Shown piece after piece: positions 1 through 64,000 of a stretch of 64,000 nucleotides of DNA; the stretch's first letter is position 1, and each line of letters starts with the position of its first letter. Below the pieces are notes generated by a model. The model saw only the letters and a program-made list of their open reading frames with translations, was not told the origin of the DNA and did no database searches. The translations under genes and the position numbers were made by a program. This DNA is from Sialis fuliginosa (Eukaryota; Arthropoda; Insecta; Megaloptera; Sialidae), in contig OY540819.1 of NCBI GenBank assembly GCA_961205875.1, positions 9,302,501 to 9,366,500 of the forward strand, written 5' to 3'.

Positions 1-485
1 TTAAATTCGGTCAATATTTAAAATTATTTTCTATTTTGCTTTTTGAGATTTCTGAAAATGTTTACTAAAATCTACGACATAACGTTGGTTGAAAAAAAGA
101 ACAAAAAGGTTGCGTCTTAAAGTTAACGATATAGGTATATATTTAAAAAAAATATGGAGTATGTAGGATCGCGCCAAGCTGAGATATTAACTATTCAACT
201 TATTTGTTAATTTATCAATTTTTATTTGTTAACAATAGGGGAAGAAGGTCTCGACGGTCTTGGGACTTTTGGTAGTTTTAAAGTTAATAGTGTAAGCTAT
301 ATTTAAAAACAAATTGGAGTTTGTAGGATCCAGCCAAGCTGAGATATTAACTATTCAACTTATTTGTTAATTTATCAATTTTAATTGCAATTTTGGGTGA
401 TTTTTGAACATTTTTTTAAGGCGACAGAGGGCGAAAAAATAAATCTCGCCTAAGACGCCAGACTTGATAAGGCCGGCTCTGCACA
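1..485 (+). repeat. Dispersed repeat family A, copy 1 (runs off the left edge)
   Basis: A block around GTAGGATC..CCAAGCTGAGATATTAACTATTCAAC occurs twice in tandem here (about 160-230 and 320-380), each followed by the same ATTTGTTAATTT stretch. It ends in AAGGCCGGCTCTGC. The same unit pair and the same end recur at 6370-6690. The GC-rich end resembles hAT-type termini, but no opposite terminus is in the window, so the class is not settled. Confidence 0.6.
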
Positions 486-1149
486 CCACGCATGTGTGAA
501 AATTATCAAACACTTCATGAATCTCCAAGAGAACTGTCAGATCGTTTTAAAACCTCATTTGAAAGTGCTTTCTAGCTACCATATTTTCTAGCTCTAAACA
601 GTGACTTATTGAAACTTAAAACACAAATCGGTGTTTCTGCCATATATCATTTTTTGTAAATTCAATAAATTTTAAACACGTAAAAACATTATTTACTTCC
701 TGACATAACAGCTACAGAAGCAATTTACTAATGTATTTTCGACATGTAATTTTTACGTGAATGGATCATAGCATGACTAATTTTACTTTAAGTACGATGG
801 CATGGGTACAATGACATAATAATATATTTGTTTGTTTAAAATTTAAATGCACAGACGAAATAGTTTATTCAAATAAGTATTAACAGACGGGTACATTCTT
901 CCATATATGGCTATGTAGGTACATTGTACACATGCAATAAAATGCTCTCTCTTTCTTTGGTATATTTTATGTAGTATGTTTTAAGTTGTTTTGTACTTAT
1001 TATAAGGAGTGAGGACTCGTTCAAAGGGGTACTAAGAACTTCATTAGAATACTTGTGTTTTCATTTTTTTATTAATATCTGGTTCATATACCCGTTTGGT
1101 TATTTTCATTAAACTTTTCCCGAGTACACCCCTATATTCATTACTGGTA
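486..1149. other. Stretch without a recognisable feature
   Basis: AT-rich DNA with no exon-like ORF and no repeat that I can pair within the window. Confidence 0.5.
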
Positions 1150-1677
1150 TACAGGGTGTCCCGTAAATATACCGACAAACTTTTTGACAATAAACTCAGG
1201 TCTATAATTTCTACTCCAGGGGGCATCAAAATAGTTTATTTATTTTTATTTCCTAGAGGGTTAACTTTAAGAAAATTTTGAAAATAATGAAATGTTCTTA
1301 GAAATGGCCAGACAATATAAAAAATATGTTTTATAATATTTATTAATTTTATAAAAAAGGCCCTTTAGGTGATAAAAATAAAATAAATATAAACATAAAA
1401 TGTTTGGATGCCCCCTCGAGCAGAAATTATGGATTTTCGTAAGTTGTACCCATTACGACTTTTGGTCAACACACTTTGAACTATCATTTTCATAAAAAAA
1501 TTCAACCAAAAGGCAAAATCCATTGCTTTTGTGTAGGGTATTTTCTTTTGTTCTACTGCTGAAACGGCTCGTTTGCAGACATTATTATATTATTTATATT
1601 ATATTAACAAAAAGCGATTGTTTTAATGTCCTTGACAATCCTCAGAGTTTGTCGGTATGTTTACGGGACATCCTGTA
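1150..1677. mobile_element. TA-flanked MITE with ~32-bp terminal inverted repeats
   Basis: The left end TACAGGGTGTCCCGTAAATA is mirrored at the right end (1646-1677), with about 30 of 32 positions matching, through the GACAAACT block. TA dinucleotides flank both ends (1148-1149 and 1678-1679), as for Tc1/mariner-type insertion. The interior is AT-rich and non-coding, so this is a non-autonomous element of 528 bp. Short overlapping ORFs on both strands here are by-products of the inverted repeat. Confidence 0.8.
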
Positions 1678-2512
1678 TATTGAAAAAATATTTATTATAA
1701 AAATCGATTTTGGAAGTAAATTATACCTAACTACACATAATCAGTTTTTAAGTATGGTAACATATTGTTAAGGTAATCGGCCCATAGAATTTTTATCTAC
1801 ATTTTTTTTATTTTGTTCATTTATAGTTGACAGTAATACCTACCTACAAAATGAACCTAAAAAATAAAATAGATCGTTTTGAAGTTGAAAAAAATGTATC
1901 AGGGTCCTCCAAATTTAGAAATTAAAAAATATTGGGACTAGAAAAATTCAAATCTATATATGTATACATAGTACATACTAGGTTGTTTAAAAAATAATTC
2001 ATTTCTTAAAAATAAATTACTTATATTATTTTTTTTATTTATGTAGGTACTGAAAAAAATAATAATTATTCTAAAACAAAATAATTGTTCAATATGTCAT
2101 TTATTTTTACCTATATCTCATAATTACAATCCTATAAATCGTGTTGGCCTTTGAACGGACTCAGTGTGGGTGTGAGAAAGGGAGAAATATGTGCGTGTAT
2201 TCACAGATACAATTTGCAAAAAAATATTCATATGATATATGATTATTATAAATCGATAAATAAGAAATGTGTCTACCCTTGTGTACATTTATTTTTATTT
2301 ATTGTACTGACAATATTATCATATAATAGAGGAATCGATAACGTAATGGGGTGCTAAGATATAATACACATACAAAATAACACCACGTCAATGTGAGGTA
2401 ATAACGACCAGAATGTCGTGAGTCACATCATTGTTTCTTATAAAGCTTCATACACACTAAAGACATTTCCATATTTCCAGTCCGGAGAAAAAACTATCCG
2501 GTACAATACAAT
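1678..2512. other. Stretch without a recognisable feature
   Basis: AT-rich DNA. I see no exon, tRNA or clear repeat boundary. Confidence 0.5.
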
Positions 2513-2945
2513 GGCTGTCTAAAGAAACCTAACGGAGCCTAAATCTTCCTCGTGAAAACCGAAATAAAATCCGTTCAGTAGTTACTGATAAAATCGTACA
2601 CAGACAGACAGAGCGACTTGATTTTATACTATGCAAAGATTGCTGTCTAAAGAAACCTAACAGGTCCTAAACTTTCCTCGTGAAACATACTATCCATTAG
2701 TGAAAACCGGAATAAAATCCGTTCAGTAGTTACTGATAAAATCGTACACAGACAGACAGAGCGACTTTATTTTATACTATGCAAAGATGACTGTCTAAAG
2801 AAACCTAACAGGTCCTAAACTTTCCTCGTGAAACATACTATCCATTAGTGAAAACCGGAATAAAATCCGTTCAGTAGTTACTGATTAAATCGTGCACAGA
2901 CATACAGATGCGGCGAGGGACTTGATTTTGTACTATGCAAAGATA
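2513..2945 (+). repeat. Three-unit tandem repeat, unit 128-157 bp
   Basis: Units begin at about 2513, 2641 and 2788 with CTGTCTAAAGAAACCTAAC, run through AATAAAATCCGTTCAGTAG and end TTTTATACTATGCAAAGAT or a close variant. The tail (CAGACAGACAGAG then an AT block) looks like the 3' end of a SINE/LINE-type repeat common in insects. It may be a retroposon tail that later amplified in tandem. Units 2 and 3 are most alike. A fragment of the same consensus (AAAACCGGAATAAAATCCG) recurs at about 42908. Confidence 0.75.
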
Positions 2946-3289
2946 GATATAGTCGTTTTTATATTAAAAGCTTCTTAAGTCTAAGTGGCTCGTCTGAGTT
3001 GAGCCTTAGTACCTACTGGAAAAATGGTGTTTTTTTAGTCACAAACTAAAAATATACACCTGAACCTCAATAAAACAATGTCCCTCGACACGTGTTAATT
3101 TTCATTTTTATAGAATTTTAAAATAATTATTTAAATAATATCTGTACTTGCCAATTTCATAATTTTTATCAACCCCTAAATTTTCATAAAACCTCTTAAA
3201 AAATCGGAAAAATATATATACGAGTCTGGCAAACTTTGTGTCACCCTTAATGTCATGAAATAGTACATGACCCTTAATGTTATGAGGTA
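2946..3289. repeat. Half copy of a fold-back repeat in otherwise plain DNA
   Basis: About 3030-3098 carries CTAAAAATATACACC, then AACAATGTC and CTCGACACGTGTT. This is one arm of the inverted repeat seen whole at 39961-40089. The rest is AT-rich with nothing recognisable. Confidence 0.55.
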
Positions 3290-3297
3290 CTTAGGGC

Positions 3298-3678
3298 CAG
3301 AGGCGTATTTACCATGGGGCCATGGTCTAGGGCGGCAGACCGAGAGGTGCGGTAGATTTTCTTAGCATATTTTAAAAAAATATAGAAAACCAAAAAATGA
3401 GTAGCAAGACTAAAGAAAAAAACGGTCATCAGTTTTTTATGTGGCTTATATTTTACATTATTTATATAAACTTCTCACTTTTCAGTTCATATAGGAATTT
3501 TGACTGTTAAAAATATATTATAGTTTCCCTTGGTACAGGGGCGGCAATTTTTTTTACCAGGGCGGCAATTTTTTTTAACCAGGGCGACAATTTTTTTGCC
3601 CAGAACGGCAATTAGTTTTTACCCACGGCGGCATTTTTTTTTTGGCCCAGGACGGCACTTAACGTAAAAACGCCACTA
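3298..3678. mobile_element. Non-autonomous hAT element with 8-bp target site duplication
   Basis: Left terminus CAGAGGCGTATTTAC and right terminus (reverse complement TAGTGGCGTTTTTAC) fit hAT ends. The element is flanked on both sides by the 8-bp repeat CTTAGGGC (3290-3297 and 3679-3686), the target-site length of the hAT superfamily. The 381-bp body has no transposase ORF. Its right half holds about five degenerate copies of CAGGGCGGCAATTTTTTTTA (about 3535-3660), an internal minisatellite. Confidence 0.88.
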
Positions 3679-3686
3679 CTTAGGGC

Positions 3687-4147
3687 GCCACCACCGGAAG
3701 ATGATGAACATAAGAAAAAAATGAACTAAATTGTAAGATACGTTTACTATTTTTATTATTTTATAACTATATAGCTATATTATTTATTATTATATTGATT
3801 TGTCCATTTAACCATTAAAATGGAATATCCCACACACAGACAGACCGCACGTGTGTACAAACATTGATTTTGCACAAAATCTCAACCCTTCGGAAGGTAA
3901 TCATAAATTGGTTTAGTGTATAAACTGTTATACATCAACGCTACTACCCAGTTTGTCTACCTACTACACATCGGGGGGTGGTTGGAATGAGTTAACCATT
4001 CAGTAGAAAAGTGATATCGTTTCTAGAATCGACTACCCCATCCCCCAACCCACATCTGATTGGTGTCAGTTAACTGACACGACTCGTGCCAGCCGAACGC
4101 CACTTTGAGTACGCGAGATCACAATTCTTTATGTTGCTCATGCTGAA
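3687..4147 (+). promoter_or_regulatory. Possible upstream/promoter region of the 5066 exon
   Basis: From about 3955 to 4115 the base composition rises sharply above the local background (CCCCATCCCCCAACCC, ACTCGTGCCAGCCGAACG). It also contains GTGTCAGTTAACTGACAC (4064-4081), a perfect 18-bp palindrome. The position about 1 kb upstream of a coding first exon suggests a promoter, but no TATA box is obvious. Confidence 0.35.
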
Positions 4148-4740
4148 CGTGTGGCTGTTTACAAATCTAACTGCCAATATTCGAATTTTCATACAGTTGA
4201 TTGTTAGTGTTTAAATTTTATTGTTGCAAGAAAACTTTAATTATTGTTTAATATGTTGGTCATACTGTCTCCAAAAAATAATCACCAAAAGTTAAATTTC
4301 GTTGATTGTTGGTGTTTAAATTTTCATTGTTGTAAAATTTAATCTTTTGTACGTGTGACTGTTTACAAATCTATCCGCCAATATTCGAATTTTCATACAG
4401 TTGATTGTTAGAGTGTTTAAATTTTATTGTTATAAGATTAAATTTCTTGTGTTGGTCACATTGAACGTATCAGTATTGTTAATGTTTAAACTTTAATTGT
4501 TGTTAGATCGTAATCCTTTATGTTGGTCATACTGTCTCCAAGAAATAATCGCAAAAAGTTAAATTTCCATACCGTTGATTGTTGGTGTTTAAATTTTCAT
4601 TGTTGTAAAAGTTATTATTTTGTTGGTCACACGTGTTATATAACCGCTGAAATTTAAAGGTTATTTATTGGTGTTCAAATTTCTAATGTAGTCGTGTTGA
4701 TGAGTACAGTTATAACTTCCAATATTTAAATTTTTGTTAT
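4148..4740 (+). repeat. Degenerate tandem repeat upstream of the 5066 exon
   Basis: The string CTGTTTACAAATCTA followed by CCAATATTCGAATTTTCATA and GTTGATTGTTAG occurs near 4150 and again near 4357. GTGTTTAAATTTT with CATTGTTGT recurs several more times up to about 4740. The spacing of the long units is about 200 bp. It lies between the GC-rich patch and the ATG at 5066, so it is probably 5' leader or upstream DNA. Confidence 0.65.
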
Positions 4741-5065
4741 GATAATACTCTAGCTCACGTGTGTAAAAAAAATAGGTATAACTGCCAAATTTATATTCTA
4801 AAACAATTTAGTATTGTAAAAATTTAGTAATACTTTCATCATCGGTTCAATATGCGTTAATTTAAATGGTTGTTCGATTGTTAAACAAACAATTTACGTG
4901 CTGAAAAATAATAAACTAGAGTTTCGTGGTAAATGCATATAGACTCAATTTAAGTGAAAATGCAATCGTAATGTTCCAAAAACATGCACATATACAAATA
5001 AAATAAAAGATAAATAAACCAAAGTGAAGTGTTATTTAAAAAAAAGTAGGAAAAAAAATTACAAA

Positions 5066-5445
5066 ATGCAGCAGAAAGATTTTTGGAAAACGTTAGATCT
5101 TCTTATCAACATCGACTGGAGGAAGTCGAGAAAAGATAACATCGCTCGAGATATTGATGAAATGTATGATGAGATAATGAGTAAACCGGAACCAAATAAT
5201 AATTACAATGCAAATAACAATCAGGACAGTAATGAAAACGATCTGGGTATGGGAGGTGATCCGTTGTTGGGTCACACGTTCCAATCGGATGTTGCATCGC
5301 CGATAGACCAGCAGAAGCGGCAAGTAATGTTCCTCTTGAGATCTAACGCCAGCTCCGGTTATAGCTCCCTCACTGAATCAACAGATTCAGACAGCGATGC
5401 ACTGTCACTTCATGCACGGCCTATAGCTCAGTGCTGTCATTCTTG
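5066..5445 (+). CDS. First coding exon of an unrecognised gene (126 codons plus 2 bases)
   Basis: An open frame starts at ATG 5066 in the context ACAAAATG and runs to a strong donor, GTGAGT at 5446, leaving a phase-2 junction. The 126 residues start MQQKDFWKTLDLLINIDW. They then have a basic stretch (RKSRKD, residues 19-24), an Asp/Glu-Met helix-like segment, an Asn-rich low-complexity run (about 42-55), and near the end a Ser/Asp-rich patch (SSGYSSLTESTDSDSD) that looks like a casein-kinase-type phosphorylation cluster. There is no signal peptide or membrane segment. I do not recognise the family. The matching acceptor is not certain: the exon at 27910 is in compatible phase, but that would need a 22.5-kb intron and has a nearer alternative first exon. 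Otherwise the rest of the gene lies outside the window. Confidence 0.6.
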
Positions 5446-5518
5446 GTGAGTTTATTGGCATTTTATTGAATTTTTGTAGCAGAAAGTTTTCGTGCAACGA
5501 TTACAGTGAAACTTCGAT

Positions 5519-5919
5519 GTACAGTCGCCTGCATTAATGGTCTTGCAGTTTGTATTCATTTTCGTTTATCACAAACTTAGTAGGCTCCTCCCATTTGATT
5601 ATTATGATATTTAAATCATTTCTCCATGTATCAAACAAAGACAGATATTTTGAAATTCATTTGCTAGATAAAGAACTACTCTTCGTTTATAATAGGTACC
5701 TACTCATATATATTTGTGCAATTAAATTATTATATAATCTATTGAAAATTGTATACGTAAATTTTGTGCCAATAAATATTTGATATTCCGAATAATAATA
5801 TTTAAATATATTAAACTTGTTAGAAAAAGATAACCGATGATGTTTGTCTTTAAATTTGAAATCTGTTGTAAGCGATTCTAGCCTTTAGGGTGCCAGACGA
5901 GTTCTGCAGGCGACTGTAC
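5519..5919. mobile_element. MITE with 15-bp TIRs, family E copy 1
   Basis: GTACAGTCGCCTGCA at the left end is exactly mirrored by TGCAGGCGACTGTAC at the right end. The element is 401 bp with no coding capacity. The interior includes TAGTAGGCTCCTCCCATTTGA. A diverged copy in the opposite orientation lies at 38590-39015. It sits immediately downstream of the 5066 exon, inside its intron. Confidence 0.82.
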
Positions 5920-6369
5920 TTTTATATATTCGTAAAAAGTTGAGGTATGTTTTTTTATAGCAGACTAGCGCATTGGACCCGGTGTTACCCTGGTTAATAT
6001 CCACAAAATCATAGTTACCTAAAATATTCAATATGCCCACCCAACATGAAAAAAGTACAAGTACTGTTAGGCCAATCCCCAGAGCTACAAAAAGTATTAG
6101 GAAAAGCACACATATGTACGATTTTTCACGTTTTGCGTTTTAACTGCATCTATCGCGAAATCCATCAAAACTGTAGGTATTTTTTGTTCTCTATAAAATT
6201 ATAAAGATTAAATTACGATCTATAGACTTCTCATATATATTTATAATGCACAGAGACCCAATTTCACGACGACATATCTCCGGTTCTATTAGTGGTACAG
6301 AGTAATGTAGTCTAGTATAAATTAAGTTTTATGAATTTTTTTTATCAGAGTCGTTAAAAAAATGTGTGA

Positions 6370-6690
6370 GATGATATACTGAGATATTAACAATTCAACT
6401 TATTTGTTAATTTCTCAATTTTAATTTGATAATAAGAGGGGAAGGGGGTCTCGACGGTCTTAGGGCATTTGATAGTCTTCAAGTTAATGATGTAAGCTAT
6501 ATTTAAAAAAAAAGTTGGAGTCTGTAGGATCACGCCAAGCTGAGATATCAACTATTCAACTTATTTGTTAATTCATCAATTTTAATTGACATTTTCGGTG
6601 ATTTTTAAACATTTTTTAGGGGGAGAGAGGACGCAAAAATAAATCCCGCTCAGGGCGCCAGACTTATTAAGGCCGGTTCTGCTTAAAAAA
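6370..6690 (+). repeat. Dispersed repeat family A, copy 2
   Basis: It repeats the layout of 1-485: ACTGAGATATTAACAATTCA, then GGTCTCGACGGTCTTAGGGC, then the GGATCACGCCAAGCTGAGAT unit, ending CAGACTTATTAAGGCCGG. The two copies differ by scattered substitutions, so they are old. Confidence 0.7.
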
Positions 6691-7640
6691 AGCATAACTA
6701 GCCTTCACCCCCGCCAAGGCTTATCAGAAAAGATAACTATTTTTTACTCTTTTTTAGCATGTCCTCCCTTCCTTGGGCTCTGCACCCATGATTAGGGGAG
6801 GGAGGGGGTGCAAATCTCTAACTATGCTTCTGGGGCACAAATTCCAACCACATTTCACCAAACCTAACCAATAACTAAGTGATCTTAAATTATCTTAAAA
6901 AATATAGAAACTATAACGATATTATTTTTTTAAAAATGAGTACCTAAATAAATATAAAAACTCGAAAAAGTTTCACAGGACATAGGTAATCCCGCTTCTC
7001 TAAAATGTAATTCATGTGTTACTTCCAAACCTTATTTACGTGAAATACAACTATGTCTCTTCTGTTAAAAATTCTTCCCTTTCAAAATACAACTTTTTAA
7101 TTGACATGTTTTAACGTACTCGAGTTTGAGATTTTTTATTTTTAATTAGGACAATTTATTATTATTTTTATAAACTCGAATGTCTACTGTATGCCACATG
7201 TATAGATATTTAAAGTTAACCTTTCGTTCAAATATTGAATTTCTTTTGTATTATTTATTAATCATAAAGTCTGTCAAGTTCAAACATTTACGTAAAAATG
7301 TGGATTGATATGATGGCCATGAATGAAATGAAATTTTATCTTTACTTTCTATAACGGAATATATCATTTCTATTATATTGTTTATTGTTCATCAGTCAAA
7401 ATAATGTAAATGAAATATAAACATAAACGTCATTTATTTATAATCAGAATAAAGTAAATTAACATAACGAAGCTTTATTTTATAGTATTTTATTTACGTG
7501 ACACATAAATACCAGAGAAATACAATATGAATTATAAAAAAATATTTGACGTAATAAGATACAAATAAATTTTAATATGATGTTTCAAGTTAGGTTTATA
7601 ATCAAAATTGTATTTTTAATTAGCAAAAAAAGTAATAAAA
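6691..7640. other. Stretch without a recognisable feature
   Basis: Mostly AT-rich. The GGGGAGGGAGGGGGTGC patch near 6795 stands out, but no gene or repeat partner is visible. Confidence 0.45.
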
Positions 7641-7642
7641 AA

Positions 7643-7930
7643 ATGGGTGTGATTGTGTCGGGATGCACAGTCGAGGGATTGGAGTGAATACGTAGCAGTG
7701 GGATTAAACAAAACTCAGACTAGTATTGTATAATATGGTTATTTCTTATGATTTGTACGAGCATAAAAACAGTTAATTAATATTTACAAGCAAAATTGTG
7801 GAAATACGAAATTTAATTTTTATTTTTTATTCAATTTAAAAAACTATATATCTCCTTTCAAATAAATTTTCTCTTTTTATTGTATAATTTTTTCGCCAAA
7901 ATAAACTATTGTTTTATTGTAGTATACATA
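7643..7930 (-). repeat. Dispersed repeat family B, antisense fragment
   Basis: GGGTGTGATTGTGTCGGG and GATGCACAGTCGAGGGATTG are the reverse complement of the right ends of the family B blocks near 14190-14210 and 43990-44030. AT-rich sequence follows that resembles the array body in antisense. The outer boundaries are uncertain. Confidence 0.55.
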
Positions 7931-8044
7931 TTTGTTCGTAATCTAGCCTACAATGTTATTTGTAAAAGTTTATTATTATATGTAGTATACAATTTACACA
8001 TTAAAAAAATATATGAATGAAACTACATAGACAATCTAAAATTT

Positions 8045-8290
8045 TGACGAGACAACAACATCAACTCTCGTCTCTTTCGCCGATAATCTCGATTTAAAAA
8101 TGATTATTAATCATTATTAGAAAACTATAGTTTGTAAGTACATATTAATTTTTAAATTACATACAAATAAATTAAAACAATATTTTAAGAAAAAATTAAA
8201 TTAAATCGAGACGAGATGGCTTCAATTTTCACGTTGTGATCGAGACGAGACTTACTTAACTCTCGTCAGGTATTATCTCGTATGCAACTA
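8045..8290. repeat. GAGACGAGA-type dispersed repeat, copy 1
   Basis: Inverted GAGACGAGA-type motifs bracket an AT-rich core: GACGAGACAACAACATC and CTCTCGTCTCTTTCGC on the left, AATCGAGACGAGATGG and GATCGAGACGAGACTT on the right. Similar motif clusters occur at 25733-25830, 35614-36035 and 51183-51460. No TIR with a target duplication could be fixed. Confidence 0.6.
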
Positions 8291-8784
8291 CAAAAGTCAA
8301 CAACTAATTTATAACTTAATTAAAGTAAATAACAAAAAACACATTTAGTAAACACTCTTTATTATTACTCTCACGTCATGTGGCAAACTCATTTATGTGC
8401 TAAAAGTTGAGTATTCATGTAGATACAATAGTCAGGAATCTTATGAGAGCATGCTCTCGCTACTTCTTTCATATATAATATTGTGGTAATATTCATCTAG
8501 AATATAAATCAGGCGGTTCATATTTAAACAAGTTTCTAAATAATAAATAAAAACATGTCAATTTTTAATATTGTATAAAAATAGTATTATTATTTTTAAT
8601 ATATTGGGAAACAACAATCGAAGAATTTTAGTTAATACCGAGAAAATATTCTTATAATCTACTATTGTATTGGTTAACATTTTCATTTTTAAACAATTTT
8701 ATTAAAACATATTAATTCTTTGTTATTTTCGTATATTTTTGTAATATTTAATTTTTCAGTAAGTTTAATCAAAAACGTGTTTAT

Positions 8785-9027
8785 CGTGTTACATTTTGGG
8801 AAACACTGATCTAGCCGATATAACAATTTGAAAAGAAAATACGAACACGAAAATTCTGTTTTTTTCTCGTGTTACATTTTGGGAAACACTGATCTAGCCG
8901 ATATAACAATTTGAAAAGAAAATACGAACACGAAAATTCTGTTTTTTTCTCGTGTTACATTTTGGGAAACACTGATCTAGCCGATATAACAATTTGAAGA
9001 GAAAATACGAACACGAAAATTCTGTTT
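8785..9027 (+). repeat. 83-bp tandem triplication
   Basis: The unit starting CGTGTTACATTTTGGGAAAC occurs at 8785, 8868 and 8951, an exact 83-bp period. It includes ACTGATCTAGCCGATATAAC. The copies are almost identical (AAAAGA to AAGAGA in the third), which points to a recent duplication. Confidence 0.92.
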
Positions 9028-9334
9028 TACCGGCTTGTTGCGTTTTCTGTATTACCCTTGATACATACGTTTGCTATTTGAAGTCAATATTGATTTTCTC
9101 GGCTTTATTTAGTTCGGAAAACTTCCGTTAGATGTCTTACATATTAAACTTACATTCTTATCATAGTTTATAACTATTTCAATACCAAATTTATTCATTT
9201 CTTATAAATTTATTTATATGTATAACTTGATAATTTCTATGTATCAATAGGACTATAATAAATAAATCACCATCCATTTATTTTATTAGAGCCATCTCAG
9301 CATAATTTACAACTTATATATATCCATGTGCGAA

Positions 9335-9495
9335 TCCAGGGGGCGGTTCATGGGGAATATGGACCGCCCCTTAAACCTAATAAATTAAAACAAATTAAAT
9401 AAAAAATGTTTATTAAATATGCCAAATCAATTTTTTTTTACCATTTCACAGACCATGCCCCCTCCCCTAAATTGTAAATCTTGATCCGCACCTAC
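9335..9495. mobile_element. Short hAT-like MITE
   Basis: The left end ATGTGCGAATCCAGGGGG is imperfectly mirrored by the right end, which reads GGTGCGGATCAAGATTTACA on the other strand. TATATAT strings flank both ends and could be a target duplication. The body is about 160 bp, with an internal GGGGCGGTTCATG / GGACCGCCCC hairpin near the left end. Confidence 0.5.
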
Positions 9496-11164
9496 ATATA
9501 TATATATATCACTATAAGGAATGCGATCCCCACTCGTGGGCGCAAGACCCAGTGAAGGATGAACAAAAAAAGTATCCCATAAGAATAGTAAAACATATTT
9601 TTTTTATTTCTGAATATAAGCAACTCTAACTATACGCTTCTGCAAATCCAGGTCTAAATTCTATTAGTCCAAGAGCCTATGACGTATTTTTATGCTTATC
9701 TGAGCTTAAAGCACTCATGAAAAACGTTTATTCATATGTTGGTAATTATGAAAAATGAACGTTTCTCTATTAATCAATTATCACTTAAATACTTTTAAAG
9801 ACAATTAAAAACATTTATAATTAATTAATTTTATAATTCAAAACACTCGATATTTATTTTAAAATACGAATGATACGCCAATGACTCAGGGAACGATTTT
9901 TTGTGGAACGATATGGTAACAATGCTAGGTAATATGTTATAAATCCTATATTTTTTCATGCTCAGATAGGACAGAAAAATATGTCATCAGCTCTTGGACT
10001 ACATACATATAACAATAATTTATACTTTACAGGTATTTTATAGCAGTATACATATATATACTTACATACCTATGTATGTACATATATCCGCTTGTCAAAT
10101 ATGTTTATTTGTTGAATACATGATTCCATGAATATTTTAATATGGGTGCAAACGTTTGATATTTTTTATGCCATTAATTATGTTCGTTTGATCTATAGCT
10201 TCTAATATACGAATACGTTCTGATGAATATTCAGTGTTGAGATAGGCGCATATTACAATATTAATTAGTTTTATTCTTTTAGAACAATAATTTCCAATAT
10301 GTTTAATTAATTCAAGAAATTTATTTACAAAGCTACTACCCCCCCCCCCCCCCTACGGTGGTTCAAAAGTGCCAAAATCTTAAAGTTTTATTTTAATAAC
10401 TCATGTCTATTATTGGTCTACTATTTAATATTCTTATCTCAGCTTTATAGGCCAAATGGTTCAGTAATTATTAGTATTTTTTTTTTACCATTCGGTATGG
10501 AACACTAAAAATTAAAAAAAACATTGTAAAGTATATTTCGTAATTACTTTTAATATGAAAAAATATTCATTCACAAAAACGAAATCCAATACATATATCT
10601 ACATGTTTAATGACCTAATTAAATTTTGTAATCGAAACCAATCATTTTTATATATTCTTTTACAAAACTTCTTCGAAATTACTTTTTTAACTTCAAATTA
10701 TTTTTCTGAAATAATTATCGCTATTTATAGTCGTATATTTATACCAAATTAACAAAAAGTTTTAAAAATATTCTGTAACTTCAATTTACAGATTTTTAGA
10801 TCTATTTATACAGAACTGAACTTACAAGTAAGTGTGTTTAAAATTTTAAACAATGATTTAAAAATTGTTTAATAAATTAATTTTAAATTATTTAAAAATA
10901 ACAACATAGATAAAATTGATTGAAAAATTAAAATAAAAACAGTACCAAAATGATTTATAAAAAAAAAATAAAAAGTTTAAGCACCTGTTTTTTTTAATAA
11001 AAGACAATGTTATTTTTTTATGTTACACTAATTTCAATCAAAATCTTACTTTTTCTGATATACATCGTCAAATATGACATATGTCAATGTCAAACAAAAA
11101 GCATGTGTATCCAAACAATTTCTGATGGCTATAGAATTTTAGGAAGTAAATATTCTGTATAAGA
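9496..11164. other. Stretch without a gene; poly-C tract at ~10339-10353
   Basis: AT-rich with microsatellite-like TATATA runs near 9495. A homopolymer C run of about 15 bases near 10340 is very unusual in this composition. A 65-codon ORF at 10555 is Asn/Phe/Ile-rich with no exon signals, and I do not regard it as a gene. Confidence 0.5.
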
Positions 11165-11405
11165 GGATATTTACCTACAAAGAACAAAAAAATACTTGAT
11201 AAAAATCAGCGGGCCCACTGGCCCCATACACCTCTGGTCTAATTTGTTATTGTTTGGTACTGGAAATCGATAATATTTATTAAAAATAAACCGGTTGTCA
11301 AATTTAATAATTGTACCACTATGGGTTCTCTAGTTATTAAATAAAGACTAATTTTGGGCAAATTTTTTGGAAGACTGTAACTTCCTCACAAATAATTTCT
11401 GGACA
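11165..11405 (-). repeat. Old relative of one arm of the 58.0-59.2 kb fold-back
   Basis: GAACAAAAAAATACTTGATA, CCACTGGCCCCATACACC, then TATTAAATAAAGACTAATTT follow the same order as the right arm of the fold-back at 58032-59182 (about 58875-59085). Identity is clearly lower. It is a single arm with no visible partner. Confidence 0.65.
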
Positions 11406-13375
11406 AGATTTTTGCTTAAAATAACGTCCTCGATCTAATGTTAAATTATTTTACACTAGTTATATATCTCCGTAAGGGAATATTTTACTACAAAAATTTT
11501 AATGACCTTCCTAATAGAAAATGAATGCGATTCTATAAAATTTTCACGTAATATATCAAATTAAAAATTGGTTCAATTATAGATGTGACAAGGATTCAGA
11601 GGACAGACACACATACACACAATTGGCCAGTCAGACACGCAATTTTGATCTGTACAGAAGTATAAAGTATACATTTTGAAATCGTATAATTTTTTTTTCT
11701 GTTTTTATTACTGAAGAAGCAATAATAACAAATAATAGATTACTTACAAGAGAATGAAAATCTACCACAATGACAAAAACTTTCTCGTTAATTCTATGAC
11801 ATTCTTATACTTGTTTACCGTTGTATTTATTGCGTATAAATAATTCTATAGATATCATTTTCCGAATTAATTAAAATTAGTCCAACCAAGAGTACTTTTT
11901 CGCAAAGCACGTGTGTTTTACATAAAATACAAAACTAATTAACAAACTCGTTAAAGAACAGATGAAACATTACAAGCGGTTTTTTATTCGTTTTTTTATT
12001 AATTTTATGTGTGGGTACACTTTATAATATTTAAATTGCTTTAAAATATCGTAACGTGTATTTTATCTTTTTTATACGTGAGATGTATTTATCGTGAAAA
12101 ATTTCGAAATCGAGATTTCAACATTTTGAGGGTCCCTGAGTCACGGAGGTACGATCATTATCCGTCCTTCTGTCTGTAGATCTGTGAACCCTGTACAGCC
12201 AAAACGATGAAAATTACTAACATAAAAATTTACTTTTAAAGTTTTTATACAATGAATATCGTTTAATACAAAAAGAAATATTTTTTTATGTTAAAAGAAA
12301 TTCGTGTTAACAGAATTATACAAAAAAAATATGAAAAAAACAGCACAATACAAGAGGCACACAATTTATTAACATTTGACAAGTTATATTACTTCATCAC
12401 AAACAAAAAACACATGGATATTTTGTAGAGTTTAATTAGTTCTACATAAAAGTCCGCGAAATCATTTATATCTGAATTTAATCAGGCGTTTTTTATATAA
12501 AATATGAGAAACTGCACACATAACTTTCTTATACGTATTAAATAGGTACCATGAGACATTCTTATACGTAATACTGAGAGTGAACAGTGTGGGTGATTCT
12601 AAATAATTATTTTAAAAAATTCTTTCTGACTAAATCAAACGTATGGGGAATAAATTATAAATAAAAATATACCCGACATTTTTTGTCTAAAACATTTTTT
12701 TCTTATTTCAAAAATATTTTCGTACATCCTTTTCCGGTTCAGTTATTACTTTAAAAAAATCATTTGATACATGTTGTAGAGAATTTAATTTATGTCCCAT
12801 TTATTTTATTCTATCTTTTATTAATATATCAGAATTTTTTAAAATAAAATTAGAATCACGTGCACAGTATTACGTATAAGATAGTCCCGTGGCTCCCATA
12901 GGAGATATTTTTATATGGGGGTCGCAAGTCTTTTTAGGCCAGCACTGGCTACATCAATATTTCCAAACAGCGTCAATGTCCCAACGCATGTTAATGAGTA
13001 ATATAACGTATACGTAGTACAGTTAATATTTATCCTGTGACATTAATTGTGAATTAGGTGCATCTTTGGTGCTCCCATTGGGCGCAGCTCTGGTTACATG
13101 AACAGTGAACAGTGTAGATAATATTTCGCTACTAACAATAAGATTTACGTGAAAGCATTGCGTAATAAACCCTATTCATTTAATTATGTTTTTAAGGTAC
13201 CAAATGGTACTACAAACTTTTATTAATGTTGTGAGGTAAATTTAATTTAATTTTCCAAGGTGTAATAATTTTATTATACGTATATTGTAGATATATATAC
13301 ATATAATAATTTATTTTTATTACAATTATTGTAACAAAGTATAATATACGGTTTCTTCTTTATTATTTACTAACA
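11406..13375. other. Stretch without a gene; short LINE/SINE-like tail near 12140-12210
   Basis: GGTCCCTGAGTCACGGAGG followed by CCGTCCTTCTGTCTGTAG resembles the tail of an insect retroposon. Nothing else is recognisable; the surrounding DNA is AT-rich. Confidence 0.4.
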
Positions 13376-14215
13376 GGTTCCCGCGGCTTCACTCGCATTT
13401 TGACGTGAATAACGTTTAATGTTTTACTCCAGATTTATTTCAGAAACTTGATGAAATGCGCTGAGATCAGTATATCTCGACACTCAGAGCAGCTACTACG
13501 CGAGTCGTGGTCTCAAATTATAGATCTCGATTAGATATACGAGATACAACTAAAAATCAAAACATTTAACTAGTTTTAATGGGTGATAAATTTAATATTA
13601 TACAAAAACAACAACAAATTTAATTTTGTATTTCCACGATGGCGCTTGTAAATATTAATTAAATTTATTGAAAAAAAATAACAGGATATTAGAATATATT
13701 CTCTACGACCTAACGTTTTTAATTTTTTGATTAAAGTTTTTTTAATTGAATAAAAAAATATTAAAATTTAATTTTGTATTTCCGCGATTGCGCTTGTAAA
13801 TATTGATTAAATTTATTGAAAAAAATAACAATGTTTTATGTAGAATATATTCTCTACGACCTAACGTCTTTAATTTTTTGATTAAAGTTTTTTTAATTGA
13901 ATAAAAAAATATTAAAAGTAAATTTTGTATTGTCACGATTTCGCTTCTTGAATTGAAAAAAATATTATCTACGCAGTAACGTTTTTAATTTTTTGATTAA
14001 AGTTTTAATTGAATAAAAAAATGAAAAGTGAATTTCGTATTAATTAATTAATTCTTTTTATGTTCGTAAAAACAAGAAATAACTATATTATACAATACTA
14101 TTTATATATTTCTTTAATAAGACAAAGTTTACGGCAACAACAACAAACAAAAAACAAAAAATTATGACAATGAGTTTTTTTTTAACCCCGACACAGTCAC
14201 ACCCATTTTTTTATA
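13376..14215 (+). repeat. Dispersed repeat family B with internal tandem array
   Basis: From about 13620 to 14040 a unit of roughly 110-150 bp is repeated three times. It carries TTTTGTATTTCCACGAT or variants, GCGCTTGTAAATATT, CTCTACGACCTAACG and TTTAATTTTTTGATTAAAG. It is preceded by TTCCCGCGGCTTCACTCGC and a GAGATCAGTATATCTC segment, and followed by CCCCGACACAGTCACACCC. The same arrangement with fewer internal units lies at 43440-44040, and a short antisense piece at 7643. Confidence 0.72.
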
Positions 14216-15870
14216 TTTTGGTATAAGTACGTTGGTAGTAAAACAAACTTTTAATGACTTAAATCTTATTTACAATTTATTTCCATTTACTTTTACAAAA
14301 TAAAATATATTTTACATCATTATCCCAAAATGTAAACTATTTCTTTTATTTTTCTTGAAAATAAAACATAATGGACTTCATCCATTCGTAAAGAAATAAT
14401 TAACCAATTATTTTGCCTAGTTAGTCAACAAGGTGTATTGTCGTCACTTCATTAATTAAAGGGTAAAGAGTCGAGTTCCTAGTGTTTTTTGTTTTGCTGC
14501 GGGCGTTTGATGTAATGTTTAATTAGTAAAGACATCAGTGACAGTCTAAAATAATGTTCTTATTAATTAATAATACAATAAAATTAAAATTTCAAGAATT
14601 ATAAATACCAAGAAAAAAATTACTGAAATATATTTTTTACTGGTGAATTATACCTATACAAAAAAATTACTTCGTCACAAAAATTTATTTTTCAACAATT
14701 AATATTTTTTATACACGTACACGTTGATTCTTATTGAAATTTTTATTTTCAAAAATAGATAGAAGTACACCTTTGTAAGGGAATATAAGAATATAGACAA
14801 ACACGGAACGAAGAGTGTTTGATCTGAAATCAGAGAACACAATTTTTATGCTTTAAGAAAAATGATCAAACAGCTTTTCTTATCCTTTAGATTTGGCGAG
14901 GAAGCAATATAAACTGAATTTGTAACGACCATTGGAAGCTTTGAGAATAGATGCTACATACGGTATTTTAGGGTCCCAAATCTACTAATTTTCAAATTTA
15001 AAATCTTTTTTAATAAACGATATTTGGCCAAGTTCTCAAATTTTAATCTAGTTTTTGAATTTTTTTTTTAAATTCAGATTAGTTTTACGAACTATAAGGT
15101 AATTATAATGTATTGCGGCCTTATTCTTAGTTTTGATGATAGATTTTTGCAATCTTATATGGCCATACAATTATATGAAAAGTTTTTTTTTCGAAATCAG
15201 GATTATATGCATTTTGACTTTCCTTCACTTTTCACAATGATAACTGTGACTGTCTTTCGGTCTGTCTGTAAATGCTGTAACTCGAAATTGACAAAAGATA
15301 GAAGGGTGACATTTTATATTTATGATCTGAGTTTTCTTTTTTGTGGCTGTTTACTCCTGTCAATATTAAAATTATTAAAATTATTTTTAAAACGATGCCT
15401 GCTAGATTACTGGTTTATGATTATAATATTTATTGAGAAAGCAGTTTTTTTAACCGATTATATTTTTAAATCGTAATTTGAACAAAATTGTCTTCGTTAT
15501 AATGTCACAAAATTGTCAAATATAACCCAGTTATGTAAATAATAAATTTAATTTAAAATAAAAATCACGCACGACACTGACTTATAGACGGCCCTATTAT
15601 TTCGATGAGTAGCGCTGTATCTACAACGCGATTAGAATAACAAATCGACATACTGTCATTTGAAAATACAATTTTGATGGGATAAATGTCAACGTGCGTA
15701 ATTCGATTTTAATAATATCGTTTCGAACGAAATTTATTTTGTTAAATTCTTTTAAAACTTTTTTGTTTTCTTATTTAAATTTATAAAATCTTTATTTAAT
15801 GAATATGTTTTTAATTGACGAAATAATCTATTAAATTATAAACATTTTATGTACATTGATTGATTTGAGA
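14216..15870. other. Stretch without a gene
   Basis: AT-rich. A 122-codon ORF at 15108-15476 has no splice or composition support and contains TCTTTCGGTCTGTCTGTAA, a retroposon-like string, so I treat the area as old repeat and spacer. Confidence 0.5.
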
Positions 15871-16395
15871 TAAGGTAGTGGCACCAGTCTTGGCAAGGAC
15901 CCCAGTAATGGCAAATTTTTAATTAAATATACTGAATTAGAAATATGTGTTGATATTTGATTACTACCATTTCTGAATATGAATCTATATACATATATTT
16001 AACTGTCTTACAGTGTGATTTGATGACAATCGGCTAATAGGTGTCAAAATGGTGTACATTTAAATTAATTATTAGTAGGTATAATTTATTAATTAATTAT
16101 TATATTATCATAGCAACTGCTTTACATTGTTTCAAATTTGACGATTATTTCTTTTATATCTTTTGTGTCGTAGTACTTATCATTTTGTAGTCATTGGCAA
16201 GTGTCCATCACTGCGTGCTTCATGGTTTTTGCCTTTGCCATTACTAGAAAAAAGACATGAACAAAATAAAAGGTTATAATTTAAAAAACAAACTATATTT
16301 GCGGACTTTGGTAATTAAATTGATTAAATAGAGAGTTACTTGTTTTATTAGTAACATGAGTTCATGAGAATTATAAAAAAGAAGTCCATTAAACG
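15871..16395 (+). mobile_element. MITE family C, copy 1 (right end lost)
   Basis: It starts TAAGGTAGTGGCACCAGTC and shares its interior with the intact family C copy at 62780-63180 in inverse order: ACTGTCTTACAGTGTGATTT, TTTGCGGACTTTGGTAATTA, AACATGAGTTCATGAGAATT. Similarity stops after AAAAAAGAAGTCCATTAA, so the right terminus is missing. Confidence 0.78.
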
Positions 16396-17444
16396 AAAAC
16401 TTATATGTATATCTACTATATATAACGAAGTGTCCTCACTCACTGATAATCATTTTTTTGACCATTTCCACTCATCGGAGAACCTTGAAATTTGGTATAT
16501 ACATTCCTTGAGGGTAAAAAATAACAACTAGTGGGCCTTTTTTGAAAAAGTTTATAAATAAGGTAACAAGGGGCCCCCAATTTAAAAAAAAAAAAGTTAG
16601 AATTTTTTTATTATTTTTTTTATATTCCTTGGGCGATATAATGTATGGTTCAAATTTCAGATTTAAAAAAAAAGAAAAAAAAAGGAAAAAAAAAGTTTTG
16701 ATGTAAAAAACTATCAAAACGAAAACCGATTATAGATTTTTTAAATTTTTTTCAAATACTTTGGTTAATTGACAACCATGAACCCGTGTCTGATTTTTGA
16801 AAAAGATATGTTAAAGAGGAGAAAATAAACAAAATACGTTTACATATAATGTGCTTTAAGCATTTACTAAATTAATTGCAAATGTCGTAACTATGGATAC
16901 ATTATATTTTATTGATTATTTTAAAAAATTTTAAATGTCAGTGGCCATTTAAAATTTTGAAGTGAATGTGTTATAATAATATGAACAATAAAATACAACA
17001 AAAAAGAAATATAAAGAACATAACGATTGAAAAAATATGCACAACTCAAAGTAATGAATAATTAAAATTTTCGTACATAAATATGTATGTCAAAAAAATT
17101 GAAGACAAACAATTACAGCATTCGAATGACTAACATTCGGCATAACATAGGTAATAATTAAAAAAAACTTAAAGTTATTGATATATCAATATTTTTACCT
17201 ACATAGGTATGTCATTGTATTAATTTGTAATCATAAATATTAGAAGAATTTATTTAATTAATAATTAACATTGTCGTAAATTTAAATGATTTTTTTTTAA
17301 TTGTTGTTTGAATTTGTACATAGTCTCTGTGATCTGAACATCGTGCTTCTAAAAGTGACAAAGTTCATTCAATTTACAACTATATTTGATTTAAAAAAAG
17401 TTCATCAATTTTAAAACAAAAAGTAGGTATATAATATAAAAAAA
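16396..17444. other. Stretch without a gene
   Basis: AT-rich with long A/T homopolymers. The 81-codon minus ORF at 16472-16717 is Phe/Lys low complexity and not credible. Confidence 0.5.
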
Positions 17445-18450
17445 TCCATACTAATATTATAAATGCGAAAGTGTGTTTGTCTGTCTGTTTGTTACCTTTT
17501 CACGGCTAAACCGCTGAACCGATCTTGATGAAATTTGACAGTAAGATAGCTTTGCATCCCAAAGACGGATATAGGCTACTTCGTATCTCGAAAATGCAAC
17601 CCCTAAGAAATTGCAAGGGGGTGGAAAAATTTGATTTTTTTTAGTAGTTAATATTTTACCCCCCGTTACATATGAAGGGTTGTAGTTGTTGTTTTTTTTG
17701 ATCCGGCGGGAAAAATACTACGGGGATGGAGGTTTCAGGGGGAAAACAACCCTCAATCTCGCATAGAAACCAAGATATTTGCGATTTTGTATAATGGAAG
17801 AAAACTACAAATAAGAAAAATTTAATATTTCACCCCCTGTCACATATGAAGGGTTGTAATTGGTTACATTCGATCTGGCGAGAAAAATACTACGGCAGTG
17901 GGGTTATTAGGGGGACAAAACAACCCCTTATCTTACATAGAAGTCAAGACATAATATAAATGCGAAAGTGTCTGTTTATTTTTTACCTGTTCACGGCTAA
18001 ACCGCTCTACCGATCTTGATGAAATTTGGCAGTGAAATATCTTGCATTCCGAGGAAGAACATAGGCTACTTCGTATCCCGAAAATTCAACCCTTAAGGGA
18101 TTGCAAAAGGGTTGAAAAGTTTGTATGGGGAATTTTTTTTAGTAATAAACATTTCACCCCCTGTTACATATGAAGGGTTGTAATTAGTTTTATTAGATCC
18201 GGCGGGAAAAATACCACAGGGGTCGGGTATTTATACATGGGGTATATAGAAGAAAAAAACACCTATCTCGCATAGCAGTCAAGATATTTGCGATTTTGCA
18301 TAATGAATGAAAACTAAAATATAGAAAAATTTATATTTCACACTCTTACATATGAGTGGTTGTAATTAGCTTCACTCGATCCGGCGGAAAAAATATCATT
18401 AAGATGGGGGTTACAAAATTTACGTGAGCGAAGCCGCGGGTAGCAGCTAG
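17445..18450 (+). mobile_element. Non-autonomous Helitron (Lep1/HINE-like), ~1.0 kb
   Basis: The 5' end is TCCATACTAATATTATAAAT preceded by A. The 3' end is GCGAAGCCGCGGGTAGCAG then CTAG followed by T, matching Helitron rules (5' TC, 3' CTRR, insertion between A and T). A subterminal GC hairpin (CGTGA/CCGCG around GCGAAG) is degenerate but placed correctly. The head segment TTCACGGCTAAACCGCT plus GATCTTGATGAAATTTG occurs twice (about 17498 and 17992), so the element contains a tandem internal duplication. There is no Rep/helicase ORF. Confidence 0.85.
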
Positions 18451-18935
18451 TTAGTACCATATATGAATTAATATGTAAATAAAAATATAAAATAAATATT
18501 TAACTGATTATAATAATTCAAATCGGATAACCACCCAATAATCGAAATAATATAATATTTAGCCTATAAAAAATATATACAGTTATACAACCAGACATAT
18601 TTTTAGTTTTGTTCAATCTTTGTTATAAATAAATTCACAGACAATGTAAGACCTACATAAGTACAACCTGTTTTGAAAATTGTACCAGCTACTGGCAGTT
18701 CCGCAATACATATGTACAAGTACTTATATTCTTTTTCAAATAATACACGAATAATATAAGATTAAATGAATATTTCAAACGAATGTTTCCAACCTTTTTA
18801 TTCGTATGTAACATGTGTTGGTGCAATAATATTTATATAAAATATGTGAAAAATCACATAAGCAGTGGCGGATTTATATTTATTTTTCAAGGTGTATATT
18901 TTCTATAGATTTGGGCATTTTAGTTTCCCTATAGT
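18451..18935. other. Stretch without a gene
   Basis: AT-rich. AGCAGTGGCGGATTTATA near 18860 looks like an isolated hAT-type terminus without a partner. Confidence 0.4.
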
Positions 18936-18937
18936 AC

Positions 18938-19421
18938 AGTGGTCTTTAATGAACTAGTTCGTTCTTCTAGTTCTTTTTCCGGACTATACGATGACAATTT
19001 ATTGATTTAGATAATAATATATTGGATTTTTAATGTATAATTAAATTGTTTTATTAGTAATTTTGTACTACTATTTTTTTCATCAAACTATAATATACAT
19101 TATTTATTGTATAGTAATTTGAGCAATAAATTTAAATTTCATTAAAATCTGTGACATTCCTTTTTGTTGACTGAATTCATGTGAACTAAAAAAAATCAAT
19201 ATAATATATCTTTCGTAAAATAAATTCAAAATTGATAATAAAGTATTGAAAACGTAAATTATTAAACATAAAAATCGTACAATCTCATTTTTAGAACAGT
19301 GTATTTGAAGTATATCGGGAACTATTGAACTAAAAGAGCGGAGCGTATACGAACTAGTTCCTCTAGTTCTTGTTGGGAGCGCTCTTTTGAACTAGTTCGT
19401 TCGTGAACTACGCGAGTCTAA
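18938..19421. mobile_element. hAT-like MITE with GAACTAGTTC motifs
   Basis: It begins CAGTGGTCTTTAATGAACTA, and its right part repeats GAACTAGTTCGTTCGTGAAC. At both ends the motif GAACTAGTTCGTTC lies close to the terminus. Further GAACTAGTTC and CTAGTTCTTG copies lie inside the right end. I found no target-site duplication, so the exact right boundary is approximate. Confidence 0.55.
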
Positions 19422-19424
19422 TTT

Positions 19425-19520
19425 TCTATATATATAAAAATGAATGTTCGTTTGTATGACGCTTATATACTCGGGAATTACTGAACCGACTTCAATGCAG
19501 TTTTCACCAATAGTTAGATA
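19425..19520 (+). repeat. Head of a common insect dispersed repeat
   Basis: TCTATATATATAAAAATGAA, then TGTTCGTTTGTATGACGC and GAATTACTGAACCGACTTC, is a string typical of the 5' part of non-autonomous rolling-circle or retroposon repeats in arthropods. The 3' end is not identified. Confidence 0.5.
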
Positions 19521-21808
19521 ATTTTTTTATTCAAATTAATATTTTATGAAAACCTAAGATTTAACAACAAAATACCAAAAAAAACTTTATCAAGTCGTGT
19601 TTTGTTTTCATGATCTCAGAGTATACAACTGTCATTTATATAAAAACCATAGAATAAATTATGTGATAAAAATATAGCAGCCATTGAATAAAGATTTCTA
19701 TAATTTACGGTTTCAATTTCAATTTCTTCAAATAAATTCCACCAACTACCACTGTTCTAAATATTTACAGAAATACACTACTTTCAATAGATTGTGTATA
19801 TGTATATCAAACAGTTTAAGGACGTCTGGTTCTCTTAATTTATGTACATCTAACCGCAAGTTCAAGTTTGATTGTAAGAATGATGTAAATCAATTTAAAA
19901 TTTTCATTCGTAAGGTCACGTACACGAACATTCAGTAGAAATATATATAATAATGTTCTTGATTATATTTGGTATTCTGATTTCTTTATTGATAAAACAT
20001 AATAATAATCTTTGCCGGAAGTAGGTACATCTATAAAGTATTTAAATTTATAACTATATATTATGTTTGTGTTATGTAGAAAACGCCAATCGTATTGCAT
20101 ATTATTTGTCAGTAGCGGAACTACACAAATGTTTAATCTATTTTTATGTCTATTTAGGAATAAGTACATTATAATCCATATAGTGGAGTCATATAACCGA
20201 AATTTTTTATTGAATAAAACAATCTCTCTCTACAGCATTTTTATGGTTTTATAATGTTCTAGGGATCATAAAGTTTATAACTGAGTTTGTGGATTAATCC
20301 GTTTTCCGCTCGCTACTTTTTTCACGACTTTTCCGGAAAATCATCAATTTTTTGTTTGCGGTTCGGTTTTTCGCGAATATCTCGGCTTTTACTTGATCAA
20401 TACGAACCAAAAAAAATAGGGTCACTTATATGAACCCTTCTATCGGTCTGTGGAAGGCGGAACACTATAACCTAATTCATAACCTTAAAAAAAAAATTAC
20501 AAACTGCGCTTAAAACAAATTTTTCATTTTTTTCTCGATACTTTGCAGCAAATATGATTATTTTGATGAAAATAAGGAGAAATGTACTTCTTATGATCTT
20601 AAATAAATTTACCAAATTTGATTTTAAAATATTCAAAATTATCGCCAAAATTTATATTTTCAAAAAAATATTGATTGAAGCGCCATCTTTGGGCAAACCA
20701 TCGTAGAGCAATTTTGTTTATGTGAAATTATAGTGTTTTTATGCTCTTTCAAATGATGTATATATATTTATCCATACATATTGAAACAAAAAAGTTATTT
20801 AAATTTTTCCCGATTAACTTTCATTATTGTTCAACATAAATTACAAAATTCAAAATCTAGTTAAAAGATGTGTGTTTGAAATGAATTTAACATATTTTTA
20901 ATATATTAATTAGTAGGTTGCCCCAAAAATTCAGAAATTTTAAAATTTCACCCGTACAGATTAATCAGTTTTTTTTGTTAAAAATACATTTGTATAAGTA
21001 GTTTAAATTAAAAAAAAAAAAAAAGTTTTCTGACAGATGCTCTTGTGCAATAGCTAGCTTATGGATATTAATTTCATTTGGTAGTTCTACAGGAAAGAAG
21101 ATGGTCCATATAAAAACGACTTCATTACATATGAAATGAAACTTTTGATTAATCTGACAATTCTATTTTATAATTATGCCAAATATCAGCTTTTTATAGA
21201 TCTAAAAATTCGAAAGTAAGAAAACTGTGACAGATAAATGATTCCATAATTAAGTATTTTCCGATTTCGGTACGAAGCACTAAAAATATAAATATATAGG
21301 TCATATATGCATTTATGTAGTTTTTGCGTAGGTATATGTTATTTATACATATGTATATCTAAATAAAAATATAGATATCAAAATGGCCCTCGTACCAAGC
21401 TATCGTTAATGTGTTCAGTTCAAATATCCGATATGTATCTACAGTGTGTTACAGCAGCTATTAATATTTGTGTGTACCTACATAATATATTGTTTTGTTT
21501 ATAAAAAAAATATACAGATATATAACTACACTATTATATTCTGATACAAATGAAAACGTTAAAATATTAAATATAATAAAGTTTCAGTTAAATTTTTATT
21601 CAATTCTTAAAGAAGACATATGTATTGAAAATTTACTATGGAAGTAAGAAAGAAAATATGTTATTTGATACTTTGATAAAACAACCCAAAATGTTATGCA
21701 AATGTCTGTTTATAGTTCATATAGTGTTTTTATACGTCAAACTTTAAAGGTAATTTCCCAAAATAAGCTCCCGTCGATTTTTTTATTTTTATTTCGTCAT
21801 CTTAAAGA
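19521..21808. other. Stretch without a gene
   Basis: AT-rich. About 20300-20480 is richer in GC (CCGTTTTCCGCTCGC, GCGGTTCGGTTTTTCGCG) and looks like an old repeat fragment. No exon is supported; ORFs at 19684, 19963 and 20063 overlap without splice or composition support. Confidence 0.45.
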
Positions 21809-21843
21809 GTAATTCCTATAGTCGGGGCGACTATAGGAATTAC
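21809..21843. repeat. Perfect 16-bp-arm hairpin
   Basis: GTAATTCCTATAGTCG, a GGG loop, then CGACTATAGGAATTAC: both arms match at all 16 positions. Imperfect pairing continues outward (CATCTTAAA..TATATGATG). It may be the centre of a fold-back element whose arms have decayed. Confidence 0.85.
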
Positions 21844-22192
21844 TATATGATGGGGGCCATCAAATACTGTTTTGTTTTTGAGTTTCTATATTTTCTATTT
21901 GAAAAAAATTCCATTTATTGTGCTATTATAATAAAAACCTTAAAATTGTGATCCCCAAAAAAGTTTTCGAAAAGGAAAGGTACTGGTTTCGAAGTCTGTT
22001 TGAAATAGCGTGGAATTGCCCATTTATAAAAAAAAATAGAGATATACAATACACTCAAATCCCAAAACTTTTTTAGCCACCTTGTAGACATGCATTTCTT
22101 GAATATACGTGTCTTTTTTGAATAAGATTGATTATAGTGTTAACAATCAATAGTCCAATTACTGGTACAAAAAAACACACATAATTAAGAAT

Positions 22193-22492
22193 CGATTGCA
22201 GTTTTATTTTATCAGTGGCGTACCTAATTTATTGGTTAATCTATATTAATATACAAAGAGAGAAAACCTTTTAATTTTTGATTTTCTTTCACAGTTTATT
22301 TTAGTTTTTTATTTATTTCCGTTTTGGGGTGTTTTTTTATACGATTGCAGTTTTATTTTATCAGTGGCGTACCTAATTTATTAGTTAATCTATATTGATA
22401 TACAAAGAGAGAAAACCCTTTAATTTTTTGATTTTCTTTTACAGTTTATTTTAATTTTTGTATTTATTTCCGTTTTGGGGTGTTTTTTATAC
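22193..22492 (+). repeat. 149-bp tandem duplication
   Basis: The unit beginning CGATTGCAGTTTTATTTTAT occurs at 22193 and again at 22342. It contains AGTGGCGTACCTAATTTATT, a hAT-end-like string, and ends CGTTTTGGGGTGTTTTTTAT. The copies differ at only a few positions. Confidence 0.9.
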
Positions 22493-23052
22493 TTTTATAA
22501 TAAATAAAGAATGCACTAACAAAATACCTCATTCTGGCACCCCCTTGTACCTTGGCACCTAGAGCGATTCCCCCTCCTTAAACCGCCAACATCAGCTAGT
22601 ATACTCGTATAATAATAAGATTATATTATTAGGAAGAATACAATAAAAACAAATGTTCATTTATGGCCAATTCATAAAATATAATTTTTTTTTGAAAAAT
22701 TTTTCACAACCTTAATCTTGACACATTAATAAGTATAATGTAAATCTAAGAGCTAAAATTGAATATACTATTTATTAAAAAATTAAAAAATGTATAACAC
22801 TTTTAATGAAAATCTATATTTAATTTCGTGTGTTCAAATCACGATAAAAATTGACATGTTATTTATTTAATTTCTTAACAGGGATTATAAATTCAATATC
22901 TGATTTCAAGTAGAAGTTATTATACAACATGCAATATGCAAAATAGATTACAAATATATATATGTTCTGGTAGAAATGAATGTAACAAAATTACTACAGC
23001 TTTCCTACAATTTCATTAATAACATCATTATAATATATACAAATATAAACAT
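22493..23052. other. Stretch without a gene
   Basis: Mostly AT-rich. A short GC-rich string near 22540-22590 (CACCCCCTTGTACCTTGGC) may belong to the hAT-like sequence to its left. Confidence 0.4.
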
Positions 23053-23565
23053 ACAGTGTGTCTCAGGAAAGATGTAACAAGATGTGTAATAAACAAAAAA
23101 ATCCAATTTGGGAATCGAGTCCTGCTTGGTGTAAAACTAACGTATACCAAAAATTAGTTAATTTGGTCTTCTACAAATCTAAATTGAAAAAAAATATTAC
23201 CAAGAATAAAGCATCCATTATTTTTCAAAATTAGAAAAAAAAATTACGAAGAACAGTTCTTTAAAATGTAATTTTGACACCTTATACCCAATTACACAAA
23301 TAACTTTAAAAAAAATGAAATGAAATAATTTAAAATAAATTGTATTTTATTTTGAACAATACAATAAAAACAAAGAACAATAAAATATCCACTTTTAATT
23401 TAATAAAAGTGTTAATTACTACATTGCTTAAAAAATACCCTGTAGATGACCGAATGGACTGATTATTGGTATACCTTAGTTTTACATCAATCAGGACTCA
23501 ATCTCGAAATGTTATTCTAAAATTCTAAAAAAAAATTTTGTTACATCTATCCTGGGACACACTGT
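23053..23565. mobile_element. Fold-back MITE with 28-bp TIRs
   Basis: The left end ACAGTGTGTCTCAGGAAAGA is mirrored by a right end reading ACAGTGTGTCCCAGGATAGA on the other strand, both continuing TGTAACAA. Complementarity continues inward (GGGAATCGAGTCCTGCTTGG against ATCAGGACTCAATCTCG). The element is 513 bp with no ORF. Confidence 0.8.
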
Positions 23566-24839
23566 TATATGATTATGATTCTTAAGAAATATTCTTACGC
23601 ATGGAAAAATTAAATTAGGAACTTTGAAATGTAAATATTGTATTTAGAGAATTTGTCAGCATTTGCAGTGAGTAATAAAATAAAATTAGCTCGAATTTAA
23701 AATGAAAAGTTAGTCCTGAAAAATGAACTTTATTAAAGGTTTTTATCAAGTTGAAACTTTTATTAATGCATAAATTTTATTAGTTTTTGTATATATATTT
23801 TTTCATTACTTTAATTTAGTACCTATTATTAAAAAGCTGATTATGTTTATAAATGAAATAATTTCTATATATACTTTATTATTAATTAAGATGAATAAAA
23901 TATATTTGATATGTTATTAAATATCTCGCATATTGAGTACCAACTCTTTGTATTATGGATTTCATTATATGGTAGTAATTTAATGGTTAATTAAAACAAA
24001 GCCTTTGTTCAGTTAATAAACAAACTGTAATTACAGAATACCTAATGTTGTTTAATCTCAAATATTACACATTTATGGTTTGTATATTTAATATGTATCA
24101 TTGAGAACTAATCAAAACATACAATAATTAATTTTAGCAATACTAAGAATTTACAAATATTGTAAAATATTATAAAATACTGAAATAAGTATTTTTTTAC
24201 ACATCTTAAAAAATAAATATATATATTTTTAATGTCATACACTACCCTGCAAATGTTTAAGACCATTTGAAAAAATATCGATTTTTGGACTTTTTGCTAA
24301 TATTTTTGACCGGTTTATTCAATTCATCTCAGTAAATTTCACTTCATTTGAGCTCGTTTTTCTTTCGTTTGCTGTGCTCCATTTTTGAGTTTTCTGTAAA
24401 AAAATTTTTGGGGAACACAATATTGAGGTTAGATCATTTGAAATGTGAAAACACTGCAATTGTCGGTGCAAAAAATCGAAACACAAGGTAATAACATGAC
24501 AATAGGTATTGTAAATATAGAATATACTCACTAATTTTAGGGAAAAAGAAATTATCACTGTAATATTACGATACTTACACATTTTTCTCTATGCCAATTG
24601 TGTCAAAGCTCAGATAAGAATCGATTTATATCTTTATTTTTGGTCCTGTCATAAATGTGGTAAAAATACATATTTCAAATAAATATAAATGAATTGATTA
24701 CTTTAAATTTAACTAAAAGAATAGTGATTATTGACTTCTCAATTGGTGATTCCGCATTTTAACCATAGCGCTAGGTTCGCCATTACGGCGTTTATTTATC
24801 AACTATGCACAAAATATACAAAATAATAAACAAATATAT
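23566..24839. other. Stretch without a gene
   Basis: AT-rich. CTGCAAATGTTTAAGACCA near 24247 resembles a Tc1-type terminus, but no opposite end was found. The 87-codon minus ORF at 24319-24582 lacks splice or composition support. Confidence 0.45.
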
Positions 24840-25125
24840 TTCTGCGACGAACGGCACTGCATACAAAAATCGGGCGGGAAACCTAACAGTGTGCTACATT
24901 CGCGTGCACCACACGGTCGGTGTTTGCATGTTCTGCTACCGGGCGGCTGTCAAAGGGTTCACCACCCACACCCGTACCCTACTAGAGAGCGCGAGCCCGC
25001 CTTACCCGGATTCAACCGCTGTCGGTGGACACACAGTCGGTCTCGTTGGGGCCGACAACAAACCGCGCTTCTGCGGTCCTGCACGTTCTGCTAAAAAGTC
25101 TGTGCGTGTGTGTGCGTGCGCGCGA
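24840..25125 (+). promoter_or_regulatory. CpG-rich island, probable promoter/5' leader of the 25126-36738 gene
   Basis: About 300 bp with markedly raised GC and many CpGs (GGGCGGGAAACC, ACCGGGCGGCTGTC, GAGAGCGCGAGCCCGCC, GTGCGTGCGCGCG) in a window that is otherwise AT-rich. It directly precedes a short ATG exon with a donor in the right phase for the exon at 27910. It is open in one frame, but the translation has no recognisable character, so I read it as promoter and leader. Confidence 0.5.
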
Positions 25126-25151
25126 ATGGATTCGAACCTGTCGGTTTGGCG
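25126..25151 (+). CDS. Candidate exon 1 of the unknown gene
   Basis: ATG at 25126 encodes MDSNLSVW plus two bases, then donor GTAATC at 25152. The phase-2 end completes an Arg codon with the leading G of exon 2. The donor is weak, and the exon at 5066-5445 is an alternative partner in the same phase, so this start is tentative. Confidence 0.4.
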
Positions 25152-28100
25152 GTAATCATTTTGGTGTGAAGAGGTAAAGTGTTTATCTTGAAGCGGTTCT
25201 TGATTTTTAGGTATAAACAGCGTCGTTTTGGTCTGAAGTTTTTCACTGCGTTACGTAACGAAACGTTAGTCGAAATAATAACCAAAACAACTCGGCTTGT
25301 ACCCATAAACCAAGAATTCAATATAAACTTATATATATTTTTAAGTAGGTATGTAAAAATAAATATATCTATATAATATACAAATTTATCAAATACAAAT
25401 CCTGATGATGATAGCATTGCTATTGAAACACGTGTAAGTCTAAACTCTTACAATTTTTATGGTTAAGGGATTTGTATTTGATAAGTCATAACCATAGTTT
25501 TTGTCTGTTGTTTGTTATATACAAATTTAATTAAAACATTTTTTCAGATTATAGTAGTTGGTAATTATAATTGACACCTGCGTGTAACTAAACTGAACAA
25601 TATAAATACATGGGTAACATAAAGCAAAAATATGACCATGATTAACGTAAATCCCAAACTTAATCTCGGTTAGTAAACGGGTGATTTACTAACCATGATT
25701 ATTTTTACCATAAATGTGCCCGTATGGCTTCACGCACGAGACGAAACTAGTCTTAAGTTAATCTTGTCTCGTCTCGGATTTAAAACTGACAATCTCGTTT
25801 CTCAAAACTGAACTATGTTTCGTCTCAGCGTAAAGCCTTAGTAACCCCTGCCGTTATGAGCATATCAAATCGTTAAACCGGATCTTAAACATAAACTTTA
25901 GAATCTAAAGTATTCATCACAAAAATAAATTAAACCTAGTGATATCAAAATTAGAAAATTAACTGCTTCTATTTCTATCTCTGGATAAAAATTTTAGTAA
26001 GTTAAGATGATATGTAGTGTGAACTAAAAATAAGATGGGTTTGTCAATAAAGAACATCTACTTCTTATATATTTAAATTTAATGATAACCAAGAAAACTT
26101 TTATTACAATATCAATGCTGAAGTGCAATATTTATTTGTCCTAAAACGAATATCTGATTACAATTACATTTAATATTGTCCTGAAAAATAGATTGAGGAC
26201 TAGTTTTTTTTACAATTATTTGCGTACATAGTCATTTAATCGTTAAGCGTCCATCTTGCCCCCTCCACCCCTTTATAATATTTTACGAAATTTTAGTGTT
26301 ATAACATTAATCAATACATAAATTCACAATCACTTACAACTCAAAATTACACTTTCTTATCATGACATCATAAAGTAATTTAAAAATATTTTCCAAAAAT
26401 AGGCTATTAAATTCTCAAGTGACAAATGACAGGGGACATCCTTCCCGTGCATGACTTGCAAAATAACAGGATGTTAATGCCCTCGTCTTGCCAGTCCTGG
26501 CGCTGAATACAAAATAATTTTGCTACGAGAAGTATTTTGTAGATTTTAAACACATAGCAACAATTAGCTTTCGTGATATTTTTATTTATTAAGTAGGTAG
26601 TTAATTCATTTAAATCATTAAATAAAGTAATTTGGCGTTTTTTTAAAGAAAAAAGATAATTTGTAGATTTTTTTATTTTAAATTAATATATTATTATATT
26701 ACAATATAACTTCATTATTTATAATAATTAAAAAAAACTCAGAAATGATTTAAGTTCTTAAAATATTATTAGCCTTATACATATTATTAGTACTAAATAT
26801 TCAAAAGAAGCTGTAAAGTTATAAAATACTGGACTTTTGCAGTACAATGTGTTGAAAAATACATCAAACGATAAAATATAACAAAGAATAAATCTATATA
26901 TTTAAAACATTTATTCCCGAAGTATAATGAATTTGTTCGCAAAAAAGTCAACCAAAAAATAGTATTTCTAGTGCAACTGACAGCTGTGTTATATTGTCTA
27001 TGATAGGTTTTAACAATTTAGTTTTTACATCAAGCAAATGCGAGCAAACTTTTTGTAATACCAGGGTAACATTTCATCGCATATTAAAGTAGCATCGTTA
27101 AGGTCCTTTTGAAACTTTGACTGATCCAGAAACTATAAGCAAGTAATGTTATGAAACTCCTCATTAATTCTAAAAGTAAAATAAATATTGATAATAAAGC
27201 ATATTTGTGCATATAATAAACATTTCGCAAATTACTTAAACAAAAATATTTTGATTTTATTTTTAGAATAGGCATGATGCCAGTAACAAAGTATCACTGA
27301 AATTATGATTTTAAATAATGAAATAAGTTAAAAAGATTCTAAAAAAATGTATTTATTTTTATATTAATAGCGAGATTAATATGATTTTTGTTAAAATAAA
27401 AACGCAAAATACAGCAATCCGCCATGTTTGATAAAACACTAGTCAGTGTGGATGACGTCACGGCTATGTAAACGTCATTTTTGTTTCATTAATATCTGCA
27501 CTGTTTATAAATTATTTTGTGGTTTTAAATTATCAATTTGCTCAATTTTGTGTTACCAAAAGTAAAACCGAGAAACATTAGCGATGGAACAAGGATTTAT
27601 TATAGTTGACAAGGAGTGTTTACATAAGCGTGACGTCAAAAATGCGCCATGACACCTGCGAGCGTTTTAGCGTCAAATTCAAAATTAGTTTTAAAAGGGT
27701 CAATTTTTGTGATTAAACCTTTATTTTCTGCAGAAATAAGCATTTTTTTGGAAATAAGAGACACGTAAGATCCTCATAAAATACTTTTTAAAAATTAGGC
27801 ATCATGCCTATTGGTGCAAGTTATTTTTGTAATTTCACTGATCTATTAACTAGTTTAAGCTATTTGTGTATTTAATAGATATCATATTCATTTATTTGAT
27901 GTTGTACAGGTTCAGCCACCCACACGTAAAGCTGCGTTTGGAGAAGTTGATGGGCTCGAACATGGTGCGCATGACAGACAGGAAGTACATGCAGCGTCTG
28001 CAGAACCGGATACAAGAAGATTATGTGGACAATGTACATAAACGTATCTCGGAACGAGAGGTAATAGAATGCACCGCGTCCGTACTATTAGAAATGTATA

Positions 28101-31100
28101 TGGCATATGCTACTTTAATATACATATCTCGTATTGTCTTAACTTTGATTTTTACAACTGAAAAAAATTAAACACAAAAAATAAAATTTAAAATTAAACA
28201 TAATATATTTTTTCTACAACCGTGTAAAAAAGTAGGCTTTTTCATTGACATTTCAGTGTGTAAAGTAGTACTTTTGCGCTCGCCGTGCGTAAAAAGTTTT
28301 TTCACGCACGGCGTGCGCAAAAGTGTTCCCATAGTAACACATACATTTTTACATTTTTTTACAATTAATTAATTTTATAAATACTATTGTATTATAGTAT
28401 TAATTAAACAAATTACTAAAATTTAAGCACTATATTAATTATTATAATGAAAAAAAATATTAATAAAATGAAATCAATTATAAACAATACCTTAAGGTTT
28501 TTTTCTTTGTACAATTCATGGCATTATGTGTAGTTTTCATATATCAATTTAGATTTTGCAGATAGTAAATTTAAAATTACAGAACTTGCAGCTTCTGATA
28601 TCTCTGGTGGTGCACATTTATGTTCTTTCTCAGTATCACCACTTATCCATCTTATATTATAGAATAACATGAAACACATTTGAATGAAAATAGAACTGTC
28701 AAAAATTTTGTCCAAAGCTTACTAGAGTTGATTTTTAATATTCATATAGCAAAATACAAAGTATATACATTAATTATTATATTATATTATTGTTAATATT
28801 ATATAATAAATAGGGTTGTAGAAAAAATATTGTGTGCACCTCGGGTGTAAAATGCGTTTTTCGCACTCGTGTGATTGTTAGTCTCGGCTAGCGCCTCGAC
28901 TAACAAACGTTCACACTCGTGCGAAAAACTATCATTTTACACCCTAGATACACAAATAACTATTAAATTTGAAATATAAAGTATATTAAATGATATTGAT
29001 TGATAACATCAGAAAATACAGATGTAAGTGAGACTTGGGTACTGTCAGAACTCTTTCTATGAGTAACTCTAGCGTAGACTTCTCTCACGGTGGTCAAAAA
29101 GTAATTTTGAACTTTTATTGAAAGTCGAACAAAATGAATAATCAAATCAGGGACTTGAACCGGAATTTATTTATGGTTCGAGTTAAAATATAAATTTTGG
29201 TTTCGATGCAAACTAATTGGGTTCAAAAACCATTATTTTTTTATGGTTCGGGTTCAAGTTTGTAATTGAAAGAAAATTATTTTGTTCGAAAAAAAATTAT
29301 AATTAACAAATAAAACATTTTCTGCAGATGAAAACACATTAATAGCCTGTAAAATATTGCTAGAAAAAAGAGAAAAAAATAAAATTACATTGAAATCTCT
29401 ACTTTTCATATTTTTTTTGCAAATTGAAATGTAGTTTTACAAATCTTGAGGCTTCCGCAGTGATTTTGATATCAATCTTGGCTTCTGGGTGTAAGCCGCG
29501 TCGATTTGGTCGTATTATCGGCCAACACATCGCAGTGGACATCTTCAGGGCACTTTTAGAAAAGTCCTGAAGATGTCCACTACAATGTGTGACGAAACGT
29601 TGGCCAATAACACGACCAAACCGACACGGCTTACACCCAGAAGCCAAGATCCATGAAATGTAGTTTAGTTATAGAATTAAAAAGAAATGTAAAAAATATG
29701 TAATGTTTAAAAATATGAGGTTACCGGTTATTCAAGAAAAGGTTCGAATTGCAGATTCAGGTTCGTTGACTTTGAAATTTAACAGTTCGGTTCGGGTTTT
29801 TTCAGGTTTTCGGTTCGGGAACAAACAAATATTGTAAAGTCAGCATGACCCTGGTCTACCTTCCTAAGGTTATAATAATTTCGAACAAAATTAAATTTTT
29901 CCCATTCGTGGCTTTTATGTTACGTTTCTGATTTGATATTTGATTTGATATTATAAAAAATCCGTATAAAATATGCTATTGTATTTATAATCAATAAATC
30001 AAAGTCAAAATTTAATAGAAAACATTTCATGTTTTATTGTGTAGGTACATCTGTATGTTTACGAGTATGTGATGGAAATATGTCATATACAAATCAATTA
30101 CAGTGAGTCATATTTCAGGAAAAATAAACCTGTTTTTATTTTGACATATGTATAATATAATTGTAATATTACATACATAGTCATACACAAACATATTTGT
30201 TTGGTTTTTTAATAAAACTGATTTATGTAGAAAATTGAATTCTATTAAAATATATTTTTTTTTTTACATTTTGCGAATAAATAAATATACATATTTCATA
30301 AAATAAAAATAAATATGTAGTAAATAATATTTATTTTCCAATAAATTGTTGAAATGTAAATTTCTAATATAGAAAAAATATCTACATAATTCAAAACTCA
30401 TTAAAGAAGTTTTTTGTGGGAAACTTTAAATGAAAATGTATTTAATTATTTTTTTAATAAATGAGTATTGTTTAACGATAGTTTCAACAGAGTTTATGTT
30501 TGTTTTATAGTAGTAATTATTCTCCCAAAAAGTTTTATTTTATTTTATGTAATTTAACAGCAATTAGAAATAATCAATATTCAATTTATACCGAGTATTT
30601 TAACTTTTCGGAGATATTCAGAACTCAATTTATTTATGGTTCAGTTTCAATAGGTAAACAAGATATAATGACATATCACGTTGATGTGTGTTTGTTTATA
30701 AAATCGACGTGACAATCCGCTTAGTTTAAATGAAATATAATGTCCATTTTCTGAATCTCAATCTCATCAGAATCTAATAGGCATGATGCCAGTAACAAAG
30801 AATCACTGAAATTATGATTTTAAATAATGAAATAAGTTAAAAAGATTCTAAAAAATGTATTTATTTTTATATTAATAGCGAAATTAATATGATTTTTGTT
30901 AAAATAAAAACGCAAAATACAGCAATCCGCCATGTTTGATATAACACTAGTCAAAGTGGATGACGTCACGGCTACGTAAACGTCATTTTTGTTTCATTAA
31001 TATCTGCACTGTTTATAAATTATTTTGTGGTTTTAAATTATCAATTTGCTCAGTTTTGTATTACCAAAAGTAAAACCGAGAAACATTAGCGATAGAACAA

Positions 31101-34100
31101 GGATTTATTATAGTTGACAAGGAGTGTTTACATAGGCGTGACGTCAAAAATGCGCCATGATACTTGCGAGCGTTTTGGCATCAAATTCAAAATTAGTTTT
31201 AAAAGGGTCAATTTTTGTGATTAAACCTTTATTTTCTGCAGAAATAAGCATTTTTTTAAGATCATCATAAAATAGTTTTTTTAAATTAGGCATCATGCCT
31301 ATTCTCATTAGTTATTAATATACCTTTAACCTTGTATACATATTATTTGGATTCATGAATTGAGATTATTTTAGGTTTAAGTTCGAAAAAAAGTTTGTAA
31401 AAATTTTTCATGAAGAATAAATTAATGAATTAGTTGAAGATTTATGATAATTGAATTAAGGCAGGTCCATATTATGGAATATTTCGAATTGTTTGGAATT
31501 TGATCATTCATTATTCGAATTAAATATTTTCGGTGTTTTCTTAGTTTTAATTTCAAATTTTAATCTTCATATTATTTTTTAATTTAAATATTCTATTCAT
31601 ATTATTCGAAAGGTTAGTTTTTACAATCGAATATTTCGAATATCTAAAAACTCTCTCTCACCTTTACATAACCAGGATTTTTTAGGGAAGAACATTTTTT
31701 TATAGCGTTATCAAACAATAAGTAGGTACTCAAAATCAATATAAAAAAAAAACAAAAGAAATATTCTTTCATATTGTTATTGGCTGTTAATATTATTTTG
31801 ATTTATATAAAATTACTTCGTTTATTTATAAAAACTATATGAAATTTTACCAAACATGTGTGAAAATTTCCCAATAACTCTTCGTGCGTCTCGAGTTACT
31901 ATAGTAATTTTTGCTCTAAGAATTCATATAAAATTCATTGGTTCGATATTTTAGATGTGACATCACAAAGCATGTGACTCCTCCTCCCCCTTGTCACACC
32001 ATGTCACACTTTGTAGACCCCCCTCATTTATATGTTCATATTTACTTGGTTTATTTTCTATGGATTAATTTAACATACTTACTTACTTCCCTAATATGTT
32101 TATTGGTATCATTTTTTATAATATATAAGACAATAGACATTTGATGTTCCTATATTAAGTGAGTGTGTATATTTGTATGTGTTGTAGGCCAAAGAGCGAG
32201 ACCGCGAGAAAAGGCTGGTACTGACAGGCTCCATCCCATTCGACCAAGCGCCCAAAGAAATGTTCATGCACCCGGTTCTCGTCATCGACCGCTACTGTCA
32301 GAAGATCATCACTGAGAGACGAGCTAAGGTCAGTATCCATACTTATTGTTACGTATTAGTAGATATTTGCTTAGTGAGTAAATTTAAATATGTAGTGAAA
32401 ATTCACAGTACTTATATCTAGATTTTTAATAGATTTATATCGTTAATTATTGTTAAAAGATGTAGATAGATATTTATTTTGTAAATTCATGGAATCTATA
32501 ATTTATTTCAATCATTTAATTTATAACAGTTGCAATTATAATTATGTTGATTCCTGACCTGAAGAAGTTTTATCAAAGTATTAATTTTAATTTTTTGTAG
32601 TTAACTTCTTTTTGAATTATTATTCTTAATTTCATTAGCTTTTTTATTTGTTACATTCTAAAATAATGATTGAAAGTTTTATTTAAATTATTTTCCGTAA
32701 TTTATCATCATTGTTAATGATTTTTTTACGTTAGCAGCTAAATATTATCGGCTTAAATTTTACAGAACGAAACTTTCGATTATAATATTCACTACTGAAC
32801 CGATTTTGATTAAATTTTCGCTGTTAGAATGTCTATATAAGTAACTAGGAAAAGTTAAAATTGATATTTTATAATAAAAATATTTATATGAACTAGGTTT
32901 CCGAATTGTATTTCTTTCCGTGACGTTTCGACTCTTCTTCAGTTAGTATGTCAAGTTATAAAATACGAAAAAATCATTTAATCAAAAAAAATTCTTAATA
33001 AATATTTAAAACTACGAAATTTTCAATTCCAGTACAAGGTACCCGGTGTAATAATACCGAAAATGATCTACCCGGATCCGAGCAAGGACGCGTTCTCCGG
33101 GCTGACGATAGCCAGAGGTCACCGGTTCAATCCGCGCAACAACACGCTGCTGACCAAAATGAACTACGCGACTAGTTCGTCGTACGAAGAGGATGTAGAA
33201 AAAGGCTACATGTTCACGGAGGAGGACTACGAAAGGTTGAAGTACGAGTCGCCGTTGATCAAACAGCTCAAGACCGCAGAGGTATGTACATATTTATGAA
33301 AGATAATAATAATAATTAATTTTGTAATAATTAAGTATGTACTACAGTGTAGAACAAGCTTGTCCAACCCGCGGCCCTCAAGGAGTCTTGGTGCGGCCCG
33401 CGAGGATAATAATAAAAAAAAATTATATAGTAATAAATTTACATTTAAATTACTTAGTGCGACTAAAAAAAAAAGGTCCTCAGTTTTATATTCTGGTTGC
33501 GGCCCTTAGTAAATTAAATTTAATAAAATTTCTGCTATGCGGCCCAAAAGGTTGAAAAGGTTGGACACCTATGGTGTAGAACATGTCATTATATTTTAAA
33601 TAGTTTCTATAGTACCTGTATATGTAAAAAAATTTTATCATTGAATTTATTCAATAAACATTGCAGAATAACGTTTTTCAGGATGAAGCGTGAGATAAAG
33701 TATCTCACGGTATCATTTATTTCAATAATGATGATTTTTATAATAATTTTTATCTAGCAAGTAGAGATTTAATTGATTTTTTAAAGAATTGAGTGAGGAT
33801 GGTAGTTTATTGTAAATTTTTATGTAGGTATTTAAAGGTCTTTGTTGTATTGTGGCTAGTGGAGTTTGTATCGTTGCTCCTGAAAACATGTTTGTGTGGT
33901 TTTTTATAAATATCACTGATATTTACTCAAATGGAGTAGTATAACAAAAACAGCGAGTTTCAGAGACCCGCAGATTATTAAAAACATTATTTAGTTTTCT
34001 GGGTAAAAAAAATAACCTAAAATTATTTGTATCCCGTACAAATGTTGAGCTATACCCCTAGGTTGCAAAGCGTCCATCAGAGCGTCCTGGGGCGCCAAAA

Positions 34101-36738
34101 TGGCGGCGAAGTTACCAAAGGTGATGGATTTTTAATTTTTTTGATACAAATTTTAAAATCTCCTCTGGCTAATCATCAAGTTCTTTTTTTATTTAAAGAA
34201 AATAAAAAATATTTTCGTTCATAATTAGGACTGTCTTAACTAAATTATTTAAGAATTTATATTTATATTTTTGGAAAAGCCCTTTATTTTTTATCAAATT
34301 TTTGTAGCCTAAGGCGCTTAAATGTCTTGAGACGGCCCTGACAATAAATATTTAAGAATTAGATCTTCAATCACGATAAAATTGTCTTCTTTGTAACTTT
34401 TAATGGTAAATCTCAAGGTTACAAGAATTTGTTTCATGATTCTAACTGTATGATAATAACTTTGTATGTTTGTAATACAAAACTAAATTCTGGTAAAATT
34501 GTCACTTTTGATAATTTGGCGGTTAACGCTCAAAATTGTCTAGTACATTATATTATATTGGTTACTTTTCTATTATGTTCATTCTAAAAGAGTTTAAAAC
34601 TATTTAGTTGCTATAGAAACTAATTCCACACACATCCGAAAAAATCAATGTTTTTATAAACAAACGTATATGAAGAAAAAAATTTATATGAAACATGTTT
34701 GCAATTTATTGGTAAATAATTGGAATGTTATAATAAATCAAGAAATATAAACAAGTTGAGTTCGCCGCAAATCATCATCGTTTTTACTATTGAAATCCAT
34801 ATGTTAATATGAACATTCTTTATTTAATTTTTATTATTTGATATCGATTTCACAATATAAATATTTACTTGATAAGATCGGCTATTATTTTGTAGACAAC
34901 CTATTACATATATATATATTGATGAATATGAACGTTGATTTTATTTGTTGATATGGGAATAAAGTTTTGATTTACTCGTAGCTACTACGTGTAGATACTC
35001 GTATGTATGATAATAAAAAATATGAATTTAAGATTGATAATATACATAAATATACTAGTTGTGCCCGCGGCTTTGGTAGCTAAATATAAAAGATAGATAT
35101 ATGGTAACGCGGAGTTTATTTTAGATCTTTTTATTCTACACAATTCTTTGCTACATTATATTGTTCAATATTTAACATATTACAAAATAACGCGTTGGCA
35201 GTAAACTATGATTTACTATTATCGTCACTGCTTATTCCTTATGTTACCTAACTTAAAAAAAATCGATATTAAAACCTGGGCAAAGAACATATCTATGAAT
35301 TAAAAAAAATACGTAAATCGGATAAGTGGTTCTTGAGTGATACGCCCACTAACAGACAGACAGACAGAGAGATGTGTTTTATAATATGTAAGGATACACA
35401 TATGCATTTTATTATTCATGCAAATGTACATTACTGATTTATTTTTTTATTCTTGGAAAATAACGAAAGCTCTCAACACACAACAGAAAAAATAGTATTT
35501 GTTCTTCACTGATTTATTATGTACATATTATAATATTTTAAATTCGTTTTTTGTTCATATTTATTTTCAAAAAAAAAAATTATCATATTTTTTTCAAAAT
35601 TTAATCAGGGTTCCAAAATGAGGCGAGACGTTTTTGGTCTCATCTTGATTTATACTTTTTTAAACAAGAATTTCCCCGCGTGTATAATATGTTTTAAAAA
35701 AGTTTGATCGGTCCGTATATTGATGAGAGGGGAAGGAGGGGGGGGGGGGTAGCAGTTCAAACAACAACATAGACAAACATCATTATAGGAATTACTAATT
35801 TTACCAAACACGACCTGTAGTTTTTTTTGCTGTTGTATTAGTCTAATGGAAAACCGCATTTAGAGGCAATTTTTTTCTATTTACCAAATAAGCATTAATT
35901 TTTTCCACCCATTCCTGTTAATTTTGAAACATTTTTTTACATAATGCACGCAGTTATAAAATCAGACAGCTATCAGTTATAAATCCAAGATGAGACGAGA
36001 TTTATCTAAAACTAACCTCATCTTGTGTGAAATCCCTAATTTAAATTTAGTATTTTTGAAGTTAAACTTCTTTAGATGCGTTCAGGGTAAAATTTTAGTA
36101 ATGCAACGGAAATGAAATGCTTGTTGCAATACTTGCGCACCATGCAACGAAACAATTAATATCATGAAGTTAGGTTAGGTGTAGATAATACAGATTTCTG
36201 TTTTGATAGCTAGTAGAAGAGATTTTTAGTTTTGCATTTGCACGCTAGATGTCACTACGCCAAAGAAGTATAACTTCTAATGCGCGTACATAAGTACACA
36301 CACCTACTTTTTTTTATTAAAGCCAGAATCAGATTTAGATTTGGACTTTAATATTTTATTTTGGAACCAGTTACTTTAAACAGTTTCTAGCATAGATTTT
36401 ATATCTTTTTTGTTATAAATCAGTCAAATTAGATTGATTTTTGGCCTTAATTAAAAAAAATTGAAACAGTTTTGGTGGGTTTCATTTAATCTAAAAAATA
36501 TTTTATATTATATCTAATTTGATTGGCCATTATTAATATTAACTTCTGAGTGATTAAAAAATTATATTGTAGAAAAACAATTGTTTGAATTATGAGCTAT
36601 TTTAATTATAATTTTTCCGTTTTTCTATTTCAGACTGTTGAAGAAATGTATTGGCTAGCGGAACAAATTCTAGGACCGGTCAAGAATTTGCCCAATCCTG
36701 CAGCTACAGCTAGCTTTACAAAAACAGTTATGGCTTAA
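25126..36738 (+). CDS. Five-exon gene, 223-residue protein of unknown function
   Basis: Exons: 25126-25151, 27910-28060, 32188-32328, 33033-33281, 36634-36738 (stop TAA). The last four are joined by phase-0 introns with good GT/AG sites and give an uninterrupted frame. The first is a short exon chosen because its phase-2 donor fits the acceptor at 27910. The protein is basic and rich in Arg/Lys/Tyr/Pro. It reads HPHVKLRLEKLMGSNMV, MTDRKYMQRLQNRIQEDY, then a charged helix (ERDREKR), IPFDQAPKEMFMHPVLVIDR, VPGVIIPKMIYPDPSKD, and a tail with TVEEMYWLAEQILG. There is no signal peptide, membrane segment or enzyme motif. Exons are GC-richer than introns, as expected for conserved coding sequence. 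I do not recognise the family; it looks cytosolic. Introns carry two copies of MITE D, a nested fold-back and a hAT element. Confidence 0.72.
25152..27270 (+). other. Intron 1: repeat fragments, no exon seen
   Basis: It contains a small inverted repeat (ATCAAATACAAATCC at about 25387 and GGATTTGTATTTGAT at about 25470, around GAAACACGTG). The rest is AT-rich. Minus-strand ORFs at 25091-25417 and 27084-27275 are not supported by splice sites or composition. Confidence 0.5.
25733..25830. repeat. GAGACGAGA-type dispersed repeat, copy 2
   Basis: CACGAGACGAAACTAGTC, CTTGTCTCGTCTCGG and TATGTTTCGTCTCAGC carry the same motif family as 8045-8290, in both orientations within 100 bp. Confidence 0.6.
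27271..27808. mobile_element. MITE family D, copy 1 (Tc1/mariner-type TA target)
   Basis: GGCATGATGCC at the left and GGCATCATGCC at the right form near-palindromic termini, each flanked by TA. The 538-bp body contains GATGACGTCACGGCT and GTGACGTCAAAAATGCGCC. Copy 2 at 30780-31299 is nearly identical, so the family moved fairly recently. Both sit in introns of the same gene. Confidence 0.9.
27910..28060 (+). CDS. Exon 2 of the unknown gene
   Basis: Acceptor TTGTACAG at 27909, donor GTAATA at 28061. It encodes 50 residues, FSHPHVKLRLEKLMGSNMVR and onward through the QNRIQEDY helix. It lies only 101 bp downstream of the right end of MITE D copy 1. Confidence 0.85.
28262..28330. repeat. CpG-rich hairpin
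   Basis: ACTTTTGCGCTCGCCGTGCG and CGCACGGCGTGCGCAAAAGT form arms of about 25 bp around a short A/T loop. Eight CpG steps within 70 bp stand out from the AT-rich intron. Confidence 0.75.
28331..28829. other. Intron 2 spacer, no feature
   Basis: AT-rich, no repeat partner seen. A 63-codon minus ORF at 28524-28715 is not supported. Confidence 0.5.
28830..28968. mobile_element. Fold-back element with ~50-bp arms
   Basis: TGTGCACCTCGGGTGTAAAA, TGCGTTTTTCGCACTCGTGT and GATTGTTAGTC are mirrored by GACTAACAAACGTTCAC, ACTCGTGCGAAAAACTA and CATTTTACACCCTAGATACA around a GC-rich loop (TCGGCTAGCGCCTC). No ORF. Confidence 0.78.
29140..29850. mobile_element. hAT-like repeat split by a nested fold-back
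   Basis: The left part (CAGGGACTTGAACCGGAATT, TTTATGGTTCGAG, TTATGGTTCGGGTTCAAG) and the right part (GGTTACCGGTTATTCAAG, AACAGTTCGGTTCGGGTTTT, TTCGGTTCGGGAAC) share the GGTTCGG motif family. The element at 29449-29650 separates them. It may end near GCATGACCCTG (29855). No target duplication was found. Confidence 0.5.
29449..29650. mobile_element. Fold-back element family F, copy 1
   Basis: The leader GAGGCTTCCGCAGTGAT is followed by arms of about 80 bp: TCTTGGCTTCTGGGTGTAAG, CGTCGATTTGGTCGTATTAT and CAGTGGACATCTTCAGG, mirrored by CCTGAAGATGTCCACT, CGAAACGTTGGCCAATAAC and TTACACCCAGAAGCCAAGAT. The loop is about 14 bp. The same leader and arms recur at 61979-62163. The 82-codon minus ORF across it comes from the palindrome. 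Confidence 0.85.
29856..30779. other. Intron 2 spacer, no feature
   Basis: AT-rich DNA. The 70-codon ORF at 30500-30712 is not supported. Confidence 0.5.
30780..31299. mobile_element. MITE family D, copy 2
   Basis: Ends GGCATGATGCC and GGCATCATGCC with flanking TA at 30778-30779 and 31300-31301. It is aligned end to end with copy 1, with a few substitutions and an ~18-bp length difference near the right end (540 versus 520 bp class). Confidence 0.9.
31300..32187. repeat. TTCGAAT-rich stretch and intron spacer
   Basis: About 31470-31650 is studded with TTCGAAT/ATTCGAA motifs (AATATTTCGAATTGTTTGG, TATTCGAAAGG, CGAATATTTCGAATATC), an old repeat of unclear class. A short C-rich run lies near 31980. 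No extra exon is seen. Confidence 0.45.
32188..32328 (+). CDS. Exon 3 of the unknown gene
   Basis: Acceptor GTTGTAG, donor GTCAGT. 47 residues in phase 0: a charged start AKERDREKR, then the hydrophobic IPFDQAPKEMFMHPVLVIDR. Confidence 0.88.
33033..33281 (+). CDS. Exon 4 of the unknown gene
   Basis: Acceptor CAATTCCAG, donor GTATGT. 83 residues in phase 0, including YPDPSKDAFSGLTIARGHRF and an acidic Tyr-containing helix (FTEEDYERLKYESP). It is the richest in GC of the exons. Confidence 0.9.
33355..33573. mobile_element. 219-bp hAT MITE with 8-bp target site duplication
   Basis: The ends CAAGCTTGTCCAACC and (complement) CATAGGTGTCCAACC are flanked by the exact 8-bp repeat GTGTAGAA (33347-33354 and 33574-33581). 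The body carries GCGGCCC motifs near both ends, typical of this hAT type. It inserted 73 bp downstream of exon 4 of the unknown gene. Confidence 0.92.
33582..35059. other. Intron 4 spacer
   Basis: AT-rich. About 34050-34120 (CAGAGCGTCCTGGGGCGCC, AAATGGCGGCGAAG) is an isolated GC-rich patch without exon signals. The minus ORF at 33722-33916 is not supported as an exon. Confidence 0.45.
35060..35396 (+). repeat. Insect dispersed repeat (retroposon-like)
   Basis: It begins TAGTTGTGCCCGCGGCTTTG and ends with CAGACAGACAGAGAGATG then TTTTATAATATGTAAGGATA. The preceding GATAAGTGGTTCTTGAGTGA is typical of SINE/LINE 3' tails in arthropods. No ORF. Confidence 0.6.
35614..36035. repeat. GAGACGAGA-type dispersed repeat, copy 3
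   Basis: GGCGAGACGTTTTTGGTCTC at the left and AAGATGAGACGAGATTTATC, AACCTCATCTTGTGTG at the right bracket an AT-rich core. A poly-G run of about 12 lies near 35738. Confidence 0.5.
36634..36738 (+). CDS. Exon 5 (terminal) of the unknown gene
   Basis: Acceptor TTCTATTTCAG. 34 residues, TVEEMYWLAEQILGPVKNLP then NPAATASFTKTVMA and TAA. AT-rich 3' UTR follows. I did not find a canonical AATAAA close by; ATTAAA-like variants are present. Confidence 0.88.
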   Translation, partial: TVEEMYWLAEQILGPVKNLPNPAATASFTKTVMA

Positions 36739-38589
36739 CTTCATCTGTGCAAAATTACATTATTTTTTTTAGTCTTAGGTTAGTTATGAGCGCAATAGTT
36801 ATGCAACGTTATTTTTAACATTTAAAACAATTGCATAAATGTTTTTATCTATTCAATTAAATGATTCTTAAATTAAGATATCATTTTTTATAGTTATTGC
36901 ACTCATAGATACAGTTTTATTGTAAATGATGTTTGATAATATATTTTAACACGAATTGTAGCCAAATAGAAAATATATTTTAATTAAATATTCTTACGTA
37001 ATGAAGTCTGAATATATCTTGGAGTGATCAGTAAGTTTGGTACAATTTGTGTTAATTTTATTTTAGTTTTGTGTTTATATTGTAATCATAATAAGTATAA
37101 CGTAAATGTTTTGTTTTTTTTATTTCTTAAGTTTTTTTTTATTTTGTAATTGTTATTTTATTATTAAAAATACTGATGACTGTTTATTGTATTGTTATAA
37201 ATTTTTACCCTACAGATATTGAATTTTTAATATATTTTATGGAATATTATAAAGGATAAGTCAAAAGTAAAGTCCAGCCGATTTATTTGCAAGTAAGTAT
37301 CAATTATATCCAAAAAAAAATTTTCTCAATTTGAAACGATCACAAAGCTTCTCGTATTTTCGATATTGCGAGGAAGCAATTGTCAAAGGCAAGTCGTACT
37401 AGTGTCCCGTATTGTATAATTTTTCAATTTATTCGATAATATAAATTTAATTTAATTTTTACAAAGATAAGAACCATATTCTATTAGAAAACAAATGACT
37501 CAAAATGTAATATATTTTTTATAAGAATTTAGAGTATTTTTGAAAAAAAAACGTTAGCTTTCATTTGATACCCCACTTGCCAAAATTGAATTTAAGAAAT
37601 GTAACCCATTTTCCTCCCTCAAAAAGTACTAAAAACTATACTCAAGTCTATTATAGCTTATAGCTCCACGATTTACTTTAATTCAGTAACTAGAAGTCTG
37701 TGACAAACACAGACAGACAGACAAACTTACAAACATAAGTCATTACACAACAAAGAACAACTAATTATATCTACAATTTTTTTACCCTCAAAACCGAAAA
37801 AAAATTTCATAATCAATATTTTGATGATTCACATTAAACGCAGTTTTAGGATATCTTGTACGTAGTAAAGCTATGACGTAACTGCGTGGGTGTGTGTAAT
37901 GTGAATGTATTATGCACCTCCACCAACACAGGTTCATTCATTCAACAGAGAGAGAAAGAGAGATACTGTGGGTAACGTTAACGTTTATTAAACCTTGTGA
38001 AATGGTCTGTGTGCTCCATTCATTATGGCATATAATAGGTCATTTCTCAATGTCGTCGCTTCTACGAATTTGTTGTATGGTGTATGGAGTTTGGATTAGA
38101 TTTTAAATCATAATCATGCTAAGAATTCAGTGGTGAAATAATGATTCATATAATATCCTACATAATAGAATTTGTGGGTGGATATTTACGATTTTTTAAT
38201 GCATGAACGGAGGATTAATATAATCACGTTAAAGCGTACGTACTCCGTGAGGGCGTGATGTACTAACTTCAAAATTCAGTACATGTTTTCCCAGGTTATT
38301 AGTTTTTGAATTTTCTATTTACTTTTTTTGTACATGCATGAAATTTTTTTAATACTAAAGCTTATAAGTTAGTACCTATAGCAATAATAACAAATATATT
38401 TTAATATGTATTAGTTATTAGTTTATGCAATTAATGGTTCAAGATAAATACATACATTGGTGTGTCATAGAAACCAGTTTTATTTAGCCACCCGATAAAT
38501 GTATATCTATACAAAATATACTTTTTAGATTCGAAAATTTTTTCAAACAATTGGTACCTAAATATCTTATGTACCTACTGTGGACTTCA
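36739..38589. other. Stretch without a gene downstream of the unknown gene
   Basis: AT-rich 3' UTR and spacer. A retroposon-like tail (CACAGACAGACAGACAAACT) lies near 37708 and a GAGAGAGAAAGAGAGA run near 37950. A 64-codon ORF at 37912 is not supported. Confidence 0.45.
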
Positions 38590-39015
38590 AAAGTCGTCTG
38601 CCACTATATATTACTAAAATATTAAGACAAACGTTATCGGTTATCTTTTTCTAGGGCGGAGTTTATATATTTACATCATTTTAAATAAAAACACAAATTT
38701 ACGTCCATTGCATTAATTTTATATCAAGTTTAACATATTTAAATAGCTACTAAAATTCGAAATACCAAATATTTGTTGCCACTAGATTTACCTATACAAT
38801 TTTCAATAGATTACATAATAATTTAATCAAAAAAATATATGTGAGTACTATATAAACGAAGCCTACTTCTTTATCTAGCAAATGAGTTTCAAAATATATG
38901 TCTTTGGTACATGGAGAAATGATTTAAATATTATAATAATCAAATGGGAGGAGCCTACTAAGTTTGTGATAAGCAAATTTGAATGAAAACTGGTCGACCA
39001 CTTCTGCATGCGACT
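38590..39015 (-). mobile_element. MITE family E, copy 2 (diverged, opposite orientation)
   Basis: TCAAATGGGAGGAGCCTACT, AAGTTTGTGATAAGC, GCCTACTTCTTTATCTAGCA and ACGTTATCGGTTATCTTTTT are reverse complements of parts of 5519-5919 in the expected order. The termini are mutated (AAGTCGTCTGCC and TGCATGCGACTCT). Confidence 0.75.
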
Positions 39016-39960
39016 CTAAAAGTATTTTTTCAAATATTTTTATGTTCTTATAAAAAATAAGTGTAATGTATTATTCAATTTTTTTGTCTTCATAAAAAGT
39101 TGATCCTGGTGCAATAAATTGTAATATTTTTAATTCACATTTAATCTATTAACTATAGACATAATTTTGGACGTTTGATAATAATTTATAAAAGAGATAA
39201 GATAAGGAAAAAAATCTTTCTTGCTAAGTACGGAATATGGTTTTTACGACTTCAGCAAAAGCAGTAGGCTGTGCGTTTTCGTCTTCTAAAACATGGAATT
39301 ATAATAAACATAAAATTATATAGGTACTCTCTATGTCTAAAGATAGACACGCGAGTGGAGAAAAAAAATATATAATATATAATGATAAAAAAATCTGATG
39401 TGTGAATTTTGAGTTTGCCTGTTTTTATACATTTTTTTTTAACTTCTAGTTCCTATACGTATTTTGATTTTTATTATTTTCCTTTAATAATTGGTAATGA
39501 CAGGTTTGCTGATCTTTCAGGTCTCATTCGCAATAAAGATTGATTCTAAATAACATAAACTACCTAACTTACAACGTACACCTTCTAAATAATAAATTTG
39601 ATTCTAGTTAATAGAACTACTAGAACGTTTCTCTGACCGCCACTTTACTATTCTCATAATATAACCGTAAATCATGAACAGAACAACACAAATATGTTGC
39701 AGTTATGCATATATTGCATTATTGCTACATAATAGTAAATGTAATACTTTATGGCTATATTATATTTATAACTACAATTTACAGGAATGAAGCGGTCGAT
39801 TTTCACTATGTATTTTTAATTATTAATTTAACTTCATTTCAAAAAGTCAGATCTGAATATTTATAAAAAATTTACTTATAATTCGTTGTAGGTAAAGCAT
39901 AAAAACTTCTTAAATTAAATCCTTTGGTACTGGAAAAACAGAGAAACTGTGGTTTTTAGT
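39016..39960. other. Stretch without a gene
   Basis: AT-rich. Nothing recognisable. Confidence 0.5.
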
Positions 39961-40089
39961 CACTTAACTAAAAATATACACCTTAACCACATGTCACTCG
40001 ACACGTGTTTCGACTTCACAAAAAGTTCGAAACACGTGTCGAGTGACATTGTTTTATTGCGGTTAAAGTGTATATTTTTAGTTTAAGTG
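39961..40089. mobile_element. Fold-back repeat with CACGTG-containing arms
   Basis: CACTTAACTAAAAATATACA then CACTCGACACGTGTTTCGA is mirrored by TCGAAACACGTGTCGAGTG then GTGTATATTTTTAGTTTAAG, with an ~11-bp loop (CTTCACAAAAAG). A single arm of the same repeat lies at 3030-3098. The CACGTG string in both arms is an E-box-like palindrome, but in this context it probably belongs to the element. Confidence 0.82.
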
Positions 40090-40300
40090 AAATCCTTTGA
40101 TATAAAATTAAACATTGATTGTATTGAAAATACGCATTGTTATTTTTTTTATTTAAAAATGAAAAACATCCATAATATTTTAACTATGTAAACAATTTTT
40201 GCATTTTAAATACACATGGGATAAAACCAAAAAAGGGAAGGAAATATATGCCTAATTGAAGTATAGTTAGATTAAAATCTATTTTAAGTAGGTATATAAT

Positions 40301-40690
40301 AAGGTACTGGCACCAGAAATTAAATATAGGTACTGAATAAAAAATATTTGTTGATATTACTGGATATTAATCTATATACATTAAACTGTCTTACAGCATG
40401 ATTTGAGCAAACTATCGTGAAAAGTGTATTTTTTAGTGTAACTGCTGTACTTTGTTTTAAATTTTAAGACTCTTTATTTTATAACATTCGTGTAGTAGTA
40501 CATACATATCATTTTGTAATTATTACCAAGTGTTCATCACTAGGTGTTCGTTACTAGAGGAAAAACATATACAAAATAAAAGTTGTTTTATTAGTAACAT
40601 GAGTTCATGAGAGTTATAAAAAAATAGCTCATCATTCCCAAAACAACAATACAATTTACTGTTAATGCGTTCAAGACTGGTGCTAGTATA
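40301..40690 (+). mobile_element. MITE family C, copy 2
   Basis: AAGGTACTGGCACCAGAAAT at the left and AAGACTGGTGCTAGTAT at the right. The shared interior is AAACTGTCTTACAGCATGAT and AACATGAGTTCATGAGAGTT. It is about 390 bp and internally shorter than the 62780 copy. Confidence 0.82.
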
Positions 40691-41408
40691 TTATGATAAC
40701 ACACTAAATTTTATAAAATCACTAGATATTAAAATCTGAAATTCTTTATTCGGTAAACAAATATAAAAAATAAAAAATATTATACATATTTTGGTAAAAA
40801 TATTCTTCACAAAATTTTAATGCTCCTTTCACAATTACATCTGAAAACAATATTTTAAAACATTAAATTAACATAACATAACAACGTCTATCTTTCTATT
40901 TTGTATCATTCAAATAAACTGGACTGAACGTTTAATCGGCGACAAATCAGTTTGCAACTCGAACCTGATCAAATTATCGGCCGACAAAAAGTCAAATTTG
41001 CGAAAATTTATTTGAAAATATACCTAAACGTTTCTTAACAATATTATTTCACACACGTAATAATGTTTTTATTTTTTTACCAATTTGGTCTACTTACTTT
41101 ACTACTAAACTTACTAAAATCAGTAAAAAAAAACTATCAACAAGAAATATGCTATCCCGAGTCTTGGAAAGTTAAATTAGTTTATAATTTTCCACAACAA
41201 ACTTGATAAAGCTGTGATAAGCAAACACCTATAATAACTCATTTAACTTGATGAAACTGCAAACCTCTCATATATCTGGAAGAGTTGATTTACGGCCTCA
41301 GGTTGATTATATTTTTTATTCATTTAATAATTTTCACTACAATTGATCTGGTCGAAGTTTTTTTCATGCACTCAAATTTTAATCACTTACGAAAAACAAA
41401 AATCCCCG
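40691..41408. other. 3' flank of the carbonic anhydrase-related gene
   Basis: TTTATT at about 41315-41320 reads AATAAA on the minus strand, 90 bp past the stop codon at 41409: a likely poly(A) signal. No other gene is seen. Confidence 0.5.
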
Positions 41409-41634
41409 CTAATCGTAGAAGAACAGTTCCCTGTTGTTCGCGTTCTGGACGGGCCGCGAGTTCACCAAGAGTGTGCCGTTGGGTGCAATCATCTTGCGGA
41501 ACTTCCTGACCTGTCGTCTGGAGACGCTGAGTGGCTCCGACTGGACCAACCACGTGACCCCTTCGCGGCACGGCGGGTACGTCAGCGACCCGTTGTACGT
41601 GAAGTAGTTGCTCTCAAACGACGGCGCTAAAAGA
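41409..41634 (-). CDS. Exon 4 (terminal) of the carbonic anhydrase-related gene
   Basis: Acceptor TTGTCCACAG. It encodes LLAPSFESNYFTYNGSLTYP, then PCREGVTWLV and SRRQVRKFRKM, typical of the C-terminal third of alpha-CAs, up to RELFFYD and TAG at 41409. Confidence 0.92.
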
Positions 41635-44600
41635 CTGTGGACAACATAACAATAATTAACTCTAGGGTTTCTCAAATTTGACATAATTATAAAATATTTA
41701 TCAAATATGTGGTAGGCAAGTATGTTAGTAGGTGCATATCCATTGATTCAAATTCAATCGCCTCTTTCTTATGACACTGAAGCTAGCGGTCGGAGCTACC
41801 GGCCAGACCTCAGAAGTCACTATATATAGAATTAAGCGGTTAAAACAATTGTGAAAATCATTACTCCGAATTTTTTAGAATTTTTTTTGTCTTGGTAAAA
41901 TTAATTTTCACGTGATTTACAATTAATTTAACAATGTCAGATATCAGGACTAAGAATTTTCCGACTTTTTAAATCAATTTAAACATCAAATTTGACATAT
42001 TTGACAATTAAATGGACTATTACAGGTGGTAGCATTTTTTGGGAATTTTTATTTCTTTTATATGTTATTACAATTGTAAATACCTACAAATAATGATTTT
42101 TACAATTGTTTTAACAGCTTAATTCTAGATAGTGACTACTGAGGTCTGTCATTCTTTTCTTACATAATATTGTAATTAAATATAATTCGTGTACAATAAA
42201 TTTTTTAGTTTTATAGATTAAAACGCGTTATCTCAAAATCACGTTTGAAAACCCCATGATTTGTAAAATACTAATTAACTATTTTTTTAGAGGTGTCACA
42301 ATACATTGAAAACGCATATAAAATACATTTTTAACAATGTAGGCAAAATGTTTAATACATATGGAGAAATATTGGTTACGTGTGTATTTTATAATAAACC
42401 CACGTAACTTTACTGCGCGGTTTTGATTTGTACGTGTGCATTATTGAGCTTTAGGCTCGGTATATTGCATCATTAAACCACAAACGGTCGTTAAAACAAA
42501 GGTGGCTATTATTGTAAAGGAATTTATATCGCAAAGCGTAAAGTAAACATTCTTGCTGAATTTGGCTATAAAATCTAGAAAGGTTAAAACCAATTTAAAA
42601 TTACAGTACAACCTCCCTTAAATTATACTCCATAAACGCAGAGACCTCACTTAACTCTTTAGATCCGGTGTGCCGATATATCGGCATGACACTTTATGCT
42701 AATGAAGTGCGGCATGCCGATAAATAGGCGCCGGGAAATAAAAAACGTCTCGCGTTATCTACCGGTACGAAACTTGTTCACGACATTCGAAACACGTGTC
42801 TCTGTATTGGACATTTGAAATATTGGCAGTTACTAGATTTACTCGAATACTGAACCCAGTGTTACCCGGGTTAATATCCACAAATTATACACTTAAACCT
42901 ATTAGTAAAAACCGGAATAAAATCCGTTCAGACTTTGTTTTATACAAGATACACAATATTCATTTAATTGCGATGGTAAGTACAATTGATATTGGTTACC
43001 CGAATAACATATTTTAACACACAGGCGATCCCCTCTTACCGCCCGCTCCTCAAAGACTGTAGCCAACATCTGTAACGTTTATATTTTAAACATATCGTTT
43101 ACAAACCTGAGAGCAAAAGGTGTAAGCAGACGCTCGGTGCCCGGACACCGAACATAGCGGAGCCCGGTGATGATTGGTTCCAAGAACGGATTATCTATTG
43201 GCGTTATCGAGAACAGGTACGAGACCACCAACAGCCCGTACGGGGCATTCTTCCTGAGTACCTCCTCGATACCGCTAGAACCTATCTGGCAGAATGTAAG
43301 CTGCATCTCCAATGGATATCTGTAATAAAAATAATTATTTTGTTTAAAGTACAAATATAGAAAATTTTACTGTAAAATACTATAAAATTAAAAATTTTAT
43401 ATTTATGCATAGTCAATTAATTTAACGTGAATATCTTCTAGGGTTACAGGCCAGATACTGGGTGTAACGCATTGAGATCAGTTTTGTGCACTAGCGTAAA
43501 TCTAAAATCAGTATATTGTTTTGGTCCCAAATTATAGATATCGATTAAATCTACGAGGTATAAGTAAAAACCAAAACATTTACCAGTTTTAATGAGTGAT
43601 AAATTTAATATTATAAAAAAACAACAAAAAATTAATTTTTGTATGTCCACGATTGCGCTTATAATTATTAATTAATTGATTAGAATATATTCTCTATGAT
43701 CTAACGTTTTTAATTTTTTGATTAAAGTTTTTTAAATTAAATAAAAAATAAAAAGTAAATTTCGTATTTCCGCGATTTCGCTTGTAAATATTAATTAATT
43801 AAATGTTTTTATGTTCGTACAAATCATAAATAAATAAATAATTTCATTATACAATACTAGTTATAAATTTCTTTATTTAGTTTAAGTTTACGACAGCAAT
43901 TTATGTCCATTTTACAAATTTTCAAACGTTTTCTGTGTAACAAAAAAATATTAATCCATGAGTTTGAGTTTTATTTAACCCCACTTCCACGTATTCACAT
44001 CAATCCCTCGACTGTGCATCCCGCTTAACCGATATTGCAAACCTACTACGAAACAGAGAATAATCATAGCGTGTATAGGTTAATAAATTAATAAAGACTT
44101 TTCAATATGGTAATATTTTTAGAAAATGCAATTCGAATGTTTATAAATAAATTCCTAATTGATTAAAAAATCAAATAAACACAGATAAAACCAAAAACAA
44201 TAATTTATATTTTGTTTTTCTTTCGAATTTCTATACGAATATATATAATTACTTGTAAAAAAACACTTCAGGATATTTTTCTACACATATGTGCGTATTT
44301 TATTTTATTACAAATTTTCAAAGTAAAATACTTTTCATTGGTGAAAAAGAATGTCAAATGTATCTTTTGTAAAGGAAATAATTTATATAGAAATTGTTTC
44401 TTTTGATGCAATATGAAAAATATGCCCTTTCTATTTAAGCAAGATATATGAGTGCATTAATGTTTTGTCAGATATAAAATATAAACGGGCTAGAAGTGGC
44501 AGTTTTTTTATTCAAATGTACATAACGTGAATTTATCGATGTGAAAAGAAAAAAAACACTTTATGAACTTTTTACACAAAAAATTGGTGTACCTATTTCT

Positions 44601-47600
44601 TTTTTTGTTTCCTAAGTTTATTAATACTAATATATACTATTTTTTAACTAATCGCTTAGACCAGTCAAATTAGATCGATTTTTGTCCTTAAATGGAAAAA
44701 AATAGAATATATTAAACACATCAATTTCGATAGGTAGTATGGTTCTTTATAACAGAAAAAGGTTTACATATTATGTGAATCTAATAAGTAATATGCATTA
44801 TTGAAAACATAAATTTGAGTGGTTTTTCCTCTCTTCTTTATTATCTTAAAAACTACTCGATTACAATTATATTTCTATAAAAAAATGACAAGTGTACTTT
44901 TTTGTATTCTATGTTCTTCATCGAATCGATAAAAATTCGCTTACATTTTTTTTTATGAAAATGTGAACTTTTTATTGATAATTTATTCTGGCGAAATAAA
45001 CAATTTTCATCTAAATAATGAATGGTTGATATTAATTATAATTAAGCCTAAACATAACACTGTGCCACAATGGGTTCTCGAAAAAATCAATGAAAGGTAA
45101 TTTTCGACATATTTTTTGTTTTATATTTAAAGTTTTTTACATTCGTTATAAATCACCCTGTATAAATATAAGAGAAATAACAATTTAAAAAAAGCAACAA
45201 GACATCGATCTTATTTCACCAAACCGATTATCTAAATTAAATAAAACTATGTACACCTAAGTCTCACCTCGTGAAATCTATCGTGTGTTCGGATCCCTCC
45301 TCATCGTTCGCTCCCCACCGGAAATGGATGAGATGTAGCTCATAGATAGTGTTGAGCGGTCCCCCGCACACAGACGGGCGATTATGCTGCCCCCACTGCG
45401 TCACCAGCTCCACCGTGTGGCCGTTGTTACATATGAACAGACAGTCTGGTGCACTGTGGTATGCATCCGTCCACAACTAGACAAATAATAATTATACATA
45501 TGCATATACAATACAATGATATAATTGTAGTGACGTTAAATATAAATAAAAACAAACTTGTTTGTCTAAACGTCAAAGGACCCCGCAGTTTTTGATAGGG
45601 AAATGGCTTTCAGTCAATCTCTTTGAAACCAACTGGAAAATATTCTCTAAATCATCCCGATTAAAAGTCTCAATGGTCGCAACCGCCTAAGTTCCCGAGG
45701 TCTCGCGCAAAAAGCTGTTTTGTACCTAATAATGCAATAAAAAAATCGATATAGTACAGGACATTTTGAACAAAGAAATTAAGTTTTATGTATCGGTTTG
45801 TTTATTTAATTTCTAGATTTTTATGTTGTTAAAGTTTGCAAGTTCTAGCAAATTGTTTTATGGATTATAATAAAGTTTTTATAAAACATGTTAAGGTATG
45901 TGTAGTGCCGTCAGCGCCAGCTACTAGCGATAGTATTAAAAATATTAAATTGTAAAATAAAAACAATAGAAAATTAGTTGTCATAAAAATATAACTTTGA
46001 TTTGTAACACACTTATGGGACACCTTATATAAATGTAACTATTTTAAAAATATGCTGCTTGTCTAGCCTGACAACTTTTGTATTTAAAGTTTTCTTCTAT
46101 TTGTTATAATAAATTAAATATTGAACTTGGGAAATCCTGTACTATATCGATTTTTTTATTGCAGTATTAGGTACAAAACAACTCTTTGCGCGAGACCTCG
46201 AGAACTTAGGCAGTTGCGACCATTGAGACTTTTAATCGGGATGATTTAGATAATATTTTCCAGTTAGTTTCAAAGAGATTGACTGAAAGCCATTTCCCTA
46301 TCAAAAACTGCGGGGTCCTTTATTCAAGAAAAGGTAATCGCAAGCGTTCGATTCACAGAATCATCGTCAGGCTATTAATAAAGATTTAAATGTGAGAACG
46401 ATGTTGTTATCTCAATAATATTTATGTGACTGTGAATTATATGAGTTTTCTTGCAAACAACAAGAAGAATAATAATATAATAGTAGTGAAGTTAAATATA
46501 AATAAAAACAAACTTGTTTGTCTAAACGTTAATATTATTGAGATAACAACATCGTTCTCACATTTAAATCTTTATGATGATTCTGTGAATCGAAAGCATG
46601 CGATTACCTTTTCTTAAATAAATTTTGACGTTTAGACAAACAAGTTTGTTTTTATTACATATACAATACATATAGTCAATTTGATCGGTTAAATAATTTG
46701 TACTATACTGTGCGTTCATGATGAAAGGAACAATTTCATTTAAAGTTAAAATAATTATTTTGTGGAAAAACGCTCGGATACGTCGATTAGTATTTTTAAT
46801 TGCGGATATATTGATTTTTTTTAATGAAACACCCCCTATATATTATGCAATTTTTGAATTGTACGGTAAATTCTGAACACTTCTTGTATACATACCATAT
46901 CTCTGATTTTTCAGCGGTTTTCGGAATAATGACGTTTAAAAATTTATATTTTGAAATACACACAAGTAATTAAATAAAATATTTAAATTGAACAAATTTA
47001 CCTTGAACATTTTTTTAAAAGCCAACAAAAACAAGTATGGAAAATTTTGTCTTCAACAAAACGCTCTACTTCGAATTAATCGATTTTCATTCCTTGGCCC
47101 CTAGACCATTTTGATGTGGTATTTTGTGGCAATAAAAACCAAACTATCTGTATTCCAAAAACCGCTGATTTTAGAGCTGGTATGTTGTACAGAAAGTGTT
47201 TAAAATTTATCGTACAATTCAAAAATGGCATAATATACAGAATGTTCCATTTAAAAAAATCAATGATGCATATGTTCTTATTGAGACATCCTGTATACAA
47301 TTTTCTTATGTCAAAAAATCCACAACTAAAAATACTAATCGACGTGTCCAAACGTTTTTCCACAAAATAATTACCTGAATTTTAAACGAATTTGTTCCTT
47401 TCATCATATAGTTATAATGATAATTTATTTTTATAATTGCTTGGGTATTTTATGATATTTTAAAAAATCACGTATTATCGGGTACTAAATCAATATCGTG
47501 GAAAAAGTGTCGACAAAAAATGATTTTTCATAATATCTTCTTCCAGTCAAACGTACGACCAAAATAGTTATTATGAATATTATAGAATTGATTATTCCCA

Positions 47601-48127
47601 AGAATGTTTGTCCCAAACATTGTTTTATAGGTTCAATAGTGGACCTTAAGCTCTTGTGGCAAAGCTGTTTTTAAATTAAACATGTACATTTTTCAGTTGA
47701 TTTTGTCACTTTAAATATTGACAGTTGTACCTCTATACTTCACTTTTTCCTTAAACGCTTTTAGATAATACGTTAATGATATAAAATGCGTCAAGTTATT
47801 AATAAGTATTTATATTTTATCAACTACCTAACTACTTACTAATGGTTCTCCCATACCGATGACAACAGCATTTTTAGAAATAATATTTATAGGTGATTGC
47901 AAATTCCCTTTGCTTTCAGGAAACAACTTGTTCCACACATGGGGACCATCCTGTTCTTCATAGCCATAGTTCAAAGGCAATACACTCCATGATAACAAGT
48001 TACATACACGATTTACACAATTGAATTCTAATTCGGAAAGTTCCAGTACTAACACATAAAATAAAATTATTATTGCACCGTAAAATGCAATTTCGGATAG
48101 TTCCAAATAAGAAAATAAATTTGACAT
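41409..48127 (-). CDS. Carbonic anhydrase-related protein (zinc site lost), four exons, 311 aa
   Basis: Exons in transcription order: 48127-47840, 45476-45268, 43319-43107, 41634-41409. Splice junctions keep one frame through all four. The alpha-carbonic anhydrase fold is clear: GYEEQDGPHVW (about 56-66), LQSPINI, NNGHTVEL (His116 = His64 of CA II), YELHLIHFRWG, EGSEHTI, and YNGSLTYPPCREGVTW near the C terminus. The zinc ligands are altered: His94 is kept (His147), His96 is Arg149 and His119 is Gln172 in YPLEMQLTF. Glu106 and Thr199 equivalents remain; Thr200 is Tyr. Family knowledge says loss of a ligand abolishes CO2 hydration, so I infer a binding or scaffold role like CARP VIII/X/XI. Residues about 15-32 are strongly hydrophobic (signal anchor or signal peptide), suggesting a membrane or secreted protein. 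The length fits the family. It is divergent from the aspartic protease at 48718. Confidence 0.88.
41635..43106. other. Intron 3 with palindromic GC motifs at ~42660-42740
   Basis: TGCCGATATATCGGCA (42671-42686) is a perfect 16-bp palindrome, followed by GCGGCATGCCG and TAGGCGCCGGG. A TTAA stands just to the left (42651). This could be a piggyBac-type relic, but no partner terminus was found. A short fragment of the 2.5-kb tandem unit (AAACCGGAATAAAATCCG) lies near 42908. Confidence 0.4.
43107..43319 (-). CDS. Exon 3 of the carbonic anhydrase-related gene
   Basis: Acceptor TATTACAG, donor GTTTGT, phase 2 at both ends. The joined sequence continues HTIDFTR with YPLEMQLTFCQIG, placing Gln where the third zinc histidine should be. 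It continues through YGLLVVSYLFSITPIDNP. Confidence 0.88.
43440..44040 (+). repeat. Dispersed repeat family B, copy in intron 2 of the CA-related gene
   Basis: The same order as 13376-14215: GCATTGAGATCAGTTTTG, CCCAAATTATAGATATCGAT, TTTTAATGAGTGATAAATTT, then about two array units (TTTCGTATTTCCGCGATTTC) and a right end with CAATCCCTCGACTGTGCATC. The ORF at 43444-43650 (minus) is within it and not a gene. Confidence 0.7.
44041..45267. other. Intron 2 remainder
   Basis: AT-rich. CGTTATAAATCACCCTGTA near 45145-45165 is a lone end of a TACAGGGTG-type element. No exon. Confidence 0.5.
45268..45476 (-). CDS. Exon 2 of the carbonic anhydrase-related gene
   Basis: It is read from the TTG codon of Leu97 after acceptor GTCTAG. 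It carries LWTDAYH, NNGHTVEL, SVCGGPLNTIYELHLIHF and RWGANDEEGSEHTIDFT. It ends at donor GTGAGA, phase 2. The Arg in HFRWG replaces the second zinc histidine. Confidence 0.9.
45545..46656. mobile_element. Complex nested fold-back element in intron 1 of the CA-related gene
   Basis: 33-bp outer TIRs (AATAAAAACAAACTTGTTTG plus TCTAAACGTCAAA) lie at 45545 and 46624-46656. Inside, arm A (about 45578-45775, with GACCCCGCAGTTTTTGATAG in complement) is mirrored by A' (about 46136-46321). A second pair B/B' (AGAACGATGTTGTTATCTCA and its complement) flanks 46425-46530. A third TIR copy sits at about 46497. The whole reads as nested hairpins with no transposase ORF. Confidence 0.85.
46718..47407. mobile_element. 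Fold-back element with ~220-bp arms in intron 1 of the CA-related gene
   Basis: ATGATGAAAGGAACAA at the left is mirrored by TTGTTCCTTTCATCAT at the right. Pairing continues inward (TTTTGTGGAAAAACG, GATACGTCGATTAGTATTTT, AATTGTACGGTAAATTCTGA). The two overlapping ORFs at 47076-47370 on opposite strands are palindrome by-products. Confidence 0.82.
47840..48127 (-). CDS. Exon 1 of the carbonic anhydrase-related gene
   Basis: It starts at ATG 48127 and ends at donor GTAAGT in frame 0 (GMGEPL). 96 residues: a hydrophobic N-terminal segment, two short look-alike peptides (LELSEIAF and LELSELEF) from a small internal duplication, then the start of the enzyme fold. An earlier non-coding exon is possible. 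Confidence 0.82.
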
Positions 48128-48717
48128 TTTTATTAATTTATATTTATTAACACTATTTTAAAATTTTATTTTGTAAACTAACATGTAAGAAATAAACTTC
48201 ATAATTTGACATTTTGGTCCAGGCATTTGTTTCTGTAGATATCTATGATTGAAAAAATTAACTGTCATCTATTCTGGGAATCAGTTTTTAGTTTGTTTTT
48301 TTAATTTTCACATTTTATCTGGAATTGGTTTCTAATCTTTGTCTTACATACTTCAATGATATATGTATATAGTTAACGTTCTTTTTACTAACCACATAAA
48401 AAATGTCCCAACATACAATACATTACATAACCCAATAAATAATTTATTTTTCGTGATTTGTACCTAATCTATATTAAAAGTTAATACATATATTATACCT
48501 ATAATGTACAAATGTTTATTAATTACTTTATTACACAATTAACTCAATTGACGTGCCAATCTTTTTTGTACTAATATCTCTATTTTAATGTCGTTAGGTA
48601 CTCTTATCTAAATGATTTAAAAATCAATTTGCCTTCAGTTAATAACTTTATAATATTAACATATCTACTATTAAAAGGAACTACATACTGTATTGTCAGT
48701 CAAATTGTTTCAAAAAA
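48128..48717. promoter_or_regulatory. 590-bp divergent intergenic region between the CA-related gene and the aspartic protease
   Basis: It separates ATG 48127 (minus) from ATG 48718 (plus) and must hold both 5' leaders unless further upstream exons exist. No clear TATA pair was found. About 48575-48717 is duplicated at 53693-53835 with the protease first exon, which suggests this part belongs to the protease promoter. Confidence 0.55.
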
Positions 48718-48776
48718 ATGTTTCGTTTATTTATTTTTATTACTGTTACATTAACTATTTCTGCAGAACTTATCAG
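48718..48776 (+). CDS. Exon 1 of the aspartic protease (signal peptide)
   Basis: 19 codons plus 2 bases, MFRLFIFITVTLTISAELI, then donor GTGAGA. Hydrophobic core with a plausible cleavage after ISA. It is nearly identical to the duplicate exon at 53836. Confidence 0.88.
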
Positions 48777-51700
48777 GTGAGATGTATAAAACTATACAAT
48801 AATGTAATTTACTTAAAATATAAAAATATACCTATCTACTATATCCGCGAAATGTATCAATTGATACAACAGGTAGTATTTTCAGATAATTTCATATAGG
48901 TACTGTCACCAGTCTTGAACACTTTAAGAGCAAGGTAAATTGTTTTTTAGGATTAATGAACTTCATTTTGATAACTCTCATGTATTTAATTGAAATCAAC
49001 TATTTGCAATTACCTTTCCAACTATTTTTAAAATATTTGCGACACTTTATACTGCTTCGTTTGCACTAATTATTCTCAAATCGTAAAAAAAACTATTTAC
49101 CAACAATTTTTCGAAAAAAAATTCAACTAGTTACTATTTCATTGAAAACTATTTTTCCAATCTCTAGTTATAACACACAGGGTAGTTAATTTTTAAAATT
49201 AGAGGATTATAATAATTTGGAAAAAAATATGTTATTTTTACATCTAATGAATTGTATAGATTTTTTTTCATATTTTTCTTTCCAAACAGCATTCTGTTAA
49301 ATATTCTTATTTTCAGATTAAATTTAGATAAATACGAGTATAAATCACCTGTTTCACTTAAATCCCGTTTTTTAACCGCTGAATTGGATCATCATGGCAA
49401 AGTACGTATTCCTAAAATATTCTCCATTTTACGTTTTATTAATTTTTTAATAAATAGACTTACGTGTACGTCACCGATATATCAATAGGATGTCCGCCTC
49501 AATGGTTTAGAGTTTTGGTAGATACAGGCGCTGCTGATAACTGGGTTGTAAGCACAGATTGTGTAACCGAATTCTGTAGTAAGTATTATTATTTTTTATT
49601 TTTTTGGTCATTGCGGTACCTACAAAATTATTAATATAAAATATATTAATAACATTTTATATCAAAATACTGTACATATACATATATATATATCGACGAT
49701 CAAATTTATTATAAGTAAATATATTTTTAACTAAATTTGCCCGTAGGTTCACTCGCGTGTATAAAAATTTGTACTAATAATCCGTTATTTTTAATTCAAA
49801 TCGAACAATAAACTATTACAGCTGCTTAATATTTAATTGTTTACAACTCATCAGTATAAATATGTCATTCGGATATAACAAGCATTATAAAAATTGCTAA
49901 TTTTACCTATTTATTTGTATTTTTTGGCAGAATTGCTGTTTATAATTTTTTTTATTTAAAGAATTAATTTTATTAAAAGCATTAATTTTTTCCATTCATA
50001 CTTCATACGAGCCGACAAAACTATTTTATACATAATATATGCGGGTGATGCCGCGGGAAAATTCTTCTTAAAAAAATATATTATCCCTACTATACATGTA
50101 TATCCCTACGAATCTATACTCGAGTTACATTAAGTTTAAAGTCAAAAAAATTGAAGGAATTTTATATTTTCTTTAAAATTTGTGCAATATTCGAATAACT
50201 GTCAATTTGGTAAAAAGGCTTCAAAATCCGCTTTGACACCAGCCTATAATGTTTTCCATTTATAATATATTTCAAAAAATATTTTCTTACAAGTCAATAT
50301 TTTAATATAGGTACATACATATTTATCACTTTTTAGATAAGTGTCGCAAATTCGACAAGTCGATATCTTTGACAGTCCATTACTTTCCTCGAATAAAGTC
50401 AAATCTTACTTTCGCTATTGGATCAGTAGAAGGAATATTGGCTACAGATACTTTTTTCGTACGTATAATATTAATTATTTTTATCGTATAAAGCAGGAGT
50501 CGCAAACTTTTGTGAAAGAATCTGTCCCTCACAAAGAAATTTAAAAAAATTCGATAGACATAAATATATTTTTACAAATAATGTTTTAATGGAATTTGAT
50601 GTGGGATCACAAAGAAAAATTTACCCCTTTTAAGAGTTAGGTGTTACCGGCGTACCCTTAGAGGCAGGTCAAGAGTAATTTTTGAAAGCATTTACATATA
50701 GCTGTTTTTCAGATAAAAAATTTAAAACAAAATTAAAAGAAGAGTAAAAACTCTCAATTATGAAGAATACGTACGTACTCCTCGATACATCTTCGTGTAC
50801 CCCTTAGAGTACACATACCACACTTTGATAAACACTGGTCTAAATAATCGATAACACATTAATACTAAACCGATTTGATCTATATGTTTTATGTCAATTA
50901 AATATATTATTTGCATTGTTTGTACTCATTTGCAGTTCTCTGGGGTTCTTATTGAATCGCAGAGATTCGTTTTGGCACATGCGGTAGATATACGACCATT
51001 ATCTGAATTGGATGGATATTTAGGCCTTGGTGTAGAAATAAATTCCCAACAAGGTTTCCCTATAGTTGAACGGATGCATCAATTAGGATTAATCGATAAA
51101 AAAGTGTTTTCTCTCCAAATGTATGTAAAATATTAATTTATTTCAATTGCTAAAATAATTCACAACAAACAATTAAAGCTAGACGAAATTGACGATTAAA
51201 TTTGAGCGAGACGAAACCGAGACAAAATCAATTTTATTTTTCTCGCCGAGAGTCTCAATTTTCAAGAATAATTAATAATTAATAAAAATTTACTTTTTGT
51301 ATTATTTTTAATCATATTTCATTTTTTTTTTTATTAATAAAATAAAACAAAACAATTTTTTTTAATAACATTCGCTTAGAAAAAATCAAGTGAGACCGAT
51401 ATTTTTCTTCGTCTCGTGTAAAAGACGAGACCAGCTTATTATTTTCTACGAAACGAGACTTACCTAATTCTCATATCATGTATACACCCTACATACAGTT
51501 ACTATTATTTTGGTCATGGCTGAACTATAAATTACATAATAAATATTATCAAATTATCATACTTTTACTTGCAGGACCAAAACTGGAGGTCAAGTAATTT
51601 TTGGAATTGATCATTCTCTATACAACGGCGAACTTAAATATGTGAACATGACTAGCGATTCTGAATATTTTATTCATGTTAACCTTTTTTTGATAAGAAA

Positions 51701-52779
51701 TATACCTATAGCTGAAAATTTCAATGCATTAGTTGATTCAGGGGCTACTTTTATTTTTGTCCCTCATGATATATACAAAACAATTGATTACTATACTAGA
51801 AGTCGTGCATGTCATAGATTACCTCCCATGACTTTCATCATTGATGGAAAGAACTTTACATTGAATCATGAAGATTACAGTGATGGTGTAGTTCAGGTAA
51901 AATTTAAGAAATATCAAAAAATTATGAAAAAACATCTACCAAGTAAATGCACAATGCTTCCTCGTGCTAAATTCACCAAAGGTTTTTTTATCAAACAATT
52001 TTAATAAACACCGATAAAGTATTCAATGAACTGCCATTTTATTTTAAATTTTTAAATTTAAATTTTATTTTAACTATCTTCTATATAAGATATCTTTAAA
52101 AAAATAACTATATTGGGGTGTCATCTCTTCCCCTGACACACGATTTTAATGATTTTTAAATGAGATCGACCTCAATCCAGACCCAACCAACCAACCAAGC
52201 TTTATTAATATTGGTTCAGTGGTTTATGAGTTATGCGTGTAACAAGGAGTCAGAGGACAAATATACACGAAACAAAAAGTGTTTGTTTGATCTGAAACAG
52301 AAAGATCAAGTTAAAATTTTGAAATCGGAGAACAAAAATGCATAACAACTCGACTATTTAATCTGTATATGACTAGGAAAGTAACTTTCGCATTTTTTAA
52401 ACTTTTTTTTAATTATTTTTTTTATATCGCTGGGCTTCGTAAGATTTTATTTTTTAAAAATATTTTTTTTATATGCATATCGGAAGTACCATTCTTATAG
52501 GAAATTGTATTATCTGTTTTCGCTACATTGCATCTACGAATGCCAGTTTGCCATAAATTGGAGCTAAAATAATCGATTAATAATTAATTACTTTGACATT
52601 TGAATGACTCAATTAACATCATATTTATTTTTCAGAATTATGACTGCAATATAGATTTTTCACCAGATCCTCATGATCAAATTTGGGCACTCGGAGAACC
52701 ATTTTTGAAAAAATTTTATACGGTTTTTGATATTGATAACATGAGACTTGGTTTTGCTAAAAATGCTATAAAGAACTAA
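48718..52779 (+). CDS. Pepsin/cathepsin-D-like aspartic protease, seven exons, 345 aa
   Basis: Exons: 48718-48776, 49317-49401, 49458-49578, 50337-50458, 50936-51120, 51575-51896, 52636-52779; all junctions have GT/AG and keep one frame. A signal peptide (MFRLFIFITVTLTISA) is followed by a short pro-region-like segment (LIRLNLDKYEYKSP). The A1 family bilobal layout is complete: VLVDTGAADNWVVS (Asp70), a CVTEFCNKC loop, DGYLGLG, LIDKKVFSLQM, VIFGIDHSLYNGEL, LVDSGATFIFVP (Asp245), the CHRLPPMTF..YDC disulphide region, and WALGEPFLKKFYTVFD..RLGFA. N-glycosylation sites: Asn111, Asn215 and the NFT near 283. Departures: DTG-AAD and DSG-AT replace DTGSS and DTGTS, and the flap IGSVEG lacks the usual Tyr-Gly. 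Both aspartates are present, so activity is plausible but possibly changed. AATAAA at 52817 fits a poly(A) signal. Confidence 0.9.
48897..48990 (+). repeat. Fragment of MITE family C in intron 1 of the protease
   Basis: TAGGTACTGTCACCAGTCTT, TTTAAGAGCAAGGTAAATTG and GATAACTCTCATG match the left ~90 bp of the family C copy at 62780. Confidence 0.65.
49317..49401 (+). CDS. Exon 2 of the aspartic protease (pro-segment)
   Basis: Acceptor TTTTCAG, donor GTACGT. 85 bp encoding LNLDKYEYKSPVSLKSRF and then TAELDHHGK. It corresponds to the propeptide and the start of the mature enzyme. Confidence 0.85.
49458..49578 (+). CDS. Exon 3 of the aspartic protease (first catalytic Asp)
   Basis: Acceptor AATAAATAG, donor GTAAGT, phase 1. 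It encodes TYVYVTDISIGCPPQWFRV, then LVDTGAADNWVV. Intron 2 is only 56 bp. Confidence 0.88.
49579..50336. other. Intron 3 of the protease
   Basis: AT-rich. TTTGCCCGTAGGTTCACTCGC near 49735 is a fragment of a common insect dispersed repeat. No exon. Confidence 0.5.
50337..50458 (+). CDS. Exon 4 of the aspartic protease (flap)
   Basis: Acceptor CTTTTTAG, donor GTACGT. It encodes KCRKFDKSISLTVHYFPRIK, then NLTFAIGSVEGILATDTFF; the flap region is shorter than in pepsin. Confidence 0.87.
50936..51120 (+). CDS. Exon 5 of the aspartic protease
   Basis: Acceptor CATTTGCAG, donor GTATGT, phase 2. Contains DGYLGLGVEINSQQGFPIVE and LGLIDKKVFSLQ, the standard inter-lobe region of A1 proteases. Confidence 0.9.
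51183..51460. repeat. GAGACGAGA-type dispersed repeat, copy 4 (intron 5 of the protease)
   Basis: GACGAAATTGACGATTAAAT, GAGCGAGACGAAACCGAGAC and TTCTCGCCGAGAGTC at the left; TCGTCTCGTGTAAAAGACGA and ACGAAACGAGACTTACC at the right. The copies share motifs more than length. Confidence 0.6.
51575..51896 (+). CDS. Exon 6 of the aspartic protease (second catalytic Asp)
   Basis: Acceptor ACTTGCAG, donor GTAAAA. 107 codons with VIFGIDHSLYNGEL, LVDSGATFIFVPHDIY and the CHRLPPMTFIIDGKNFT segment. Confidence 0.9.
51897..52635. other. Intron 6 of the protease
   Basis: The ORF from exon 6 reads into the intron as far as 52004 before a stop. Retroposon-like fragments lie near 52240-52340 (CAAGGAGTCAGAGGAC). 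Nothing else. Confidence 0.5.
52636..52779 (+). CDS. Exon 7 (terminal) of the aspartic protease
   Basis: Acceptor ATTTTTCAG. It encodes NYDCNIDFSPDPHDQIWALG, EPFLKKFYTVFDI and DNMRLGFAKNAIKN, then TAA. Confidence 0.92.
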   Translation, partial: NYDCNIDFSPDPHDQIWALGEPFLKKFYTVFDIDNMRLGFAKNAIKN

Positions 52780-53216
52780 TGTTATTATAATTATTTGTAT
52801 TTTTTTGAAAACCGAAAATAAAGAAGGTTCAATATGCAATATGTTGTAGGTGTTTAAAATTTATATATTACCGGGTATTCCAGACCACAAACTATTAAAG
52901 ATGGAGTTTTATAATAAAAAAATTACAATATATATCGATCCTAAAGAATTTCAGAAAAATATTTTCAAACCCCTAAAACCCCTCCTTGGGGAGTAGTTTT
53001 AGGGGTACATGCCCGTTTCTCAACAAAATCAAATAGAACGGTATATTCAAAAGTAGATAATTTTAAAGTTCATAAAAAAGTAAGATACTTTGGTAAAAAA
53101 AAATTTTTCATACTTTCAATTGTTAAGAAAATATGGCGACTTATTCCAAAATTTTAGGGTTCTATTAAAAGTGCTCTAGTTTCGTTAAATGTTAATGAAA
53201 TATTATTTTTATTTGA
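52780..53216. other. 3' flank of the protease
   Basis: It includes the poly(A) signal at 52817-52822 and, from about 52868, TACCGGGTATTCCAGACCAC, which looks like one end of a TIR element whose partner is not visible. CCCTAAAACCCCTCCTTGGG lies near 52972. Confidence 0.45.
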
Positions 53217-53652
53217 AAGAAGAAATAATAAACTTTCTAATGATGTCTGATTATTTGAATTTTGGATAGTTTAAAGTGTCATACGCGACATATCAAAAAT
53301 GCAAAAGTTCAATTGGGGATAATTCAAAAATTTTAAATGAAATGATATATCAATTAGTACTTTATAAAAAAAACATATTTAAATTAACAATTTTTGCTAA
53401 GAAAATTTTAAATTTTATTTAAAAAATTTTTAATTAAATTTTTTTTTTTAAATAAAATTAAAAATTTTCTTAACAAAAGTTTTTAATTTAAATATATTTT
53501 TTAAGATAAAGTGCTAATTGATATATTATTCCATTTAAAATTTTTGAATTATCCCCAATTGAACTTTTGCATTTTTGATATGTCGCATATGACACTTTAA
53601 ACTATCCAAAACTCAAATAATCAGACATCATTAGAAAGTTCATTATTTCTAC
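53217..53652. repeat. Long hairpin, two ~210-bp arms, between the protease gene and its partial copy
   Basis: AACTTTCTAATGATGTCTGA, GATAGTTTAAAGTGTCATAC, GACATATCAAAAATGCAAAA and CAATTGGGGATAATTCAAAA in the left arm appear reverse complemented in the right arm (about 53440-53652). A few substitutions separate the arms and the loop is very short. No terminal target duplication was found. Confidence 0.85.
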
Positions 53653-53692
53653 TTTTTAAAGAAAAGTTAAAAATAAATCTTATTTGTTTTCA

Positions 53693-54750
53693 TATCTCTA
53701 TTTTAATGTCGTTAGGTACGTACTCTTATCTAAATGATTTAAAAATCAATTTGCCTTCAGTTAATAACTTTATAATATTAACATACAATAAAAAGGAACT
53801 GCATACTGTATTATTAGTCGAATTGTTTCAGAAAAATGTTTCGTTTATTTATTTTTATTACACTTACATTAACTATTTCTGCAGAACTTATCAGGTGAGA
53901 TGTATTAAACTATAAAATAATGTAATTTTTTAGTATATCCATATATTTGACATTGCGAGATGTATCAATTAATACAAAAATTACCTACAGTACTAATGAC
54001 TTTTTAAAATATTGATTGAAGCTACCAATTAGGGTGCTAAATATTAATTTTGAAATTCTTACTACAGTATTAAGTTTATGACAGTCTGAGATCCCTGTTT
54101 TTGGCCATAGAATAACGCACCACTAGAAAATGGAAGCATAAGAAGGAAGAATATTGCACATAAGCTGATCATAGCCAAGTTCTATTAAATTCTATTAACA
54201 CACAGGGTAGTTATTTTTTTAAATGAAAAGATTAAAATGATTGTTATTTGGATAAAATTATGTTGTTTTTTAGTTTAATGAATTGCATTGACTTTTTAAT
54301 CGATTTTAAAAAAGTATGTAGGGATGTTCCGACAAATATGCACCTATGTAGTTATTAGTCGGTTTTTTTATAGTATACTCCCGAGGTGGTTCCATATAAA
54401 TTTTATCAGAAACTGATCATACACTTCAAAAAGGAGGAGGTTTTTCAATTTGACAGTATATATTTTTTTATGTATTTTCGGGCATAACTCCGACAAATAT
54501 ATGCACCTATTCGATCGATAATTTTTTTTAAAGAGTATACTCCCGAGGTGTCTACTTCCCCCCTCACATTTAAGTGTTTTTAGTTGTTTTTTCTAAGTCG
54601 ATTTAATTTTTTTCTAAAAAAGTTTTAATTTTTTTAATTTTTTTCTAAAAAATTTTTTTATTGCTTCTAAACTATTAAATAGTTGGCATTCTATTAAATA
54701 TTCTTATTTTCAGATTAAAAAGGGATTGTTACGAGGTGTATCGAGTCTAA
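53693..54750 (+). pseudogene. Partial tandem copy of the aspartic protease (promoter, exon 1, decayed exon 2)
   Basis: From 53693 (TCTCTATTTTAATGTCGTTA) the sequence follows 48578 onward through the leader. Exon 1 is at 53836-53894 (MFRLFIFITLTLTISAELI, donor GTGAGA intact, one Val-to-Leu change). Intron 1 is longer (819 versus 540 bp), and exon 2 starts at 54714 after the same TTCTTATTTTCAG acceptor. There the match to the intact exon lasts about 30 bp (LKRDCYE), then a TAA codon at 54748 closes the frame. No later exons (no DTG or DSG block) were found up to 64000. It could still make a short secreted peptide or act as a spare promoter. Confidence 0.78.
54318..54545 (+). repeat. Direct repeat inside intron 1 of the partial protease copy
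   Basis: TCCGACAAATATGCACCTAT followed by TATACTCCCGAGGTGGT occurs twice about 170-180 bp apart (54330 and 54492). It accounts for much of the extra intron length relative to the intact gene. Confidence 0.7.
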
Positions 54751-57700
54751 AAGACTCGTAATTTTTTTACGTGCCTGTACGGCCATTAAAGGGGTGAAAA
54801 ATACCCTTATAATTTTTAAAAAGTTTTAAATTTTTTAAATAAAATGAAAATTGATATGATATATACATGGTATATATGTACAGTAATTCGTGGATATTTA
54901 CTTGTCTTTGATATTCAGAGCAACATATTCCCGGGAAATTGGGTAAGGAAATGAATGACTAATGTAAAGACCCAGAAGTATTTCATGTGAATTTTGTCTT
55001 TTCATTAGAAAATTCATAACAAAAACGTTTATAGATTTTATTTGAGTGTGTAAACAAAAATAGTGAGCAATTTGATTACATTGAGAACGCATATTTCCGT
55101 ATGTAGGTGTACAATTTAATGGCCACTTGTGTACCTTTATTGTCCTTTGTTATAAGTTATATAGGTCATCTACAAACAAAGGTTTTCATTTCAACAAAAC
55201 AAGAAAGGTATTTATAATATTAGATATCCAAAAAGCACTATTAACTATTCAAATTAGAAACAAAAAAAACCATTTTTGATAACATCAAATTTTCCTAAAA
55301 ATGGAAAAATTTAAACATGCTTTTCATAAAAGTCGAAAAATGATATTTGGGATAAAATTGTTTCAGCTTTCAGTAAAAAATTTTAGCTGGATTTCATGAA
55401 ATAATACAATACCTCTCTCTCCCGCTTCCGCCGGTAAACAAGAGATAAAACGCGATAAAGAACAAGTGTCGTAAACTTCAAAGTCGTTTTTTTGGGAACT
55501 GTGATCATCCTTTTTATATTTTAATCTGATTAAAGATAAAATAATTATTTTGTAAAACTTCATTTGTGTGTTTTGCAATGTTCCTTGTTGTTTTCTTGAA
55601 AATGAAAGAAACGTACAAAGATATTAAAACATAACAAATAAATCAGAACAAATCAAATTATTTTTATAAAAATAAAATATACGAATAATTTCAATAGAAG
55701 AAAATTTCATTAACGAAACTATATAAATTTCAGTAATGTCTAACCCGAACAAATCGTACAACTATTTTAATATATTTTATTTTCGTCTCATTGTTGGTTG
55801 AACAATAAAAATATAAAAGTAAATATCAACATCTAATACAGGGTGATTTACAACTAGTGGGGAAAAAAAACATTAGATTTAACACTAAATACATGGACTC
55901 ATTTGAATCTTTACAGGCATCATTTTTGAGTTAGAAAATAAAATAAAAATTGAGACAAAAAAAATTATTTTATTATTATTATAGTATATTAAATAGTATT
56001 ATATTAAAAGTATCTAAGGACTTATCTTAAGCCTGTATATAACAGTTATGTAAGTATTATACATGTGATACAAAACCTCATTTAATTTGATTAATATACA
56101 AACAGATTTACGTAGAAAATGAATAATCAAATATTTAAAGTCGTTGATTTGCTTTGTCAAATATGTAAACAACACTAATTATAATGTACATATTCAACAT
56201 TACTTACTTATTATATCTTTCCAAAGGTAATTACACTGACAGTAAATTATATACATACTTGTTAGGTTTTTTAGATATGGTTAATAAGAAAAACATAATA
56301 TCATTATTTGGTAAAAACAGGCATGTATTTGAGTTCTTTTTATTTTGATTAAGTTGAATTCGTTATATACAATTCCATATTAATATTTTTATTTACATTT
56401 TCCGAAGGAAATGGATGTATTATAATACCGTCGAAAAATCGTGTCCGAGATAAGAGCAGATTCTGATTGTACTACCTTCAAAACGTAAATAAATGTGCGT
56501 TTGTCTGGATTTAGAATTTTCTTTCGTTTCAATAAGTCCTCATCTGATAATGCATTATTGTGAAGTCAAAACACGTGTGGTTAAGGTTTTTTTTTGTAAA
56601 TAAAATACCATTTATATATGTCAAAATATTGTTCTTATTTTTATAAAATTATTATTTCATTTTGTTCTGTAAATAATTACATTTTCACAGTTTCGCCTCC
56701 GTATATATAATATTGTAATATTTAGTAGGCAGTAAACATCCCATGTTTTCTTGAAAAAATAAAATAAATTAGGGGAATGGTGCCAAGAAAGGGGCGAATT
56801 CTTATTCCATGAAGAGAACATTATGTGAATTGTTAATAATATATATATTTTTTGTATTGTAGCTAAATGTATATAAATTATTAATTATTAGAGAAGTATA
56901 CCCTTACAAATTATTATTATTTTTTAATTATAATTTCAGTTTAATTTGGTGTAATTTCGTTATAAAAGTGCTGCAAATATGGGACCTCTCCCCTACAGCA
57001 AATTTACTACTGAACACAAATTTAATAAATCACTGTTCTGAAAAATTCTTGAAAAATATTTGTGAAACTGCTTTCATGAATTTTAAATATTCCATATTGT
57101 CAACAATCAAATCAATATTAAATGATAAATGATGTATTAATTTTCAAACGCAGTTAATTACTGTTTTGTCACAAGGTACGGTGATAATGATTACAATATG
57201 CTTCATATATAGGGTGTCCCAATAATCTGAAACAGTCAATTATTTGACTTTGGAATGATCTATTTTAAATTAAAACCTAATTTTTTATGGCGGAATATTA
57301 TTTCTCGTAAAAAAACATTTTTTCGTCCAGCTTCAACTTTTTATGATATTTAACAAAATAACTGGATATTTTTGAACTTTCAACGGTTTTACTTTTTCAA
57401 ATTAAAAAATAAATTCATAAAATACATTTTTTTATTAGCTTCGGAATTATTCGAAATATATATTACATCTTTACCCTGACCGTCTATTTACAAAATTTGA
57501 ACTCGACGATAACAGTTTTCAAAAATTATCTACTTCAAATAAATAATAGAGTAAATTGTTTTTTTCATAACATAGATCAATAAATGTTAATTACTATTTA
57601 AGATTCTGTAATACGATACTCATTAGACAAAGATTAATATTGTATTACTAACTTTTATTATGATCTTAATAAAAATACATTGAAATAAAACTGAATTTTT

Positions 57701-58031
57701 ACTCTGCATTTTACCTCTGACAAAAAAAACTATTTAAATAATTAAAACAGTAGCAAAAAGCAGTACTTCTGTTTTACAAAGTATACATAGTCAGTAAACC
57801 ACAATTTACTGCTTTTAAATTTCTAGAAATAAAAAACAGTAAGTCACATTGTAAACGAAAATTACGCTCAAATGACTTATAATGAAGTCATGTAACTTAT
57901 CATTGGTCGCTAAATAAATTTTATGAAAAAAAATATTATTGATTCAGTTTAAAAAAATTAAAAACTTCAAGTTCAGTTTTCTTCATTTTTATTTTTTACG
58001 CCTTACTGCCCTCTACCTAAGCACGGCAGTA
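54751..58031. other. Stretch without a gene; two lone TIR ends
   Basis: AT-rich. ACAGGGTGATTTACAACTAG near 55840 and ATAGGGTGTCCCAATAATCT near 57211 look like single ends of TACAGGGTG-type elements without visible partners. The 71-codon minus ORF at 55363-55578 and the 64-codon minus ORF at 54898-55092 are not supported. Confidence 0.45.
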
Positions 58032-59182
58032 TACAGGGTGAGTCATATCAGGTGGAACAAACTTGAACCGTGGATTGAGAAAAATATTTTAAGCAAAAAA
58101 TATTATATAAACATGTGAAATCTGTCATGAGGGGGCTACAGCCCTCCAAAAAATTTATTCAAAATTAGTTTTTATTTAATATCTGGAGAACCCATTATGC
58201 TAAAGTTATGACATTTGATACGGGGTTTAGTATTAATAAGTATTATTGATTTCCAGTATTAACCAATTATAATTTAGACCAGGGCTGTATGGGGCCAGGA
58301 GGCCCATCGATTTTTATCTAATATTTTTTTGTTCTTTAATTTTTTCCTGTGTTAGACATTTGAATAAGACTGTATGAGACAAAATACACAAAAATATACT
58401 TTGCTCATTTATCATAGGATAAGCCGTTTACGAGCAATATCGATACAAAAGAAAGCATGCAGAATTTTACTTAATACGAATGCTTCAAATTAAATTAAAT
58501 AAATCTATATTCCTGTTCTTTGATTAAAAGTTCATTTACATATATCACCTAATACGTGTCCTCTTAGACCTATAGCCAGTTCTATTAATGTTGCAAGTAA
58601 TTTACTTACATAACTAGAAAGCTATACTTAAAATGGCTATTTGTTGGTGAGGATGAATTTTTGGAGGTATATTTTTATTATTTTTTTATCTTATTTTTTA
58701 TCATAGAACAAGAAAATAAAAATATTTTTTGTAATTTGAAGCATCCGTATTAAGTAAAATTCAGCATCCTTTCTTTTGCATCCATATTTCTCGTAAACGG
58801 TTTATCCTATGATAAATGAGCAAAGTATATTTTTGTGTATTTTATTCAAATGTCTAACACAGGAAAAAATTAAAGAACAAAAAAATACTAGATAAAAATC
58901 GATGGGCCTACTGGCCCCATACAGCCCTGGTCTAAATTATAATTGGTTAATACTGGAAATCAATAATACTTATTAATACTTAACCCCGTATCAAATTTCA
59001 TAACTTTAGCATAATAGGTTCTCCAGATATTAAATAAAAACTAATTTTGAATAAAATCTTTGGAGGGCTGTAGCCCCCTCATGACAAATTTCCGGACACA
59101 TGTTTATATAATGTTTTTTGCTTAAAATATTTTTCTCAATCCACGGTTCAAGTTTGTTCCACCTGATATGACTCACCCTGTA
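58032..59182. mobile_element. 1.15-kb TA-flanked fold-back element with ~460-bp arms
   Basis: The left end TACAGGGTGAGTCATATCAG and GGTGGAACAAACTTGAACC are exactly mirrored at the right end (CAAGTTTGTTCCACCTGAT, ATGACTCACCCTGTA). The arms stay highly complementary up to about 58493 and from 58736, around a unique ~240-bp centre. TA flanks both ends (58030-58031, 59183-59184). No transposase ORF. Older single-arm kin lies at 11165-11405. Confidence 0.92.
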
Positions 59183-59263
59183 TAGTCTTATCAAGTTATA
59201 TTATATATATAATCATTATCTTTTAAAGAACCAGAACATTCGAAGACCGAATAACAACAACCC

Positions 59264-59480
59264 CTAATTCGCGCGCGCAACGCACACCCACCGGGCCTAC
59301 AGACGCCGTCGCAGCCGCCGTCGCGGTGCCGTTATAAAGCCCGCATGCACATGGCTAACGGACGCACTGTGACTCACGCGACGCGCCGAATTAACTTGTT
59401 GCAACACCGGATCCACCTGTTGTATTTGCGCGCTTACGTAATCATCGCTTATACTTTGTGTGAGTTGTGCTGATTTTTCT
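59264..59480 (+). promoter_or_regulatory. GC/CpG-rich promoter with TATA box and 5' non-coding exon
   Basis: A 200-bp GC-rich patch (GCGCGCGCAACGCAC, GACGCCGTCGCAGCCGCCGT, CGCGACGCGCCG) contains TATAAA at 59333-59338. A start site near 59363 is expected at the usual ~30-bp spacing. GTGAGT at 59460 is a strong splice donor, so a first exon of about 95 bp is likely. No ORF with a good start lies in that exon; the coding part is presumably to the right of this exon, perhaps beyond the window. I cannot name the gene. Confidence 0.6.
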
Positions 59481-61978
59481 TTGCCGGAATTATTTTGTTT
59501 ATGTGTTTTCTCGAGTATTTCTTTTAATTGTTATTTTAATTATTATATATATTTATATGCGGAGATATTAGATATTTCAGTTAACGTAAAAATATAATGT
59601 ATTTTTTTTATAAACAAATAAATATTTATTTTTCCTTTAAAACAATATTTTCTTCAAAATTTTATGCATTTGATTAACTCTATGATAAGAAAAATACTCT
59701 TAAAAAAAACTATAGCAAATTTTGCTAAATCAAATACGTATAAAGTCTATACACATACATTATTAATTTTCATTATAACATTAAATTAAATTGCAAAAAA
59801 TTCAAATTTAACATAACTATTTTTTCAATTAAATTATCCTTGTATTACGTAGAGTACCTATGTATTTGTACAATTGATATTTGATTTATTAAAATTAAAT
59901 ATTAATATAATATTTGTGTATAGCTTTATATGAATATAACAAAAATAACTTAATCGATATTTATTTTTTATTTACTATGTATTCATATAATATTTTTTTA
60001 TTATAGAAAGTTTAATGTATTTTGAGGAGTCTAAAACAAGTGGACTTAAATTGAGTGCAATTAAATTTTATTCGTTGGTGAAAACTGAACTTATACCAGG
60101 CGATTTTGCCGTTAATGATTGATATTTCTAACTGTAAGTATATTTATATTTATTATTTTTAAAACAATATGAAAAACAATAAAATTTAAGCTAACTCAAT
60201 ATTTTTGTTAACAAATTTGCAAGATATTTAAGTAAAGGGTAGTATAATAGTATTTAAATAAAAAAGGATTGCAATGGATAAAAATATAACTTATTTGATA
60301 ATTGAAGTACTTATTTTACGAGTTTTTAATACTAGCAATAATTCAGAAAAATATTATTTTCTTCACTTAATTTAAAACAACTGCTAAAAAATCTAACATT
60401 TATTTTATAAAAATACGTTTTTTGCACCAATATTATGTAATTTACTTTAATCGACGTAAAATGGAGGTAATACTTGAAAAGCTTAAATTATTATCCATAT
60501 ATTAATTATCATTTAATAATAACTGTTAAAATGAATGTTTGAATGTTTAGTCTTCAGTAGACATACACAAATAGTTTAGTTGTCTTATAAGATAGACACA
60601 TTTAAGATTAACGTAGATGATTAACTATACCTACTTATTAATTTAATTAGTACATAAAATTATAAATAAATAAATTATTGACAATATGTATGTACGAATA
60701 CGTAGTGTTCCTTTATTAAATATCTGTCATATTTCGAAAAAAATAAGGAATATAAGATTTCTTTATCCTTTGTTGCATTCCATTTTTAGCCCCCTAATAT
60801 ATTTGACTATATATATAAATGACACATCAAAACATATACAATGTAGTTTGATAAATAACTCGTCAGTTTAATCTTTGATGTCTAGAAGGAGCGGGTTCTA
60901 TTTTTAGTATCAAAAACTAACATCCTTCTGACAAATTTAATTTAACATTTTTCATTTCTACATTTCCCCTTTTAGAAATTTCAAACTTTTATTTTTGTAC
61001 TTTGAATTTCCATGAACCCTTCAACTTTCTTCTTAGTTTTAACCGTTTTTATTCAAGTGTAGTTAACAGTAGATTCGTTTTTTTTCTTGACTTCATTCAG
61101 TGGTAATACCATATTTAGTAAATTCATATTTTTTTCTCATTTCTACTGGATAAAAACATAGTTATTAACTAAAATGATTTTAAATGTCAATACATCTTAA
61201 TAATCTATTAATAAGACAAATTAACTACTTGTTGCATCTTCCTCATGGTATAGTCTCGGATATTCTCATATAAAATAGTAAATATCAAATATACCTACGC
61301 ATGAAATAAAAAACAAAATCAAATAATATTTGCAAATCGATTTTTCTTCCTCAGGCGTTCAACACTGTCAAATTTATATTTTATATATTGAGTGATTTTA
61401 TTCGATAAACCCAATTGAATTTAAAGTTCATATATCATTTATTCTTATTTCATGCAATGAGGATATTTTACACTCTACGAACATTTATAATTGTAGCTTT
61501 TACACCAGAACAAATACCGGACCAGAATGTGCCAAATACACAATACCCTTAAAAAGTAAACTTATAATTTATTTTTTTCTTCTTTTTTTATTAAAACAAT
61601 ATATTTAATCTCTTAATTAATAATATTTATCTATAATCAATTCAATATTTTGATGACTAAATTCACCCAATGAATAATTTAAAATTCAAAATTTTAATTT
61701 GCATCAAAATAAGAGTGGACATAAATGTATTTTGCATTTGACAGTTCCCTTATTATTACACAGTACATAAATTATGCATTGAAAAATGCATATATGATCC
61801 ATTCAAAATTTAAAGTGACTAACAATAGATGTTTTTTAACTTTGCACCATTATTTCGTAAATTTTCTTAGCAAAAAAAAAAAAAAAACACTGAAGGTTTG
61901 TTTTATAGGTAATAAAAGTAATAATATATAGAGGTCAATATAAATAATAATATTATAATATACATTATTATAATTGAA
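59481..61978. other. Stretch without a recognisable exon
   Basis: AT-rich, probably the first intron of the gene starting near 59363. ORFs at 60686 and 61725 are not supported. No clear repeat. Confidence 0.45.
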
Positions 61979-62163
61979 ATCTGAGGCTTCCGCAGTGATC
62001 TTGATATGGATCTTGGTTTCTGGGTGTAAGCCGCGTCGATTTGTGTTATCGGCTAAAGTTTCTTCACACATTGCAGTGGACAGCTTTAAGGCACTGCAAT
62101 GTGTGACGAAATGTTGGCCGATAACACGACCAAATCGACGCGGTTTACACCCAGAAGCCAATA
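61979..62163. mobile_element. Fold-back element family F, copy 2
   Basis: Leader GAGGCTTCCGCAGTGAT then arms TCTTGGTTTCTGGGTGTAAG, GCCGCGTCGATTTG and CATTGCAGTGGACAGC, mirrored by CACTGCAATGTGTGAC, GACCAAATCGACGCGG and TTACACCCAGAAGCCAA. It is shorter than copy 1 at the loop. The overlapping ORFs at 61850-62177 on both strands result from the palindrome. Confidence 0.82.
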
Positions 62164-62779
62164 TCCAATTATTATAATTATATAATATAATATAATATGA
62201 TAAAGTAGAGATTCACTGAACTAAAAAAAATTAGATGTGATCGTACATGCAAGTAAAATACAGAATGCATTACACCTGGTTGCACCAGTTGAAACAACAC
62301 GTATGCTTATTGGTGCAAACGTTATGATTGTTAGTATACTCCCACGATATCGCTTTTTAGATATGATTTTATAGGTAGCACATCAAAACTAAAATAAGTA
62401 CACACAAACATTTTACGTATTTTATGTATTTTTATGATTGTGACAATTTTTTATTACCTATTTTATTAATAGGTAATAATAATAAAATGACTATGCCCCT
62501 TTGTAACTTGAGGGTTACTACACACTAACATATATGAATCTACTAAATATAATTCAAGATGTAGATACACAGTTATACTAATTTCTTGAGAAATATTAAA
62601 TACAAAATTGACTTTCTTTCAAGAAGAAACCCTTTAAATATGTACAGTATATGTTATACATTACATCAATGATAAATCTGTAACATTTTTATTTTAAAAT
62701 TTTAATATTTTAAATTAGAATCCAAAGATGATATATTTTACATGATATATATACAACCGATAGTTTTCTTAAGTAGATA
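62164..62779. other. Stretch without a gene
   Basis: AT-rich. GTTGCACCAGTTGAAACAAC near 62280 has no visible partner. Nothing else. Confidence 0.45.
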
Positions 62780-63180
62780 AGGTACTGGCACCAGTAATGG
62801 CCGCTATAAGAGCAAAGTTTACTGTTTTTGTGATTGATGGGCTTCTTTTTTATAATTCTCATGAACTCATGTTACTAATAAAACAAGTAACTCTTTATTT
62901 AATCAATTTAATTACTAAAGTCCGCAAATATAGTTTTTTTTTTATTTTGTTTTTTCTCCAGTAATGGATATAGTAAAACCAGCAGTTGCTATGATAATAT
63001 AATAATTAATAAATAAATTATACTAATAATTAGTTTAAATTTCGACCATTTTGACACCTATTGGCCGATTGACATCAAATCACGCTGTAAGACAGTTAAA
63101 TGTATATAGATTAATATTCAGTACATTTAATTAAAAATTAGCAATTACTGGGGTCATATCCAAGACTGGTGCCAGTACCT
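62780..63180 (-). mobile_element. MITE family C, intact copy
   Basis: Ends AGGTACTGGCACCAGT and ACTGGTGCCAGTACCT are exact inverted repeats, flanked by TA on both sides. The interior is the reverse complement of 15871-16395 for most of its length. It is the best copy of the four in the window. Confidence 0.9.
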
Positions 63181-64000
63181 TATATACTTTAATTTTATTA
63201 TAAATTCCGCATAAAAAACAGTAAACAAAGAATAAACCAAAAAAAAAACACAGGCTGTTTTTCTTTTCTTCTTTAAACTTCGTTTTTGTTTTTTATATCC
63301 GTTGATATTTGACTACCTAGCGAATTCTCAGAAACGATTAATGAAGTATTTAACTAAAAATAGTACTGTAGTTCATTTACACCGTGAAGGCATTGTATTT
63401 GAAGAAGCAAAACGTGTTAATTTGTAACTCCCCGGAGTACAAAGCTTTAAATTTCTATTTTAGAAAAGCTCATACACATTTCTCATGAAGAAAAAGTCAT
63501 CTGTTTCTATCTGGATTTAGTATTCTATTTTACTTCTAGAATGTATATTTTATATCTAAAGAAAACGTTACCTGGATATATAAATTTATATTTTACTACT
63601 TATACTTGTTATAGTAAAGCATGATAAATATATTATTTTTTATCTAACTCAGAGATATCTTCTCTCTTTTTCGATTTCATAAAATCGGAATCAGAGAAAA
63701 TATTTCAATTAAAAAATATATACTTTTTTTTTTGAAAAACCGTCTAGACTCAAAAACTTATTGGTTAGAAAAAACGAAAAAAATATTTTATGTACCTACA
63801 TCTCCGTTCTGTATTATTTTTGAAAATTAACTTTTCTCTATCAAAACCGAGAAGTAGAATTTTGATAAACTTTTTTTTCTCAACAACTACGTTTCAATAT
63901 GATAAATTTAATATCCTACTTTTGTATAATATGTACATTACGTGCAAGTAAGTTCATTAAACTTTGAAACTTTTCAACGCACTGGTATGTATTTTATTAA
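63181..64000. other. Stretch without a gene at the right edge
   Basis: AT-rich with no exon-like ORF and no paired repeat. Confidence 0.5.

Follow-up and report, generated by a model that had tools for sequence, protein, structure and literature searches.

The window analysed here, a 64,000-nucleotide stretch (C11:9302501-9366500) of the 392-Mb Sialis fuliginosa genome (20 contigs), carries on its minus strand an alpha-carbonic anhydrase (CA) gene which runs from 48127 to 41409. The gene model consists of four exons and three introns, all with GT-AG borders, and the exons, joined as 48127-47840, 45476-45268, 43319-43107 and 41634-41409, encode 311 residues in a frame that stays open up to its terminal TAG. 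Its features are listed below in window positions, pocket residues being numbered as in human CA2 on the basis of MAFFT alignments.

47840 to 48127, minus strand: exon 1, with the putative start codon ATG at 48127, reading NYGYEEQDGPHVW...QSPINI, with donor GTAAGT; it holds an N-terminal hydrophobic stretch (residues about 10-31), after which the CA fold begins
45477 to 47839, minus strand: intron 1, with fold-back repeats inside; a CA exon was not found there
45268 to 45476, minus strand: exon 2, with NNGH (His64), GGPL, HFRWG (His at 94, Arg at 96) and GSEHT (Glu106); acceptor TCTAG, donor GTGAGA
45326 to 45324, minus strand: codon CAT, His94
45318 to 45320, minus strand: codon CGG, Arg96, at a zinc-ligand position
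43107 to 43319, minus strand: exon 3, from YPLEMQLTF (Glu117 kept, Gln at 119) through LLTPFAL; acceptor TTACAG, weak donor GTTTGT
43301 to 43303, minus strand: codon CAG, Gln119, at a zinc-ligand position
41409 to 41634, minus strand: exon 4, from GSLTYPPCREGVTW (Thr199 kept, Thr200 replaced by Tyr) through the TAG stop; acceptor CCACAG
41411 to 41409, minus strand: stop codon TAG, with which the gene model ends right behind the CA fold

The initial annotation had placed the gene at 43107 to 45476, a range which takes in exons 2 and 3 but not the whole gene, and had counted four junctions where the model has three introns. The peptides it had quoted, YELHLIHFRWG and YPLEMQLTF, are indeed encoded there on the minus strand, and the product length it gave, 311 residues, agrees with the four joined exons.

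Compared with Pfam, the 311-residue product matched PF00194 (Carb_anhydrase) with an E-value of 1.3e-60 and 205.6 bits (cut-off 27) over positions 2-251 of the 254 of the profile. The only other family listed for it, Zn_ribbon_RRN7 (E 0.056), was under its own cut-off, and the NCBIfam models, a prokaryotic library, gave no match at E up to 1. Among PDB sequences, the best match was human CA7 (E 1.7e-42). The product of the locus is an intact alpha-CA domain, full length by sequence. It falls outside the active alpha-CAs, which have His94, His96 and His119, in that it carries His, Arg and Gln at these positions, and it is a CA-related protein (CARP) in the broad sense of a domain missing at least one zinc histidine, being devoid of two.

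The codons CAT, CGG and CAG bear out the claim of the initial annotation that His94 is kept while His96 is replaced by Arg and His119 by Gln, and alignment to human CA2 upholds its further claim that Glu106, Thr199 and the His64 equivalent remain. Glu117 and Trp209 are retained as well, and Gln92, Val121 and Thr200 are changed to Leu, Thr and Tyr, respectively. From 11 histidine-complete CAs (7 human and 4 local, the activity of the latter being presumed) we defined 24 invariant columns, of which the window protein keeps 18 and has lost Q92, H96, H119, V121, A134 and T200, a count that is descriptive only and carries no p-value; five of the six lost positions (92, 96, 119, 121, 200) we take to line the pocket. 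With a smaller set of six histidine-complete CAs, 23 of 31 invariant columns are kept. Since CGG lies two bases from either His codon, Arg96 is not explicable by one miscalled base; the CAG codon of Gln119 is a single base away from His. The initial annotation had allowed for an alternative exon with His at the third ligand position; an exon restoring His, at 96 or 119, was not found in the 64-kb window. An HMM built from a 12-row alignment including the window row, and run on stop-to-stop peptides of at least 15 residues from both strands, recovered the four known exons and three further hits (E 1.2, 6.6 and 7.1), with no His-restoring exon among them, and a scan for E-x-H and H-x-H patterns on the minus strand from 41000 to 48500 likewise gave no exon restoring His.

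Across the genome, PF00194 yielded at least 24 exon-level matches, from which nine alpha-CA genes were assembled. All three histidines and Thr199 are present in L010, L011, L012 and L018; L009 and L013 have the three zinc histidines, with Thr199 replaced by Met and Gln, respectively; CARPa and CARPb carry His, His, Gln and Tyr, His, Gln at positions 94, 96 and 119. The report of two CA10-like genes in insect genomes, given in an excerpt of PMC4539348, fits CARPa and CARPb. A genome search with the window protein returned 18 matches, namely its own four exons and 14 at other CA loci; as all of them lie in known CA loci, a second copy was not found in the 392-Mb genome. Other families scanned in this genome were PF02949, the insect-specific odorant receptors, with 42 matches, PF00494 with one, and PF02011 and PF03260 with none, the last two giving no match in the control genomes either.

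Several of these genes have peculiarities of their own. L009 (G000:C5:28325709-28326380, minus strand) is a single long open frame of 970 codons with a lysine-rich tail of at least 400 residues containing RRTSKEME repeats, and looks like a retrogene carrying a new tail. L013 (G000:C9:18803004-18805679) also has His64 replaced by Asn. CARPa, which comprises L014 to L017 (G000:C5, about 1.4546-1.5077 Mb), has His119 to Gln as its sole ligand change and, by analogy with the active Plasmodium enzyme PfCA, for which this ligand set is reported, may not be wholly zinc-free.

Judging from its coding sequence, we read the window locus as a maintained gene. When 931 of the 936 coding bases were shuffled 1000 times, no shuffled sequence was free of stops (mean 15.6 stops), and the frame is open over 311 codons although the best paralogue match, L011 (also the top BLAST match of the protein), is just 36% identical. 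That the gene was recently silenced, or is an artefact of assembly, we regard as extremely unlikely: this reading can point to one weak donor and to an AT-rich exon 1 (GC3 0.29) beside GC-rich exons 2-4 (GC3 0.71), but it has to contend with the long open frame at such low identity, with an Arg codon two changes from His and with GT-AG at every splice border. The surrounding region has about 30% GC, and approximate GC3 values are 0.54 and 0.51 for the two CARPs and 0.32-0.44 for the other six local CA genes. The hydrophobic stretch encoded by exon 1 reaches a 19-residue mean of 2.29 and could represent a signal peptide or membrane anchor, or else T-rich sequence preceding an acceptor that went unrecognised. 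In the alignment, the window protein has Ser at the position of Cys23, which we take to be the cysteine of the extracellular-CA disulphide, despite retaining the Cys of PPC, and this speaks against an ordinary secreted CA.

The ligand pattern was then set against those of six inactive domains, hCA8, hCA10, CARPa, CARPb, PTPRG and PTPRZ, the hCA10 letters being those which we take to be its sequence. His96 is kept in all six, while His94 is replaced in five (CARPa keeps it); Gln119 occurs in five of the six, hCA8 retaining His, so that the change at 119 in the window gene is a common one, while its change at 96 is found in none. Position 94 is thus the usual site of loss in these domains, with 96 kept, and the window gene reverses this. 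Glu106 and Thr199 are retained in all six references too. Inactive-looking alpha-CAs are known and common; it is the ligand pattern seen here that is absent from the six references compared, and the excerpts of open-licence literature on insect or inactive CAs contain no description of a His94/Arg96/Gln119 pattern that we recognised.

The statement of the initial annotation that vertebrate CARP VIII has Arg at 94 was confirmed on PDB chain 2w2j_A. CA8 (2w2j) and the window gene share the CA fold, an Arg in the zinc site and the conserved Glu106, Glu117, Thr199 and His64, and Gln92, Val121 and Thr200 are changed in both. However, the Arg of CA8 is at 94 and not 96 and its His119 is kept, and the window gene shows neither the Arg94, His96 and His119 combination of CA8 nor a CA8 grouping; CA8 kinship was rejected in AU tests with 13 rows (p 0.022) and with 20 rows (p 0.029). 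A CA8 orthologue had been considered on account of the stretches NFKAFPMELHL/DFTRYPLEMQL and PPC.EGVTW, and was opposed by the trees and the AU tests. According to an excerpt of PMC2873310, searches in protostomes yielded no orthologue of CARP VIII.

A descent from a diverged CA10-like CARP lineage or from a PTPRG/Z domain, in which Gln119 would have been inherited, Arg96 acquired later and His94 kept as in CARPa, is in our opinion unlikely. Gln119 is indeed found in hCA10, CARPa, CARPb, PTPRG and PTPRZ, and hCA10 and both CARPs, like the window gene, have also lost Gln92, Val121 and Thr200. These CA10/CA11-like CARPs differ from the window gene in having His96 and Glu92 (vs Arg96 and Leu92), and position 94 is Arg in hCA10, Tyr in CARPb and His in CARPa, the last as in the window gene. 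The two local CARPs have in addition an intron after Glu117, where the window gene has one before Tyr114. PTPRG and PTPRZ likewise have Gln119 (EMQI vs EMQL) and keep Glu106, Glu117 and Thr199; PLEMQ is identical in PTPRZ, and LDPII.GL also prompted the comparison. They differ in that His96 is kept, with Glu or Thr at 94, and Lys stands at 92; moreover, YPLEM is spelled in L009 as well. The CA-like domains of PTPRG/Z sit in receptor phosphatases with FN3, membrane and phosphatase domains, whereas the window gene model ends after the CA fold, at the stop codon 41411-41409.

The alignment and tree check proposed by the initial annotation, run with local and reference CAs, grouped the window gene with L009 and L013, with supports of 83/82, 91/81 and 90/83 in three trees, the last computed after removing 12 active-site columns. 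This grouping had moderate, unstarred support, and the branch leading to the window gene is long (1.41); the L009-L013 sister pair itself was supported at 100/98. Both members of this sister group keep three histidines and both are devoid of Thr199. hCA10 and the local CARPs formed a separate clade (100/100) outside which the window gene fell, and the window gene did not group with PTPRG and PTPRZ either. In AU tests, CA10 kinship gave p 0.064 (13 rows) and 0.076 (20 rows), and PTPRG/Z kinship p 0.072 (20 rows); both kinships are disfavoured, at values above 0.05 which leave the descent from such lineages some room. The BLAST bits point away from it, as L011, hCA7, hCA2, L009 and L013 all scored above the six inactive references, although with a shorter L013 model L013 and hCA8 tied at 115 bits.

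The intron between exons 2 and 3 (before Tyr114; profile position 105, phase 2) is common to the window gene, L010, L011 and L018, L012 being the one histidine-complete local gene without it, and is missing from the CARPs; L011 (G000:C1:46.33 Mb), which shares it, differs from the window gene by its three complete histidines. CARPa, CARPb and L012 have an intron at profile position 109, phase 0 (after Glu117 in the CARPs). The argument from introns is a partial one: L012 is histidine-complete and nonetheless has the CARP-type intron, the CA part of L009 is intronless, L013 is devoid of an intron at profile position 105, and the remaining two introns of the window gene have no match in any other local model. 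Overall, the proposal of the initial annotation that this is an independently derived inactive CA is favoured by the AU rejection of CA8, the placement outside the CA10 clade and the exon 2/3 intron, and these comparisons make it most likely that the gene arose among the alpha-CAs of insects, apart from both CA8 and the CA10-like CARPs.

With regard to activity, excerpts of PMC5437132 describe Toxoplasma TgCA_RP, with Phe at the first ligand position and Gln at the third, and Plasmodium PfCA, which has Gln at the third position and yet is active; because of PfCA, Gln119 alone is no proof of inactivity. The weight of the case for inactivity therefore rests on Arg96. A weak or altered metalloenzyme, in which His94, Gln119 and another group would hold a metal, is very unlikely in our view, arginine being a poor metal ligand and Thr200, Val121 and Gln92 being altered too. 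Precedents are provided by PfCA itself and by human CA2 with Asn94, which is reported to keep reduced activity (excerpts of PMC5437132, the latter citing Lesburg 1997), but both proteins retain His96, where the window protein has Arg.

The account which we prefer, and hold to be reasonably probable, is that we are dealing with an intact insect gene, for which a second copy was not found, encoding an independently derived alpha-CA pseudoenzyme, i.e. a non-catalytic protein with a CA fold. With two of the three zinc holders replaced, the protein probably has a job other than CO2 hydration. The side chain of Arg96 would fill the metal cavity and exclude Zn2+, and without Zn2+ the hydration of CO2 would be lost, as Arg96 and general knowledge of CA2 lead us to expect. 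The preserved fold could then act by binding, in analogy to CA10 and to the CA-like domains of PTPRG/Z and, provided that the hydrophobic stretch at the N terminus is genuine, the protein would go into the secretory route. The PTPRG/Z CA-like domains bind contactins. CA10 is reported to bind neurexin (excerpt of PMC8024894).

The main functional rival to such a binding role is repurposed catalysis, in which a pocket made of His64, Glu106, Thr199, Arg96 and Tyr200 would carry out another reaction without zinc. There is an analogy in plant alkaloid synthesis, where PtCAL-1 and PtCAL-2, with two and all three of the histidines mutated, respectively, are enzymes (excerpt of PMC10700139), and Thr199, Glu106 and His64 are retained in the window protein; yet Glu106 and Thr199 are kept equally by all six inactive references and nothing in the window gene points to a substrate or pathway, so that we consider this reading improbable.

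Within the preferred account of a pseudoenzyme, we suggest only tentatively, and with more doubt than conviction, that the gene represents a third kind of inactive CA in this insect lineage, descended from neither CA8 nor CA10/11, in which Arg96 would replace the zinc and adapt the pocket to some new ligand or partner, and that its sisters, devoid of Thr199, would make up with it an insect clade leaving catalysis by different routes. A gene that keeps His94 and loses His96, next to ordinary CARPs in the same genome, would indicate that zinc has been lost from the CA fold more frequently, and along more paths, than one would gather from the named families; it would also offer a natural experiment on the residues that the fold requires beyond catalysis. 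The case consists so far of one gene in one genome.

Beside the CA gene, an aspartic protease gene occupies the plus strand of the window from 48718 to about 52776, its last exon being placed by eye; its joined exon peptides match PF00026 (E 1.9e-32). Its likely ATG lies 590 bases from that of the CA gene, in the opposite direction, and the two genes possibly share a promoter region. The fold-back repeats of intron 1 have arms at 45575-45761/46135-46321 and 46718-46814/47311-47407, of up to 187 nt and 96% complementary, and these elements (45575-47407) are probably miniature transposons.
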